From: Alishewanella aestuarii B11
Lineage (GTDB): Bacteria > Pseudomonadota > Gammaproteobacteria > Enterobacterales > Alteromonadaceae
Length of the DNA: 64,000 bases
Direction of reading: 5' to 3'
Assembly: GCF_000280055.1 (NCBI RefSeq)
Contig: NZ_ALAB01000010.1
Location: forward strand, 124,001 to 188,000
Shown here: in pieces, positions 1 to 64,000 of the stretch
How the letters are laid out: each line of letters starts with the position of its first letter
How positions within the stretch are numbered: the stretch's first letter is position 1
Program-made: the position numbers and the translations under genes
The notes under the pieces: generated by a model
What the model was told of the DNA's origin: nothing
Database searches by the model: none
What the model saw: the letters and a program-made list of their open reading frames with translations, nothing else

Positions 1-288
1 GCTTCGCCGGACGATCCCTTGCTGCAGGCACGCAGTGAAGACTGTACAATGCGCGGCAAAGATCCGTTCGCCGAGGTCCAGTTACCCCAGGCGGTGATTA
101 CGTTAAAGCAGGGCGTCGGGCGGCTAATTCGCGATGTCAGCGACCGCGGTGTGCTGGTGATCTGTGATAACCGGCTTGTGACTAAGCCCTATGGCGCCAC
201 GTTTTTAAAGAGCCTGCCACCGATGCGCCGCAGCCGCGATCTGGCTGAGGCCTGTCAGTTTTTACATGCTATGCAACAGGATAAATGA
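1..288 (+). CDS. yoaA: ATP-dependent helicase YoaA (DinG family), C-terminal fragment
   Basis: The reading frame is open from base 1, so the gene begins outside the window; about 95 C-terminal residues are visible. The stretch around GRLIRDVSDRGVLVICD is the last helicase motif (QxxGRxIR type) of XPD/DinG-like superfamily 2 DNA helicases, and the GATFLKSLP tail matches the YoaA branch. Members of this family carry an Fe-S cluster domain upstream, not visible here, and act on DNA structures during replication stress. The stop overlaps the tsaB start (ATGATGA), which indicates translational coupling. Family assignment is firm; the yoaA name rests on the tail and on tsaB being the neighbour. Confidence 0.85.
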   Translation, partial: ASPDDPLLQARSEDCTMRGKDPFAEVQLPQAVITLKQGVGRLIRDVSDRGVLVICDNRLVTKPYGATFLKSLPPMRRSRDLAEACQFLHAMQQDK

Positions 289-983
289 TGAAGTTTTTAG
301 CCCTGGATACCTCTACCGAAGCCTGTTCGGTCGCTTTAGCTCTGGATGACCAGATCTTAGCGCTGGATGAAGTTTGCCCGCAGCAACACAGCAAACGCAT
401 TTTACCTATGGTACAGCAGCTGTTAAGCGATGCTGGCGTCAGCCTTTATCAGTTAGACGGTATTATCTTTGGCCGTGGCCCCGGCAGTTTTACTGGCGTC
501 AGGATTGGCGTGTCCGTTGCCCAGGGCCTGGCTTTTGGCGCAGATTTGCCGGTATTCGGGGTGTCAACCCTGGCGGCGATGGCACAGGCGGCAGTACAGC
601 AAAACGCCACAGAGGTGATTGCCGCTATTGATGCCAGAATGGCGGAAGTCTATATCGCAGCTTATGCGTTAGATGAAGCAGGGTTAATGCAAGCGATAAC
701 GCCGGAAATTGCGGCTAAACCGGCCGCTTTACCTGAGGTTTTGACCTCACTGTCTTTTACCTCACAGCTGTTGGGGGTGGGTACCGGTTGGCAAACTTAT
801 CCGCAGGCACTGCAGCAACTGGCCCCAGCACTGATTTCTGAGACGATTCTGTATCCATCAGCGCAGTTTATGCTGCCATTTGCCAGCCGAGCCTGGCAGC
901 AACAGTTATTTGTCAGCGCCGAGCAGGCCGAGCCGGTCTACGTACGCGATGACGTCACTTGGCAAAAACTCCCTGGCCGTTGA
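285..983 (+). CDS. tsaB: tRNA t6A biosynthesis protein TsaB
   Basis: TsaB is the dimerisation partner of TsaD in the TsaBDE complex, which adds threonylcarbamoyl to A37 of ANN-decoding tRNAs. The 232-residue product matches the usual length of about 230. It starts with the ASKHA-fold signature (LALDTSTEACSVAL) and carries GRGPGSFTGVRIGV at about 63-76, the family hallmark. Like other TsaB proteins it is a degenerate ATPase homologue of TsaD. The start overlaps the end of yoaA by four bases. It converges on the CPBP gene with only two bases between stops and no terminator hairpin, so antisense read-through is possible. Confidence 0.95.
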   Translation: MMKFLALDTSTEACSVALALDDQILALDEVCPQQHSKRILPMVQQLLSDAGVSLYQLDGIIFGRGPGSFTGVRIGVSVAQGLAFGADLPVFGVSTLAAMAQAAVQQNATEVIAAIDARMAEVYIAAYALDEAGLMQAITPEIAAKPAALPEVLTSLSFTSQLLGVGTGWQTYPQALQQLAPALISETILYPSAQFMLPFASRAWQQQLFVSAEQAEPVYVRDDVTWQKLPGR

Positions 984-985
984 GA

Positions 986-1951
986 TTACAGAAAGAGCTG
1001 TTGAAACAGATAATACAGGCATAAGGATGTAAGATTAAAGGCAACATGAAAAGCAACAGATGCAGATAAACCGCCCTTAACATAGGCGAAACAAAGCATG
1101 AGGCTGGTGATATAGCTAATTGAAAACATAAAAATATTAAAACTAAGGTCTATCTTTATTCCAATGTGAAAAAGGGCAAAAAGTGATGAGATTATTATGG
1201 CTCCCAGCACTTTTGCATTTTTGGTCTCACTCATCCAAATCTGGTAACCAAGGCGTCTGAAAATGAGCTCTTCAGCGAAAGGACCAATCAAAATTACCAT
1301 CAATAAAACTGAAAATGTGAAATCAGGGAACACTGATGAGCTGGTATGCACTGATGATACCAAGCCGAAATAATGCACTGCAATATTGGTGATCATGGCA
1401 AGCAGTGAAGAACAACCACCAATAAAGAAAAACAGTAAAACATATTTTTTATCTGGAACGGGTACTTTTTTATGCCAGATGTCATAGATTTTACCCGTTG
1501 ACTTACTTGATAAAAAGTAGAATGTATGTGACAGGATTATTGCAAAAACGAAAAATATAAGCTGATCATTAATCCCGAAAAACTCAAGCTTCTTTGATAC
1601 TGAGCTGGCTAAAATATTGCATCCATGTTCATTTAAAATATTTATTAGCTCAAGCGAATGTTCAAACTCTTGATTAAAAGTATATTTGAAAGGGGTTTTT
1701 CGATAGAAATCAATGCTATATGTCGAGTCATCAGACATGATTAGCCGAGCGCTCTGTTCAAAGTCGTAAAGTGCTGTTACGTTTTTTGCGTCGCAGTGTT
1801 GCACAGTAAAATTGAAATTTATCTTACTGCTAAATGATGAGCCTGACTTGTTCAATAAAGAAAATTGAATGACTGTTGCCAAAATAATTATAGATAAAAC
1901 AATTAAGTAACTCATAATTATTTTTTTTGCACAACCTGTCAGGCTCATCAT
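986..1951 (-). CDS. CPBP family intramembrane metalloprotease
   Basis: This 321-residue integral membrane protein has several hydrophobic segments and the three motifs of the CPBP (CAAX protease/bacteriocin-processing, Abi) family: EELIFRR near residue 227, FALFHIG near 258, and HVAFN near 302. Glu and His residues in these motifs bind the catalytic metal in Rce1-like members. The N-terminal 115 residues form a periplasmic-looking loop after one membrane segment, an extension that most CPBP proteins lack. AGGA sits 8 bases before the chosen ATG. The gene lies 22 bases downstream of the secreted Cys-rich gene on the same strand, so the two look like an operon. Base composition is clearly more AT-rich than in tsaB. 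The substrate is unknown; CPBP proteins elsewhere mature or protect against peptides. Confidence 0.8.
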   Translation of the reverse strand: MMSLTGCAKKIIMSYLIVLSIIILATVIQFSLLNKSGSSFSSKINFNFTVQHCDAKNVTALYDFEQSARLIMSDDSTYSIDFYRKTPFKYTFNQEFEHSLELINILNEHGCNILASSVSKKLEFFGINDQLIFFVFAIILSHTFYFLSSKSTGKIYDIWHKKVPVPDKKYVLLFFFIGGCSSLLAMITNIAVHYFGLVSSVHTSSSVFPDFTFSVLLMVILIGPFAEELIFRRLGYQIWMSETKNAKVLGAIIISSLFALFHIGIKIDLSFNIFMFSISYITSLMLCFAYVKGGLSASVAFHVAFNLTSLCLYYLFQQLFL

Positions 1952-1973
1952 GCTGCATTTCCTATTAAATTAT

Positions 1974-2708
1974 TTATTGAGCTGAGGTATAGGGCTGACC
2001 AATCACAAGTGCTGAGCCTGGATTAAAGAGCATTGGCAATCCATGAATTAGTGGGCCACTCCAACTGCCATAAACAGGAAAACTGCTAATTAAATTAGGT
2101 GTTTGGGGGCAGGGATTACATGAGCAAGAGGCATCAATCGCACCTGCAATACATTTATATGTATAACTTTGCACCCCACAATTGCATACTCTATTGCAAT
2201 ATGCTACTGCACTTGCAGCGCTTCCACTGCATGCAATGTGGTTAGCTAATACTACGACTACAGGAACAATTAAATGCCCCCAAGCTGGAGTTTCATTCTC
2301 ATCATCACTAAAGCCAAACTTACTTTCTCTTATGCTTTGTGAATAAATACTCTTGCTGAGAGATTCAAAAATGTTTTCTGCAGAGAAAGTGAAGTATTGA
2401 GTATCATTCCAAACGTCAATTTGACCATTAGATGCCGTATAATCAAATTTTTGTTTTTCATGAAAAATATGACCATTATAAACGGATTGCTTGACTCCGC
2501 ATTTTTGTGCATCGGAGTTTGTCAAGCTATTTAGTAATTTATGTTGCTCTATATCTCGGATAACATCATAGAATAAATCGTATTCCAACTTTGAACTAAA
2601 AATGCTAACTCCAGTTTTATCTACAATTAACTTCCAATCTGGATTTCCAAAGCAGCTTGCCGAAAAAACTACTATCGACAGGATAAGTGTATAAAAAAAA
2701 CTCTTCAT
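1974..2708 (-). CDS. secreted Cys-rich protein of unknown function
   Basis: I do not recognise this 244-residue protein. It begins with a clear signal peptide (MKSFFYTLILSIVVFSAS), followed by a polar, weakly structured region of about 130 residues. A short hydrophobic stretch (about 146-158) leads into a compact block with nine cysteines between about 160 and 200 (CSGSAASAVAYCNRVCNCG and CSCNPCPQ). The tail is rich in Gly and Pro. The cysteines suggest disulfide bonding or metal binding outside the cytoplasm. AGGAGG precedes the ATG at good distance. It is the first gene of an apparent two-gene AT-rich operon with the CPBP protease. That pairing could mean the protein is a protease substrate or secreted peptide precursor, which is inference only. 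Confidence 0.65.
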   Translation of the reverse strand: MKSFFYTLILSIVVFSASCFGNPDWKLIVDKTGVSIFSSKLEYDLFYDVIRDIEQHKLLNSLTNSDAQKCGVKQSVYNGHIFHEKQKFDYTASNGQIDVWNDTQYFTFSAENIFESLSKSIYSQSIRESKFGFSDDENETPAWGHLIVPVVVVLANHIACSGSAASAVAYCNRVCNCGVQSYTYKCIAGAIDASCSCNPCPQTPNLISSFPVYGSWSGPLIHGLPMLFNPGSALVIGQPYTSAQ

Positions 2709-2932
2709 GACAACCTCCTGTTTATTAGTTTGCCAAATGGCTTATTTAGTGTGTAAAAAATGTGAATCTTGTCAAGTTTTGTTGTTATTTTTTTAATTTT
2801 TTTCTGGGGTATTGATTCTGAATTTTTTTAGTTTTTCTTTGAGAGGGAGTAACTAAATTACTCTTGAGAGAAGTGACTTGGCAAAAACTGCCAAGTTGTT
2901 GAGGTCGAATAGAAGGGGGTAAAACTGAGCGT

Positions 2933-3300
2933 TAACTGCCGCCGAGGCGGTCACGCAGGCGTTTACGTAATTGATCTTGTAATGTGCCCATCTGCGCATT
3001 TAATAACTACTCCGGTGAGGCTTGTATTACTGTGCTGTCTGCATCTTGTTGCCGGATGAATTGCAGCCACTATTGTTGGCCAGCTAACTGCTGTTGCAAG
3101 AGATTATCCAGGCTGTGCGTAGCCGGTTTTGCAATTGTGCGACTTTTTGTCTGGCTTCACCCAGTAAGGCATCGCCAATCATTTGATCCAAGCTGGCGCG
3201 AATAGTCACCTCAGGCGCTTACACTGGGGATGCCGTATCAGGCCTTGCTTTTTGCCTTTTGCATCTGTGCTGCTTCAGTTTCGCGATGCTAAATTTCAGA
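2933..3300 (-). pseudogene. decayed C-terminus of a large minus-strand gene (possibly TIGR03545-like)
   Basis: On the minus strand the three frames can be stitched into a natural-looking protein end: AQMQKAKSKA, YGIPSVSA, VTIRASLDQMIGDALLGEA, RQKVAQLQNRLR, LDNLLQQQLAGQQ, FIRQQDADSTVIQASPE, LNAQMGTLQDQLRKRLRDRL, then TAA at 2933-2935. Reading through needs at least two frameshifts (near 3207 and 3120) and passes in-frame stops near 3240, 3072 and 3008. The charged, Gln-rich tail resembles the C-termini of TIGR03545-type envelope proteins, but I am not certain of the family. Decay is seen directly; identity is inference. Confidence 0.6.
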
Positions 3301-3436
3301 TAAGGCCATGGCTGGTCAAGTTCTATTGAGGTTACTTTTCAGGAAATCCGGGACAATCAGCTTGGGTATGCTATCGAAGAAAAGATGCTTCAGCGTTTGC
3401 CGCTCGCTAATAATTTGCAACGTGAACAACTGAAAG

Positions 3437-3467
3437 TTGACATTAGCGCCTAATAATTGCCTATAAT
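3437..3467 (+). promoter_or_regulatory. candidate sigma-70 promoter
   Basis: A perfect TTGACA at 3437-3442 and TATAAT at 3462-3467 lie just upstream of the 3498 ORF. The 19-base spacer is longer than the optimum of 17, so strength is uncertain. The -10 ends about 30 bases before the start codon. Confidence 0.4.
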
Positions 3468-3497
3468 TAGGCCAGTTATTACTAAGTAGCGGCTTAT

Positions 3498-3818
3498 ATG
3501 AGCATTAACGCCAGCAATAATATCAATGCCAGCAGTTTGCTAAACCCGGCGACGAATCGTCCGCAACCGGTGCGACAAACTACGCCTGAGCGCCAAGCTG
3601 CAGAGGCGCAAAGCACGCAGCAAGCGGCAGGGATCCGCGTGGAGCGGGCAGTGATTGAGCGGTTAGATAATGAACGTGAGGCCGAGCGCAATCGGCAAAA
3701 CTTTCGTGATAGCAGCGAACCCCGTAATGAGCGGGCGATAGCCGCTTACCAAAGCTTGCAAAATGAACAGCGTCGCAGTGAAGTACAAGCGATGCTGGGT
3801 GTTGATCTCTACGCCTAA
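3498..3818 (+). CDS. small conserved-type hypothetical protein
   Basis: A 106-residue, hydrophilic, Gln/Arg/Glu-rich protein with an Asn/Ser-rich N-terminus and a C-terminus reading AIAAYQSLQNEQRRSE then a short hydrophobic end, MLGVDLYA. No signal peptide or membrane segment is seen. The pattern of a disordered N-terminus followed by a short helix ending in a G-(V/I)-D-x-Y-A motif recurs, from memory, in short uncharacterised proteins of marine gammaproteobacteria; no function is attached to it. It starts with ATG, preceded by a candidate promoter and a weak ribosome site. It stands alone between pseudogene debris and the orphan antitoxin. Confidence 0.6.
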   Translation: MSINASNNINASSLLNPATNRPQPVRQTTPERQAAEAQSTQQAAGIRVERAVIERLDNEREAERNRQNFRDSSEPRNERAIAAYQSLQNEQRRSEVQAMLGVDLYA

Positions 3819-3832
3819 CTTTTGTCTTCTGG

Positions 3833-3900
3833 CTAATTTTTGAAATAGCCATCAATATCCATTTCTTGATGTGGTACGCCGATTACATCAATAAAACGGC
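3833..3900 (-). pseudogene. parE: ParE toxin, C-terminal remnant
   Basis: Immediately downstream of the parD stop, the minus strand reads RFIDVIGVPHQEMDIDGYFK followed by N and a TAG stop at 3833-3835. This matches the last beta strand and tail of ParE/RelE-fold toxins (pattern VLxVxHQxMDxxxxL). The first 70 or so codons that should separate it from parD are missing, so the toxin has been deleted and only about 20 codons remain, out of frame with parD. Confidence 0.7.
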
Positions 3901-3902
3901 CA

Positions 3903-4136
3903 CTAATCCGAAATTAGCTGGTCGACGCTAAAGTCCTCAACAAACTGTCCCTCTCTGGCTTGCAAGGCACCCTGAGCTAAATGTGCACGTAAGGCTTCAA
4001 GTTTTGCCTTACGTTCTTCAAGCGTTCTCAATGCATCACGCACCACTTCACTGGCCGAACCGTAGCGACCGGTTGCAATTTCCTTCCTGATAAAGGTTTC
4101 CCAATGCTCGCCCAAACTCAAACTTGTCGTTGCCAT
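3903..4136 (-). CDS. parD: ParD-like type II antitoxin, orphan
   Basis: A 77-residue protein of the ParD family (CopG/ribbon-helix-helix). It has an N-terminal strand MATTSLSLGEHWETFI, the helix motif GRYGSASEVVRDALRTLEER, and a C-terminal toxin-wrapping helix ending FVEDFSVDQLISD. ParD normally neutralises ParE, a gyrase poison, and represses the parDE promoter. The frame is open further upstream, but the ATG at 4136 fits the family; the additional 21 residues are Ile-rich and do not. The toxin gene is truncated to a tail directly downstream, so this antitoxin is an orphan and could only act as a regulator or anti-toxin against related ParE elsewhere. Confidence 0.88.
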   Translation of the reverse strand: MATTSLSLGEHWETFIRKEIATGRYGSASEVVRDALRTLEERKAKLEALRAHLAQGALQAREGQFVEDFSVDQLISD

Positions 4137-4291
4137 ATAAGGCCTCTCGTATTCATAAATGATAATAATGAATATAATCTTGAAGTGTATAAATGACAAG
4201 CAGCCTGACTCTTTTCAATTGTTTTGCGTTAAAGCACTACCGAACTGTTCGCTATACTTTACGTATAAGCTCCAACTGCAATGGAGTATTT

Positions 4292-5029
4292 ATGACCTCA
4301 ACGATTTTAATTACCGGTGCCAGCTCTGGCATTGGCCGCGAAACCGCACTGCATTATGCCCGTAATGGCTGGACGGTATATGCGGTGGCGCGCTCTGCGG
4401 ATAAGTTAGCAGAACTGTCAGCCGAGGCGCCGCAGCGTATTGTGCCGGTAAGTCTGGATCTGACCGATAGCGCAGCCCTAACCAGCTGGTTTGCCAAGCT
4501 GCCGGCTGAGCTGCGTTTTGATGTGGTGCTGCTTAACGCCGGTAACTGCGAATATGTAGAGGCGACAAACCTTGATATCAGCGCTTTTGAGCGGACTTTT
4601 GAGCTTAATGTGCTGGCTGTGGTGCGGGCGGTGAAAGAGGCACTACCTCGGCTTAGCGACGGTAGCACTCTAGCCATCGTCAGTTCGATGGCGCATTTCT
4701 TCCCCTTTACCCAGGCTGAAGCCTATGGCGGCAGTAAAGCCGCAATTAGCTATTTCGCTGATAGCTTAAGGGTCGATTTAGGTGAAACAGGGATTAAGAT
4801 CTGCCTGATTGAACCGGGCTTTATTGATACACCATTGACTCAAAAAAATGACTTTGCGATGCCGTTTTTAATGCCGGTCGCTCAGGCTGCAGAGCGTATT
4901 TACTCTGGTATCGCAGCGGGTAAACCGCGGCTGCGCTTTCCAAGGCGTTTAAGCCTGATGCTAAAGCTGCTAAGTGCTTTGCCTTATGGCCTGCGGATTA
5001 AATTGGCGAACCGGATGAAACAACAATGA
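4292..5029 (+). CDS. SDR family NAD(P)-dependent oxidoreductase
   Basis: A 245-residue classical short-chain dehydrogenase/reductase. The Rossmann glycine motif TGASSGIGRE sits near residues 7-16, with NAG at about 82, the catalytic Ser in IVSSMAH, and YGGSK as the YxxxK active site. The substrate cannot be told. The frame stays open upstream to 4193, but GGAG at 4282-4285 before the ATG at 4292 and the family N-terminus fix the start. It overlaps the DUF2878 gene by four bases, forming an operon with DUF2878 and a chalcone-isomerase-like gene. Related SDRs occur with those partners in light/singlet-oxygen stress clusters, but the other members of such clusters (photolyase, DUF1365, cyclopropane synthase) are not present here. 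Confidence 0.88.
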   Translation: MTSTILITGASSGIGRETALHYARNGWTVYAVARSADKLAELSAEAPQRIVPVSLDLTDSAALTSWFAKLPAELRFDVVLLNAGNCEYVEATNLDISAFERTFELNVLAVVRAVKEALPRLSDGSTLAIVSSMAHFFPFTQAEAYGGSKAAISYFADSLRVDLGETGIKICLIEPGFIDTPLTQKNDFAMPFLMPVAQAAERIYSGIAAGKPRLRFPRRLSLMLKLLSALPYGLRIKLANRMKQQ

Positions 5030-5523
5030 GTGCCGCCGTGTCTAAGCTTAACTGGCGGGCCATTATCGGCTTTGAGTTGTGCTGGTTTTTGCTGGTGTAT
5101 TTCCAGCAGCTGGCGTTCTGGCCGGTACTGGCGTATTTGCTTTATGGTTTGTGGCGTCTTATTGGCACGCGGCGACGGCTGGCTGTTGTGATTATTGCGC
5201 TACTGGGTGTCGCAATTGACTCAGCATTGATCCAGCTGGATATTTTAAGTTTTGCCCTGCGCGACAGCTTGCCACTGTGGTTCTGGTTGCTATGGGGTGT
5301 TTTTGCACTGGCAGTGGTGGAGTTGTTAGCCGATTTTCTACAAAAGCCCTGGTTAGCTTTTGTATTGGGCGCTACGGGCGGGCCTTTGTCTTATATCGGC
5401 GGTGCAGCCCTGAGTGGCGGAGTGCTCAGTTTCCCGGCGGGTTACGTGTCTTATGGCGTATTAGCACTGATTTGGGGCGGCCTGGCCGTCCTTTATGGTC
5501 AAAGCAGGAGGTTTTATGTTTAG
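5026..5523 (+). CDS. DUF2878 integral membrane protein
   Basis: A 165-residue inner membrane protein with five or six hydrophobic helices and short loops. The LLWGVFALAV segment, the GATGGPLSYIGG motif and the alternating W/F-rich helices identify the DUF2878 family, whose function is unknown. It is translationally coupled at both ends: the start overlaps the SDR stop (ATGA) and the stop overlaps the start of the chalcone-isomerase-like gene by eight bases. The order SDR-DUF2878-secreted lipid-binding fold suggests a membrane or lipid role, which is inference. Confidence 0.85.
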   Translation: MSAAVSKLNWRAIIGFELCWFLLVYFQQLAFWPVLAYLLYGLWRLIGTRRRLAVVIIALLGVAIDSALIQLDILSFALRDSLPLWFWLLWGVFALAVVELLADFLQKPWLAFVLGATGGPLSYIGGAALSGGVLSFPAGYVSYGVLALIWGGLAVLYGQSRRFYV

Positions 5524-6016
5524 AGTATCAGCATTTGCATTATTGCTGGGACTGGCAATGCCGGCGGCGGCCTTACCGGATCTCACTACAGTAGGCGAGG
5601 GTAGTTATCGCTACCTATTCTGGCAGCTATACGATGCCCGGCTGGCGACGGCCGATGGCCGTTTTGTCGATTACCAGCAAAGTACCCCCTTGCTGTTGGA
5701 GCTCACCTATAAGCGCAAAATCAGCCGCGATCAGTTTATTAAAGCCACCGTTGATGAGTGGAAGAAGCTAGGCCAAAGCACTGCCGAGCAGCAGCAAAAG
5801 TGGGCAGAACAGTTAAAAAGCCTATGGCAGGATGTCGACAAAGGCGACCGTTTGGCAGCGGTATTGCTGGCAGATAACGGCGTTGAGTTCTATATGAATG
5901 GAGAGAGTACCGGCGTATTGGCAGATCCAGAATTTGGGCCAGCATTTTTTAATATCTGGTTGCACCAAAATACCAGCGCGCCCGAATTACGGGCGCAGCT
6001 GATTGCCGGCGAGTAA
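5516..6016 (+). CDS. periplasmic chalcone isomerase-like domain protein
   Basis: A 166-residue product with a signal peptide cleaved after about MFRVSAFALLLGLAMPAAA, then a chalcone isomerase-like domain (GEGSYRYLFWQLYDARL, LELTYKRKISRDQFIKAT, MNGESTGVLADPEFGPAFFN). Bacterial members of this fold are not known to act on chalcones; they are thought to bind fatty-acid-like ligands. AGGAGG lies just before the ATG at 5516, and the frame's longer upstream version has no ribosome site, so the internal ATG is chosen. Third gene of the SDR-DUF2878 operon; converges on the alkaline phosphatase gene three bases beyond its stop. Confidence 0.82.
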   Translation: MFRVSAFALLLGLAMPAAALPDLTTVGEGSYRYLFWQLYDARLATADGRFVDYQQSTPLLLELTYKRKISRDQFIKATVDEWKKLGQSTAEQQQKWAEQLKSLWQDVDKGDRLAAVLLADNGVEFYMNGESTGVLADPEFGPAFFNIWLHQNTSAPELRAQLIAGE

Positions 6017-6019
6017 GAC

Positions 6020-7333
6020 TTACTCGCTGGCTTTAGGGGTTTGGTTGGTACTGATATAGCGGATCAGCTGTTTGGCGATATCGGTATTATCCATAAAGCC
6101 GCGGAAAGCCCCGCTGTATTTACCATAGGCCATTACCGGCACATCGGCGCCGGTGTGGCCGCCGGTAGTCCAGCCGGTATAGGAATATTTGGCTACCAGT
6201 CTGACCGCAACGTCACGTAGATCTTTTTGCTCCTTACCACGAGCGGCCAGCAACTGCTGTTGTTCTTCATCGGTAATATTAATACCGGTCAAGGCTTGCC
6301 AACGTGCCAGCGCTGCCTGTTCGCTGTCTGCAGCATTCATTTCGTCAGCAATTCGCCGGCCTGTCGCTTTAACACCACGTACCACCTCGGGTAACCACAG
6401 ATATTTGCCATCCGCACCTAAGGACATACCGCCGGTTTCATGATCGGCCGTAATCACCAGCAAGGTATCCGGGTTGGCATCCACATAGGCTTTTGCTACA
6501 GCAATGGCTTTCGCAAAGTCATGCATTTCGGCCATAGCACAGGCGATATCATTATCATGCCCACACCAGTCAATCTGGCTGCCCTCAACCATTAGCACAA
6601 AGCCTTTCTCGGCCGGACTTAACAGCTGCAGGGCTTTTTGCGTCAGGGTGGCGAGTTGACTGGGATGTTCTGAATTTAATGCAGCCGGCAGACCGATTTG
6701 ATCCAGCAGCGCCAGCGCTGGCTTAGTGGTCAGCTGGTTCAGATCCTGCCAACTACCGGCGTACTGATAGCCTTGCTGCTTAAATTCAGTAACCAGATTA
6801 CGGTCGTCACGAATAAAGTACGAAGTACCGCCACCTAAAATCACATCGGCCACTGGTTGGCCATTAATCCGGTAATCCAGGTACATATCAGCAATAGCTT
6901 CGTAATTACGACGATGTACGTTATGGGCAACAAAGGCCGCTGGTGTGGCATGGTTCACCTGCGAACTGGCGACGATACCATTGGCTTTGCCTAAGCGCTT
7001 GGCCAGCTGCATCATGGTGCCAATCGGAATATGCTGGCGGTTTACTGAAATCGCGCCATTAAAGCTTTTTACACCGGTCGCCAGCGCGGTGGCACCTGCT
7101 GCAGAGTCGGTAACCAGGGTGTCATCGTCAGGATAGGTACTGGAGGCGCCAACCAGTAGTTGATCAAAAATCGTCTGCTGTACCGGCCGCTCGCCTTGGT
7201 TCAGGTAATAACGATAGGCGGTTAAATAGGCCGGGCCCATGCCATCACCAATCATATAAATAATATTTTTTGGCGCAGCGACAGCGGGTAAGGCCAGGAA
7301 ACAACTTACAGATAACAGCAAACGAAAATGCAT
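6020..7333 (-). CDS. periplasmic alkaline phosphatase (PhoA superfamily)
   Basis: A 437-residue enzyme that hydrolyses phosphomonoesters in the periplasm. A signal peptide (MHFRLLLSVSCFLALPAVAA) precedes the mature start. The metal-binding Asp lies in IIYMIGDGMGPAYL, the catalytic serine in VTDSAAGATALATG, and further metal ligands in HDNDIACAM, ITADHETGG and TGGHTGADV. Length and motifs fit the family PF00245. ATG at 7333 places the signal peptide correctly; the frame's upstream extension is not a signal sequence. The gene stands alone and faces the chalcone-isomerase-like gene. A PhoX-type phosphatase lies elsewhere in the window (33529), so the organism has two unrelated secreted phosphatases. 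Confidence 0.92.
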   Translation of the reverse strand: MHFRLLLSVSCFLALPAVAAPKNIIYMIGDGMGPAYLTAYRYYLNQGERPVQQTIFDQLLVGASSTYPDDDTLVTDSAAGATALATGVKSFNGAISVNRQHIPIGTMMQLAKRLGKANGIVASSQVNHATPAAFVAHNVHRRNYEAIADMYLDYRINGQPVADVILGGGTSYFIRDDRNLVTEFKQQGYQYAGSWQDLNQLTTKPALALLDQIGLPAALNSEHPSQLATLTQKALQLLSPAEKGFVLMVEGSQIDWCGHDNDIACAMAEMHDFAKAIAVAKAYVDANPDTLLVITADHETGGMSLGADGKYLWLPEVVRGVKATGRRIADEMNAADSEQAALARWQALTGINITDEEQQQLLAARGKEQKDLRDVAVRLVAKYSYTGWTTGGHTGADVPVMAYGKYSGAFRGFMDNTDIAKQLIRYISTNQTPKASE

Positions 7334-7521
7334 TAGATAACCTTTTTGCAAACAGGGAGGGAACCTGTAACAGTGTAAGAGATCCAAGCTATTGAACCAA
7401 GCGCCTTGCGGTCAAGTGGCAAAAAACCGTGTTTTGCTGGACTTTTAGGCGAAAGCAACGCTATCTTAAATTCAGCTGGTCTGCGTTGCAGACTCACTGA
7501 AGTCTCTAAAAGGTTGTAGCG

Positions 7522-8358
7522 ATGAAAAAAACAATAACAAGCATCCTCGCCGCTTGCTGTCTGTTGGCTATCCCAGCAGTGGTCCAGGCCGAACCATGGC
7601 AAGCCCGTTTAACTGAGTTGGCAGAAGATCCGGCACGTGGTGCAGCTAATCTGCATCGCAATCAGTATCGTAACCCGGTAGAGACACTGCTGTTTTTTGG
7701 TATTGAGCCACAGATGTCGGTACTGGAGTTATGGCCAGTACGCGGCTGGTATACCGAGATCCTGGCGCCCTTTGTCAAAGAGCAGGGGCAACTGACGATT
7801 GCAACCTTCCGGCAGGATCTGGGTAACAGAGCCGATGCCAAGATGCAATTCTGGGCCAGACTCAGCGGCCGACTTGAGCAACGGATTGACGAACAAAGCG
7901 AACATTTTGGACCTGTGCGCCGCATTGTGCTGGACCCACCGCAGCTGTTGCCTGCGCCTGCGGACGGACAATTTGATATGGTTTTAAGTTTTCGTAATGT
8001 GCATATCTGGAACCAGGAGGGGCATTTACTGGCGACCCTGGAGCAATTATATCGGGTGTTAAAACCTGGCGGTATTTTGGGGATGGTGGAGCACCGAGCT
8101 GCTAAAGTTACTGAGCTAACCAGTGTCGCCAGTGAAGGCTACACCGACGAAGCCTATTTAATAGCAGTAGCGGAGCGGGTTGGGTTTCAGCTGGTGGCTA
8201 GCAGCGAGATTAATGCTAATCCGCGCGATACTAAAAACCATCCGAAAGGGGTTTATACTCTGCCGCCAACTCTGGCCCTTGGACTTGAGCAGCGCGATTA
8301 CTATCTGAGTATTGGTGAAAGTGATCGCATGACACTGAAATTTATTAAGCCGGAGTAG
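7522..8358 (+). CDS. exported predicted SAM-dependent methyltransferase (COG4798-like)
   Basis: A 278-residue protein with a signal peptide (first about 23 residues, ending VVQA) followed by a class I methyltransferase fold: motif I VLELWPVRGWYTEILAP at about 67-83, QFDMVLSFRNVHIW near 155, and the motif LYRVLKPGGILGMVEHR near 185-200. The combination of signal peptide and methyltransferase fold is characteristic of this odd family, whose reaction is unknown. Motif I usually reads WPGGGWYT; here the middle glycines are Val-Arg, which would alter the SAM loop. The C-terminal part (NPRDTKNHPKGVYTLPPT) is the family's conserved tail. Monocistronic, divergent from the phosphatase. Confidence 0.82.
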   Translation: MKKTITSILAACCLLAIPAVVQAEPWQARLTELAEDPARGAANLHRNQYRNPVETLLFFGIEPQMSVLELWPVRGWYTEILAPFVKEQGQLTIATFRQDLGNRADAKMQFWARLSGRLEQRIDEQSEHFGPVRRIVLDPPQLLPAPADGQFDMVLSFRNVHIWNQEGHLLATLEQLYRVLKPGGILGMVEHRAAKVTELTSVASEGYTDEAYLIAVAERVGFQLVASSEINANPRDTKNHPKGVYTLPPTLALGLEQRDYYLSIGESDRMTLKFIKPE

Positions 8359-8511
8359 CCAGAAGCAGGCCGCGGATTGTGTGTTGCCGGCTTTTATGGG
8401 ATGATTAAGCTAGAGTAAAAGCTCCAAAGCTGTACAACAATAAAGTCGCCGGATGTCCCGTTCAGTCGGGCTCCAGGCAGGCGCGGTATAACAATTATTA
8501 AGGAGTAGACG

Positions 8512-10167
8512 GTGGATAGAGTCTGGTTAAAGCGTTACCCCTCAGGTGTACCGGCGGAAATTAATGCCGATCATTATTCATCCTTGCTAGATATTTTTGA
8601 GCAGAGCATTGCCAAATTCGCTGACAAAGTAGCCTTTGTCAATATGGGCAAAAGCATCACCTATCGTGAGTTAGATCAGCAAAGCCAGGCTTTTGCTGCC
8701 TATCTGCAACACGAGCTGGGCCTGAAAAAAGGCGATGCCGTGGCCATTATGATGCCCAATCTGCTGCAATACCCGGTAGCATTAATGGGTGTGCTGCGTG
8801 CCGGTTGCAGCGTGGTAAACGTCAATCCGCTTTACACACCACGTGAGCTGCAACACCAGTTAACTGATTCCAAAGCCCGCGCCATTGTTATCGTTGAAAA
8901 CTTTGCCCATACCCTGATGGCCGTGGAAAAGAACATCCAGGTTGAGCATGTTATTCTGACAAAGATGGGCGATATGCTGGGCACTGTTAAAGGCACCTTG
9001 GTCAATCTGGTGGTAAAACACCTGAAAAAACTGATCCCGGCCTACCAGCTGCAAAAATTTGTGCCCTTTAAGCAGGTGCTGCAGCGCGGCACTGCTTTAA
9101 GCTGGCAAAAACCGGTAATGAGTGGTGCAGATATTGCCTTTTTGCAGTATACCGGCGGCACTACCGGTGTTTCTAAAGGCGCTATGCTTACTCACCGCAA
9201 TATGGTGGCAAACCTGGAGCAGGCCAGTGGCTTTCTCGATAAATTCCTCGATGAAGGCAAAGAAAATGTGGTTACTGCCTTACCGCTGTATCATATCTTT
9301 GCGCTGACGGCGAACTTCTTTGTCTTCTTCAAGCACGGTGGCACTAACCTGCTGATCACTAATCCGCGTGATATGCCCAACTTTGTCAAAGAGCTGGCCA
9401 AGTTTCCCTTTACTGCCATTACCGGGGTAAACACCCTGTTTAATGGTCTGCTAAATACCCCGGGCTTTGCTGAGCTGGATTTTAGCCGGCTGAAGTTGTC
9501 GTTAGGCGGCGGTATGGCAGTACAAAGACCGGTTGCAGAGCGCTGGAAAAAAGTCACCAAAACCCGGCTGCTGGAAGGTTATGGCCTGACCGAGTGTTGT
9601 CCACTGGTAACCTTAAGCCCCTTTGATCTGGACGACTTTAATGGCAGTATCGGCTTGCCGGCACCTTCAACCGATATCCGGTTGGTGGACGAAAACGGCA
9701 ACGATGTACCTCAGGGTGAAGCCGGTGAGATGATTGTACAGGGGCCACAGGTGATGCTGGGCTATCTGAATCGGCCGGAAGAAACGGCCAAAACCATCAA
9801 AGACGGTTGGTTATACACTGGCGATATCGCCACTATGGACGCCGATGGCTTCTTCTATATCGTGGATCGCAAGAAAGATATGATTCTGGTCTCGGGCTTT
9901 AACGTGTTCCCGAACGAAATTGAAGAAGTGGTTGCAATGAGTGAAAAGGTACTCGAAGTTGCAGCTGTCGGGGTACCCAACGAGACGACCGGTGAAGCGG
10001 TAAAAGTTTTTGTGGTGAAAAAAGACCCGTCATTAACCGAGCAGGAAGTGATTGCGCACTGTAAGCAACATTTAACCGGCTATAAGGTACCAAAGCTGGT
10101 AGAATTCCGCACTGAACTGCCAAAAACCAACGTAGGTAAGATCCTACGCCGCGAACTTCGCGGATAA
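8512..10167 (+). CDS. fadD: long-chain fatty acid-CoA ligase FadD
   Basis: FadD activates free fatty acids to acyl-CoA at the inner membrane, the entry step of beta-oxidation. The 551-residue protein (E. coli 561) has the AMP-binding P-loop [16 protein letters not shown] at about 213-228, YGLTECCPL near 360, [15 protein letters not shown] near 437 and the C-terminal catalytic Lys region [17 protein letters not shown]. The start is GTG at 8512, with AGGAG 6-7 bases upstream and the typical N-terminus [11 protein letters not shown] strong terminator follows directly. No clear FadR operator was found in the 150-base leader. Confidence 0.96.
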
Positions 10168-10170
10168 TAA

Positions 10171-10197
10171 AAAAAGCCGGCAGCCGCCGGCTTTTTT
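10171..10197. terminator. bidirectional Rho-independent terminator after fadD
   Basis: A perfect GCCGGC stem (10176-10181 with 10186-10191), AGCC loop, flanked by an A run and a run of six T. It ends fadD and insulates rnd, which starts 18 bases further on. Confidence 0.93.
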
Positions 10198-10214
10198 GTT
10201 TTAGAGAGCACAAG

Positions 10215-11360
10215 ATGTCGTTACTTAGCACCAATCAGGCACTGGCGGAGTTTTGTCAGCAGGCCCTACAACAACCCTTGCTGGCACTGGACACCGAGTT
10301 TATCCGCCAAAGCACGCTGTATCCGAAGCTGGGGCTGATCCAGCTTTACGACGGGCAGCAGCTAGCACTGGTCGACCCACTGTGTATCACCGATTGGCAG
10401 CCATTACAGCAGTTATTAGCCGCGCCTGATGTGACTAAGATCCTGCACTCCTGTACTGAAGATTTGGAAGCGTTGGCGACGATCGGCATTCAGAGTATTC
10501 AGCCGTTATTCGATACCCAGCTGGCGGCAGAGATCCTGGGCTGGGGCGGTAGCATGGGTTATGCGCGCTTAGTTGAGCAACTGACCGGCGCTATGCTGGA
10601 TAAAAGCGAATCCCGTACCGACTGGCTAGCCAGGCCGCTGGCGCAGAAGCAGCTGGACTATGCCGCCAATGACGTCAAGTTTCTATTGCCGGTGTACCAG
10701 AAATTGCTGCAGGAGCTTGGTGCAGGGCAAAAATTGACCCTGTTACTGGCCGAAGGGCAGCAATTACTGGCCCGGCGTCAGCAGCAACTGCCTGCCGAGT
10801 TCAAATACCTGGAGATTAAAAACAGCAGTCAGCTTAACAGTCGTGAGCTGGCGATTTTGCGTGAGCTGGTTAGTTGGCGCTATCAATATGCCAGCGCAAA
10901 AGATTTGGCGCTGGGGCTGGTGGTAAAGGACGCGCAGCTATTTGAATTAGCTAAACGCAAACCTGGCTCGGTTGAAAGCCTGTTGAATATTCCGGGGATG
11001 TTGGCCAAGGATCTGCGCCGCCACGCGAAAATTTTGATCGAGCTGATTCAAACGGCAAAGCAGTTGCCCGCCGAGCAATGTCCGCAACGCTTTTATCATC
11101 TGCAAAGTTTCTCCGGTGAAAAAGTGGTGCTGGCGGAAATTGGTCAGGCAGTAAAGGATGCTGCCGCAGCCGCTGATATTCCGGCGTCTTTTCTGGCAAC
11201 ACGGCGTCAGTTACATGAATATTTCAATTGGTGTTGGCGAGTTAGTGATGTCGAGCGATCTTTGCTACCTCTGCCGGAGTTTCTCAGCAGCTGGCGTCAA
11301 GCTCTGTTGCAAAGCCATTTGCGGCTACCTGCTCATGTTAATGGGACCGCTATTACGTAA
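10215..11360 (+). CDS. rnd: ribonuclease D
   Basis: RNase D is a 3'-5' exonuclease that trims tRNA 3' ends. The 381-residue protein (E. coli 375) shows the DEDD-y exonuclease motifs: LALDTEFIRQ (Asp and Glu of motif I), ILHSCTEDLEAL (motif II) and DYAANDVKFLLPVY (motif III Tyr and Asp), followed by an HRDC domain (about 210-290, SSQLNSRELAILRELVSWR). The start ATG at 10215 lies just after the fadD terminator, so its own promoter must overlap the fadD end or transcription reads through. The fadD-rnd order is conserved in E. coli. Confidence 0.95.
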   Translation: MSLLSTNQALAEFCQQALQQPLLALDTEFIRQSTLYPKLGLIQLYDGQQLALVDPLCITDWQPLQQLLAAPDVTKILHSCTEDLEALATIGIQSIQPLFDTQLAAEILGWGGSMGYARLVEQLTGAMLDKSESRTDWLARPLAQKQLDYAANDVKFLLPVYQKLLQELGAGQKLTLLLAEGQQLLARRQQQLPAEFKYLEIKNSSQLNSRELAILRELVSWRYQYASAKDLALGLVVKDAQLFELAKRKPGSVESLLNIPGMLAKDLRRHAKILIELIQTAKQLPAEQCPQRFYHLQSFSGEKVVLAEIGQAVKDAAAAADIPASFLATRRQLHEYFNWCWRVSDVERSLLPLPEFLSSWRQALLQSHLRLPAHVNGTAIT

Positions 11361-11489
11361 TTTTAACCTTTTTAGATCAGATTATTTTTTTCAATAAACC
11401 ATTCAGTTTTTTGCGACCGGCAAAGTTGATCCTGCGTTTTTTTGCCGGCGTAAATTTTCGTCGCAACTATTAACTGAAGGGTTAGAACA

Positions 11490-12875
11490 ATGAAAAAAGT
11501 CATCTCACTCTCAGTCGCCGCTGCAATTCTGGCGACTCTAAGTGCTTGTAACAGCAGCAGCGATCCAGTAGTGGTACCACCTCCGCCGCCACCACCACCA
11601 CCACCGGTTGTAGTCGATGCCACCTTGCGGGTTATCCATGCGTCATTTGATGCGCCTGATGTGAATATCCTGGTGGGCGGCGAACCCGTTGTACAGGGTT
11701 TGGCCTATGGTCAGAGTTCAGATAATTTTGAACTCGCTCCGGCAACTTACAATGTTGCGGTACAGGCTATTTTACCCGGTAACGAGACTGCAACGGTGAT
11801 AGGCCCGGTAGATCTGGCTTTAGCTGAGGCAACCAATTACAAGGTTTTTGCTGTTGGCTTGGTTGCGGATGAAACGCTGGAGCCGCTTATCGTAACCTCT
11901 GATGTGAAGGACTTAGCTGCAGGAAATGTTCGGCTGCAAGTGGTGCATGCGGCATCAGCTGCACCCACAGTTGATATTCATGTCACAGCGCCTGATGCTG
12001 CTTTATCGACGGCGTTGGCAACTCTGGATTTTAAAGACGCCACTAACGCTCTGGATGTTCCTGCCGGTAATTATCGCGTTCGTATTACGCTTCCTGGTGA
12101 AAATACAGTGGTCTTTGATTCTGGTCCACTTGAACTGGCGGGTGGTACCGATCTGGTTGTAGCTGCAATCAATAACAGATTTTCAGGTGCCTCACCTGTA
12201 TCCCTGTTGGCTGTCACACCAAATGGTGACGAAATCGATATTAAAGATGTGGATACCACTGCTTCAGTAAGAGTGGTGCATAACGTATCAGATGCACCTG
12301 CCGTAGATATCATTGTCAACGACGAGTTGAAGCTAGTAGAAGCGCTGGCATTTCCTGATTTCACGGATTATGTCGGTGTTGCGCCTGATACTTACAATGT
12401 TAAGGTAGCTGCCGCTGCGGACAACAGTATCGTCGTAATTAACGAAGATCTAGAGTTGGAGGCAGGTGCCTTCTACAGCGTATTGGCGGTTGGTGCTTTG
12501 GGCGAGAACAGCATTGAACCTCTGGTGCTGGCGGATACGCCGCGTCGCATTGCTACCGAAGCCCAGGTTCGGATTGTACACGGTTCAACTCTGGCGGGCG
12601 CAGTAGATATCTATGTTACTGCAACTAACGATATCTCAGAAGCGACCCCAGCATTTAGTAATGTGCCATTCAAAGCTGAAACCGGTTATGTGTCTCTGAA
12701 CGCCGGTGAGTATGTCGTAACCGTAACGCCGACTGGTACTAAAACTGCAGCCATCGGTCCGATAGCGCTCAATCTTGATGCAAACAAAATCTACACCGCT
12801 ATCGCCCGGGATGGTGAAGGCCTGACAGCAGATGTTGGGTTAATTTTGATGGACGACTTCGTCACTCAGGATTAA
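11490..12875 (+). CDS. DUF4397 repeat lipoprotein with polyproline linker
   Basis: A 461-residue surface or periplasmic lipoprotein. The signal peptide ends LATLSAC, a lipobox with Cys near residue 20. A linker of ten consecutive prolines flanked by valines (about residues 31-40, encoded near 11578-11607) leads to four tandem DUF4397 beta domains. Each opens with a variant of LRVIHASFDAPDVNILVGG, at about 47, 153, 255 and 357. DUF4397 domains resemble Ig-like extracellular modules of unknown ligand. The polyproline run probably acts as a rigid stalk and would need EF-P for translation. A strong hairpin terminator follows. Confidence 0.88.
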   Translation: MKKVISLSVAAAILATLSACNSSSDPVVVPPPPPPPPPPVVVDATLRVIHASFDAPDVNILVGGEPVVQGLAYGQSSDNFELAPATYNVAVQAILPGNETATVIGPVDLALAEATNYKVFAVGLVADETLEPLIVTSDVKDLAAGNVRLQVVHAASAAPTVDIHVTAPDAALSTALATLDFKDATNALDVPAGNYRVRITLPGENTVVFDSGPLELAGGTDLVVAAINNRFSGASPVSLLAVTPNGDEIDIKDVDTTASVRVVHNVSDAPAVDIIVNDELKLVEALAFPDFTDYVGVAPDTYNVKVAAAADNSIVVINEDLELEAGAFYSVLAVGALGENSIEPLVLADTPRRIATEAQVRIVHGSTLAGAVDIYVTATNDISEATPAFSNVPFKAETGYVSLNAGEYVVTVTPTGTKTAAIGPIALNLDANKIYTAIARDGEGLTADVGLILMDDFVTQD

Positions 12876-12890
12876 CGCTGGCGCTTTGCC

Positions 12891-12924
12891 ACAACAGCTG
12901 GCTATGCCAGCTGTTGTCTTTTTC
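12891..12924 (+). terminator. Rho-independent terminator
   Basis: A 12-bp perfect stem (ACAACAGCTGGC at 12891-12902 with its complement at 12906-12917), three-base loop, then CTTTTTC. It ends the DUF4397 gene. Confidence 0.9.
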
Positions 12925-12976
12925 GCAATCAAAAACAAAGCCGCGTATAATCCGCCATCTAACTGGCGGAGTAGCT

Positions 12977-13870
12977 ATGGCGTTAACACGAGAACAGCGA
13001 TTAGGTGGCACCTTTGCCGCCAGCGCTTATACCCTGTGGGGCATAGCTCCGCTGTATTTTAAACAAATTGATTTTATTCCGGCGCCGGAAATTCTGATCC
13101 ACCGTATTGTCTGGGCTTTTCTGCTATTGCTGTTGATCCTGTTACTGTTAAAGCTGGGGCGTGACACGCTGGCAGTCTTTGCCAAGCCTAAGCTGGTGGC
13201 TTGGTTACTGCTGTCATCTGTGCTGCTTGGCGGCAACTGGGGGCTCTTTATCTGGGCCGTCAATAATAATCATATGCTGGATGCCAGCCTCGGCTACTAT
13301 ATCAATCCCTTGCTGAATGTACTGCTCGGCATGCTGTTTTTAGGCGAGCGTTTACGTAAGCTGCAGTGGTTGGCGGTGGTTCTGGCATCGCTTGGTGTAC
13401 TGTGGCAAATCATTGGTTATGGTGCTGTCCCCTGGATAGCCTTGGCGCTGGCCAGCTCCTTCGCTGTTTATGGTTTACTCAGAAAGAAGCTGGCAGTGGA
13501 TGCGATTAAAGGGCTCTTTGTCGAATCCTTATTATTGTTGCCGTTAGCGCTCTGGTATTGGTGGGCTTATGCCGAGAGTCCGGCCGCTAATTTGCTGGCT
13601 AATAGTGCCGGCCTTAATCTTTATCTGGTCGCTGCGGGTCTGGTCACAACAGTACCGCTGCTGTGTTTTATTGCTGCTGCCCGGCGCCTACAGCTATCTA
13701 CTATGGGCTTTTTTCAGTATATAGGTCCCACCTTGATGTTTATCTTTGGTGTCTGGTTATACCGGGAGCCCTTTGCGCTGGAACGGCTATTTACCTTTGG
13801 TCTGATCTGGCTGGCACTGCTCTGCTACAGCCTGGATGCCTGGCGGCATAATGTTAGAAAACGGGCATAA
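12977..13870 (+). CDS. rarD: EamA/DMT family transporter RarD
   Basis: A 297-residue protein with ten predicted membrane helices of the drug/metabolite transporter superfamily. The segments YTLWGIAPLYFKQ, EILIHRIVWA, INPLLNVLLGMLFLGERL and STMGFFQYIGPTLMFI are typical of RarD. Its substrate is unproven; the name derives from a Pseudomonas chloramphenicol phenotype. The ATG at 12977, with GGAG upstream, is preferred over the longer frame that would run into the preceding terminator. A terminator follows the stop. Confidence 0.93.
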   Translation: MALTREQRLGGTFAASAYTLWGIAPLYFKQIDFIPAPEILIHRIVWAFLLLLLILLLLKLGRDTLAVFAKPKLVAWLLLSSVLLGGNWGLFIWAVNNNHMLDASLGYYINPLLNVLLGMLFLGERLRKLQWLAVVLASLGVLWQIIGYGAVPWIALALASSFAVYGLLRKKLAVDAIKGLFVESLLLLPLALWYWWAYAESPAANLLANSAGLNLYLVAAGLVTTVPLLCFIAAARRLQLSTMGFFQYIGPTLMFIFGVWLYREPFALERLFTFGLIWLALLCYSLDAWRHNVRKRA

Positions 13871-13895
13871 AAAAAGCCAGCTTAACGCTGGCTTT
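13871..13895. terminator. bidirectional terminator between rarD and the convergent gene
   Basis: GCCAGC (13876-13881) pairs with GCTGGC (13887-13892) around a five-base loop. It is flanked by A and T runs and serves both converging genes. Confidence 0.85.
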
Positions 13896-13911
13896 ATCGG
13901 ACCAGGTACGG

Positions 13912-15630
13912 TTAACGGCTGGTTTTCAGCTCGGTATTAAATACAATACCGTGCTGTTCAATACCAAAACCAAAACCCAGCTGCATATTGCTGTCCATCA
14001 TCCGCTTCAGCTCATCTGGTACCGGTTGGCCGGACATTGCTGCCGCATCAGACAGGGCGCTGAAAAACTGCTTATAGTCGGCGCCTACAGCCATAATGCC
14101 ATTCTTGGTCAGTTTTTCGCTGGCCAGCTGAGTGGCCTGAGCCTTAGCTTTATCCCCAACATACAACATCAGATGATTGGCACTGGCTTTTAAGCGCAGA
14201 TCCAAACCCAGCATAGCAGCTGGCGGGAATACCTCGCTGACGGAAATCTCTTCACCTGCAGCCGGTAACTGGATACCTGCTAACATCGGCGCCATCGCGA
14301 TAGCATTGGCCGCCAGCGTTTGCGGATTATCAGCAGAAACCGTGACCAATGCATCGGCCTGATTTGGCTGACCGGTCGCAGGATCCAGGCTAAAACCGTT
14401 AATAGTGACTGAGAACCCCTGTAAACCGTTGGCTGCCATCCCGGCCATCGCCAGCATCATCAGTGGGTTTTGTGCTTTCATCTGTTCCTGCACGGCAACC
14501 AGTGGCTCACAGCTGACAGATAAATCCGTCATACCAGCCCAGATCTTGCTGACGGACGGGGTTAACTGACTGATTTCGGTTCCCAGTGCCAGATAGAACA
14601 TCGAGCTGTGCACCTTGCCATTCAGAGCTGCAGGGATAAAGCCCTGTAAGCCTTGTAAGCCTTCTAACGCGACCTTGCTGCTGGTTGGCAGCAGCATCTT
14701 GCTGCGGATATGGAACTGGCCGTTAGCCTGGGTCACCAGCTCGCTGTCCATCACCATACCAGGCCAGGTTTGCGCCAGCATCTGCATATCTGTGCGGCAA
14801 GCCGGGGTTTGCCAGCTTTGCAAAGCTTCTGGCACTTCACCGTTAAAGGTCAGTTGCAGATCACGCGCCAGTTGATTACCGTCAGTGGTGGTCAGTGCCA
14901 GTGCCAGCTGTTCAGTGCTAAAAAAGCCCAGACCATCGGTTTTCAGTTGATACTGCTTAACATAGTTTTCCAGTTTGTCACTGTTCGCCAGATTTTTCGC
15001 CGGCTGTTCCAGTGCCAGACTTTGCAGGCGGTGTGAGTCTGATAGCGCATGGTGGTGCAGGGCAATGGTCGCCCAACCACGTTCAGTGCTGACCAGTAAT
15101 TCAAAGCCTTCAGGCGCGTCGTCAGTACGGTAGCGGCGGAAGCTGTGGCCGTTCAGACTGGCGTCCTGATAGCTCAGACCGCTGCGTTGTCCCAGATTAT
15201 CCAAAAAGCTTAAAAAAGCCTGTTCATTGGCCAGTTCCAGCCGAACCACCGGTGCTGCACCAACCAGATAGAATAAGGAGCGCGATGCATTGGCGATACC
15301 GGTTTCGCGTTCAAACTGCTCCGGGCTGCCCAGCGCATTAATAAAGCCTTCAAACAACGCCAGCGCAAACTGACCGGCGGCCGGGGCTTGTTGTTGTAAC
15401 ACTGCTAAACCCTGTTGCAGGTCTTCGCCCTTCAGGTAGTCCGGTGTAATACCAACGGTAGCCAGATAACTGACCATATCCAGCGCTTTAAACTGGCCGG
15501 AAAACAGCACCGTATCAGCCGGTACATAGGCCAGCTCGGCATGAAAAGCCTGGCTGTCCTGTTTACTCAGAAAATAATAACCGGCGGCGCCGGCAGCAAC
15601 CACAGCGGCGGCAATCAGGGTCTTACGCAT
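13912..15630 (-). CDS. exported protein of unknown function (DUF3352-like)
   Basis: A 572-residue protein with an N-terminal membrane anchor or signal (MRKTLIAAAVVAAGAAGYYF), then a large periplasmic region without recognisable catalytic motifs. The opening ELAYVPADTVLFSGQ and the alternation of long beta-rich blocks resemble DUF3352-type proteins. One internal segment (LEGLQGLQGFIPAALNG) and the C-terminal QLGFGFGIEQHGIVFNTEL suggest a repeated two-domain layout. It lies downstream of minE on the same strand, but a terminator hairpin at 15658-15681 separates them. I cannot assign a role. Confidence 0.72.
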   Translation of the reverse strand: MRKTLIAAAVVAAGAAGYYFLSKQDSQAFHAELAYVPADTVLFSGQFKALDMVSYLATVGITPDYLKGEDLQQGLAVLQQQAPAAGQFALALFEGFINALGSPEQFERETGIANASRSLFYLVGAAPVVRLELANEQAFLSFLDNLGQRSGLSYQDASLNGHSFRRYRTDDAPEGFELLVSTERGWATIALHHHALSDSHRLQSLALEQPAKNLANSDKLENYVKQYQLKTDGLGFFSTEQLALALTTTDGNQLARDLQLTFNGEVPEALQSWQTPACRTDMQMLAQTWPGMVMDSELVTQANGQFHIRSKMLLPTSSKVALEGLQGLQGFIPAALNGKVHSSMFYLALGTEISQLTPSVSKIWAGMTDLSVSCEPLVAVQEQMKAQNPLMMLAMAGMAANGLQGFSVTINGFSLDPATGQPNQADALVTVSADNPQTLAANAIAMAPMLAGIQLPAAGEEISVSEVFPPAAMLGLDLRLKASANHLMLYVGDKAKAQATQLASEKLTKNGIMAVGADYKQFFSALSDAAAMSGQPVPDELKRMMDSNMQLGFGFGIEQHGIVFNTELKTSR

Positions 15631-15657
15631 TGTCTGCTCCTTTGACAGATAAAAAGT

Positions 15658-15681
15658 GAAAAGCGCCTGTTAGCGCTTTTC
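15658..15681 (-). terminator. terminator at the end of minE
   Basis: AAAAGCGC (15659-15666) pairs with GCGCTTTT (15673-15680). The hairpin overlaps the minE stop codon, with a short T-rich stretch following on the minus strand. It probably ends the minCDE transcript. Confidence 0.65.
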
Positions 15682-15930
15682 GTCAGGGAAGGTGATGTTT
15701 AACTCCAGTACAGATAACTCATCACCACGTTGCTCCAGTGATACCGCGACCTGATCGGCCGGAATATCCACATATTTGCGGATCACTTCCAGAATGTCGC
15801 GCTCCAGCTGGGGCAGGTAATCCGGCCCGGAGCGTCTTTTCCGCTCATGGGCCACAATAATTTGCAGGCGCTCTTTGGCAGTGCTGGCGGTATTTTTTTT
15901 AGTTGAACGAAAATAATCCAGTAACGACAT
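15670..15930 (-). CDS. minE: cell division topological specificity factor MinE
   Basis: MinE stimulates MinD ATPase and drives the pole-to-pole oscillation that places the division site at midcell. The 86-residue product has the membrane-targeting N-terminus [13 protein letters not shown], the MinD-binding helix ([16 protein letters not shown], about 20-36) and the C-terminal topological domain [15 protein letters not shown]. Last gene of minCDE, three bases after minD. Confidence 0.97.
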
Positions 15931-15933
15931 TAG

Positions 15934-16743
15934 TTAGCCTCCAAACAACCTTTTAATAAATCCTTTTTTCTCCACCGTCAGAAAACGGAATGGCACTGCT
16001 TCACCCAGCAGACGTTTTACCGTGTCCAGATAAGCCTGGCCGGCGTCACTTTCTTCATCCAGAATAACTGGCTGTCCTGAGTTCGAGGCATTTAGCACCG
16101 CTTGCGACTCTGGAATAACGCCTACCAGCTCAATGGCCAGAATTTCTTTCACGTCTTCGACACTGAGCATTTCGCCTTTGATCACCCGCTCCGGGTTATA
16201 ACGAGTCAACAGCAAATGCTCTTTAATCCCTTCCAGGCCCTGTTCAGCGCGGCGGGATTTACTCGACAGCATACCCAGGATGCGATCTGAATCACGTACT
16301 GAAGATACTTCCGGGTTGGTGACAACCACGGCTTCGTCGGCAAAGTACAGGGCCATCATGGCACCAGATTCGATACCGGCCGGTGAGTCACAGATAATAA
16401 AATCAAATTCAGCAGACAGCTCATTTAACACCCGCTCTACGCCTTCTTTGGTCAGGGCGTCTTTATCGCGGGTTTGCGAGGCCGGCAGGATAAACAGGTT
16501 GTCGACCCGCTTATCTTTAATCAGCGTTTGTTTCAGATTGGCTTCGCCATTAATCACATTAACGAAGTCGTAGACCACGCGGCGTTCACAGCCCATGATC
16601 AGATCCAGATTCCGTAAGCCGATATCAAAATCGACAATTACAGTTTTTTTACCGGCTAACGCCAGGCCCGTGCCAATAGCGGCACTGGAGGTGGTTTTAC
16701 CGACACCACCCTTGCCAGAGGTAACCACAATAATTTTTGCCAT
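15934..16743 (-). CDS. minD: septum site-determining ATPase MinD
   Basis: MinD is a ParA-type ATPase that binds the membrane as an ATP dimer and recruits MinC. The 269-residue protein has the deviant Walker A GKGGVGKTTSSAAIG at 10-24, DFDIGLRNLD (switch I), the Walker B region FIICDSPAGIESGA, and the C-terminal amphipathic membrane helix (KKGFIKRLFGG). The length equals E. coli MinD (270). Middle gene of the min operon; 11 bases after minC. Confidence 0.98.
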   Translation of the reverse strand: MAKIIVVTSGKGGVGKTTSSAAIGTGLALAGKKTVIVDFDIGLRNLDLIMGCERRVVYDFVNVINGEANLKQTLIKDKRVDNLFILPASQTRDKDALTKEGVERVLNELSAEFDFIICDSPAGIESGAMMALYFADEAVVVTNPEVSSVRDSDRILGMLSSKSRRAEQGLEGIKEHLLLTRYNPERVIKGEMLSVEDVKEILAIELVGVIPESQAVLNASNSGQPVILDEESDAGQAYLDTVKRLLGEAVPFRFLTVEKKGFIKRLFGG

Positions 16744-16754
16744 AGTGACTTTCC

Positions 16755-17477
16755 TTACACTAATTCTGAAATGACTAAACTTTCGCCCTGCCAGCGGATG
16801 CAGGCCGGTTTACCCCAAAACTCGCCTTGCAGACTATGGCTTAACCAGTAATTCCCGGCTATTGAGACCAATTCGGCCTGCATGTTGTAACAGTAAATGC
16901 GTTTGCTGCTGTCGCCACTGGCGCCGGCAATGGCTTTGCCACGCAGCGAACCATAAATATGAATATTGCCATCGGCAATCACTTCTGCGCCGGCGCCAAC
17001 GGCACCTTTAATAATTAAATCGGCGCCCTTGGCATAGATTTGCTGACCGGAGCGAACATTCTGCTCGACGATCTTGCTATCCATGGCCTGTTGTTGTACC
17101 ACCACCTGTGCCGGTGCTGAACGCTCTGGCGCGGGGCTCTGTGGTGCCGGCTCTACCGCTTTGGCAGTATTGCTCTTGCCGGCTTGCAATACCGCTAAAC
17201 CGGCTTGCTGCGCAGCCGCTTTTTGCGCGGCATTGGCACCCGTTACCCCGACCAGTACCAGCTTTAACTCGGTAAATAACTGTTTTAGCGCGGCAAAGTC
17301 AGGGTTGCTGTCGTTATCCTGTAAGTTAATCACTAGCGGGGCCTGATAGAAAAAGGCCGGCGCTTGTGCCAGTTTGGCAGTTAACAGGGATTGCAGACTG
17401 CTGATGCTAAGATCGGAGCAATGTAACACGGATAAAGGGAATAAACTGCCCTTTAATTCTAAGGAGTGTTCAGACAT
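16755..17477 (-). CDS. minC: septum site-determining protein MinC
   Basis: MinC blocks FtsZ assembly away from midcell. The 240-residue protein has an N-terminal FtsZ-inhibiting domain (about 1-100), an Ala/Pro/Ser-rich linker (about 105-130), and the C-terminal beta-helical MinD-binding dimerisation domain with RSGQQIYAKGADLIIKGAVG and the RxxG motif region GSLRGKAIAGASGD. First gene of minCDE, divergent from ycgL across about 146 bases. That spacer holds an inverted repeat CTTGCC...GGCAAG near 17584-17603 that could be an operator. Confidence 0.95.
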   Translation of the reverse strand: MSEHSLELKGSLFPLSVLHCSDLSISSLQSLLTAKLAQAPAFFYQAPLVINLQDNDSNPDFAALKQLFTELKLVLVGVTGANAAQKAAAQQAGLAVLQAGKSNTAKAVEPAPQSPAPERSAPAQVVVQQQAMDSKIVEQNVRSGQQIYAKGADLIIKGAVGAGAEVIADGNIHIYGSLRGKAIAGASGDSSKRIYCYNMQAELVSIAGNYWLSHSLQGEFWGKPACIRWQGESLVISELV

Positions 17478-17623
17478 AAAAGTTCAGCGCTTTTACTATT
17501 ATTATTACTGCTGTCGCAGCGAGAATTTTTCTGCGTCCGACAAGCTCTGTCGTTACGCTTGATCAGCGGTTCATGTTATAGTCTTGCCATCTGTTAGGCA
17601 AGTTGATGAAGTAGTTTTATTCT

Positions 17624-17923
17624 ATGTTATGTGCGGTATATCGCAGCCCACGAAAAGAGGGCACCTACCTGTATATTGAAAAGCGGGACGACTTTAGCCA
17701 AGTACCGGCCCCCTTACTGGACACGTTTGGGCACCCGCAGCTGGTGACAGTGTTAAATCTGGCAAAACGGGAACATTTAGCCCTGGCCGATATTCAAAAG
17801 GTGAAAGCGGCGCTGCAGCAGCAAGGCTTTTACCTGCAATTACCCCCACCAGTAGCCAATCTGCTGGACGAGCATCGCGCGGCTTTGCAGCAAACGACGC
17901 TCAGCAACAAGGAGTCAGAATGA
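17624..17923 (+). CDS. ycgL: YcgL family protein
   Basis: A 99-residue protein of the YcgL family (UPF0745), with [19 protein letters not shown] at the N-terminus and the conserved [10 protein letters not shown]. Function unproven. Its place beside minCDE, divergently transcribed, is the same as in E. coli. It overlaps the lytic transglycosylase gene by four bases (ATGA). Confidence 0.93.
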
Positions 17924-18945
17924 AGAAGAAGCTTATTGCCAGCCTGCTGCTGGCAGCCGGTTGGTTCAATGGTCAGAGTCTGGCCGAAGAGGCAAAACCG
18001 GATTTTCAAAGCTATACCGCAGCCCTGAAAGCTGAAGCGCAAAGCCGCGGCTATGATCAGGCGTTGCTGGAAGCCGTGTTTAGCAGCCTGCAATTTCATG
18101 AGCGGGTGGTCAGCGCTGACCGCAGCCAACCGGAAGTAGTCGAAACGCTGGATACCTATTTGCCGAAGCGGGTCAGTGAAACCCGGATCCGCATGGCGCG
18201 CGAACGTTATCAGCAATATCAGCCTCAGCTGGAAGAAATTGGTAAGCGCTACGGCGTGCAACCGCGCTTTATCGTGGCGTTGTGGGGTCTGGAGAGCAGC
18301 TTTGGCCGTTTTCAGGGTAACTATTCGATCCCGTCAGCGCTGGCAACGCTGGCCTACGAAGGCCGGCGTGAAGCCTTTTTCCGCACCGAGTTTTTCCATG
18401 CTCTGGATATTTTAACGCAGGGGCATATCGATCTAGATAATATGAAAGGTTCCTGGGCCGGCGCCATGGGGCAAAGCCAGTTTATGCCAAGCTCCTTTCT
18501 CGCCTATGCCCAGGATGGTGACGGTGATGGTAAAAAAGATATCTGGACTAACGAGCTGGATGTATTTGCCTCTATTGCCTATTACCTGAAACGCCAGGGC
18601 TGGAATAACAGCCTGACCTGGGGCCGCGAAGTAACATTGCCGGCCGGCTTTGACGCCGCTCATGCGATTCAGCGTGGTAGCCTGGCGCGTAATGAGTGGT
18701 TAAGCCGCTGGGACGCTTCAGCCCGTAGTATGGCCGACTGGCACAAGCTGGGGGTACGGCGCTTAAATGGTGAAGCGCTGCCGCAACGCGAAATCAACGC
18801 TGCTCTGGTGTTACCGGATGGCCCGAAAGGCCGTGCCTTCCTGGCGTATGATAACTATAAAAGCCTGATGCACTGGAACCGCTCTTACTATTTTGTCACC
18901 AGTGTTGGTTATCTGGCAGATCTTATTGTGGCGGAGCAAAGTTAA
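17920..18945 (+). CDS. lytic murein transglycosylase (MltB-like)
   Basis: A 341-residue periplasmic enzyme that cleaves the MurNAc-GlcNAc bond to give 1,6-anhydro products. It has a signal peptide ([20 protein letters not shown]) without lipobox, so it is soluble or loosely bound unlike lipoprotein MltB. The SLT_2 domain contains the catalytic Glu in [16 protein letters not shown] at about 120-135, [16 protein letters not shown] near 186-201, and a calcium-like loop [11 protein letters not shown]. Within the five-gene run ycgL to the MscS gene it overlaps ycgM by a single base (TAATG). Confidence 0.92.
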
Positions 18946-19607
18946 TGTACCAGCATCAGGATTGGCAGGGGCAGGCGCTTGAGCTGCCGCTGGGTAAGGT
19001 TGTTTGTATCGGGCAAAACTACCAGGATCATATTGCCGAAATGCAAAGTAAAACGGCGCCCGAAGCGCTGTTTTTTATCAAACCGGCCACCTCGCTGGTG
19101 CCGCTGGCGCCGGCTTTTAGCATCCCAGCCGATCGCGGTGAGGTGCATAATGAGCTGGAGCTGGCGGTATTGATCGCCAAACCGTTGAAAAATGCCGGCT
19201 TTGCTGAGGTTACTGAGGCCATCTGGGGCTATGGGCTGGCATTGGACCTGACGCTACGCGACGTGCAGGGGCGTTTAAAACAACTGGGGCGGCCCTGGGA
19301 AATTGCTAAAGGTTTTGATGGCGCCTGTCCGATGTCACCGCTGGTGCCCAAAGCACAAGTACAACATCCGCAACAGCTGGATTTTAGCTTGCTGGTGAAT
19401 GGTGAGCTGCGCCAGCAGGGTAACAGTGCCAATATGATTCGCGGTATTACCCAACTGATCAGTGAAATGAGTCAGCACTTTACCCTGCTACCCGGCGATC
19501 TGGTGCTGACTGGCACGCCGGCTGGCGTTGGTCCTTTGCAGGCTGGCGATAAGCTAAGTGTGATCCTGGCCGATCTGCTAAAAATAGATAGCCGGGTTGA
19601 GGTATAA
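18945..19607 (+). CDS. ycgM: fumarylacetoacetate hydrolase family protein (YcgM-like)
   Basis: A 220-residue enzyme of the FAH fold (HpcE/acylpyruvase type), with KVVCIGQNYQDHIAEM, the metal-binding Glu pair in GEVHNELELAVLI, the Asp in GYGLALDLTLRDVQ, and GDLVLTGTPAGVGPL near the C-terminus. Related enzymes decarboxylate oxaloacetate or hydrolyse acylpyruvates; the substrate is not fixed here. Translationally coupled to the transglycosylase and directly abutting ycgN, as in E. coli. Confidence 0.92.
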   Translation: MYQHQDWQGQALELPLGKVVCIGQNYQDHIAEMQSKTAPEALFFIKPATSLVPLAPAFSIPADRGEVHNELELAVLIAKPLKNAGFAEVTEAIWGYGLALDLTLRDVQGRLKQLGRPWEIAKGFDGACPMSPLVPKAQVQHPQQLDFSLLVNGELRQQGNSANMIRGITQLISEMSQHFTLLPGDLVLTGTPAGVGPLQAGDKLSVILADLLKIDSRVEV

Positions 19608-20102
19608 ATGAGCCCGACCGAACGTTTCTGGGAGCAAAAAAGCTTAAGCGAGATGAACGACGCTGAGTGGGAGGCCTTGTGCGACGGCTGCGCCAAATGC
19701 TGTCTGAACAAGTTTATTGATGATGACGAGGAAGAAGGCCCGACCGCTGAGCTAAAACAAGGTGAAGAGGTGGTTTTTACCAATATCGCCTGCCGCTATC
19801 TGAATAGCCATAAATGCGAATGTACCCAATATAGTCTTCGTACTGTGTTGGTGCCGGATTGCATTAAGCTGACCAAAGACAATCTGAAAGACATCTTCTT
19901 TATGCCCAACAGCTGTGCCTATCGGCGCTTACATGAAGGGCGTGGTTTGCCGTCCTGGCATCCGCTATTAAACGGCGGCAAGAAAAGCCTGATGCATAAA
20001 AAACAAATGTCGGTACGCAACAAAACCATCTCAGAGGATATGGTGGTTCTGGATGATTTTGAAGACTATATCGTTAGTTGGCCGTTAAATGATCTGGATT
20101 AA
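19608..20102 (+). CDS. ycgN: YcgN family Cys-cluster protein (UPF0260)
   Basis: A 164-residue protein of the YkgJ/CxxCxxxC-type metal-binding family (PF03692), with clustered cysteines in ALCDGCAKCCLNKF, CRYLNSHKCECTQY and later in SCAYRRLHEGRGLPSWHPL, a conserved YcgN block. The cysteines suggest Zn or Fe-S binding; no reaction is established. It starts at the base after the ycgM stop and runs directly into the MscS gene. Confidence 0.93.
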   Translation: MSPTERFWEQKSLSEMNDAEWEALCDGCAKCCLNKFIDDDEEEGPTAELKQGEEVVFTNIACRYLNSHKCECTQYSLRTVLVPDCIKLTKDNLKDIFFMPNSCAYRRLHEGRGLPSWHPLLNGGKKSLMHKKQMSVRNKTISEDMVVLDDFEDYIVSWPLNDLD

Positions 20103-20759
20103 ATGATGAGTGTGGAACAATCGATCATTGCTGACAGTGAGATCCTGAAACAACTCAGCGGTTATATGAGCCCAATGATGGTGCAGCTAGGTTTGTCACT
20201 GCTAGCGGTACTGGCTTATATCATCGTCAGCCGCCGGCTGGTGCCACTGATCTATGGCTTGCTGGCCGGTGGCCGGATGCGGCCGGAAATGAATAAAAGA
20301 GCCATTGTCGTTTTTCATATCCTGCTAATGCTGCTGTTGCTGGTGGTGCTAAGCATTATCTGGGGCGTGGATATTCGCGGCTTGCTGGTGCTGGCATCGT
20401 CAATTATTGCGGTAGCCGGTGTCGCCTTATTTGCGTCCTGGTCGCTAATCAGCAACGTAACCGCTTTCTTTATTCTACTGGGGCAGAAAGACTTTGCCGA
20501 AGGCAGCAAGGTGCGGATTATTGATGGTAATAATGCGCTGGAGGGTGATATTGCTGAAATCCATTTGTTTAATACGGTGCTGCGTACCAAAGAGCAGGAG
20601 CGGGTGATTTACCCAAATAACCTGATTGTGTCACGCCCGGTCGTAATTATCAGCGCGGCACAAGCACCGGTGCGTAAGACTATTGATGTGGTAGCCAAAG
20701 CAGAGCGTTGGCGTAAAAAAAATCTGCAAAGTCAGCCCGTTAATCGAATTAGCAAGTGA
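20103..20759 (+). CDS. small MscS-type mechanosensitive channel
   Basis: A 218-residue membrane protein with two N-terminal helices and the pore helix region LVLASSIIAVAGVALFASWS at about 98-117. A beta-domain follows (FILLGQKDFAEGSKVRIIDG) with the strand region LRTKEQERVIYPNNLIVSRPV typical of MscS. It is shorter than E. coli MscS (286) because the C-terminal cytoplasmic cage is reduced to a basic tail. Probably relieves osmotic pressure. Last gene of the ycgL run; no T-tailed terminator follows. Confidence 0.87.
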   Translation: MMSVEQSIIADSEILKQLSGYMSPMMVQLGLSLLAVLAYIIVSRRLVPLIYGLLAGGRMRPEMNKRAIVVFHILLMLLLLVVLSIIWGVDIRGLLVLASSIIAVAGVALFASWSLISNVTAFFILLGQKDFAEGSKVRIIDGNNALEGDIAEIHLFNTVLRTKEQERVIYPNNLIVSRPVVIISAAQAPVRKTIDVVAKAERWRKKNLQSQPVNRISK

Positions 20760-20765
20760 CAGTGT

Positions 20766-20790
20766 GCGACAAAATGGGTAGATTTGTCGC
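20766..20790. promoter_or_regulatory. inverted repeat at the smc promoter
   Basis: GCGACAAA (20766-20773) and TTTGTCGC (20783-20790) form a perfect 8-bp inverted repeat with a nine-base spacer. It is followed at once by TATAAC (20791-20796), a plausible -10, 24 bases before the smc start. The geometry fits a repressor operator overlapping the promoter; without a T run it is a poor terminator. Confidence 0.5.
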
Positions 20791-20819
20791 TATAACTCTA
20801 AGCAGAATACAGCAGCCGG

Positions 20820-23800
20820 ATGCGCTTAAAACAGATCAAACTGGCAGGTTTTAAATCCTTTGTTGACCCCACTACAGTGCCGTTTCCGCAAGCGATGACG
20901 GCCATAGTGGGGCCAAACGGCTGTGGCAAATCCAATGTGATTGATGCGGTGCGCTGGGTGCTGGGCGAAAGCTCGGCGAAAAACCTGCGCGGTGATGCAA
21001 TGACCGACGTGATTTTTAACGGCTCGGCGCAGCGCAAACCGGTGTCGCAGGCCTCCGTCGAGCTGGTATTTGAAAATACTCAGGGCCGGCTGGCCGGCAA
21101 TCTGGCGGATCGCAGTGAAATTGCAATCAAGCGCGTCGTGACCCGTGATGCCCAGTCGTTGTACTTCTTAAATGGCAGTAAGTGCCGCCGCCGCGATATT
21201 ACCGATATTTTCCTTGGCACCGGCCTGGGCCCCCGCAGCTATGCCATTATCGAACAGGGCATGATATCGCGCCTGATCGAATCTAAACCGCAGGAGCTCA
21301 GGGTCTTTATTGAGGAGGCCGCCGGCATTTCCCGCTATAAAGAGCGGCGGCGCGAAACCGAAAACCGCATTAAACATACCCGGGATAATCTGGATCGCCT
21401 GACCGACGTGCGCGAAGAGCTGGGTAAAAATATCGACAAACTCAAGCGGCAGGCAGTTACCGCACAGCGCTATAAAGAGCTGAAAGCGCAGGAGCGCACA
21501 CTGCGTGCCCAGCTGACAACGATTAAATGGCTGGGTTTTAATGACACGCTAAACAAGTTGGAACAGCAGCTGCGCGAGCAGGAAACCGAGCTGCAGAAAT
21601 ATCAGGCGGCGCAGGCGGGCGATGAGCGGGTGCTGACCGAATTACGCGAACAAGCCAATGCCGCACGGCAACAGCAGGAGCAGTGTCAGCAGCAGTACTA
21701 TCAGTTGGGTAACAGGATCAGTGCACTGGAGCAGCAAATTGTCGGCCAGCGTCAGCAACAACAGTTACTTAGTCAGCAGATCCAGCAAAAGCAGCTGAGT
21801 CTGGCCGGTTTTCATGAGCAACAGCAGCAGGAGCAGCTGCAACGCGCCGAGCTTGAAGCGCAGCTGGAAGAGCTGATACCGGAACTGCTAGTGTTGACTG
21901 AGCAGCAGGAAGAGTTACAGGCACAATTGCTGGCAGCGACGGAGCAGGGAGCCGAGGCACAGCTTAACTGGCAAGACTGGCAACAACAGCATTATCAGCG
22001 TCGCGAGCAACTGCAGCAGTGGCGGCTGCAACTGCAACATTGGGCGCAGCAACAACATCAGTTGGCCGCACAGCAACATAAGTTAACTGAACAGCTGGCC
22101 CGGCTGGAGCCTGAGCAGGCAGAGCAAGAGCTGGCGCTGGCAGAAGCCCGGCACCAGGAGCTGGCAGAGCAAGTCGCCGCATTGCAGCTAGAGCAGGCAG
22201 AGCTTACTGCCGCCCTGGCGCAGCAGCAACAGCTGAGCGCGCAGGCAACCCAGCAGCGCCAACAGTGGCAAAACCAACAGCAAGTGTTGAGAATCGAGCA
22301 TCAACGTCTTAGCCAGAGTCAACAGCAAGCCAGCAGCAGCGGGCCTTTACTGGCAGAGCAGCTGCAAATTGCAGATGGCTGGGCGCTGGCTGTTACGCTG
22401 GCACTGGGCGCACTACAACAGGCTGAGCTGGCTGCTCATACTGCGGGCAAAGCGCTGTATGTGACCGCAGTGGCTGGCGACAACGCGGCGCCGGCAAATA
22501 CCCTGGCCAGCGTGGTGCGCTCAGGGGTATATCCGGATTATTTCCGGCAAATTTTATTGGCGGCGGATGAAGCGCAGGCGCTAACGATGCTGACACAGCT
22601 TAAACCCGGACAATCGGTGATCTGTGCTAAGGGTAAATGGTTCGGCACTAACTGGGGCCAGCAAAGCCAGGCGTCGCTGACCGATAGCCGTTTGTTACGC
22701 CAGGAGCGGTTACAACAATTAGGGCAGGAGTTAGCTGTCGTTGAGCAGGAGCTTGCAGCAGCTGCGGCAGCAGAGCAACAACAGCTTGAATTGCAACAAC
22801 AGGCACAGCAGCAACTTAGCCAGCTTAATGCGGCACTCAGCAGCCAGCAACAAGCCCGGCAGCAACAACATACGGTGGTGCAGTTAAAACAGCAGGCGCT
22901 GCAGCAATTAAGGCAACAGAGCACACAGCTGCAGCAGCAACTGGCAGAATTACAGTTACAGCAACAGGCGCTGGCGGCAAGTGCAGAGCAAACCGAACTT
23001 AAGCTTGCAGAGGCGGAGCAAGAGTATCAGCAGGCGGTAACGCAGGAGCAGCAGTTACAGCAGCGCCAGCAACAGGCCAGGGCGCAGGAAGAGACGTTGC
23101 GCCAGCAATTGCAACAACAGCAAGGTCAGCACAGCCAGCTGCAAATGCAGCAACGGCTCTGTCAGCAGCAATTGCAAAGTGTCGAACTGAGTTTAAGCCG
23201 CGCGGCTTTGCAACAACAGCAATGGCTGGAGCAACTGGCCGAATTGCAGCTACAGCTGGACGAACAACAGGATCCGGCATTGCAACTGCAAGAGGAGCTG
23301 CAGGAAAGCTTGCTGCAGCGCAGTGACGCCGAACAGGCGCTAACCAGTGCCAATCAGCAGTTGGCTGCCATCCAGCAACAGATCCGTGAGCTGGAGCAGG
23401 GACAAAGCGGCATTACCCAGCGTTTAAGCAGCCAGCAAAAAGCGCTGGAAAATCTGCGGCTGGATGCTGAAGGCTACCGGATCCGCGCCAATAATATGCT
23501 GGAGTTGTTGCGTGAGCAGCAGGTAAATATGAAAGAGGTGCTGGCTGAATTGCCGGCCGATGCCGATGAAGCACAGTGGCAGCAACAGCTGGATAAAACC
23601 GTGGAGGCAGTTAACCGGCTTGGCGCCATTAACCTGGCAGCGATTGAAGAGTATGAGCAACAGGCCGAGCGCAAAGCCTATCTGGATGCCCAGCATCAGG
23701 ATCTGACTTCGGCGTTGGACACGCTGGAAACCGCGATCCGTAAGATCGATCGCGAAACCCGGCAACGCTTTAAAGAGACCTTTGATCAGGTGAATGACGG

Positions 23801-24233
23801 CTTAAAACAGCTGTTTCCAAAGGTGTTTGGTGGCGGCAGTGCCTATCTGGATCTGACCGATGATGACCTGCTGGAAACCGGGGTCAGTATTATGGCCAGA
23901 CCACCGGGTAAAAAAAACAGTACAATTCATTTATTATCGGGTGGTGAAAAAGCCTTAACCGCTTTATCATTAGTGTTTTCAATATTTAGACTTAACCCGG
24001 CACCGTTTTGTATGCTGGATGAGGTTGACGCCCCGCTGGATGATGCCAACGTAGGGCGCTTCTGTAATCTGGTGCGGGAAATGTCGGATACCGTACAATT
24101 TATTTATATCAGCCACAATAAAATTGCCATGGAAATGGCCGCGCAATTGATGGGGGTGACGATGCAGGAACCCGGTGTGTCCCGCGTGGTCGCAGTAGAT
24201 GTGGATGATGCTGTCAAACTGGCAGTAGCCTAA
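20820..24233 (+). CDS. smc: chromosome segregation ATPase SMC
   Basis: SMC forms the condensin core that organises and segregates chromosomes. The 1137-residue protein has the Walker A (VGPNGCGKSNVIDAVRWVLG, about 30-49), two long coiled coils, a hinge at about 505-610, the ABC signature LLSGGEKALTALSL near 1038 and Walker B FCMLDEVDAPLDD near 1062. The coiled coils are extremely Gln-rich, with many QQQ and QQQQ runs, more than usual for SMC. ATG at 20820 directly follows the promoter/operator spacer. It precedes zipA by 20 bases. This lineage uses SMC rather than the MukBEF of enterics. Confidence 0.97.
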   Translation: MRLKQIKLAGFKSFVDPTTVPFPQAMTAIVGPNGCGKSNVIDAVRWVLGESSAKNLRGDAMTDVIFNGSAQRKPVSQASVELVFENTQGRLAGNLADRSEIAIKRVVTRDAQSLYFLNGSKCRRRDITDIFLGTGLGPRSYAIIEQGMISRLIESKPQELRVFIEEAAGISRYKERRRETENRIKHTRDNLDRLTDVREELGKNIDKLKRQAVTAQRYKELKAQERTLRAQLTTIKWLGFNDTLNKLEQQLREQETELQKYQAAQAGDERVLTELREQANAARQQQEQCQQQYYQLGNRISALEQQIVGQRQQQQLLSQQIQQKQLSLAGFHEQQQQEQLQRAELEAQLEELIPELLVLTEQQEELQAQLLAATEQGAEAQLNWQDWQQQHYQRREQLQQWRLQLQHWAQQQHQLAAQQHKLTEQLARLEPEQAEQELALAEARHQELAEQVAALQLEQAELTAALAQQQQLSAQATQQRQQWQNQQQVLRIEHQRLSQSQQQASSSGPLLAEQLQIADGWALAVTLALGALQQAELAAHTAGKALYVTAVAGDNAAPANTLASVVRSGVYPDYFRQILLAADEAQALTMLTQLKPGQSVICAKGKWFGTNWGQQSQASLTDSRLLRQERLQQLGQELAVVEQELAAAAAAEQQQLELQQQAQQQLSQLNAALSSQQQARQQQHTVVQLKQQALQQLRQQSTQLQQQLAELQLQQQALAASAEQTELKLAEAEQEYQQAVTQEQQLQQRQQQARAQEETLRQQLQQQQGQHSQLQMQQRLCQQQLQSVELSLSRAALQQQQWLEQLAELQLQLDEQQDPALQLQEELQESLLQRSDAEQALTSANQQLAAIQQQIRELEQGQSGITQRLSSQQKALENLRLDAEGYRIRANNMLELLREQQVNMKEVLAELPADADEAQWQQQLDKTVEAVNRLGAINLAAIEEYEQQAERKAYLDAQHQDLTSALDTLETAIRKIDRETRQRFKETFDQVNDGLKQLFPKVFGGGSAYLDLTDDDLLETGVSIMARPPGKKNSTIHLLSGGEKALTALSLVFSIFRLNPAPFCMLDEVDAPLDDANVGRFCNLVREMSDTVQFIYISHNKIAMEMAAQLMGVTMQEPGVSRVVAVDVDDAVKLAVA

Positions 24234-24253
24234 AAGAGCAAAAGGTATAACAA

Positions 24254-25141
24254 ATGGCTAGCGAGTTGCGTTTGGTATTAATTATTATCGGGGCCCTGGT
24301 GTTGGGCGGCTTGTTTTTGCATGGTCTGTGGACGGTGCGAAAAAACAGTAACAAGGTACAGCATCGCTATCATCCGGAGCAGGACAGCAAAGACGAGCGT
24401 CCGGGTGAAGGTTTTGACGAATACGGTATTGGTCAGGTTAGGGTGGTAAAGGGCGCCGGTAAAGGCAGTGCCGAGCAGCGTACTAAGCTGCACCCAAGCC
24501 GTACTGCAACCAAACCCACTAGCCGGCCAATTGATGTTAAGCGTCCGGCAGAGCAAACCGACTTATTTGCTGAGCCGAAAGAGCCGGTATTTAATTTCTC
24601 GGCCTTAGATGAGCCGAGCATTCCGGAGCAGGATGAACTGCTGCCGGAAGAGACCGATTACGGTTACGATGAGATGGCGACCGACGAGCCGGCAGACGAC
24701 GCCGCTGCAGCACCCTCAGAAGTGCTGATCCTCTACGTGCTGCTGCCTGAACAGAAAGAAATCCGCGGGCAGGAGCTGTTATCGGTGTTAACCATGCTGG
24801 GCTTTAAATACGGCGATATGGACATCTTCCACCGGCATCAGGACAGTGCCGGTACCGGTGAGGTGCTGTTTAGTCTGGCCAATATGTTTAACCCCGGCAC
24901 TTTTGATATTGAGCGCATGGACGAGCTGAGCACCCGTGGGCTGAGCCTGTTTATGACACTACCCGGACCGGGCGAACCGCTGCAAAACTTTAACCTGATG
25001 AACAACGCCGCGAAAAAGCTGGCGGAAGAGTTCGGTGGTCAGGTGTTAGACGGTCAGCGCAGTGTGCTGACGGTGCAAACCGTGCGGCATTATGTCGAGC
25101 GGATCCGCGAGTTTCAGCGGCAACAACTGATCCGCGGTTGA
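24254..25141 (+). CDS. zipA: cell division protein ZipA
   Basis: ZipA is a single-pass inner membrane protein that ties FtsZ to the membrane. The 295-residue product has an N-out transmembrane helix (LRLVLIIIGALVLGGLFLHG), a charged patch, a Pro/Glu-rich disordered linker (about 40-155), and the globular C-terminal FtsZ-binding domain starting near LILYVLLPEQKEIRGQELLS. The smc-zipA-ligA order is common in gammaproteobacteria. A hairpin terminator lies between it and ligA. Confidence 0.95.
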   Translation: MASELRLVLIIIGALVLGGLFLHGLWTVRKNSNKVQHRYHPEQDSKDERPGEGFDEYGIGQVRVVKGAGKGSAEQRTKLHPSRTATKPTSRPIDVKRPAEQTDLFAEPKEPVFNFSALDEPSIPEQDELLPEETDYGYDEMATDEPADDAAAAPSEVLILYVLLPEQKEIRGQELLSVLTMLGFKYGDMDIFHRHQDSAGTGEVLFSLANMFNPGTFDIERMDELSTRGLSLFMTLPGPGEPLQNFNLMNNAAKKLAEEFGGQVLDGQRSVLTVQTVRHYVERIREFQRQQLIRG

Positions 25142-25155
25142 TTGCCAGGCTTTAA

Positions 25156-27315
<2,160 letters not shown>

Positions 27316-27319
<4 letters not shown>

Positions 27320-27783
27320 AAGACTGGCCTCTGCTGGATAAATACGGTCTGACGCCGATACCACAACGCTTTTACTGGTTGCTGGCGCTGCTGCTGCGCC
27401 CTTATTTAAGCTGGGTACTAGTCCTGACCTTGCCGCCGCAGCAAAAAGATTTACTGAAACTGTTCTATCCGCAACAGCAGGACTTTTTAATCGCCTGTGT
27501 CATTGCCTTGCCGGTACTGTTGGTCGTGGCGGCACTAAGTCAACGCAGCGATAAACGCAGCGCCGCCTGGCGCGCCATCTGGCGTGCTAGCCGCTGGTTA
27601 CTCTTAGTTAGCTGCGCGGCCGATTTGGCTTACAGCCTATATGATCTGCCCGCCGATGTGATTCTGGATGCGCCCTGGCGTTTGGTTTCGGTGATTGGTT
27701 TGGGGTTGGGGGTATTCTGGTTAATCCGCTCGAAAACCCTGCCGCGGATCTTTAGCGAATGGCCAGAGCCGGTAGAGAAATAA
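27316..27783 (+). CDS. DUF2919-like inner membrane protein
   Basis: A 155-residue protein with four hydrophobic helices. The LLALLLRPYLSWVLVLTLP segment, the loop QQKDLLKLFYPQQQDFLIAC and the C-terminal WLIRSKTLPRIFSEWPEP suggest DUF2919 (YfeZ-like), a family of unknown function. It begins by overlapping the stop of the 29-codon ORF and ends 11 bases before the convergent receiver/TPR gene, with no hairpin between. Family assignment moderate. Confidence 0.7.
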
Positions 27784-27794
27784 AGTACTGCGGC

Positions 27795-29423
27795 TCAGGC
27801 ATTCATCGATAATGGCTGTTGCTTGCTTTTTAGCTGTTCATAACGACGTTGCTGCTCAGGTTTAAGGGTGGCGCCAGCGACAACCAGCTCACATTGTTGC
27901 AGCAAACGATAACGTAGATCTGGCGCGCACAGAGGTCTTGGGCTGGTTAGCAGGGTTTGCAGTAAGTTTAGTGCAATACCGGCATTCTTCGGCATCACCT
28001 TGTGTGCCAGAGCGAAGGCTTCAAACGCCTGCTCCCAATGTCCGCGTTGATAAAGCTGTACGGCACTGTTGTTAAGCTCGCGCGGGCCTTGTTGCATTTG
28101 CCGGCGCTCGGTGACTTCCTGTTGCAGGTAGGCGCCCAGCAGCGGATCGGGTTGTTGCTGTTTACAGTGCTGGCTGATTTGGCTAAACAGTTGTTCGGCC
28201 GCGTCGGTAAGCCCCACTTCATGCAGCGCCTTGGCCTTATCCAAGGCATCTTCCAGCGAGGTGATCGGCTGATCGGTTTTCAGATCGCGTAGCAGCGCCT
28301 TGGCTTTATCTTTGTGGTCTTGTAAGTACAGTAAACGGGCCTGTACTACCTGATGTTGCTCCCATAGATCCTGCTTGGCAAACTGCTTTTGTAATGCCTG
28401 TAAGCTCAGATTTACCTGCCGGTTTAAGCGGCTGTGCTGCTCTTCATCTTCAGTGGCCAGCGCAAAATCAATACTGGCCCGCGCCAGATTCAAATACAGA
28501 TCCGGCTGTTCAAAAGCCGAGTAACGGGCATATTTCACCATATCCCGTGCCGCTTGGTATTGGGTTTCGTAATCATGATTCAGGCGGGATAACTGCAGTA
28601 ATTTTTGCTGGCGCAGTAAATTTCGCGGTGCCAGCTCGGCGGCATCAATCAAATGCTGTTGGGCCTGCTGGTAATGCTGTTGTTTAAATTCCAGTTCCGC
28701 CAATAAGTCGAGCGCAAACAGTCGGCTTTCGCTGCGCAGTAATAACTCTTCCAGTAAGTTAAACGCCTGCTGTTCCTGACCTTTGGCGACATAACACCGT
28801 ACCAGACCCATCTTGGCCCAGCTAAAGGGCTGAATACTCAGCATGGCGAGAAAGAAATGTTCGGCATCGGTAAATTCTTGCTGTGCCAGCAGAATATCGC
28901 CTTTGAGCTTTAACAGCAGCGGAAACCATTTACGTTGATTGGCATCAGCAAGTTGCTCGTCGATATAATTCAGCGCCGCCTGGTAATGCTGCGCATCCAG
29001 CAACTGATACAACGGGCGCAGTTGTTGTTTACGTTTTAGCACCCGTTCAATACGTAGCTGTAAGTCTTTAATTACAAAGGGTTTGGCCAGAAACTCGTCC
29101 GGCTGTAATTCAATAACACTGTGTACCAGGTTCGGATCGGTCTCGGCGCTGATAAAGATCACGGCACTGCTGTGCTTTTGCAGGCCACTGAATTTTAATT
29201 CGGCAAACAGCTGAAAGCCGTCTTTGCCATCGGCCTGGTTATACGAGCAGATAATAAGATCGAACAGGTTGTTACGGCACAGTGCCAGCGCCTGCTGTGG
29301 CCGTTCGGCAATGGTAATATTCTGATAACCCAGCTGCTCCAGCGTGTAGCGCAGGTAGCTTTGTGACAGGGGTTGCTCATCAATAATCAGGATGCGTTCG
29401 TCCCGCTTGGGTGCATTTTCCAT
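27795..29423 (-). CDS. receiver domain-TPR protein with Ser at the phosphoacceptor site
   Basis: A 542-residue cytoplasmic protein. Residues about 10-135 form a CheY-like receiver: acidic pair D15-E16 (IDEQP), conserved Ser in VIFISAETD, and Lys in LAKPFVIKD. The position of the phosphorylated Asp is Ser60 (FDLIICSYNQADGKDG), so normal phosphorylation should be impossible. The rest consists of tetratricopeptide-type helical repeats (for example AEHFFLAMLSIQPFSWAKMG, LLAELEFKQQHYQQAQQHLI), pointing to protein-protein contacts. There is no DNA-binding output domain. No kinase gene lies nearby. It probably acts as a scaffold or pseudo-receiver. Confidence 0.85.
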   Translation of the reverse strand: MENAPKRDERILIIDEQPLSQSYLRYTLEQLGYQNITIAERPQQALALCRNNLFDLIICSYNQADGKDGFQLFAELKFSGLQKHSSAVIFISAETDPNLVHSVIELQPDEFLAKPFVIKDLQLRIERVLKRKQQLRPLYQLLDAQHYQAALNYIDEQLADANQRKWFPLLLKLKGDILLAQQEFTDAEHFFLAMLSIQPFSWAKMGLVRCYVAKGQEQQAFNLLEELLLRSESRLFALDLLAELEFKQQHYQQAQQHLIDAAELAPRNLLRQQKLLQLSRLNHDYETQYQAARDMVKYARYSAFEQPDLYLNLARASIDFALATEDEEQHSRLNRQVNLSLQALQKQFAKQDLWEQHQVVQARLLYLQDHKDKAKALLRDLKTDQPITSLEDALDKAKALHEVGLTDAAEQLFSQISQHCKQQQPDPLLGAYLQQEVTERRQMQQGPRELNNSAVQLYQRGHWEQAFEAFALAHKVMPKNAGIALNLLQTLLTSPRPLCAPDLRYRLLQQCELVVAGATLKPEQQRRYEQLKSKQQPLSMNA

Positions 29424-29577
29424 TACAGGCTGGATCCGAGAACTTCGTCTAAAGCTACTATAGCAACTTTTTGCCTTGAGTTAACCGGGCAGGATCAATA
29501 AATAGGCGATTGCGCACTAAATCGGTACTCTGCATTTACCACTTTGTTCAAGATCTTGCGGCCAGAAGGATATTTTC
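29424..29577. other. spacer between the receiver/TPR gene and repeat A
   Basis: No coding potential. It includes TCTGCATTTACC (29529-29540) followed by a GTTCA-AGATC stretch homologous to 30288-30335, so the tail of a B element precedes A copy 1 although the rest of that B is missing. Confidence 0.6.
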
Positions 29578-29737
29578 CGTGATGCCTCACCGATATTAGT
29601 TAAGCTCTTAGCTGCGGTAGAATTTTCGTAACAGCAGCAGGGATGCTGCGGAGGCTGAAAGGGCACAAGGATGTGATCCTTGAAGCCGGTGGAGAAAATT
29701 GCTACCCAGCTAAGGGCGCTGCGCTGGTCTTGACGCT
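29578..29737 (+). repeat. long dyad repeat A, copy 1
   Basis: About 160 bases, beginning CGTGATGCC and ending GCGCTGGTCTTGACGCT. The outer stem joins CTTAGCTGCGGTAGAATTTT to AAAATTGCTACCCAGCTAAG (ends of the element). The interior holds GCAGC-AGGGAT-GCTGC and CAC-AAGGAT-GTG hairpins. It differs from copies 2 and 3 mainly in the first 25 bases. It lies downstream of nothing obvious: the receiver gene starts at 29423 on the other strand. Confidence 0.85.
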
Positions 29738-29750
29738 GTAGAGTCTAAGG

Positions 29751-29951
29751 CAGTGCATCCGGCGGTAATCATTCCGTACAACTTTGACGGGACACGCTGT
29801 GAATACATCCCTGTACGGTTACAAACTTCATCCTGAAGTTTGCCCTACGGGCCAGCTAAAGCTGTTCAAATTTGCTCCCGGCAAATTTGTGTCATTTTTC
29901 ATCCCTGAAAAATACATTCCCTTACAAAGTGCACGGAATGCTTACCACCTC
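29751..29951 (-). repeat. hairpin cluster B, copy 1
   Basis: The spacer between A copies 1 and 2 contains at least four hairpins that on the minus strand expose GGA in the loop: stems at 29822-29842 (loop AGGAT), 29867-29889 (loop CGGGA), 29895-29912 (loop AGGGAT) and 29804-29815 (loop AGGGAT), the last nested in CCGTAC/GTACGG (29774-29818). It shares the order GTGCATCCG, CCGTACAACTTT, CATCCCTG with copy 2. Confidence 0.7.
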
Positions 29952-29983
29952 GTCTTATATCTGCTGTTCTCTATGATATTTTT

Positions 29984-30138
29984 CGTGATGCCTATCAGAT
30001 ACTATTTAAGCCCTTAGCTGCGGTAGAATTTTCGTAACAGCAGCAGGGATGCTGCGGAGGCTGAAAGGGCACAGGGATGTGATCCTTGAAGCCGGTGGAG
30101 AAAATTACTACCCAGCTAAGGGCGCTGCCCCAATCTCA
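29984..30138 (+). repeat. long dyad repeat A, copy 2
   Basis: Outer stem 30009-30032 with 30101-30126 (about 22 pairs with two small bulges). Hairpin GCAGC (30040-30044) AGGGAT GCTGC (30051-30055). Nested stem GGCT (30059) to AGCC (30093) enclosing AAGG/CCTT and CAC-AGGGAT-GTG (30070-30081). Almost identical to copy 3 through the GGCGCT end. Confidence 0.85.
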
Positions 30139-30173
30139 ACGCTACTGGTGCTCATCGTTACGCAGGTTCTATC

Positions 30174-30305
30174 TCGGTGCATCCGTCGGCTAAACGCGCC
30201 GTACAACTTTCCTGGGGCACACCGTGAACCCATCCCTGGGGGCTCCCCTTTCGCATCCATGCGAAAGACGTCCCCAGAAAAGTGTACTCTGCATTTACCG
30301 CCTCG
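30174..30305 (-). repeat. hairpin cluster B, copy 2
   Basis: Same order of blocks as copy 1 (GTGCATCCG, CCGTACAACTTT, CATCCCTGGGG), plus a perfect stem CTTTCGCATCCATGCGAAAG at 30248-30267 whose minus-strand loop reads ATGGAT, and an outer CTGGGG/CCCCAG pairing. It ends in a TCTGCATTTACC tail also found before A copy 1 (29528). Confidence 0.7.
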
Positions 30306-30335
30306 TTCACGATCGTGCCGCCAAAAGTATATTGT

Positions 30336-30495
30336 CGTGATGCCTATCAGATACTATTTAAGCCCTTAGCTGCGGTAGAATTTTCGTAACAGCAGCAGGG
30401 ATGCTGCGGAGGCTGAAAGGGCACAGGGATGTGATCCTTGAAGCCGGTGGAGAAAATTACTACCCAGCTAAGGGCGCTACGCTGGTCTGGACGCT
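30336..30495 (+). repeat. long dyad repeat A, copy 3
   Basis: Same structure as copy 2; the block from CGTGATGCCTATCAGATACT through GGCGCT is essentially identical. It then reads CGCTGGTCTGGACGCT, matching the end of copy 1. Spacing from copy 2 is 352 bases and between copies 1 and 2 is 406 bases. Confidence 0.85.
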
Positions 30496-30571
30496 AAGTG
30501 TCGGGATTTGAGCATCCGGCGATTGTGTTTCGGCAGAAAATCAATTGAGCAGATGTGAGCGACTCAAGTAT

Positions 30572-30612
30572 TTCAGACAGGCAAAAAGCCAAGAGGCCGG
30601 TATTGTAACAAT
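30572..30612. repeat. left arm of 41-bp inverted repeat around the tRNA-Val array
   Basis: Complementary at 40 of 41 positions to 31047-31087. It lies 10 bases downstream of the last tRNA-Val 3' end (minus strand) and contains GGCTTTTTGCC on that strand, which could help end tRNA transcription. Confidence 0.88.
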
Positions 30613-30622
30613 TGGGGGAACT

Positions 30623-30699
30623 TGGTGGATTGTACTGGGTTCGAACCAGTGACCCCCGCCTTGTAAGGGCGGTGCTCTCCCAGCTGAGCTAACAATCCA
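30623..30699 (-). tRNA. tRNA-Val (anticodon TAC), copy 3
   Basis: A 77-base cloverleaf on the minus strand: acceptor TGGATTG/CAATCCA, D arm AGCTCAGCTGGGAGAGC, anticodon stem CCGCC/GGCGG with loop CTTACAA (anticodon TAC), T arm with GGTTCGAACC, and encoded CCA. Identical in all three copies. The first pair is U1-A72 rather than the usual G1-C72. Confidence 0.95.
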
Positions 30700-30723
30700 T
30701 GGGAGTATCGTAAATAGGAGCTT

Positions 30724-30800
30724 TGGTGGATTGTACTGGGTTCGAACCAGTGACCCCCGCCTTGTAAGGGCGGTGCTCTCCCAGCTGAGCTAACAATCCA
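30724..30800 (-). tRNA. tRNA-Val (anticodon TAC), copy 2
   Basis: Identical to the flanking copies; separated by 24-base spacers that share GGGAGTATCG at the copy-proximal end, which points to recent tandem duplication of a unit of 101 bases. Confidence 0.95.
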
Positions 30801-30824
30801 TGGGAGTATCGCTGTGTAGAATAT

Positions 30825-30901
30825 TGGTGGATTGTACTGGGTTCGAACCAGTGACCCCCGCCTTGTAAGGGCGGTGCTCTCCCAGCTGAGCTAACAATCC
30901 A
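30825..30901 (-). tRNA. tRNA-Val (anticodon TAC), copy 1 (promoter-proximal)
   Basis: First tRNA of the minus-strand operon, 16 bases after the -10 box. Three tRNA-Val genes divergent from gltX match the E. coli valUXY/gltX arrangement; the lysV that follows in E. coli is absent here. Confidence 0.95.
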
Positions 30902-30917
30902 CGCTGCGATGGCGCAC

Positions 30918-30945
30918 ATTATAGGGAGCGTGATTTAGCTGTCAA
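30918..30945 (-). promoter_or_regulatory. tRNA-Val operon promoter
   Basis: On the minus strand TTGACA (30945-30940), 16-base spacer, TATAAT (30923-30918), both perfect consensus. The following GTGCGCC is a GC-rich discriminator typical of stringently controlled stable-RNA promoters. Confidence 0.9.
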
Positions 30946-31046
30946 CTTTATTTTCGGGCAAAGCACGCTGTATGCCGCAAAAGTAAACAGCATAGTGAAA
31001 AAAACCAGCTTTTGCCACTACACCTCGGGTGCATCCGCCGGCGTGG

Positions 31047-31087
31047 ATTGTTACAATACCGGCCTCTTAGCTTTTTGCCTGTCTGAA
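31047..31087. repeat. right arm of 41-bp inverted repeat, within the gltX leader
   Basis: Partner of 30572-30612 with one mismatch (31070). It ends 11 bases before the gltX ATG, so the gltX 5' UTR includes this arm. Its inner edge reads TGGATTGTTA, the same ten bases as the tRNA-Val 5' end. Confidence 0.88.
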
Positions 31088-31098
31088 TTGGAAAGATT

Positions 31099-32505
31099 AT
31101 GTCATTAGTGACCCGTTTTGCACCCAGCCCAACCGGCTACTTACACGTAGGTGGCGCCCGTACTGCTTTATACAGCTGGCTGTATGCCAGAAAAAATGGC
31201 GGTAAATTTATTCTGCGTATCGAAGATACCGATCTGGAGCGCTCAACCCAGGAATCGGTAGACGCCATTTTAGAAGGTATGCAGTGGCTGGGACTGGAGC
31301 ACGACGAAGGCCCGTACTATCAAACCAAACGCTTTGACCTGTATAAAGAAGTGGTGGCGCAGCTGTTAGCAGAAGGCAAAGCCTACAAGTGCTTCTGCAC
31401 GGTAGAGGAGCTGGACGCGATGCGCGAAGCGCAAATGGCCGCCGGTGAAAAGCCAAAATATAACGGTATGTGGCGCGATCGCACTGATCATCCGGCCGAT
31501 AAGCCTTATGTCATTCGCTTTAAAAACCCGCTGGATGGCGTGGTCGTGATTGACGATATGATTAAAGGCCGCATTGAAATTGCCAATGCTGAGCTGGACG
31601 ATCTGGTAATTGCCCGCAGTGACGGCACCCCAACCTATAACCTGACCGTGGTGGTTGATGACTGGAAAATGGGCATTACCCATGTGATCCGGGGTGACGA
31701 CCATGTTAATAACACCCCGCGGCAGATGAATATTCTGGCGGCGCTGGGCGCTGAGATCCCAAAATACGCGCATGTACCGATGATTCTGGGCGACGATGGC
31801 AAGCGGTTATCAAAGCGTCACGGCGCGGTCGGCGTTATGCAGTATCGCGATAACGGCTTTTTACCGCAGGCACTGATCAACTATTTAGTTCGTCTGGGTT
31901 GGTCGCATGGCGATCAGGAAATTTTTAGTCTGGACGAGCTGGTACAGCTGTTCGACCTGTCAGCTTGTAATCGTGCCCCATCGGCCTTTAATACCGACAA
32001 GCTGATCTGGTTAAATCAACACTATATGAAGACCCTGCCGGCAGAAGAGGTCGCCAGCCATTTAGCCTGGCATGTTGCCGAGCAAAAACTGGATATCAGC
32101 ACCGGGCCAAGTTTAGCGCAGCTGGTGCAGGTGCAGGCCGAGCGGGTTAAAACCTTAAAAGAAATGGTGGAAGTCAGCCGCTATTTCTATGAAGACTTTA
32201 GCAGCTTTGACGAAGCAGCCGCCAAGAAACATTTAACTGCGGCAGCGGCGGAACCTTTGGCATTGTTACATGCCAAACTGGCTAAGTTGACCGATTGGCA
32301 GCCAGCGCTGATCCATCAGCAAATTACTGATACCGCTGCCGAACTGGCACTGGGTATGGGTAAGGTGGGGATGCCGCTACGGGTGGCAGTAACCGGTGGC
32401 GGTAATTCACCGGCGCTGGATCTGACGTTACAACTGATTGGTCAGGCGCGCAGCCTGGCCCGCATTGAGCAGGCGCTGAGCTTTATTAAGCAGCACGCTG
32501 TCTGA
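31099..32505 (+). CDS. gltX: glutamyl-tRNA synthetase
   Basis: Class I synthetase that charges tRNA-Glu. The 468-residue product (E. coli 471) has the HIGH-like motif [18 protein letters not shown] at 9-26, the KMSKS equivalent [10 protein letters not shown] near 235, and a helical anticodon-binding C-terminal domain. GGAAAG precedes the ATG at 31099. The leader contains one arm of the 41-bp inverted repeat and GGTGCATCCGCCGGCG, a block also seen in the repeat array upstream. A terminator follows. Confidence 0.98.
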
Positions 32506-32550
32506 TGCCATAGCTCAGGCCTGGCCTGAGCTGTTACCTGAAGATGTGAT

Positions 32551-32577
32551 AACGCCTGCGAGTTCAGGCGTTTTTAG
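32551..32577 (+). terminator. gltX terminator
   Basis: ACGCCTG (32552-32558) pairs with CAGGCGT (32565-32571), six-base loop, then TTTTTA. Confidence 0.88.
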
Positions 32578-32622
32578 TTCGCTTAGCTTGTAGATTAAAA
32601 AAAACTGAATATTAGATTAAAC

Positions 32623-33414
32623 ATGCCTGTTTTTTTATTGTTAGTCGTAGCCTTGCTGGCGTTTCACGTCAGTGCCAATGAAGCGCCGGAAGAAGCTGAG
32701 CCTCTGGTGCCTGAATTACAGAACCTGGGGTTACTGGGCACCCTTACCGGCGATATTGAGCTGGGTTTTTTGTTTATCGATGGCAACACCGATGCGCGCG
32801 GCTGGCGGGTTAACACTGAACTGGTGCATGAAAATGATTTTTTCCGGAACCGCTATAACGTGCAGGGCCGGATCCAAAAGAATCAGTTTACCAACAGTGA
32901 AACCGGTGAAGTGCGCACCGAAGCCACAGTAAAGCGCTATGCGTTATCAGGCCAGAGTAACTACAAGTTTTTAAGCGGTTCGACCTCGTTTTTTGGCCGC
33001 GGTGCCTATGCTTACGATATGTTTGGTTCATTCCGGCAGGTCGGCTCGCTGGCAACAGGTTATGCCAACCGGGTGTATCAAAAGCAGGCCAATTATCTGG
33101 ATCTGGAAACCGGCCCGGGTTTTGCGTATCGCGAGGGCGCTTCCGGCAGCACTTCTAAGGGTTTGATCTGGTTTTTGGCACTCAACTTTGAGCAGGAAAT
33201 TTACAAAGGCAGCCGTTTCCGTCAAACGTTCGAAGGCAATGTGTCGGTCGATGGCGAAAACTCGGCTTATACCAGCCGCAGCGCTTTAACCGCGCAAATT
33301 AATGGCCGGCTGGCAATGCGTTTAAGTTTCTCGGTTAGCCACAACTCGCGGCCTGAGGGCAATTTGCAAACTACTGACACCGAAACCTCGGCGTCGCTGG
33401 TGTATCAATTCTAA
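32623..33414 (+). CDS. DUF481 (YdiY-type) outer membrane beta-barrel protein
   Basis: A 263-residue protein with a signal peptide (MPVFLLLVVALLAFHVSA), an acidic Glu/Pro segment, then repeated amphipathic strands (GDIELGFLFIDGNTDARGWR, YNVQGRIQKNQF) ending in a C-terminal Phe (SASLVYQF), all typical of DUF481 outer membrane barrels. Role unknown; homologues are sometimes acid- or salt-induced. Monocistronic between terminators. Confidence 0.88.
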   Translation: MPVFLLLVVALLAFHVSANEAPEEAEPLVPELQNLGLLGTLTGDIELGFLFIDGNTDARGWRVNTELVHENDFFRNRYNVQGRIQKNQFTNSETGEVRTEATVKRYALSGQSNYKFLSGSTSFFGRGAYAYDMFGSFRQVGSLATGYANRVYQKQANYLDLETGPGFAYREGASGSTSKGLIWFLALNFEQEIYKGSRFRQTFEGNVSVDGENSAYTSRSALTAQINGRLAMRLSFSVSHNSRPEGNLQTTDTETSASLVYQF

Positions 33415-33455
33415 GCAGTTGTTTGTAATTAATATTTAACAAAAAAGCCACCTGG

Positions 33456-33480
33456 GTGTCATTTGGCTTTCACATGGTCA
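33456..33480 (+). promoter_or_regulatory. candidate Pho box upstream of phoX
   Basis: GTGTCAT (33456-33462), TTGG, CTTTCAC (33467-33473) keeps the 7-4-7 spacing of PhoB direct repeats (consensus CTGTCAT). A third partial repeat GTCA follows at 33477. It lies about 50-70 bases before the phoX start. Match is imperfect. Confidence 0.45.
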
Positions 33481-33528
33481 TGTTCCAATTTCTGCGCCAA
33501 TATAATAAATCACGCAGGAACCCTGACC

Positions 33529-35535
33529 ATGACACTATCTACTCTCCCTGTTCAAATAGACAACTCCGGCCTGGAGCCCATCTCTAATACGTCTGCTAAT
33601 CCGAGCTTTGGCGAGGTATTAGAGCAACGGATGGCGCGGCGCAGCTTTTTAAAAGGCAGTTTGGCAGCAGCCGTGTCCGGTATTATGGGCGTTGGCTTAA
33701 CCGGCTGTAATAGCAGCGATACCGCTGAGCCTTTGCCACCGGTTAGTGTGATCCCGGCACCGGCTTTTTTGGGTTTTGCTGCTATTGCGGCTAACCGCCT
33801 TGATGGCATTACCGTACCGGCGGGCTATAGCGCTAAACCTTTTCTGGCCTGGGGTACTCCTATCACCGGCACCTATCCGGCCTTTCTGGCGGATGCCAGC
33901 AACACGGCCGCCGAGCAGGCGATGCAAATGGGCATGAACCATGATGGCATGCATTTTTTCCCGATTGATGTGCGCAGCGGGGGTAATAGCTCCAGCGAAG
34001 GCCTACTGGTGATGAACCATGAATATGTAGAGCCCAATGTACTGCATCCGCAAGGACCGGTATTACCACGCCCGGCCGAACAGGTGGCCAAAGAGCTGGC
34101 GGCGCACGGTGTCAGTGTGGTGCATATTGAAAAAGCGGCCAATGGTGACTGGCGTGTCGTCAGTAACAGCCCCTTGAACCGCCGAATTACCGGTGAAACG
34201 CCCATGGAGCTGGCTGGTCCGGTTCGGGGCCATGCCAAGGTAGTGACCAAATACAGTCCGGATGGCAGCCGCACCCGTGGCACCTTAAATAACTGTGCTC
34301 ATGGTTACACGCCCTGGGGCACCTACCTGACGGCGGAGGAAAACTGGGCGGGCTACTTTATGAATAGCGATAGCCCCCAGGTGCGTGAGCACCGCCGTTA
34401 TGGTGTTGGCAGCAGTAATGGCCGTTATTTCTGGGAAACGGCTACGCCAGCTGCGGATCGCTACCAGCGTTTTAACGCATCGACATTAGCAGCCAGTGCC
34501 GCTGAGGATTACCGCAACGAACCCAATACCTTTGGCTGGATCGTTGAAATCGACCCCTTTAATCCGGACAGTGTGCCGCAAAAGCGCACCGCCCTAGGCC
34601 GCTTTGCCCACGAAGGTATCGTCTTTGCCAAGGTCACCGAAGGTGAGCCGTTAGTGGCTTATTCCGGCGATGATGCGCGGGATGAATATATTTACAAGTA
34701 TGTGTCGAAACAGCCGTACTTCCGTAATACTGCCGGCGGGCATCTGCTGAATGACGGTACCCTGTATGTCGCCCGTTTTAACGCCGATGGCTCTGGTGAC
34801 TGGCTGGCGCTGGATATTAATAATCCCGAGTTTGCTGCCAAGGCCGCTCTGGCCGGCGTAAGCTTTAGCGATCAGGCCGATGTGCTGCTTAATACCCGCC
34901 TGGCCGCCGATATCGCCGGTGCAACCAAGATGGATCGGCCAGAGTGGGGCGCAGTGCATCCGGAAACCTCGGAAGTGTATTTTACCCTGACTAACAATAC
35001 TAACCGCACTGCAGCGCAGGTTGATGCAGCCAACCCGCGCGCCAACAATGCTACTGGCCATATTATCCGCTGGAAAGAGCGCGGTACCCTGGCCTCAAGC
35101 CAGTTTAACTGGGATATCTTCCTGCTGGCCGGTGATGTTGGCACCGCTACGCCGGGGACCAACCTGGTGTTAACGGCGGATAACCACCACGCCAGCCCGG
35201 ATGGTCTGTGGTTTGATGATAATGGCTTACTGTGGATCCAAACGGATATGAGTGGCTCTCAGCAAAGCAGCGGCCCTTATGGTAACAATGCGATGCTGGT
35301 TGCCGATCCGGTGAGCCGGCAGATCAAGCGTTTCCTGGTGGGGCCAACTGACTGTGAAGTGACAGGGGTGATTATGACGCCGGATCAGCGCACTATGTTT
35401 GTTAATATCCAGCATCCGGGCGATCGGTCCAGCGTAACGAACTTTACCAGTAACTGGCCGGACGGTGGCAATAGCCGGCCGCGTTCAGCGACGGTGATTA
35501 TTACCAAAGATGACGGTGGTATGATTGGGACCTAA
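33529..35535 (+). CDS. phoX: Tat-exported alkaline phosphatase PhoX family (DUF839)
   Basis: A 668-residue periplasmic phosphatase of the PhoX type, a calcium/iron enzyme induced by phosphate starvation in other bacteria. The N-terminus holds a Tat signal, RRSFLKGSLAAAVSGIMGVG, preceded by about 40 residues. Family blocks include EGLLVMNHEYVEPN, NNCAHGYTPWGTYLTAEENW, RFAHEGIVFAKVTEG, YSGDDARDEYIYKYVS and SPDGLWFDDNGLLWIQTD. The ATG at 33529 has AGGAA nearby; the longer frame adds 22 residues upstream of the Tat region without a ribosome site. With the PhoA-type enzyme at 6020 it gives two phosphatases of unrelated folds. Confidence 0.93.
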   Translation: MTLSTLPVQIDNSGLEPISNTSANPSFGEVLEQRMARRSFLKGSLAAAVSGIMGVGLTGCNSSDTAEPLPPVSVIPAPAFLGFAAIAANRLDGITVPAGYSAKPFLAWGTPITGTYPAFLADASNTAAEQAMQMGMNHDGMHFFPIDVRSGGNSSSEGLLVMNHEYVEPNVLHPQGPVLPRPAEQVAKELAAHGVSVVHIEKAANGDWRVVSNSPLNRRITGETPMELAGPVRGHAKVVTKYSPDGSRTRGTLNNCAHGYTPWGTYLTAEENWAGYFMNSDSPQVREHRRYGVGSSNGRYFWETATPAADRYQRFNASTLAASAAEDYRNEPNTFGWIVEIDPFNPDSVPQKRTALGRFAHEGIVFAKVTEGEPLVAYSGDDARDEYIYKYVSKQPYFRNTAGGHLLNDGTLYVARFNADGSGDWLALDINNPEFAAKAALAGVSFSDQADVLLNTRLAADIAGATKMDRPEWGAVHPETSEVYFTLTNNTNRTAAQVDAANPRANNATGHIIRWKERGTLASSQFNWDIFLLAGDVGTATPGTNLVLTADNHHASPDGLWFDDNGLLWIQTDMSGSQQSSGPYGNNAMLVADPVSRQIKRFLVGPTDCEVTGVIMTPDQRTMFVNIQHPGDRSSVTNFTSNWPDGGNSRPRSATVIITKDDGGMIGT

Positions 35536-35564
35536 GGTACCCGATTATTGACTGCACTAATAAC

Positions 35565-35590
35565 ACAGGGGGCCTTGGCCCCCTGTTCTG
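35565..35590. terminator. hairpin between phoX and serA
   Basis: ACAGGGGG (35565-35572) pairs with CCCCCTGT (35579-35586), then TCTGCTTCT. The T tail is poor but both convergent genes end here. Confidence 0.65.
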
Positions 35591-35614
35591 CTTCTAATAT
35601 GACTCAGTAAAACC

Positions 35615-36841
35615 TTAGTGTAATACCCGCGCTCTTAAGGTACCGGGAATGGCTTTTAGCTCATTCAGTGCCAGTTCGTGATCGGCCGAGTCAATATCAA
35701 TCACCACATAACCAATTTCCTGCACAGTTTGCAGGTACTGGCCGGAGATATTGATATTATGCCGGGCAAAGGCCTCGTTGATCTTGGTCAGCATACCCGG
35801 TTGGTTTTTGTGGATATGCAGCAGGCGTGAGCGGCCTTTATGCTCAGGCAGCGACACTTCCGGGAAATTCACCGCCGACAGGGTCGAGCCGTTATCACTG
35901 TATTTCACCAACTTACCGGCGACTTCAAAGCCGATATTCTCCTGCGCTTCCTGAGTCGAGCCACCGATATGCGGGGTTAAAATCACATTATCAAACTGGC
36001 GCAGTGGCGAGATAAATTCTTCGTCGTTGCCTTTAGGCTCCACCGGGAACACATCGATGGCGGCGCCGGCCAGCTTTTTGCTCTGTAGTGCGCTGGTCAG
36101 GGCATCGATGTCAACCACAGTGCCACGCGAGGCGTTGATCAGGATAGCACCGTGCTTCATCAGCTCCAGTTCGGCTTCGCCAATCATATTTTTGGTTTGC
36201 GGTGTTTCCGGCACATGCAGGCTGATCACATCGGATGTTTTCAGTAAGCTGCCTAAATCTACCTGTACCGCATTGCCCAGTACCAGCTTGTTTTCAATAT
36301 CGTAAAACTGCACCCGCATACCGATATTCTCAGCCATAATGCCAAGTTGGGTACCGATATGGCCATAGCCGATAATGCCGAGCGTTTTACCGCGTGCTTC
36401 AAAGGAGTTATCGGCGGTTTTTAACCACTCGCCACGATGAGCCGCGGCATTACGCTGCGGAATACCGCGCAGTAACATAATAATTTGTCCCAGCACCAGT
36501 TCAGCCACCGAGCGGGTATTAGAAAAGGGCGCATTAAACACCGGGATGGCGCGTCTTAACGCCGCGTCCAGATCCACCTGATTGGTACCGATACAGAAGC
36601 AGCCGATCGCCACCAGCTTGGATGCCGCTTCTAACACCTTGTCGGTAAGCTGGGTGCGTGAGCGAATGCCGATAAAGTGGGCATCTTTAATCCGCTCAAT
36701 CAACTCGTCTTCCGGCAGCGAGGTTTTCAGATACTCGATATTGCTGTAGCCGTGATCTTTAAAGGTTTGTACGGCACTCTGGTGCAGGCCTTCCAGCAGC
36801 AGGATCTTAATTTTGTCTTTTGCCAGCGAAAATTTTTCCAT
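35615..36841 (-). CDS. serA: D-3-phosphoglycerate dehydrogenase
   Basis: First enzyme of serine synthesis, oxidising 3-phosphoglycerate with NAD. The 408-residue protein has the NAD-binding motif LGIIGYGHIGTQLGI near 155-169, catalytic Arg in NASRGTVVD, Glu/His in the LTPHIGGSTQEAQEN block near 290, and a C-terminal ACT domain (HIHKNQPGMLTKINEAFA) for serine feedback. The ATG at 36841 matches the family N-terminus MEKFSLAKDKIK; a GTG six bases upstream is possible. It follows rpiA on the same strand, as in E. coli but in the same rather than opposite orientation. Confidence 0.97.
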   Translation of the reverse strand: MEKFSLAKDKIKILLLEGLHQSAVQTFKDHGYSNIEYLKTSLPEDELIERIKDAHFIGIRSRTQLTDKVLEAASKLVAIGCFCIGTNQVDLDAALRRAIPVFNAPFSNTRSVAELVLGQIIMLLRGIPQRNAAAHRGEWLKTADNSFEARGKTLGIIGYGHIGTQLGIMAENIGMRVQFYDIENKLVLGNAVQVDLGSLLKTSDVISLHVPETPQTKNMIGEAELELMKHGAILINASRGTVVDIDALTSALQSKKLAGAAIDVFPVEPKGNDEEFISPLRQFDNVILTPHIGGSTQEAQENIGFEVAGKLVKYSDNGSTLSAVNFPEVSLPEHKGRSRLLHIHKNQPGMLTKINEAFARHNINISGQYLQTVQEIGYVVIDIDSADHELALNELKAIPGTLRARVLH

Positions 36842-36946
36842 GGTCACTTCTCTTGTGCTTAATATAAATGCTGCCCGGTTGTCTTCACTGCCCCTTAAGC
36901 GGGGCTATTGTTATAAAAACAGTTCTATCAAAAGCTTTGTTTAGTG

Positions 36947-37603
36947 TTAGCGCAGTACCTGAGTACCCTCAGCGCTGCCCACCAAGACCAGATCGGCGGC
37001 GCGAGCGGCAAAGATGCCGTTGGTAACAACACCAACGATATTATTAATCTGCTGCTCCAGCGCTAACGGCTCGCTGATATGTAAACCGCGCACATCAATA
37101 ATCAGATTACCGTTATCGGTGACCACGCCTTCGCGTACTACCGGTTTACCACCCAGTTTTGCCAGCTCACGGCTAACATAGCTGCTGGCCATCGGGATCA
37201 CTTCAACCGGTAGCGGGAATTTGCCTAATACCTCAACCTGCTTGGTACTATCGACGATACAGATAAAGGTTTTGGCGACAGCGGCGACAATTTTTTCGCG
37301 GGTCAGGGCGGCACCACCGCCTTTAATCATTTGTTTAGCGGCGTTAATTTCGTCGGCGCCATCAACATAGACGCCAAAGCCGCTGATGCTGTTTAAATCC
37401 AGCACCGGAATGCCCAGTGCCTTTAAGCGGGCGGTAGATTGTTCAGAGCTGGAGACGGCACCGGCGATTTGATCTTTGATCTCGGCCAGAGCGTCAATAA
37501 AGTGGTTTACGGTAGAGCCGGTGCCGACACCGACAATGGTCTGTGGCTCGATATAGGCCACGGCGGCGCGGGCCGCGTTGCGTTTCATTTCATCTTGCGT
37601 CAT
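36947..37603 (-). CDS. rpiA: ribose-5-phosphate isomerase A
   Basis: Interconverts ribose-5-phosphate and ribulose-5-phosphate in the pentose phosphate pathway. The 218-residue protein (E. coli 219) shows [17 protein letters not shown] (phosphate binding), [20 protein letters not shown] with catalytic Asp and Lys, and ALTREKIVA with the Glu base. About 100 bases separate it from serA. Confidence 0.97.
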
Positions 37604-37702
37604 GGAGGGTTCGCTTTATGCGTTTAGCCATAAAGATGGATAGTATATCGGCTGCCAGAAAAAAAGACAGTGTTAGTTAGCGCGGATAATTTTCGGCAAA
37701 AA

Positions 37703-38287
37703 CTAGCGGCTAAAACGCAGCAGCCGGCTGCCGGTCGCTACCGCATGCAGCGGTTGATCCCAGGGCTCGATCGGTAACTGCGGCACTTGTTGGCAATCAT
37801 GCGCCAAACCGATGAGCCGGCAATGATGATTGGCGGCTAACTGCGACAGGGTACGGTCATAAAAACCTCCGCCCATGCCAAGGCGTTGCCCGAGATGATC
37901 GAACGCAACTAAAGGGGTAAAAATCAGATCCAACTGCTGCACCGGTATTAGCTCAGCGCAGTTTAGTTTCGGCTCTGGAATACCAAAGCGATTGGGTAAT
38001 AGCGGCGTAGTTGGCTGATAGTGCTGAAAAATCAGATAGCCGGCACAAAACGGATGCAAAATAGGTAGGTAGAGGGTTTTGCCGGCCTGCCATAAGGCCT
38101 GGATTAGCGGCGTGGTATCAATCTCGCTGTCATTACTCAGATAGAGTGCGATATGTTGCGCCGCTAATACCTCAGCACAGGGGAGCAGTTGCCGCACTAA
38201 TCCGATAGCTGCGTCCTGCTGCGCCTGAGCGCTCAGCTGTTGCCGCCGGTTACGGATTTCAGTTCGCAGTTGTGCCCGATTTAGCAA
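37703..38287 (-). CDS. fau: 5-formyltetrahydrofolate cyclo-ligase
   Basis: Converts 5-formyl-THF to 5,10-methenyl-THF. The 194-residue protein has NDSEIDTTPLIQALWQAGK, YLPILHPF and the signature VAFDHLGQRLGMGGGFYDRT. The frame continues upstream through the 6S RNA gene, but the similarity to fau (ygfA) begins at the TTG at 38287, which has AAGG eight bases upstream, so TTG is chosen. As in E. coli it lies just downstream of 6S RNA on the same strand and is probably co-transcribed. Confidence 0.9.
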   Translation of the reverse strand: MLNRAQLRTEIRNRRQQLSAQAQQDAAIGLVRQLLPCAEVLAAQHIALYLSNDSEIDTTPLIQALWQAGKTLYLPILHPFCAGYLIFQHYQPTTPLLPNRFGIPEPKLNCAELIPVQQLDLIFTPLVAFDHLGQRLGMGGGFYDRTLSQLAANHHCRLIGLAHDCQQVPQLPIEPWDQPLHAVATGSRLLRFSR

Positions 38288-38321
38288 TTCAGAACCCTTG
38301 CTGTCAGGAAGAAGAGAAAGT

Positions 38322-38453
38322 GCAGAAGTGTTCTCCGAAGTTGCCGTGCCCTGTATCAGCCCTTGAACCCAAGGTTCAAGGCGGAACGCCAATGGCCACC
38401 GTAGGCTTCCCGGTACTAGCCGGGCCTGCACAAAAGCGACGCAGAAACATCCC
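38322..38453 (-). ncRNA. ssrS: 6S RNA
   Basis: On the minus strand CGCCTTGAACC...GGGTTCAAGGG (near 38352-38377) is the diagnostic 6S block (E. coli ACCTTGAACCAAGGGTTCAA). It is followed by a GC-rich side and TTCGGAGAACA, and preceded by GGGATGTTTCTGCG; the ends TGTTT and GAGAACA can form the closing stem. 6S mimics an open promoter and sequesters sigma-70 RNA polymerase in stationary phase. Identity is supported by position directly before fau. Ends are estimated to within about 15 bases. Confidence 0.85.
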
Positions 38454-38651
38454 TTAATAAAACAATTATCGGCTCAGGGACATCGACAAAACACGAACAA
38501 CCCAGAGAACGCCCTCAGTATAACACTGCTTTTACGCCGTTGAGAACAAAGCCCGGCAAAAAGCGGCTAACTGCTGCTTGTTTAGGCACAGGTTGGCGTT
38601 GCCCTAGAGCAGTGGTAGCATAAGCACAGAAAAGAAACTGAGGGGCAAGAT

Positions 38652-39233
38652 ATGCCATTATCACTGGTACAAAGCTATGAGCGCTGGAGCGCAGCCCTGG
38701 ATGCAGCCTATGTGATGGCTTCTGCCGCAGAATTGCATGGTTTAATCAGTGGCCTGCTTTGCGGCGGTATGCCAGCCGATGCCAGCGAGTTTTTGCCGGT
38801 GCTGCACGACTTTTTAAATGACGGTCAGGCCTTGCCTCAGGCGCTAAAAACCGACGTGCAGCAGCTGATCAGCAATACCTCCCAAAGCCTGAGTGCTGCC
38901 GACTATGATTTCGCGCTGTTGCTGCCGCATGACGATGATGCACTGATCGAGCGGCTGGAAGCGATGGTGGAGTGGGCACAAGCGTTTTTAGTCGGTTTCT
39001 CGGTGCAGCAAACCGATTTATCGTTATTAAGCGAAGAAGTGCGCGAAGCGATTAATCAGCTCAGCGAAGTCACCAAGGTTGACCTTAGTACGCAAGACGA
39101 TGCCAGCGCCGAAGAAAACGAAGAAGCCTATTTCCTGGTACTGGAGCATATCCGGCTGATGGTGTTTAGTTGCTACAACGAAGTCGGGCAGCGGCCGGCG
39201 GTAAAGGGCCCGTTAAATAAAACCTTACATTAA
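38652..39233 (+). CDS. ygfB: YgfB/UPF0149 family protein
   Basis: A 193-residue acidic helical protein, with the family's ELHGLISGLLCGGMP near 27-41, WAQAFLVGFS near 110 and the C-terminal EENEEAYFLVLEHIRLMVF. In Pseudomonas YgfB affects beta-lactamase regulation; the enteric function is open. First gene of ygfB-pepP-ubiH-ubiI. In E. coli zapA lies between ygfB and 6S RNA; the 200 bases here contain no zapA. Confidence 0.93.
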   Translation: MPLSLVQSYERWSAALDAAYVMASAAELHGLISGLLCGGMPADASEFLPVLHDFLNDGQALPQALKTDVQQLISNTSQSLSAADYDFALLLPHDDDALIERLEAMVEWAQAFLVGFSVQQTDLSLLSEEVREAINQLSEVTKVDLSTQDDASAEENEEAYFLVLEHIRLMVFSCYNEVGQRPAVKGPLNKTLH

Positions 39234-39241
39234 GGTCTGCT

Positions 39242-40549
39242 ATGCAAATCGAAGTCTATCAGCAGCGGCGTCAGCAACTGCTGGCGCAACTGCCAGAGCG
39301 CTCTGTGGTATTACTGAGTGCGGCCGCCGAGCAAACCCGCAGCCGCGATACCGAATATCCGTTTCGCCAGCACAGTGACTTTTGGTATTACACCGGCTTT
39401 AACGAGCCCGATGCCTTACTGATCTTAACTAAAACCGCCGCGGGCGAGTGTCGCAGCTTGTTGCTATGCCGTGACAAAGACCCTTTTGCCGAAATGTGGC
39501 AGGGCCGGCGGCTGGGGCCAGCTGCGGCCCTGACTACCCTGGGCTTAAATGCGGTTAGTCTAAGTGAACGTAGCGCCAGCTTGCAGCAGGCATTAAATGG
39601 TATGCAAGCGGTGTATCTGAATTTAGGTGATGAACCGGCATTGCAGCAGGAAGTGCTGACCATTATGCAGGGGCTCAGACAGCGTGAAAAACGCGGTGAC
39701 CAGGCGCCGGTGGCGCTGATGGACCTTAGGCCTTATAGCAGCGAACAACGGCTGATAAAAAGTGCCGACGAAATTGCGATAATGCGTCGCGCCGGCCAAA
39801 TCAGCACTCAGGCCCATCATCGCGCCATGCGCTTTTGCCATGCCGGCGGCTGGGAATATCAGTTAGAAGCCGAGATCCTGCATGAATTTGCGCTGCATGG
39901 TGCCCGTTTCGCTGCCTATAACACCATAGTCGGCAGTGGCGACAACGGCTGTATTTTGCATTACACCGAAAATAGCAGCCAGCTGACTGACGGCGAGCTG
40001 GTATTAATTGATGCCGGCTGCGAGTTACAGGGCTATGCCGCTGATATTAGCCGCACCTTCCCGGTAAATGGCCGTTTTACCCCGGAGCAGGCGGCGCTGT
40101 ATCAGCTGGTATTAGACGCCCAGCTTTGCTGTATCGCCGCGGTTAAACCCGGTTGCACCTTTGCACAGTTAAATGCCATTGCCGAGCAGGTGCTGACCAA
40201 AGGGTTGCTGGAATTAGGTATTTTGCACGGCGATTTGACCGAGCTCATAACCAGTAAAGCCTGTAAGCAGTATTTTATGCATGGTATAGGCCATTGGCTG
40301 GGGCTGGACGTACATGATGTCGGCGCCTATAAGGTCGCTGGTGACGATCGGCCGTTTCAACCCGGCATGGTGCTGACGATTGAACCCGGCCTGTATATCG
40401 CACCGGGTAGCGAGGCCGCCGAAAAATGGTGGGGCCTGGCAATCCGGATCGAAGATAATATTCTGGTGACCGCGGACGGCCATGACAACCTGACTACTGG
40501 CTGTGTCAAAACCCTGGCGGAAGTAGAAGCCCTGATGGCCAATCGCTAG
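39242..40549 (+). CDS. pepP: Xaa-Pro aminopeptidase
   Basis: Removes N-terminal residues preceding proline; a dimetal pita-bread metallopeptidase. The 435 residues (E. coli 441) include an N-terminal creatinase-like domain (PFRQHSDFWYYTGF) and the metal ligands: Asp in VLIDAGCELQGYAADISRT, His in HGIGHWLGLDVHDVG, Glu in LTIEPGLYI and Glu in AIRIEDNILV. It starts nine bases after ygfB. Confidence 0.97.
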   Translation: MQIEVYQQRRQQLLAQLPERSVVLLSAAAEQTRSRDTEYPFRQHSDFWYYTGFNEPDALLILTKTAAGECRSLLLCRDKDPFAEMWQGRRLGPAAALTTLGLNAVSLSERSASLQQALNGMQAVYLNLGDEPALQQEVLTIMQGLRQREKRGDQAPVALMDLRPYSSEQRLIKSADEIAIMRRAGQISTQAHHRAMRFCHAGGWEYQLEAEILHEFALHGARFAAYNTIVGSGDNGCILHYTENSSQLTDGELVLIDAGCELQGYAADISRTFPVNGRFTPEQAALYQLVLDAQLCCIAAVKPGCTFAQLNAIAEQVLTKGLLELGILHGDLTELITSKACKQYFMHGIGHWLGLDVHDVGAYKVAGDDRPFQPGMVLTIEPGLYIAPGSEAAEKWWGLAIRIEDNILVTADGHDNLTTGCVKTLAEVEALMANR

Positions 40550-40606
40550 CCTGACGCTCTGACAGTAATCAGTAACAGCATAAATACACAACAAATAAGG
40601 TAAGCC

Positions 40607-41815
40607 GTGCAAGTAACAAGCACTACCACAGTCGATTTTGATCTGGTGATTGCCGGTGGTGGCATGGCCGGCTCGATGCTGGCGCTGGCATTATTACGCC
40701 AGGCGCCGGCATTAAAGGTTGCCATTATCGAGCAGGCTGAAACGCCGGTATCCAAAGCCAGTTTTGATAGCCGCAGTATTGCGCTGGCGGCGGCCAGTGT
40801 CGAATTATTACAACGCTGGCAACTCTGGCCACAACTGACCCAGCAGGCCTGCCCAATCAAAACCATAGCGGTGTCCGATCGTGGCCATTTTGGCAAAACC
40901 TGGCTTAGTGCCGACGAATACCGTTTGCCCGCCCTGGGGCAGGTGATCGAAGTCGAGCATATTGGTGCCGCGCTGTATCAGGCGTTAGCGGAACATCCGA
41001 ATTTAAGCCGGCTACAGCCGCGCAGCATCGCCGCCATCGACAAACAGCAAGCTTGGCAACAGCTAACCTTAGATGACGGCAAGAGTGTGAGTACCCGCTT
41101 ACTGGTGATCGCCGAAGGCGGTGCTTCCAATACCCGGCAGCTGGCCGGTTTTAGTTTAACGGAGCAGCCTTATCCGCAAGCGGCCATTATCGCCAATCTG
41201 GCGCTCAGCAGTGCGCATCAGTATAAGGCGTTCGAGCGCTTTACCGAGCATGGCCCTATTGCTTTATTACCGCTGACCCAAAACCGCTATTCGCTGGTCT
41301 GGACGGTGCCGCCGGAGCAGGTGCCGCTGTTACTGGCACTCAGTGACAACGAATTTCTAGCGCAAATTCAACAGGCATTTGGTTATCGGGCCGGCGTCTT
41401 TACGGCAGTGGGCAGCCGCGCCGCTTACCCGCTGGTGTTAAAGCAAAGCCAGCAGGTAGTGAATCACCGCACCGCACTGTTAGGTAACAGCTTACATAAC
41501 CTGCACCCTATTGCCGGCCAGGGCTTTAATCTGGCACTGCGAGATATTGCCTGTTTAAGCCAGCTGCTGGCAGAACAAGGTTTAGCCGATGCCGGTGGCT
41601 ATGCGCTGCTGCGTGCCTATCAGCAGCAACGCCAGGCCGATATGCAGCAGGTGATTTGGCTGACCGACGCCTTAGTGCGCACCTTTTCTAACCGCTCACG
41701 CCTGGTGGCGCTGGCGCGTAATCTTGGCCTGACGGCGATGCTGCTGTGCGATCCGCTTAAGACGCCACTCGCGCGGCAAACTATGGGTTATGGAACTCTT
41801 TATGCAAAATCTTGA
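40607..41815 (+). CDS. ubiH: 2-octaprenyl-6-methoxyphenol hydroxylase
   Basis: Flavin monooxygenase of ubiquinone synthesis. The 402-residue product has the FAD-binding GxGxxG-type motif VIAGGGMAGSMLALAL at 12-27, the GD-like block and LHPIAGQGFNLALRDIACL near 300. It starts with GTG at 40607 preceded by AAGG. The next gene's start overlaps its end, so UbiH and UbiI are coupled. The pair and pepP order distinguish it from UbiI. Confidence 0.93.
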   Translation: MQVTSTTTVDFDLVIAGGGMAGSMLALALLRQAPALKVAIIEQAETPVSKASFDSRSIALAAASVELLQRWQLWPQLTQQACPIKTIAVSDRGHFGKTWLSADEYRLPALGQVIEVEHIGAALYQALAEHPNLSRLQPRSIAAIDKQQAWQQLTLDDGKSVSTRLLVIAEGGASNTRQLAGFSLTEQPYPQAAIIANLALSSAHQYKAFERFTEHGPIALLPLTQNRYSLVWTVPPEQVPLLLALSDNEFLAQIQQAFGYRAGVFTAVGSRAAYPLVLKQSQQVVNHRTALLGNSLHNLHPIAGQGFNLALRDIACLSQLLAEQGLADAGGYALLRAYQQQRQADMQQVIWLTDALVRTFSNRSRLVALARNLGLTAMLLCDPLKTPLARQTMGYGTLYAKS

Positions 41816-43001
41816 TGTCACCATTGTTGGCGCCGGTAGTGCCGGCTTAACCCTGGCGCTGTTATTGGCAGAGCAGGGTTTAAAGGTGGCGCTGGTGGAA
41901 AAGGGCGCCGAGCCACTGCCGGTAACCCCTGCTTATCTGCGGGTGAGCGCCCTTAATCCGGCTTCACAACGGGTGCTGGCCCATTTAGGTGTGTGGGATG
42001 GCATAGCCGCGCAGGCTGCTGCGTATCAGCACATGCAGGTGTGGGATGCCGACAGCTTTGGCCGCATTCATTTTGCCGCCGAGCCACCACAGCCGGCCGA
42101 TTTAGGCTGGATCTGCGATAACGAAGCGATTCGCCAGCAGCTGTATCAAAAAGTACAGCAACAGCCGGCGATCCGCTGTTATTTTGGTGCCCAAATTCAG
42201 CAGTTAGTGCAATCGGAACGAGAGGTGCTGCTGCAACTGAGCAGCGGTGAGATCTTACTCAGCGAATTACTGGTTGGCGCCGATGGCGTGAATTCATATG
42301 TACGGCAACAACTACAGTTACCCCTGACACACTGGGACTATCAGCAGGATGCGATAGTGGCGGTGATCCACTGCGACGAGCCACATCAGGCGACGGCGCG
42401 GCAGGTGTTTTTACCGACCGGGCCGCTGGCGCTGCTGCCGCTGCCGGATCCTAAGCATTGCTCTATTGTCTGGAGTGCTGAAACCAGCCGAGCCAGCGAA
42501 CTGATGGCGCTGGATGATGCTGCCTTTACGCGCGCCCTAACCGCCGCCAGCCAAAGTGTCTTGGGTTGTTTAACGCTGACAACAGCGCGCAGCGTGCATC
42601 CGCTACGGATGCGTTATGCCAGTGACTGGGTACGTGGCCGTGTGGTGCTGGTGGCCGATGCGGCGCATAGTATTCATCCGTTGGCCGGGCAGGGCATGAA
42701 TCTGGGTTTAATGGATGTGACTGCCTTGGCCGAATTGTTAGGCAAGCAACAGCAGGCGGGCAAGCCGCTATTTGCCCCCCGCGTGTTACAGGCGTATCAG
42801 CGTTGGCGTAAGGCCGAAGCGCAAAGCATGATCGCGGCGATGGAAGCTTTCAAACGTGGTTTTAGTAATGAGCAGCCGGCATTAAAATTTTTGCGCGGCG
42901 CAGGTTTGCTGCTGGCCGATAAACTGCCTTTTGTTAAACAGCAGCTGATGGCACAGGCGCTGGGTAATAGCGGTGATTTACCGGCTTTAGCCAAACCATA
43001 G
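41802..43001 (+). CDS. ubiI: FAD-dependent 2-octaprenylphenol hydroxylase
   Basis: C5-hydroxylase of aerobic ubiquinone synthesis, formerly visC. From ATG 41802 (MQNLDVTIVGAGSAGLTLAL) about 399 residues; an in-frame ATG 12 bases upstream is the alternative. FAD motif at 7-22, VLVADAAHSIHPLAGQGMNL near 285. The N-terminus at 41802 aligns with E. coli VisC, and GGA lies eight bases before it. Last gene of the ygfB-pepP-ubiH-ubiI run. Confidence 0.93.
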   Translation: MQNLDVTIVGAGSAGLTLALLLAEQGLKVALVEKGAEPLPVTPAYLRVSALNPASQRVLAHLGVWDGIAAQAAAYQHMQVWDADSFGRIHFAAEPPQPADLGWICDNEAIRQQLYQKVQQQPAIRCYFGAQIQQLVQSEREVLLQLSSGEILLSELLVGADGVNSYVRQQLQLPLTHWDYQQDAIVAVIHCDEPHQATARQVFLPTGPLALLPLPDPKHCSIVWSAETSRASELMALDDAAFTRALTAASQSVLGCLTLTTARSVHPLRMRYASDWVRGRVVLVADAAHSIHPLAGQGMNLGLMDVTALAELLGKQQQAGKPLFAPRVLQAYQRWRKAEAQSMIAAMEAFKRGFSNEQPALKFLRGAGLLLADKLPFVKQQLMAQALGNSGDLPALAKP

Positions 43002-43110
43002 CTGTAGCAATTATTGCTGTCATAAATTTGCCTTAGTTTTTTTGGTAACCCCGGCTGTCGCATTACAAAAAGTAATCCAAATTGGGCTGTTTGCTGGCGG
43101 GGGTATCGGG

Positions 43111-43116
43111 TATAAT
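43111..43116 (+). promoter_or_regulatory. possible -10 box of the gcv operon
   Basis: TATAAT at 43111 within GGGTATAATCG, about 120 bases before gcvT. No convincing -35 at 16-18 bases (TGTTTG is poor). A second TATAAT at 43212 lies too close to the start codon to be certain. Confidence 0.3.
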
Positions 43117-43232
43117 CGAGCAGTATTTTTTAGTCAGACTGGTAGCAATATTGCGTAATAGGCTGATAACAAAGGTTTATTTGCCAAGCTCAATATTAAG
43201 CTGCCGGCCCGTATAATAAACAGGAAAAAATA

Positions 43233-44312
43233 ATGGCTCAAAAAACCGTGTTACACGCCAGTCATCTGGCTGCTGGTGCGAAAATGGTCGATTTCTTCGG
43301 CTGGGAAATGCCAATTAACTATGGCTCTCAAATTGAAGAACACCACGCCGTCCGTCAGGATGCCGGCATGTTCGATGTGTCGCATATGACCATTGTTGAT
43401 TTAACCGGTGCCAATACCCGTAACTTCCTGCGTTATTTATTAGCCAACGACGTTGTCAAACTCACCACCCTCGGCAAAGCCCTGTACAGCGGCATGTTAA
43501 ACAGCGCCGGCGGTGTGATTGATGATTTAATCGTGTACTTCCTGCAAGAAGATTTCTTCCGTTTAGTGGTGAACTCTGCCACCCGCGAAAAAGACTTAGC
43601 CCATATCAACGCCGAAGCTAAAGCCTTTAATGTCACCGTAACCGAGCGTCCGGAATTTGCGATGATTGCCGTGCAGGGCCCGAATGCCAAAGCCAAGGTG
43701 GCAACCTTATTAACGGCCGGGCAGCAAGCTGCCGTCGCTGGTATGAAGCCGTTTTTTGGTGTGCAGGCGGGTGACTTATTTATCGCTACCACCGGTTATA
43801 CCGGTGAAGACGGTTATGAAATTGCGCTGCCAAACGAGCAGGCGGCAGACTTCTGGCAACAGCTGTTAAATGCCGGCGTAAAACCCTGTGGTTTAGGCGC
43901 CCGCGACACTCTGCGCTTAGAAGCCGGTATGAACCTGTACGGTCAGGATATGGACGAAAGCGTATCACCACTGGCAGCCAATATGGGCTGGACCATTGCC
44001 TGGGAGCCTAGCGACCGTAACTTTATTGGCCGCACCGCGCTGGAGCAGGCCAAAGCCGCCGGTACCGCTAAGCTGGTGGGTTTGGTGATGGAGCAAAAAG
44101 GGGTATTGCGCCATGGCCAGAAAGTGATTACTGCTGCCGGTGAAGGTGAAATTACCTCTGGTACTTTCTCGCCGACGCTGGGCTTTAGCATAGCGCTGGC
44201 GCGGGTACCTGCTGCGACCGGCGATACCGCAGAAGTGGATATTCGCGGTAAACTGGTGCCGGTAAAAGTAGTAAAACCGGCCTTTGTGCGCATGGGTAAA
44301 AAACTGGTCTAA
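43233..44312 (+). CDS. gcvT: glycine cleavage system T protein (aminomethyltransferase)
   Basis: Transfers the methylene group from aminomethyl-lipoyl-GcvH to tetrahydrofolate, releasing ammonia. The 359 residues (E. coli 364) include [15 protein letters not shown], the folate-binding [12 protein letters not shown], and [27 protein letters not shown] lies 6-12 bases before the ATG. First gene of gcvTHP. I see no glycine riboswitch in the leader. Confidence 0.98.
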
Positions 44313-44348
44313 GCTTTATAGCTGGCCAAAAATAATACAATAACGATG

Positions 44349-44406
44349 CCGGCCTGCTGCCGGAAAGACCAGAGAGGCTTCACCTGGTCGTGCCTGTGCT
44401 AACAGG
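44349..44406 (+). promoter_or_regulatory. three hairpins in the gcvT-gcvH spacer
   Basis: CCGGC/GCCGG (44349-44363), GACCAG/CTGGTC (44367-44389) and CCTGT/ACAGG (44393-44406) follow each other in the 132-base spacer. There is no T run, so they look like mRNA structure or processing sites rather than a terminator. Confidence 0.45.
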
Positions 44407-44444
44407 GCGGCAGGTGGCAAGAACACACAGCTAAGGAACTTACA

Positions 44445-44834
44445 ATGAGCAACATTCCTGCAAACTTAAAATACGCATCCAGCCACGAATGGCTGCGCGC
44501 TGAAGGCGATGGCATTTACACCGTTGGTATTACTGAGCACGCTCAGGAATTACTGGGGGATATGGTATTCGTTGAATTACCAGAAGTTGGTGAGTCTGTA
44601 GCGCAAGGTGATGATGTTGCCGTGGCTGAGTCAGTGAAAGCGGCATCAGATATTTATGCGCCGGTTTCAGGTGAAATCGTGGCGGTAAACGATGCCCTGA
44701 GCGACTCGCCAGAGCTGGTAAACAGCAGCCCATACGAAGATGGCTGGATGTTTAAGATTAAGATCGCAGACGAAGCCGAGCTTGGCAGTCTGTTAGACGC
44801 CGCCGGTTATCAGAGCGCGATTGACGAAGCTTAA
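44445..44834 (+). CDS. gcvH: glycine cleavage system H protein
   Basis: Lipoyl carrier that shuttles the aminomethyl group between GcvP and GcvT. The 129 residues match E. coli (129). The lipoylated lysine is in [20 protein letters not shown], near residue 65. AAGGAAC precedes the ATG. A hairpin lies between it and gcvP. Confidence 0.98.
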
Positions 44835-44858
44835 TATTACGGCAGATCCTGCCACCCT

Positions 44859-44884
44859 AAAGCCCCGTAGATAACGGGGCTTTA
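44859..44884 (+). terminator. hairpin between gcvH and gcvP
   Basis: AAAGCCCCG (44859-44867) pairs with CGGGGCTTT (44875-44883). The T tail is short, so it probably reduces rather than abolishes read-through into gcvP, which would set a lower level of the large P protein. Confidence 0.65.
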
Positions 44885-44913
44885 TGTTAGAAAGCACTAC
44901 CAGGATAATGAGC

Positions 44914-47805
44914 ATGACCCATACCGCTGTGAAAACCCTGACGCAACTTGCGAAACACGACGAATTTATCCAGCGCCATATTGGCCCGGATGCTGCCGAA
45001 ACTACTGCTATGCTGCAGGAACTTGGCGTAGACAGCATCGAGCAGCTGATTGCGCAAACCGTGCCGCAGAGCATTCGCTTGCCAAAACCTTTGGCCATTG
45101 GCGACAGCCGCACTGAAGTAGACGCCCTGGCGTATTTAAAGGCTGCTGCGTCAAAAAATAAAATGTATAAGTCTTACATTGGTATGGGTTACCACCCAAC
45201 ACTGACCCCGCACGTGATTTTACGTAACGTGCTGGAAAACCCGGGCTGGTACACCGCGTACACGCCATACCAGCCGGAAATTGCGCAGGGCCGGTTAGAG
45301 TCGCTGTTAAATTTCCAACAGTTATCTTTAGACTTAACTGGTATGGAACTGGCCAGCGCCTCGCTGCTGGACGAAGCAACCGCCGCTGCCGAAGCCATGG
45401 CCCTGGCCAAGCGCGTCACCAAGAGCAAGTCTAACCTGTACTTTATTGCCGACGACGTGCACCCACAAACCATCGACGTGGTAAAAACCCGCGCCGAAAT
45501 GTTTGGTTTTGATATCGTAGTGGGTAAAGCCAGCGAAGCCGCTGAGCAGGACGTATTCGGTGCCTTATTACAGTACCCTACCACTAACGGTGATATCCGT
45601 AACGACAGCGCCTTAATTGCTGCGCTACAGGCGAAAAAAGCCATTGTTGCGGTAGCAACAGACCCAATGGCGTTAATGCTGTTAAAAGCACCGGGCGAGC
45701 TGGGCGCCGATGTGGTATTAGGCTCTATGCAGCGCTTTGGTGTACCAATGGCCTTTGGTGGCCCACACGCTGCTTTCTTCGCTACCCGTGATGCCTATAA
45801 GCGCTCTATGCCAGGCCGCATTATCGGTGTGTCGAAAGATCGCCGTGGCAATCAAGCATTGCGGATGGCAATGCAAACCCGCGAGCAGCATATCCGCCGC
45901 GAAAAAGCTAACTCCAACATCTGTACTGCCCAGGTATTACTGGCCAATATCGCCTCCTTCTATGCCGTGTACCATGGCCCACAAGGCTTAAAAGATATCG
46001 CCGAGCGCATTCACCGCAGCGCCGATATTTTTGCTGCTGGCTTAAAAGCCAAAGGTGTTGCCTTGGTGAATAGCCACTGGTTCGATACCATCACCTTTAA
46101 GGTTGCTGATCGTGCTGCCGTTATCGCCCGCGCTTTAGCAGCCGGTGTTAACCTGCGTACGGACGTGGCCGATAGCCTGGCCGTAAGTTTTAGCGAAGCT
46201 ACCCAAGCGGCCGATATTGCCGAGCTGTTTGATATCGTATTAGGTGCCGGCCATGGCGTAGACGTAAACGCCTTAGATGCACAGATTGTGGCTAATGGCT
46301 CTACCTCTATCCCTGCTGACTTAGTACGCACCTCTGCCGTATTAAGCCACCCGGTATTTAACCAGTATCACAGCGAAACTGAGATGCTGCGTTATATCAA
46401 AAAGCTGGAAAACAAAGACTTAGCACTGAACCACTCGATGATTTCGTTAGGGTCATGCACGATGAAACTGAACGCCACCGCCGAGATGATCCCGATCACC
46501 TGGCCAGAGTTCGCGTCTCTGCACCCATTCGTGCCACGCGATCAGGCCGAAGGTTACTACCAGATGATCAACGAGCTGGGCGACTGGCTTGTCAATATCA
46601 CGGGCTATGACAATATCTCGATGCAGCCAAACTCAGGCGCTCAGGGCGAGTACGCCGGTATGGTGGCGATTCGTAAGTACCACGAAAGCCGTGGCGAAGG
46701 CCATCGTAATATCTGTTTAATTCCGGTATCGGCGCACGGTACTAACCCGGCTACTGCGGCCATGACCAACTACGAAGTTGTGCTGGTAGACTGCGATAAG
46801 TCAGGCAATATCGATATGGCCGACTTAAAAGCCAAAGCAGCCGAAGTAGGCGATCGCTTAGCGGCCATTATGGTGACTTACCCGTCTACGCACGGTGTAT
46901 TTGAAGAAACCATCGCCGAACTGTGCGAAGTGATCCACTCCTACGGCGGCCAGGTGTATATGGACGGCGCCAATATGAACGCTCAGGTGGGTTTAACCTC
47001 GCCAGGCTTTATCGGCTCAGACGTATCGCACTTAAACCTGCACAAAACCTTCTGTATCCCGCACGGCGGTGGTGGCCCGGGTATGGGCCCAATCGGCGTG
47101 AAGAGCCATTTAGCGCCGTTTTTACCTAACCATGCGGTCGTAAAAATCGACGGCACCGGCGCCAGCAATGGTGCAGTATCGGCAGCACCTTTTGGTAGCG
47201 CCGGCATTCTGCCAATCAGCTGGATGTATATCGCGATGATGGGTAGCGAAGGCTTAAAACAAGCCACTGAATTCGCGATCCTGAACGCGAACTACGTTGC
47301 CAAGAAACTGAACCCGCACTTCCCGGTGCTGTATGTCGGTACCCATGGCCGCGTGGCGCACGAATGTATTATCGACATTCGGCCATTAAAAGAAGCCAGC
47401 GGTATTACAGAGATGGATATCGCCAAGCGCTTAATGGACTTTGGTTACCACTCACCAACGATGAGCTTCCCGGTCGCCGGCACGCTAATGATTGAACCAA
47501 CCGAATCAGAAAGCAAAGCCGAGCTGGATAAGTTTATCGAAGCGATGACGACTATCCGTGCGGAAATTGCCAAGGTAGAAGCGGGCGAGTGGACAGTGGA
47601 CAACAACCCACTGGCTTACGCACCACACACCATGGCCGATATTCTGGACCCAAGCTGGGATCGCGCCTACGAGCGCACCTACGCCGCCTTCCCAGCGCAG
47701 TTTGTGGCAGAAAACAAGTTCTGGCCAACGGTTACCCGTATCGACGACGTCTACGGCGACCGCAACCTGATGTGTTCATGCCCAAGCCCGGAGGCTTACC
47801 GGTAA
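44914..47805 (+). CDS. gcvP: glycine dehydrogenase (decarboxylating), P protein
   Basis: PLP enzyme that decarboxylates glycine and loads the remainder on GcvH. From ATG 44914 about 963 residues (E. coli 957). The PLP lysine is in [20 protein letters not shown] near 700. Both halves of the duplicated P1/P2 fold are present in one chain ([27 protein letters not shown]). The start has AGGA eight bases upstream; upstream ATGs at 44884 and 44908 are less well placed. A diverged copy of a short stretch near its 3' end (47561-47609) recurs at 49643. Confidence 0.97.
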
Positions 47806-47812
47806 TAAGTGT

Positions 47813-47840
47813 AAGCGCCAGGCTAGTTACTGGCGCTTTA
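47813..47840 (+). terminator. gcvP terminator
   Basis: AAGCGCCAG (47813-47821) pairs with CTGGCGCTT (47830-47838), followed by TTA. Confidence 0.75.
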
Positions 47841-47910
47841 GCTTAGCAGCTAGATCCTAAACTGAGCAGGGCTGCACTGTAATACTGGCAAGAAGTGTGA
47901 AAAGCCAATT

Positions 47911-47939
47911 AAAAAGCGACCAGAGCTGAGTCGCTTTTT
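47911..47939. terminator. bidirectional terminator
   Basis: AAAAAGCGAC (47911-47920) and GTCGCTTTTT (47930-47939) form a perfect stem with A and T runs on either side, serving the gcv operon and the convergent DASS gene. Confidence 0.9.
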
Positions 47940-48026
47940 GCTTTTATGAGCCGTCATGATTAAAAGCCATTTGTAGCTAATCTTTAAAGAAACCACTTAC
48001 TCGGCTTAATTGAGCAAAATTTAATG

Positions 48027-49478
48027 TTAAAACAGAAATTGTAACCACGGATAGCCAACTAATAGTAACACGGCAAGGTACAACAGACCGAAAATGGTGC
48101 CAAGGCGCCAATAGTCGTGTGCCGGCAAATAACCACTACCAAAATAAATCGGGCTGGGGCCTGTGCCGTAAGGGGTCAGGATGCCCATTAAGCCTAATGA
48201 CGTTACCAGTAATAAGCTGAAGATCAGTAAATTCATGCCGGGTATCGCGGCACCGATAGCCAGCGTCACTGGCAGTAATGCAGTAGTATGTGCTGTGCTG
48301 CTGGCAAATAAGTAGTGCAATAGATAAAAGGCTATCACTAAGATCAGTGTAGCAGCAACGGGTGATAAATCGCCCAGCCATTGGCCACCTAAGACACCCA
48401 GCCAACGGATAAAGCCGACATCAGATAAGCCTCCGGCCAGAGTTACCAAGGTCGCAAACCACACCAGCGTATTCCAGGCAGCCTTATTGCCGGTAATATC
48501 TGACCAGTCCAACACTTTGGCATATAACATTAAACAAATCACCAGCAAGGCAGCTAACGCCGGCTCAATATATTTACCGGCAAAGATCCACAGTACCAGG
48601 GCTAAGCAAACAAAACTGACCAGTAACCACTCTTTTAGCTGCATCGGGCCAAGTTTAGCCAGCTCTGTTGCGGCCCAGCGCGGGACTTCTGCATTGCTTT
48701 TTATGGTTGGCGGGTAAAACCAATACGCCAGCAAAGGGGTTAGTAGCAGCAGTATCACCCCTACCGGTAAAAATGCTAATGCCCAGGTGGCCCAGCTAAT
48801 ACTAATATCTATTTGGCTTTTTACTAAGGCGGTGGCCAGTAAATTGGGGGCTAGTGCTGATAAAAACATTGAGCTGGTGACACAGGTTGCGGCAATGGCG
48901 ACCCACATCAAATAAGAGCCAATCAGCCGGGCGCTTGGATCATTAGGTTTGGAGCCATACAGGGCCGGCAGGTTAGAGATAATAGGGAAGATGGTGCCGC
49001 CACTTCTGGCCGTGTTAGACGGTGTAAAAGGAGCGAGCAATAAATCGGCAAAGCTGATCGCATAACCAAGGGTGAGGGTGTTTTTACCCATTTTCTTTAC
49101 CAGCAATAAGGCTAACCTTTTACCAAGCTGGGTTTTTTCGTAGCCTGCGGCAAACATAAAGGCACTAAAAATAAGCCAAACGGTAGAGTTACCAAAACCG
49201 GCAACGGCCCAGCGAAACGCTGTGCCCGCACTATTAAAGTTAGTCGTGGCTAACTGCGTTGGGCTAAATAACACCCATGGCGCTGCAATAGCCACCAACA
49301 CCACTGCCGATAAACCTACCACGGCGCCTGGCAGGGGCTCTAAGATTAACCCGGCGATTACTGCCACAAAAATAGCAAAAAAGCGCCAGGCATGTGGATC
49401 TAAGCCGTCAGGCACCGGTAATAACAAAATTAATATTGCTAATAACAGCGGCAGTAGTGCTTTCGACCAAGCTGGCAT
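48027..49478 (-). CDS. DASS family anion:sodium symporter (CitT/TtdT-like)
   Basis: A 483-residue inner membrane transporter with 12 or more helices of the divalent anion:Na+ symporter family. The two substrate-binding SNT-type motifs appear as APFTPSNTARSGGTIFPII near 150-168 and ASSTAHTTALLPVTLAIG near 390-407. The MGILTPYGTGPSPIYFGSGY block matches the CitT/TtdT/SodiT1 branch, so dicarboxylates or citrate are likely substrates. Single gene, isolated between the gcv operon and the pseudogene region. Confidence 0.9.
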   Translation of the reverse strand: MPAWSKALLPLLLAILILLLPVPDGLDPHAWRFFAIFVAVIAGLILEPLPGAVVGLSAVVLVAIAAPWVLFSPTQLATTNFNSAGTAFRWAVAGFGNSTVWLIFSAFMFAAGYEKTQLGKRLALLLVKKMGKNTLTLGYAISFADLLLAPFTPSNTARSGGTIFPIISNLPALYGSKPNDPSARLIGSYLMWVAIAATCVTSSMFLSALAPNLLATALVKSQIDISISWATWALAFLPVGVILLLLTPLLAYWFYPPTIKSNAEVPRWAATELAKLGPMQLKEWLLVSFVCLALVLWIFAGKYIEPALAALLVICLMLYAKVLDWSDITGNKAAWNTLVWFATLVTLAGGLSDVGFIRWLGVLGGQWLGDLSPVAATLILVIAFYLLHYLFASSTAHTTALLPVTLAIGAAIPGMNLLIFSLLLVTSLGLMGILTPYGTGPSPIYFGSGYLPAHDYWRLGTIFGLLYLAVLLLVGYPWLQFLF

Positions 49479-49642
49479 AAGGTTTCTCCAAAGTGTATAT
49501 AAACTTAGCTTAGCAAGGAAAATGCAACTTTGAGCTGCTAAATCAACTTTGCCTGATCTATCGCAAACAATTGCGGCTGCTGAAGCGTCGCTGTCAGCGT
49601 TTTCGCAAGAGATCCTTCGACGTCAGATCCCAAACGGTCGGA

Positions 49643-49690
49643 CGGAAATAGCCAAGGTCGAAGCCGGCGAGTGGACTATAGATAATAACC
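49643..49690 (+). pseudogene. gcvP: gcvP fragment
   Basis: Encodes [16 protein letters not shown], the same stretch as gcvP codons at 47561-47609 (about 82% base identity, differences mainly at third positions), followed by LTSI and a stop. Only these 16 or so codons are recognisable. Confidence 0.7.
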
Positions 49691-49792
49691 TAACATCGAT
49701 TTGATGCTGATCGATATAGGCTTAGATGTGCTCAAAAGTTTTCAATGTATAGCAACGCAGCAGCTTTTTGAAATTGACAAATCCAGCCAGTG

Positions 49793-49834
49793 GTCGGTAA
49801 TGCCAGGAATGTTGAAATTGTCGATTATCATTAG
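49793..49834 (+). pseudogene. higB: HigB toxin, C-terminal remnant
   Basis: VGNARNVEIVDYH followed by TAG at 49832-49834. The DVEIVDYH ending is the signature C-terminus of HigB/RelE-type toxins. Upstream frames are broken; only the tail is recognisable. Confidence 0.65.
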
Positions 49835-49854
49835 CAGGGGGAGCGCTGTTTAAA

Positions 49855-49941
49855 AATGGCATAGGTGCAGTACACCTCGCTGAGATATTGCACGAAGATT
49901 ATCTGCAGCCACTTGAGATGAGTGCCAACGAGCAGGAGTAA
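49855..49941 (+). pseudogene. higA: HigA antitoxin, N-terminal remnant
   Basis: VHLAEILHEDYLQPLEMSAN followed by EQE and a TAA stop. This corresponds to the HigA N-terminus (HPGEILREDYLQPLGMS type). The ATG at 49856 is out of frame with it and the helix-turn-helix part is lost. It lies 20 bases after the HigB tail, the normal higBA order. Confidence 0.7.
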
Positions 49942-50127
49942 CGCCGTAATATCAGCACAAACAAGCTTATCGAAGAGCGCTCAACTCTTGCCCTATAAAG
50001 ATTTCGTATTGGCATTACATAAGAATGTCGTGCAAAAGTGGTAAAGTCTTGATAAGGTTATAACTGATATCAGGGCATATGCATCGAAAATGCCACATCA
50101 TCTAAGATGTGCAATTTACCTGAGTGA

Positions 50128-50244
50128 TCGCTACTGAAGCATCAGCTCCGGAAACATTTGGCTGGCGACAAGCTGGAGCCTTTGCAGCGCGATGCCGATG
50201 TAGAGCCGGTGATTAACGTGCTGTGTTCGTACCTAAAAAATTAA
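50128..50244 (+). pseudogene. unidentified gene remnant (C-terminus)
   Basis: After an in-frame stop the sequence reads SLLKHQLRKHLAGDKL and EPLQRDADVEPVINVLCSYL, then KN and TAA. It has the composition of real protein but no start codon or ribosome site. Family not recognised. Confidence 0.35.
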
Positions 50245-50266
50245 CTGATAAGTAAGATGACATACC

Positions 50267-50629
50267 GTGATAAGTAACGATGCACTAGCCAGAACACCGC
50301 TAAGCAAAATGCTGATGGCATTATTGCTGGTTGTGCAGTTGCTATGTGTCGTTTCCAGCGCTTTTGCGGCTCAACACGCTGCTGATGATATTCATCATCA
50401 AATATTATGGTCGGATACTGCAGAAGTTGGGGCAGCAGAGCAATCAGCATTTACCGATGCCTCAGTGCATACCGGTTGCGACTATTGTAGTCATTGCCAT
50501 GCTGCGCATATTGGCTTGTTTAAGTCATTACCGGCTTTGCCGGTAATGGCTAATGAACTACTGGTATCTTACCTGAAGGATTTACCCTCTTCCTCTAAAC
50601 TAAGCATTTACCGCCCACCCATCAGCTGA
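50267..50629 (+). CDS. CzcI-like small periplasmic metal-response protein
   Basis: A 120-residue protein with a signal peptide (about 13-35, SKMLMALLLVVQLLCVVSSA) and a compact Cys/His cluster CDYCSHCHAAHIG near 83, plus several His in the mature N-terminus (AADDIHHQI). Small exported His/Cys proteins at the head of czcCBA operons (CzcI) are thought to modulate the pump. It starts with GTG at 50267; an ATG at 50309 would still keep the signal peptide. First gene of the efflux operon, 44 bases before czcC. Confidence 0.72.
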   Translation: MISNDALARTPLSKMLMALLLVVQLLCVVSSAFAAQHAADDIHHQILWSDTAEVGAAEQSAFTDASVHTGCDYCSHCHAAHIGLFKSLPALPVMANELLVSYLKDLPSSSKLSIYRPPIS

Positions 50630-50673
50630 TTCTGTTTTTCTGGTTTTTACATTACCAATAACAGGATTTTGCT

Positions 50674-52005
50674 ATGTTTTTAAAATTAAACACTAAGCGC
50701 TTTGCTGCGTTTGGTTTGCTGGTTGCCAGTAGCATTCTGCTGCATCAGGCAGTGGCAGCTGAACCTGCAACAGCGGATTTAACGCTGCAACAAGCAGCGA
50801 AAAAGGTGTTGCAACAACACCCACAGCTCCAGGTATTTGATTGGCGCTTAAAAGCGGCTGCCGGGCAGCAACAACTGGCCGAACTGAACCCAGGCTATGA
50901 ACTGGGCTTGCAGGCCGATAATGCCTTTGGCACGGGTGATATGTCGGGTGTTAAAAGCCTCGAAGTTACGGTGTCGTTGTCTTCCGTTATTGAGCTTGGC
51001 GATAAGCGCCAGGCCCGGATGGCGGTGTCCAGTGCAAGTCAGGGATTATTGCTGGCGCAGCGCCAGGCCGCGAGCCTGGATTTACTGGGCGAGCTGACCC
51101 AGCGTTTTGTAACTGTGCTGACATTGCAGCAAAAAACGGCGCTGGCGGCACAAACCGTCAGTATGACTGAGCAGGCTTTAACGCTGGTGACGCAGCGGGT
51201 GCAGCGTGGTGCAGCACCGGAGGCCGAGCAACTAAGGGCGAAAGTGGCTTTTAAGCAAGCACAGTTGCAGCATGGCTTACTGCAAACCGAGCTGGATAGC
51301 AGCAAGTTGGCGCTGGTCAGTTTATGGGGGGCGGAACAAGCCGATTTTAATCAGGTTAGTGGTGATTTATTTCAGCTGGCGCAAAGCCCCTCCTTTCAAA
51401 CACTTTATCAACAAGTGCTGGCAACCCCCACCGTAGAGGTCTTTGCAGCCCGGCAACGCTTGCGTGATGCTGAGCTGACACTGGCGCAAAGTCAGTCGGC
51501 GGGTGATGTACGCTGGCAGATTGGAGCCATGCGTTCACAAGAAAGCCGGGATTTTGGTTTGGTTGCCGGCGTGTCAGTGCCTTTGTTTAGTAAACAGCGT
51601 AATCAGGGTGCGATAACTGCGGCGCAGGCAGAGTCTCAGGCGGAACAGTTTGAAAAAGAAACTGCCTTGCTGGATTTACGCGCCCGCTTGTATCAGGCCT
51701 GGCAAACTCACCGTTACAGCAGTATGGCAGTAAAGGATATGCAGCGCGATATTCTGCCGCTACTGGAGCAGGCACTACAACAAACTGAAGACGCATACCG
51801 CCGTGGCCGTTATGGCTATGCAGAGTGGATTTCTGCCCGTCAGGCACTACAAGACGCTCAGCTTGAGTTGGTTAATGCTGCCAGTACCGCACTGAGCAAT
51901 CAGGTACTGATTGAACAGCTTGCCGGTGTTGCGCTTGCGGCATCACCTCTGGCGATAAAGACACCCACTCAGCTTATCACTACTGAATCAGGATCTTCCA
52001 AATGA
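50674..52005 (+). CDS. czcC: CzcC-like TolC-family outer membrane channel
   Basis: A 443-residue outer membrane efflux protein with signal peptide (about 1-28, LLVASSILLHQAVAA) and two outer membrane factor repeats of long helices (ADLTLQQAAKKVLQQHPQL near 33; TPTVEVFAARQRLRDAEL near 255). It forms the exit duct for a tripartite heavy-metal pump. Its stop overlaps the adaptor gene start (ATGA). Confidence 0.9.
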   Translation: MFLKLNTKRFAAFGLLVASSILLHQAVAAEPATADLTLQQAAKKVLQQHPQLQVFDWRLKAAAGQQQLAELNPGYELGLQADNAFGTGDMSGVKSLEVTVSLSSVIELGDKRQARMAVSSASQGLLLAQRQAASLDLLGELTQRFVTVLTLQQKTALAAQTVSMTEQALTLVTQRVQRGAAPEAEQLRAKVAFKQAQLQHGLLQTELDSSKLALVSLWGAEQADFNQVSGDLFQLAQSPSFQTLYQQVLATPTVEVFAARQRLRDAELTLAQSQSAGDVRWQIGAMRSQESRDFGLVAGVSVPLFSKQRNQGAITAAQAESQAEQFEKETALLDLRARLYQAWQTHRYSSMAVKDMQRDILPLLEQALQQTEDAYRRGRYGYAEWISARQALQDAQLELVNAASTALSNQVLIEQLAGVALAASPLAIKTPTQLITTESGSSK

Positions 52006-52982
52006 AATATTCCGCGTTATTCCTTGCATTACTGATCGCTCAGGGTATGGCTGTTGCACCTGCTCAGGCCGGGCCGGGCCATAGCCATGATGAAAAACCG
52101 AAAACGGCACAAACAAACAGCGCTCATGCCCATGATGATAGCGGGCACGATCATGGCAGCGACCATGATGATGATCACGATGAAGCCGCAACGATTGATG
52201 CCGACATGGCAAAAAGGGTAGGGATTGAAGTGGCGACTGCCGGTGCTGGTACCATTGAACGCCATATTCCGTTATACGGTGAGCTTGTCATCCCACCTAA
52301 CCGTCAGGCACAGGTGCGAGCCCGTTTTCCCGGCATGATTACCCAGATAAAGCCTGCAGTTGGCGACACAGTGAAAAAAGACGAGGTGCTGGCGCTGGTG
52401 GAATCCAATGACAGCCTGCGCACTTATCCGGTAACCGCGCCGATAGCGGGGGTGTTATTACAGCAATATGCCAGTCAGGGCGAATACACAGCCGGTGAAA
52501 CGTTATTTTCACTGGCAGACAGCAGCATACTGTGGGCTGAGCTGAAAGTATTCCCGGCCGCAATGGATGAGATAAAAACGGGTTTGCCGGTGCATATCGA
52601 AGCTCGCGGTGGCAGGGTTGATAGTCAGATCACCCATATTTTGCCGGCCTCCGGCCAGCCTTATGTATTGGCGCGGGTTGAACTGGATAACAGCAACGGC
52701 CGTTTTTCTGCCGGAGAGCGGGTCAGTGCGCTGGTGGATGCTGAAATCATAGCTGTTTCTCTGGTGATAGATAACACGGCCTTACAGGATCTGGGAGGTA
52801 AGCAGGTGGTGTTTGTGCGCGAAGGCAACCGCTATGAACCGCGGCCACTGCAGCTAGGCCGCACCGATGGGCGCTTTACGGAAGTGCTGTCTGGTTTGCA
52901 TGCGGCTGAAGAGTATGTGGTGGTAAATAGTTATCTGATTAAGGCCGAGATCGAAAAGGCCGGCGCAGCTCACGAACACTAA
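52002..52982 (+). CDS. czcB: CzcB-like RND periplasmic adaptor with His/Asp-rich N-terminus
   Basis: A 326-residue membrane fusion protein. Behind the signal peptide lies a metal-binding segment (GHSHDEKPK ... HAHDDSGHDHGSDHDDDHDE, about 26-60). Next come the barrel-sandwich hybrid halves (RARFPGMITQIKPAVGDTV; YPVTAPIAGVLLQQYASQG) and the beta-barrel and membrane-proximal domains, ending AAHEH. The HExDH-type tract should bind Zn, Co or Cd in the periplasm. The alpha-helical hairpin is nearly absent, as in short CzcB proteins. A 140-base spacer with repeat-like sequence separates it from czcA. Confidence 0.92.
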   Translation: MKYSALFLALLIAQGMAVAPAQAGPGHSHDEKPKTAQTNSAHAHDDSGHDHGSDHDDDHDEAATIDADMAKRVGIEVATAGAGTIERHIPLYGELVIPPNRQAQVRARFPGMITQIKPAVGDTVKKDEVLALVESNDSLRTYPVTAPIAGVLLQQYASQGEYTAGETLFSLADSSILWAELKVFPAAMDEIKTGLPVHIEARGGRVDSQITHILPASGQPYVLARVELDNSNGRFSAGERVSALVDAEIIAVSLVIDNTALQDLGGKQVVFVREGNRYEPRPLQLGRTDGRFTEVLSGLHAAEEYVVVNSYLIKAEIEKAGAAHEH

Positions 52983-53086
52983 AATTTGCCTGGCTGCGCT
53001 TTGGTTCTGCGGCGTTAAAAACCGGCTCAGCATGCTCATTTACCGCATGTAAACTGCGCTGCTTCGCCCGTTCTTGCCTTGCGTAA

Positions 53087-56242
<3,156 letters not shown>

Positions 56243-56283
56243 ATCGTTGTCATCCTCAATTCAATAATGTGGCAAGCGTTACC

Positions 56284-56310
56284 GCGGGATGACCCTATCG
56301 GGTATCCCGC
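56284..56310. other. perfect hairpin after czcA
   Basis: GCGGGAT (56284-56290) pairs with ATCCCGC (56304-56310), extended by ACCC/GGGT with one bulged G and a TATC loop. No T run follows. A second inverted repeat, GTTTTAT(C)GCG with CGCAATAAAAC, lies at 56363-56412. They mark the end of the efflux operon but are not standard terminators. Confidence 0.6.
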
Positions 56311-56442
56311 GCATGCTACAACCGTAAAAGGTAAAGTGTTCTGCCTCTGCCAGAGCGGGAGAGTTTTATCGCGTTTGTCTAGGGCGTGTTGGCGGCGCTA
56401 CCGCAATAAAACCGGGTTAAAACAGTACTGATTTTGCACAGC

Positions 56443-56475
56443 AAACCTGAGATAAGTTATTTATCTCAGGTTTTG
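56443..56475 (+). terminator. Rho-independent terminator
   Basis: AAACCTGAGATAA (56443-56455) pairs with TTATCTCAGGTTT (56461-56473) across a six-base loop, followed by TTGG. Long stem, short T tail. Confidence 0.7.
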
Positions 56476-56561
56476 GCGGCTATCTTCTACACTTACAGGT
56501 AGAATACGCCTTTATTTGCGTGTCTGCCGTCTTTGTTCAGCGCCCACCTGTAGGATCTGTT

Positions 56562-56864
56562 ATGAAAAAAACCTTTGCGTTAACTCACCCTAAGCTGCAA
56601 CCGGCGCGTTTAGTTGACGCTATTAAACACGAAATTCGCAAATATCTGGCGCGCGAACGGCGTAAAGCGGTGCCAGCCGATAAAGACTATTGGACCTTTG
56701 ATTGCCGCTTTGGCGCCTCAGAGGCGGAAGCGAAACCGATGTTCACCTCTGAAATCAATCAACATATCGACGCGGCGGCCGCGCAGCAGTGGCCGCAGTT
56801 TTATATCGAAATTCTGGCTCGTGCCTGTAATCACAAGCCGCGCCCGGATAGCGATCTTGAGTAA
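56562..56864 (+). CDS. DUF6172 family protein
   Basis: A 100-residue basic protein. MKKTFALTHPKLQPARLVDA opens the sequence, with KHEIRKYLARERRKAVPAD and YWTFDCRFG following, which is the pattern of the DUF6172 family; function unknown. The ATG at 56562 with AGGAT upstream is chosen over an earlier in-frame codon at 56520. It lies 41 bases before the rhlE-type helicase. Confidence 0.78.
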   Translation: MKKTFALTHPKLQPARLVDAIKHEIRKYLARERRKAVPADKDYWTFDCRFGASEAEAKPMFTSEINQHIDAAAAQQWPQFYIEILARACNHKPRPDSDLE

Positions 56865-56905
56865 GCTTCACTTATAAGCTGCAGCCAGGCTGCAGAGGAA
56901 TTCTT

Positions 56906-58198
56906 ATGCAATTTTCAGCTTTAAATTTGGCACCAGACTTACTGCGTGGCTTAACAGCCTGTGGTTTTAGTGAGCTTACGCCAGTGCAGGCGCAGGCGAT
57001 AGTGCCGGCGCGGCGCGGCAAAGATTTACAGGTTACTGCGCAAACCGGAACCGGTAAAACCGCGGCCTTTGCGATTCCATTATTACAACGCTTGGTGGAT
57101 ACGCCGCAAGCTGTGGTTGAGCGGCGGCCCCGGGCGTTAATTTTAACGCCAACCCGGGAGCTTGCCGAGCAGATTGCCAATGCGATTAGCACCTATGCCC
57201 AATTTTTGCCACTTAGCGTCACTGCGATTTATGGCGGCGTTAAAATGGGCGGGCAGGCCAGTAAATTACAGAACGGCGTTGATATCGTGGTCAGTACGCC
57301 GGGCCGCTTAATTGAGCATATGGCGCTGGGTAACGTGATCTTAAGTGACGTTGCTTTTGTGGTGCTGGATGAGGCTGATCGTATGCTTGATATGGGCTTT
57401 AGTACTGATGTGCTGAAGTTAGTGGAGATGACCGCAGCCAGCCGGCAAACACTGCTGTTTTCTGCGACCACGTCGCCAGCAGTGAATGAACTGTCTCACA
57501 AGATTTTGAAAAATCATCAGCAAATCCGGGTAGCGAAAACCAACAGCACTGCCGACACGGTGGAGCATGTGGTGTATCCGGTAGAAGAAAGTCGCAAAAT
57601 CGAGTTATTTGAACAACTGTTAGCTGAGCACAACTGGTTTCAGGTGCTGGTTTTTACCAGTACCAAAGAGCAGGCCGATCGGTTACTCGCCGATCTGCAA
57701 AAAGCTAAAGTGAATGCTGCGGTTTGTCATGCCGATAAAAGCCAGGGCAGTCGTCGCCGCGCACTGGCCGATTTTAAATCAGCCAAACTGCAGGTACTGA
57801 TTGCTACTGAAGTTGCCGCCCGGGGTCTGGATATTCAGGGGCTGGATTATGTGGTGAACTTTAACTTGCCGTATTTACCGGAAGACTATGTCCACCGCAT
57901 AGGTCGCACCGGGCGCGCTGGCGCCAAGGGGCAGGCGATCTCCTTTGTCAGCCGTGAAGAAGAGCAAAATCTGGAGCGTATTCAAAAGCTGATTGGCAGT
58001 ACTATTGCGCGGGTGGTGAAACCCGGCTTTGAAGTCAGCAACCGCGGCAGCTTGTTAAAAAGCATTTCGCGTAAAGTGCTTGGCACCCGCGCCAATAAAG
58101 CCAGCGCGACCCAGATTGATGTTGCCACCCCGAAAGCAAAAGCAAAAAAGCCAGCCGGCAGCGCAGCGGTAAAACCTGGTAAAGCCCGCCGCAGCTAA
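56906..58198 (+). CDS. rhlE: DEAD-box RNA helicase, RhlE type
   Basis: A 430-residue ATP-dependent RNA helicase. Q motif GFSELTPVQAQAI at 21-33, Walker A AQTGTGKTAAF, PTRELAEQIANAI, the DEAD box VVLDEADRMLDMGF near 155, SAT, and HRIGRTGRAG near 331. The C-terminus is a Lys/Ala-rich basic tail (about 385-430), which fits RhlE rather than SrmB/CsdA. Likely works in ribosome assembly or mRNA turnover, often cold-related. Confidence 0.93.
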   Translation: MQFSALNLAPDLLRGLTACGFSELTPVQAQAIVPARRGKDLQVTAQTGTGKTAAFAIPLLQRLVDTPQAVVERRPRALILTPTRELAEQIANAISTYAQFLPLSVTAIYGGVKMGGQASKLQNGVDIVVSTPGRLIEHMALGNVILSDVAFVVLDEADRMLDMGFSTDVLKLVEMTAASRQTLLFSATTSPAVNELSHKILKNHQQIRVAKTNSTADTVEHVVYPVEESRKIELFEQLLAEHNWFQVLVFTSTKEQADRLLADLQKAKVNAAVCHADKSQGSRRRALADFKSAKLQVLIATEVAARGLDIQGLDYVVNFNLPYLPEDYVHRIGRTGRAGAKGQAISFVSREEEQNLERIQKLIGSTIARVVKPGFEVSNRGSLLKSISRKVLGTRANKASATQIDVATPKAKAKKPAGSAAVKPGKARRS

Positions 58199-58483
58199 GC
58201 TCAATACATTCACAGCACGCAGCGCAAACCGTTATCGTGAATGGCGGTTCTGCGCTGGCGCACCGTGCTACTTTAGTCGATAGCTTAAAGCTGTCGCACT
58301 TACAGCAGAAAGCCGTTATTACAAGCAGTTACACTCAATAGTGCGGCCTGGTCAGTGTGCGGGGAATGGCATAAAAATCACGATGAATAACGCTTAGCGC
58401 TTTACTTCCTACCGCTAAGGGTTAGAATACGCGCGCTGTTCTGAGCAAAGACTACACCGCTCTGGTTATATAAGGTAATTGCA
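58199..58483. other. gene-free spacer after rhlE
   Basis: No ORF of credible composition. Several short dyads (for example GCGCAAACC / GGTTCTGCGC near 58222-58256). From about 58415 the sequence becomes the suhB-type leader. Confidence 0.5.
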
Positions 58484-58543
58484 ATGCATCCGATGTTAAA
58501 CATCGCGGTCCGCGCTGCCCGTTTCACCGGTAACGTCATCATT
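58484..58543 (+). pseudogene. suhB: suhB 5' fragment with leader
   Basis: MHPMLNIAVRAAR, then FTGNVI. The first 13 residues and GN(V/L)I match the N-terminus of SuhB inositol monophosphatase, with a natural leader including GGTTAGAATACGCGCGC (a promoter-like block at 58418) and a ribosome site. After residue 19 the match ends; the frame continues for 113 residues of improbable composition. It is a truncated copy; suhB itself is not in the window. Confidence 0.7.
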
Positions 58544-58964
58544 TTCGTCGGTATTATGCTGGCCGGAATCCTTTGTCTGGTTTCGCAACGCCGTGTCTGT
58601 AAAACGCCTGTTCTTATGTTATCTGCCAAGCTCTTGCCTCAGTCTCAACCTCTTTATTTGCTGCGCTGTTTTATCACCCGCGTCCGCCATCTTACGGTGT
58701 ATTGCCACCATGCCGGACACCCTGATAACAGCCGGCACGCCAGGGTCGGCCCAACGTATTCCTGCCTCCCTGCCAACCGCTTTTCGTTTACTACCGCTGT
58801 TTTGTCGCTGTTATCTGTCGCCCTGAGCAAGCAAGCCTGTGCTGCCACAGGGATGCAGGGCGCTTATGGTCACTCAGGCTAAAAGACAAAACACAGTTCA
58901 GTTAACGGCAAGGTTCACTCACTTTTAATTTAAACCGTGCAATATCTAGCGGAGAGCTTTGGCA
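58544..58964. other. pyrimidine-rich gene-free spacer
   Basis: C/T-rich on the plus strand for about 300 bases (58590-58830) with no natural reading frame. A GCCCTG...CAGGGC stem at about 58822-58862 encloses GCACAGGGATGC-like sequence. Confidence 0.5.
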
Positions 58965-61067
58965 ATGGTACTGACTCTGACATCCACACTGGCACTATTT
59001 GTATTAATAGCGCTGTCGACCGTGGTTTTTTTCGCAGCTAAACGTTTTAAAATGCCTTATACCGTGTTGCTGGTGCTGGTTGGCCTGCTGCTGGTGCCGA
59101 TTGTCAGCTTGCCCTATGTCAGTACGGTTTTCGGCTTTATCAGCGAGATGGCACTGACACCGGAGTTACTGTTCTTTATCTTCCTGCCGGTGCTGATTTT
59201 TGAATCCGGCTTTAATATGAACTTCCGCAAGATGGTCGATAACGCCTGGGCCATTTCGTTACTGGCGGTGGTGGGTCTCTGTATCTCGTCAGTGATGATC
59301 GGTACCTTGCTCTACTACCTGTTACCGCTGATTGGGATTGAAGTACCCTTTATTCTGACGCTGATGTTCGGTGCCATTATCTCTGCCACCGATCCGGTCG
59401 CGGTGCTGTCGATGTTTAAAGAATTTGGCGTGCCTCGCCGCTTAGGAATGATTTTTGAAGGTGAAAGTTTGTTTAACGATGGTACCGCCGTCGCCTTATT
59501 TTTCGTGTTCTTTGCCATAGCTACCGATGGTTTTAATGGCAGCGCTACGGTACTGCACGGTATCAGCGAGTTTGTCATTATGCTGACCTCGGGTGTGGTG
59601 ATTGGCCTGGTGTTGGCAGGACTGTTTTCCAAAGCACTGCACTTTACAAAAAGCAATGAATTTGTAACTGTCACCTTGTTAGTGATCTCGGCCCACCTGG
59701 TGTTTATCCTGACCGAGTTGATTAACAGCCTGGGCTATTTCCATGTGTCGTCGATTATTGCGACGACTGTTGCCTCCTTATTCCTTGGTAATTACTCGCG
59801 TAATATCCTGGCGCCGAAGGTCGATGAGTACCTGAGTAAGCTGATTGAGAACATGGCTTTTATCGTTAACTCGCTGGTGTTCCTGATGGCGGGCTTATTG
59901 TTCGCCAGCCTGGGCGTTAATTTTGCTGAGCTGTGGTTACCAATCTTGCTGACAGTGGTTGTGGTGGCCGTAACCCGGATCGTCGCGGTTTATGCGGTGA
60001 TGGTGCCACTTAACTGGAGTAAGGTAGAAGAAACTATTCCCGCATCGTGGAATAAGTTATTGGCCTGGGCCAGTTTGCGCGGTGCCTTGTCGATTATTAT
60101 CGTGTTGATTATCCCGGAAGACTTTACGCTGGAAGGCTGGAGCCTGCCATATTCGCCACGCGATTTCCTGCTGGCACTGACCATCGGCTGTATTCTGGCG
60201 ACCCTGTTTATTAAAGCGCCGATGATTGGCCCTATGATGCGCCGCTACAAAATCAATGCCGCCGAGCCACTGGGAACCGCACATCGTGCCGATCTGGGTA
60301 TTTACTATCTGCTGACGGAGCGGTCGCGCTTACAGGAACACCGCGCGAAAGGCTTTTTCAGTGAAGAAAAATACCAGTTTTTATTGGCGCAGGTAGAGAA
60401 AAAGCTCGGCGAAGCCAAAGCAGAACGTGAGGCCCTGATGCAGCGTTATGGCCGGACCATCTTTGTGCAGTCGCTACATCTGGCGATGGTCAATATCGAA
60501 TTTACCATCCTGAAACGCTTGTATATTAATGATGAAGTCAGTTTACGGCCTTATCGCAAAATCTATAGCAAGTTGTTCTTACAGAAAGAAAAAATTGAGT
60601 ATGCCCAGCATAGCCATATCGATCCGGAAGCCTTTAAAGAGCGAAAGGATATCTTTGAATGGCTGGCCAATATGATGCACACCTTGTTCAGTCGCAAGGT
60701 CAGCGAGCAGAAGTTACTGGAAGAAAAATTGGAGTATTATCGCAGTCAGATGATTATTGCCCGTAAAGCACTGATTATTATTGGCCTGATGCAGGATAAT
60801 TTTGACGAGCCGGTATTCCAGGCGGATATTTATGCCGAAGTCACCGAGTTGTACCGGCAATATCAGGAGCGCAATGCCGGCAAACAGGCTGCATTGACTG
60901 CACAGCACCCGCAGGTCTTATCAGCACATCTGGAGCAACTGGCGAACCGTTCGTTGGCGCAATCCGGTCAGCGGGCACTGAACTATTTACATGAGAATGG
61001 TCTGGTAACGGAAGCGGCCGAAGAAGATATCCGCCACCGGTTTGATACCAGTAATCATAGTGCCTAG
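58965..61067 (+). CDS. CPA1-family Na+/H+ antiporter with cytoplasmic domain
   Basis: A 700-residue protein: about 12 membrane helices (1-420) and a 280-residue cytoplasmic helical domain (about 425-700). The transport core has FGAIISATDPVAVLSMF near 142 and GMIFEGESLFNDGTAVAL near 166, which hold the ion-binding Asp pair of NhaP/SOS1-type antiporters. The LRGALSIIIVLIIPEDF block lies near 370. The ATG at 58965 has GGAG eight bases upstream; a TTG six bases earlier is less likely. Probably sodium or pH homeostasis. Confidence 0.9.
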   Translation: MVLTLTSTLALFVLIALSTVVFFAAKRFKMPYTVLLVLVGLLLVPIVSLPYVSTVFGFISEMALTPELLFFIFLPVLIFESGFNMNFRKMVDNAWAISLLAVVGLCISSVMIGTLLYYLLPLIGIEVPFILTLMFGAIISATDPVAVLSMFKEFGVPRRLGMIFEGESLFNDGTAVALFFVFFAIATDGFNGSATVLHGISEFVIMLTSGVVIGLVLAGLFSKALHFTKSNEFVTVTLLVISAHLVFILTELINSLGYFHVSSIIATTVASLFLGNYSRNILAPKVDEYLSKLIENMAFIVNSLVFLMAGLLFASLGVNFAELWLPILLTVVVVAVTRIVAVYAVMVPLNWSKVEETIPASWNKLLAWASLRGALSIIIVLIIPEDFTLEGWSLPYSPRDFLLALTIGCILATLFIKAPMIGPMMRRYKINAAEPLGTAHRADLGIYYLLTERSRLQEHRAKGFFSEEKYQFLLAQVEKKLGEAKAEREALMQRYGRTIFVQSLHLAMVNIEFTILKRLYINDEVSLRPYRKIYSKLFLQKEKIEYAQHSHIDPEAFKERKDIFEWLANMMHTLFSRKVSEQKLLEEKLEYYRSQMIIARKALIIIGLMQDNFDEPVFQADIYAEVTELYRQYQERNAGKQAALTAQHPQVLSAHLEQLANRSLAQSGQRALNYLHENGLVTEAAEEDIRHRFDTSNHSA

Positions 61068-61138
61068 CGCGGTGTTTTCGCAGCGCAGCGGCATTTAACG
61101 GGTCAGCCTGTTAAAAGCGGGTCAAACGGGTAGCAACA

Positions 61139-61170
61139 GGCGCGGGGTAATCAGCCGCGCCTTGTTTTTA
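61139..61170 (+). terminator. terminator after the antiporter gene
   Basis: GGCGCGG (61140-61146) pairs with CCGCGCC (61156-61162), then TTGTTTTT. It ends about 30 bases before the fsr-type start and argues against the upstream TTG of that frame. Confidence 0.85.
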
Positions 61171-61203
61171 CATAGCGATCAGCAGACAGCAGAGGAGTCG
61201 TCT

Positions 61204-62442
61204 TTGTCTGAATTAACCAAGTCAATTGCTGCTGCCGGCACGCCAGCATCCGCCAGCTTTTCCCCCACAGTGTTAGTCTTGCCGGTGGTTGGCGCGGTCA
61301 GTTTTGTGCATCTGCTGAATGATATTATTCAGGCCATCTTGCCTGCGATCTATCCGATGTTAAAACTGGATTATGCGCTGAGCTTTACCCAGATTGGCTT
61401 AATTACGCTGATTTTTCAGCTTACCGCATCGTTATTGCAACCGGCGGTCGGCCTGTACACCGATAAGCATCCCAAACCCTTGTTACTGCCACTTGGTATG
61501 GTGTTTACGCTGCTTGGTCTGGTGTTACTCAGCCTGGGGCAAAGTTTTGCCATGTTGTTGCTGGCTTCAGCACTGATCGGGTTAGGCTCGTCAACTTTTC
61601 ATCCGGAAGCGTCGCGGGTAGCCCGAATGGCGTCGGGTGGTCGTTATGGCTTTGCGCAGGGGTTATTTCAGGTCGGCGGTAATGCCGGCTCGGCCCTGGG
61701 GCCATTGTTAGCGGCTCTGATTATTATTCCGCGGGGCCAGGGGAGTATTGGCTGGTTTTGCCTGTTAGCAATAGTTGGCATTATGGTGCTGTTGCGCGTC
61801 AGTCGCTGGGTGGTTAGCAGTAACGCCCGTCTGCAATTGCGTAGCGCGGCAAAAAATGGCAATGGCTTAACAGTGCAGCAAACCCGGCAGGCGCTGCTGG
61901 TACTGGCGCTGCTGGTGTTTTCCAAATACGTCTATATGACCTGCCTCAGCAACTTTTACACCTTTTATCTGATTGAAAACTTTGCAGTATCCGTTGCAGA
62001 TTCCCAGCTGTTTTTATTTTTATTTCTGGCTGCAGTGGCAGTGGGTACAGTGGCAGGTGGGCCTATCGGCGACAGGATAGGGCGTAAGCCGGTGATCTGG
62101 GTGTCTATTGTTGGTGCGGCGCCGTTGGCGTTGCTACTACCCTATGTCAATTTAGCCGGGGCTGCCGTGCTGACCGTGTTGATTGGGCTGATTATGTCCT
62201 CAGCCTTTTCGGCGATTATCGTCTTTGCCCAGGAGTTGATGCCAGCCAAAATCGGTATGATTTCCGGTGTATTCTACGGCATGATGTTTGGCATCAGTGG
62301 CATCAGTGGCATCGCCGCCGCCTTGCTCGGCATGCTGGCCGATGCCACCAGTATCAGCACCATCTTTAAGCTTTGTGCCTGGTTTCCGCTACTGGGGATG
62401 CTGGCGTTTTGGTTACCCAGGATCCCGCGACCACAAACCTAG
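61204..62442 (+). CDS. fsr: MFS fosmidomycin-resistance-type efflux protein
   Basis: A 412-residue 12-helix major facilitator of the Fsr branch. VHLLNDIIQAILPAIYPML in helix 1, QLTASLLQPAVGLYTDKHPK (the A-motif analogue) and GLGSSTFHPEASRVARMASG with the HPE signature of Fsr. It exports fosmidomycin-like compounds in E. coli; the natural substrate is unknown. A TTG start at 61204 is set by GAGGAG upstream and by the terminator ending at 61170. Confidence 0.92.
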   Translation: MSELTKSIAAAGTPASASFSPTVLVLPVVGAVSFVHLLNDIIQAILPAIYPMLKLDYALSFTQIGLITLIFQLTASLLQPAVGLYTDKHPKPLLLPLGMVFTLLGLVLLSLGQSFAMLLLASALIGLGSSTFHPEASRVARMASGGRYGFAQGLFQVGGNAGSALGPLLAALIIIPRGQGSIGWFCLLAIVGIMVLLRVSRWVVSSNARLQLRSAAKNGNGLTVQQTRQALLVLALLVFSKYVYMTCLSNFYTFYLIENFAVSVADSQLFLFLFLAAVAVGTVAGGPIGDRIGRKPVIWVSIVGAAPLALLLPYVNLAGAAVLTVLIGLIMSSAFSAIIVFAQELMPAKIGMISGVFYGMMFGISGISGIAAALLGMLADATSISTIFKLCAWFPLLGMLAFWLPRIPRPQT

Positions 62443-62451
62443 CACGCATAA

Positions 62452-63144
62452 TCAGCTTTTGGTTAATCCCAGTGCTGAGCGGATAGAGTTAGCAAACTCG
62501 GTAAAGCGTTCCTGTAAGGTGCGTTTTACACTGATACTGACCGAGCCCAGTACCGAGATACCCTCAACCCGGATAAAGTGCGTTTTGGCTTGCCCCGGGC
62601 CGCCGCTGCTGACGTTATTGCTGCTGGAAGAGGCGATATTGTTCACATCGCTAATTACTGCAACGTGTTCAGGTACCTTGATCGTGACGCTGCCCAGCCA
62701 GTTTTGCACTTTTATTGTTAGCTGCGTATGGTCAAACTGCGCTTCAGAAAAATCCAGCTCAACCGAGGAGAGCGCATTAATGATGGTCAGATGTTGTGGT
62801 ACCCGCCATGGGCCACTGCGTTCATCACTGCTTAATACCGAAACCAGGCGATCACAGTCAGTCGGCGCGCTTTGCTGGTGCGCCTGATTATGGCGACCCG
62901 GCGAGTTAAAATTTTGCGCCCACATGGCGCGATATTTGGCATCGGGTAATAAAGTGAGGTCAGCAACCTGTTCGGCCAGCAGCAGGTGATCATCAGAATT
63001 GGTGGCAATATCCAGCCGCCGTTCAAAGGCTTGCTCGGAAATGACACCATGGCTGTAGTTCATAATCAGTTGGTCAATCACCTCTTCCCTGATTTGAGCA
63101 ACAGGCCGGTCTTGCAGTTTTACGCCTGTGGTATCAATTGCCAT
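62452..63144 (-). CDS. DUF1707/LiaF-like cytoplasmic protein
   Basis: A 230-residue soluble protein. The N-terminal half contains a DUF1707/SHOCT-like helix pair (REEVIDQLIMNYSHGVISEQ, FERRLDIATNSDD near 17-55). The C-terminal half, from WRVPQHLTIINALSSVELDF on, is a LiaF-type beta-helix with repeated GSV strands (WLGSVTIKVP, VLGSVSISVK). LiaF-type proteins regulate envelope stress kinases in Firmicutes; here the role is unknown. ATG at 63144 has AAGGA about 11 bases before it. Convergent with fsr. Confidence 0.8.
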   Translation of the reverse strand: MAIDTTGVKLQDRPVAQIREEVIDQLIMNYSHGVISEQAFERRLDIATNSDDHLLLAEQVADLTLLPDAKYRAMWAQNFNSPGRHNQAHQQSAPTDCDRLVSVLSSDERSGPWRVPQHLTIINALSSVELDFSEAQFDHTQLTIKVQNWLGSVTIKVPEHVAVISDVNNIASSSSNNVSSGGPGQAKTHFIRVEGISVLGSVSISVKRTLQERFTEFANSIRSALGLTKS

Positions 63145-63314
63145 CTCGCTATCCTTTTGCTGGTTGCTGCCGGAGCCGGCACACAGTACTGATCGAATAA
63201 CTATCAGCATGGCCCAATTTTGTCAGTTAGCACAGCAGAAAATTGTAAGCGATTTTAACAGCCAGAAAACATCAGCCTTCTGGCTGTGGTCTACTGCCGG
63301 GTAGTTCGCGCCTG

Positions 63315-63911
63315 TCAGGTAAGCTTTAGCGCCAGCGTTGCAACATGCCGCCCCTGAAAGCGCGCCATATTCAGCTCTTTTGGCGAGGGCGCGCGTTTCC
63401 CATCTGCCCCGGCTATACAGGCAGCACCCAGTGGTGAGCCCCCTTTAAGCTCTGAAATATCGGCCAACTCCGGACAGCTGTAAGGCAAGCCAACGATAAT
63501 CATGCCATGGTGCAATAGCGTGGTATGAAAGGACTGCACTGTGGTTTCGTTGCCACCACCGGTGCCGGTAGAGGTAAAAACGCTGCCAATTTTGCCAATC
63601 AGTTTGCCTTGTGCCCAAAGCCCACCGGTTTGATCAAGGAAATTGCGCATTTGCGAGGCCATATTGCCAAAGCGGGTTGGGGTGCCGAAGATGATCGCAT
63701 CGTAATCGGCCAGCTCAGCAGGCTTAGCTATTGCGGCTGCCTGATCCAGCTTCACACCGGCTGATTTCGCCACTTCAGGGGGCATCAGTTCCGCCACCCG
63801 TTTAATATCCACCTGCACGCCACTAACTTGTCGGGCGCCTTCGGCAACCGCATTCGCCATGGTCTCGACATGGCCGTATGATGAGTAGTACAGCACCAGT
63901 AGTTTTTTCAT
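63315..63911 (-). CDS. wrbA: NAD(P)H:quinone oxidoreductase WrbA
   Basis: FMN flavoprotein that reduces quinones by two electrons. The 198-residue protein (E. coli 198) has the flavodoxin phosphate loop [18 protein letters not shown] at 8-25, [20 protein letters not shown] near 75-94 and [20 protein letters not shown] near 108. Monocistronic on the minus strand; the remaining 89 bases of the window show no gene I can support. Confidence 0.96.
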
Positions 63912-64000
63912 AAGGTCCTCATAAGTATTAATGGCATCAAGCAGTTTAAGGTTCTGCCACAGGCCGCTGTTATCACGCCTTTGGCGACCGGAGCAGTGCC

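Follow-up and report, generated by a model that had tools for sequence, protein, structure and literature searches.

Dispersed hairpin repeats with paired ANGGA loops, predicted sites for CsrA, form an array in Alishewanella aestuarii B11

What are the long dyads that lie at 29.5–30.5 kb of the window, the whole 64,000-nucleotide stretch of Alishewanella aestuarii B11 DNA analysed here? We conclude, with little room for doubt, that they are dispersed repeats of the YPAL/TwoAYGGAY kind. They come in two types, A and B, of which B is the widespread, YPAL-type form. We think it somewhat probable that both are MITE-like repeats of one gammaproteobacterial superfamily, whose transcribed copies offer predicted bivalent sites for CsrA. 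The window lies within contig C10 of a 3.59 Mb genome in 43 contigs. Covariance models were built from A (R1) and from B (R2, built without Yersinia); the element cores in the models span 84–119 nt, and the arms are longer. The features, in window coordinates, are these.

29602..29720, plus strand: A element copy 1 (core); loops 29639-29644 (AGGGAT) and 29667-29672 (AAGGAT); R1 142.0 bits at C10:153602-153720; fold z -4.3
30008..30126, plus strand: A element copy 2 (core); loops 30045-30050 and 30073-30078 (AGGGAT); R1 147.2 bits; 144-nt identity with copy 3
30360..30478, plus strand: A element copy 3 (core); loops 30397-30402 and 30425-30430 (AGGGAT); R1 147.2 bits
29755..29957, minus strand: B element, long form; several GGA-loop hairpins, loops 29807, 29830 and 29901; R2 match 29779-29858, E 4.7e-7; outer limits by eye
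30180..30325, minus strand: B element, short form; loops 30255-30260 (ATGGAT) and 30232-30237 (AGGGAT); R2 match 30204-30286, 83.2 bits, E 1.4e-25; outer limits by eye
about 29536-29577, strand unassigned: probably the 3' end left from another B element, ahead of copy 1; within direct repeat D1; resembles B-element ends
30918..30945, minus strand: sigma-70-type promoter of the tRNA-Val genes, perfect at 12/12; read-through would give the minus strand of the array

The first-pass annotation had described three copies of a long-stem element with two interior GGA-loop hairpins, and these are present at the positions it gave. The three direct copies of A keep a 202-nt register (starts 29536, 29942 and 30294), and each has a 23-pair closing stem and the hairpins GCAGC-AGGGAT-GCTGC and GCAC-A(A/G)GGAT-GTG. 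The near-identity noted for copies 2 and 3 is complete over 144 nt (from 29983 and 30335), while copy 1 matches copy 2 at 116 of the 119 core positions and differs at 3. The sequence between the copies, on the other hand, had been called unrelated, and this was wrong. The spacers are two B-type dyads with their GGA loops on the minus strand, so the array runs A-B-A-B-A.

Beside the array, a 41-nt inverted repeat (98%; 30572-30612 and 31047-31087) brackets three tRNA-Val genes next to gltX. Its copy at 30572-30612, absent from the sister genome G016, looks like the leader of gltX, duplicated beyond the tRNA genes. Across the genus the number of tRNA-Val genes in this gap (30626-30900 in the window; L080-L108) ranges from one to seven, and several relatives hold degenerate tRNA-Val remnants there. 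The window also encodes an ordinary 6S RNA (38328-38511, minus strand, 119.5 bits).

How well do the elements fold? A single A copy folds at -67.7 kcal/mol, compared with -51.8 (s.d. 3.7) for shuffled sequences (z -4.3; 0/200), and the whole array stretch gives a fold z of -9.8. Compensatory substitutions, which had been named in advance as support for a structured RNA, are abundant in A. In its alignment 94.7% of the paired cells pair, versus 72.4% in shuffles (71 distinct rows), 38 of the 43 pairs are altered on both sides, including all 23 of the outer stem, and the covariation score is 0.569 versus 0.169 in shuffles. The exact figures lean upward, since the rows, eight of them B-type and two poor, had been fitted to the model. 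The covariation signal is lost when partners are slid by 1–3 columns. The corresponding figure for paired cells in B is 96.1%; its outer palindrome is longer (median outer stem about 33 bp) and very regular, with few G-U pairs. Cells holding G-U outnumber those holding A-C by 190 to 10 in A (61 unique elements) and by 16 to 3 in the outer stem of B, an excess which indicates that the GGA strand is the folding strand.

If the elements are repeats, how widely are they dispersed? A non-autonomous-looking repeat family had been suggested at the outset, and both BLAST and covariance-model searches bear this out. BLAST of the genome finds 19 matching places, the window's own included; three are intergenic gaps in an acyl-CoA/branched-chain degradation gene cluster (L009) that, by reading of its genes, looks like a liu operon. 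R1 has 13 strong matches in this genome and 1–13 per genome in all 31 of the 31 genus genomes searched. Searches of six other genera of the family gave no significant match, and the weak R1 matches in two genomes of the order proved on inspection to be B-type. A is thus a genus-restricted subfamily, having no close match outside the genus in the genomes searched. B reaches much further. R2 has 13 matches in this genome and finds B in 52 of 276 sampled gammaproteobacterial genomes (48 of 216 genera). These model searches, several of whose per-genome counts are lower bounds, give 24 to at least 150 B copies in eight genomes of the class, 150 being the scoring cap; Stenotrophomonas maltophilia D457 has 106, Xanthomonas euroxanthea 149, two Rheinheimera 41 and 43, and Ectothiorhodospira 1. 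Phages gave no B match and plasmids no A match. A copy count per genome had been proposed as the means of separating a dispersed repeat from a locus-specific RNA, and the counts come down on the side of dispersal. Of 125 B matches (L114-L231), 29 fall within predicted ORFs of more than 200 aa; the use of a simple ORF caller on GC-rich DNA probably accounts for this, though some may be real coding insertions.

The history of this locus can be read from a comparison of 29 genomes at the orthologous gap, which runs from the response-regulator gene to tRNA-Val. In the nearest sister, G016, the gap holds a single A element that shares the flank of copy 1. No A is present there in the next relative, G004 (86% identical protein), or in any of the remaining genomes compared; two of them, G010 and G023, carry B-type dyads in the same gap. 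The array therefore began with the insertion of one A element, to which this lineage later added two B-A units: the elements at this locus are recent insertions with array growth. An empty orthologous gap was found, its flanks too diverged to show a target duplication. Other copies are old and retained. The gaps at dut, slmA, dgkA and pyrE (names from reading translated ORFs) hold A copies in many members of the genus, and the orthologous dut–slmA and dgkA–pyrE copies have kept their pairing through double substitutions.

What do the loops have in common? The suggestion that they resemble CsrA sites was sound: they are predicted sites of the ANGGA type, in line with the published CsrA SELEX consensus, RUACARGGAUGU, for which hairpin loops are preferred (PMC4347634). 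Among the 61 unique A elements, ANGGA is present in loop one of 57 and, as read from the alignments, in loop two of 60. Loop one with its closing pair reads CANGGATG, in which N alone is free, though the stems vary; in B, entire stems are swapped between copies. The window's A loops are AGGGAT or AAGGAT, and ATGGAT loops occur in other copies. Of 61 A elements, 43 contain the 10-nt SELEX core ACARGGAUGU, as do 53 of 141 B elements; among 40400 shuffles only 7 do. These counts are not independent, since copies of a family share descent. The two loops are 22 nt apart in the window's A elements and mostly about 17 nt apart in B; a pattern of two CANGGATG spaced 14 nt, which is the wrong spacing, gave no matches. 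A CsrA dimer is able to bridge two sites at about 17–22 nt.

How might such elements act? The orientation of the copies relative to their genes, taken from a simple ORF caller, offers some guidance. Between co-directional genes, B lies sense in 14 cases and antisense in 28; A is sense in 17 and antisense in 21. This lack of a sense-strand preference speaks against the elements being plain mRNA leaders, and has no bearing either way on a decoy. We suggest that a copy would be transcribed from a neighbouring promoter, at this locus perhaps by read-through from tRNA-Val, which would expose the B loops. The GGA strand would fold into a two-hairpin head, and one CsrA dimer could bridge both of its ANGGA loops. 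Copies might then serve as CsrA decoys spread over the genome, or stabilise RNA locally in a CsrA-dependent way. We consider it fairly probable that transcripts of the elements bind CsrA; that the constancy of the loops is owed to this binding is a more tentative proposal, and we put it at rather below an even chance.

Might mobility alone keep the loops? The hairpin head could be a transposase or recombinase site on single-stranded or cruciform DNA, with CsrA playing no part, and a loop read by a transposase would also be conserved. Such a DNA-level repeat would sit well with the insertion and array growth between sister genomes at this locus, with loads that reach at least 150 copies per genome, with B palindromes so regular (median outer stem about 33 bp) and so poor in G-U, and with the absence of sense-strand bias; for YPAL, target duplications and empty sites have been reported (PMC2229807). 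Mobility by itself, however, does not require that the dut–slmA and dgkA–pyrE copies be kept genus-wide with compensatory changes. Against it, too, the loop is free at exactly the position at which CsrA is free, and it matches the SELEX consensus. Nor are the elements known to have a partner transposase. We regard this explanation as possible, though on the unlikely side.

A hairpin that works in RNA, stabilising or ending the upstream mRNA and owing nothing to CsrA, is unlikely. The positions of the elements speak for it: B lies in 26 convergent gaps versus 6 divergent ones, and many A copies sit within 50 nt of an upstream stop codon. Such a role has been proposed for YPAL (PMC2229807) and for other bacterial MITEs. 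Yet it leaves unexplained why ANGGA stays constant amid the exchange of stems, and a scan of the array for intrinsic terminators gave one weak match, no more than expected by chance, and no T-run.

Does CsrA have another candidate RNA partner in this organism? A single csrA is present (C5:268013-268168), as in each genome of the genus. One A and one B element lie about 0.8–1.3 kb downstream of it, past three tRNA genes; in G023, too, an A and a B are present in the corresponding region. Downstream of csrA in two species (L012:4740-4860 and L022:1900-2140) there is a tRNA-Arg-like relic into which GGA-type hairpins seem to have been inserted. A CsrB-like RNA lies elsewhere in the genome (G000:C28:51207-51521; RF00018, below threshold, E 4.2e-6), and most genus genomes have a single CsrB-like match. 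The repeats are thus not the sole candidate sponge. Since the A and B loops of the window lie on opposite strands, no single transcript displays all of them. Several GGA-loop hairpins and strong folding would suit a dedicated CsrB-type sponge RNA gene at 29.5–30.5 kb, but such a gene is highly improbable: nearly all relatives lack the array in the orthologous gap, a separate CsrB-like RNA is present, and the sole internal promoter match scores 9/12, with total matches near chance. A discrete sRNA gene was rejected on the same grounds, and no promoter–terminator pair delimits the array. Of the earlier suggestion of a CsrA-sequestering RNA, the resemblance of the loops to CsrA sites survives; a locus-specific sponge is not supported.

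How do the elements compare with known families? At its thresholds no Rfam family was reached by the array. Like REP/BIME and ERIC, A and B are dispersed intergenic palindromes that favour convergent gaps. REPs, however, are palindromes of 20–40 bp with a GTAG or CGTC tag (PMC3733652), a definition outside which A and B fall, being about 120–200 bp long with constant apical loops. We found no literature linking CsrA with repetitive extragenic elements and GGA hairpins, and a 2025 REP survey mentions neither the genera that carry these elements nor CsrA. With CsrB, RsmY and RsmZ the array shares repeated ANGGA-loop hairpins, with multiple GGA motifs in loops, in an organism that has csrA. Those RNAs are single dedicated genes with their own promoter and terminator, whereas the array lacks a clear promoter and terminator and a conserved locus.

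The resemblance to TwoAYGGAY (RF01731, clan CL00106) is closer. There too an outer stem encloses two ANGGA-loop hairpins in fixed order, and A covaries. In a permissive search the three A copies match TwoAYGGAY over its full length (1-168) at 31.7–32.7 bits, below the 43-bit gathering threshold, and this genome has no match over that cut-off. The window's loops, AGGGAT and AAGGAT, differ from AYGGAY, as do the apical stems and the junction. We do not file A as a member because both the threshold and the loop rule fail. Conversely, over-threshold TwoAYGGAY loci in relatives are matched by R1 (E 6e-6 to 8e-6) and, in one case, by R2 (E 2.8e-6). TwoAYGGAY is listed as a probable RNA of gammaproteobacteria and Clostridiales (PMC2864571), and its binding of CsrA has been proposed on motif matches alone (PMC4333381).

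YPAL/RU-2 of Yersinia (De Gregorio 2006; PMC2759123, PMC2229807), likewise a family of dispersed, multi-copy, intergenic palindromes, shares its core with B, and of the two types with B only: a GGA-loop hairpin and GAGCC-(ANGGA hairpin)-ACGGCGTC, within a long palindrome. The apical sequence of A is different and the flanking arms are wholly different. The RU-2/YPAL sequence of PMC2759123 contains the B core and aligns over 167 nt, with 86% identity, to a copy in Yersinia proxima, which R2 scores at E 7.5e-13. The Y. proxima element is also covered by Ysr224 (RF02770; L237:375-481, minus strand, 94 bits, threshold 70). Ysr224 is modelled on the opposite strand, so its loops lack GGA; being the complementary strand of a YPAL-type repeat, this family may describe a mobile repeat.

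The R1 and R2 models cross-match with TwoAYGGAY and with Xanthomonas, Alteromonas and Yersinia copies, and from these cross-matches, with the shared YPAL core, we assign A, B, YPAL and TwoAYGGAY to one structural superfamily, although the shared loops and topology could be partly convergent. Were transcripts to bind CsrA, the cell's pool of CsrA sites would depend on how many mobile repeats it carries, a number that varies widely among related species. A bolder extension, which we hold to be improbable as it stands, makes YPAL, TwoAYGGAY and A one mobile superfamily whose shared function is the capture of CsrA by a selfish repeat, a distributed reservoir that would shift the level of free CsrA; bivalent modules would then be spread across gammaproteobacterial genomes, some of which would carry hundreds. 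What is new and testable is the bridge between YPAL, TwoAYGGAY and CsrA-type loops, with A as a new genus-specific variant and CsrA as the predicted ligand. Since 2010 TwoAYGGAY has stood as an RNA of no known function, and the origin of YPAL, a mobile repeat, has been unclear since 2006. Their shared architecture and constant, CsrA-type double loop turn these two open questions into one.
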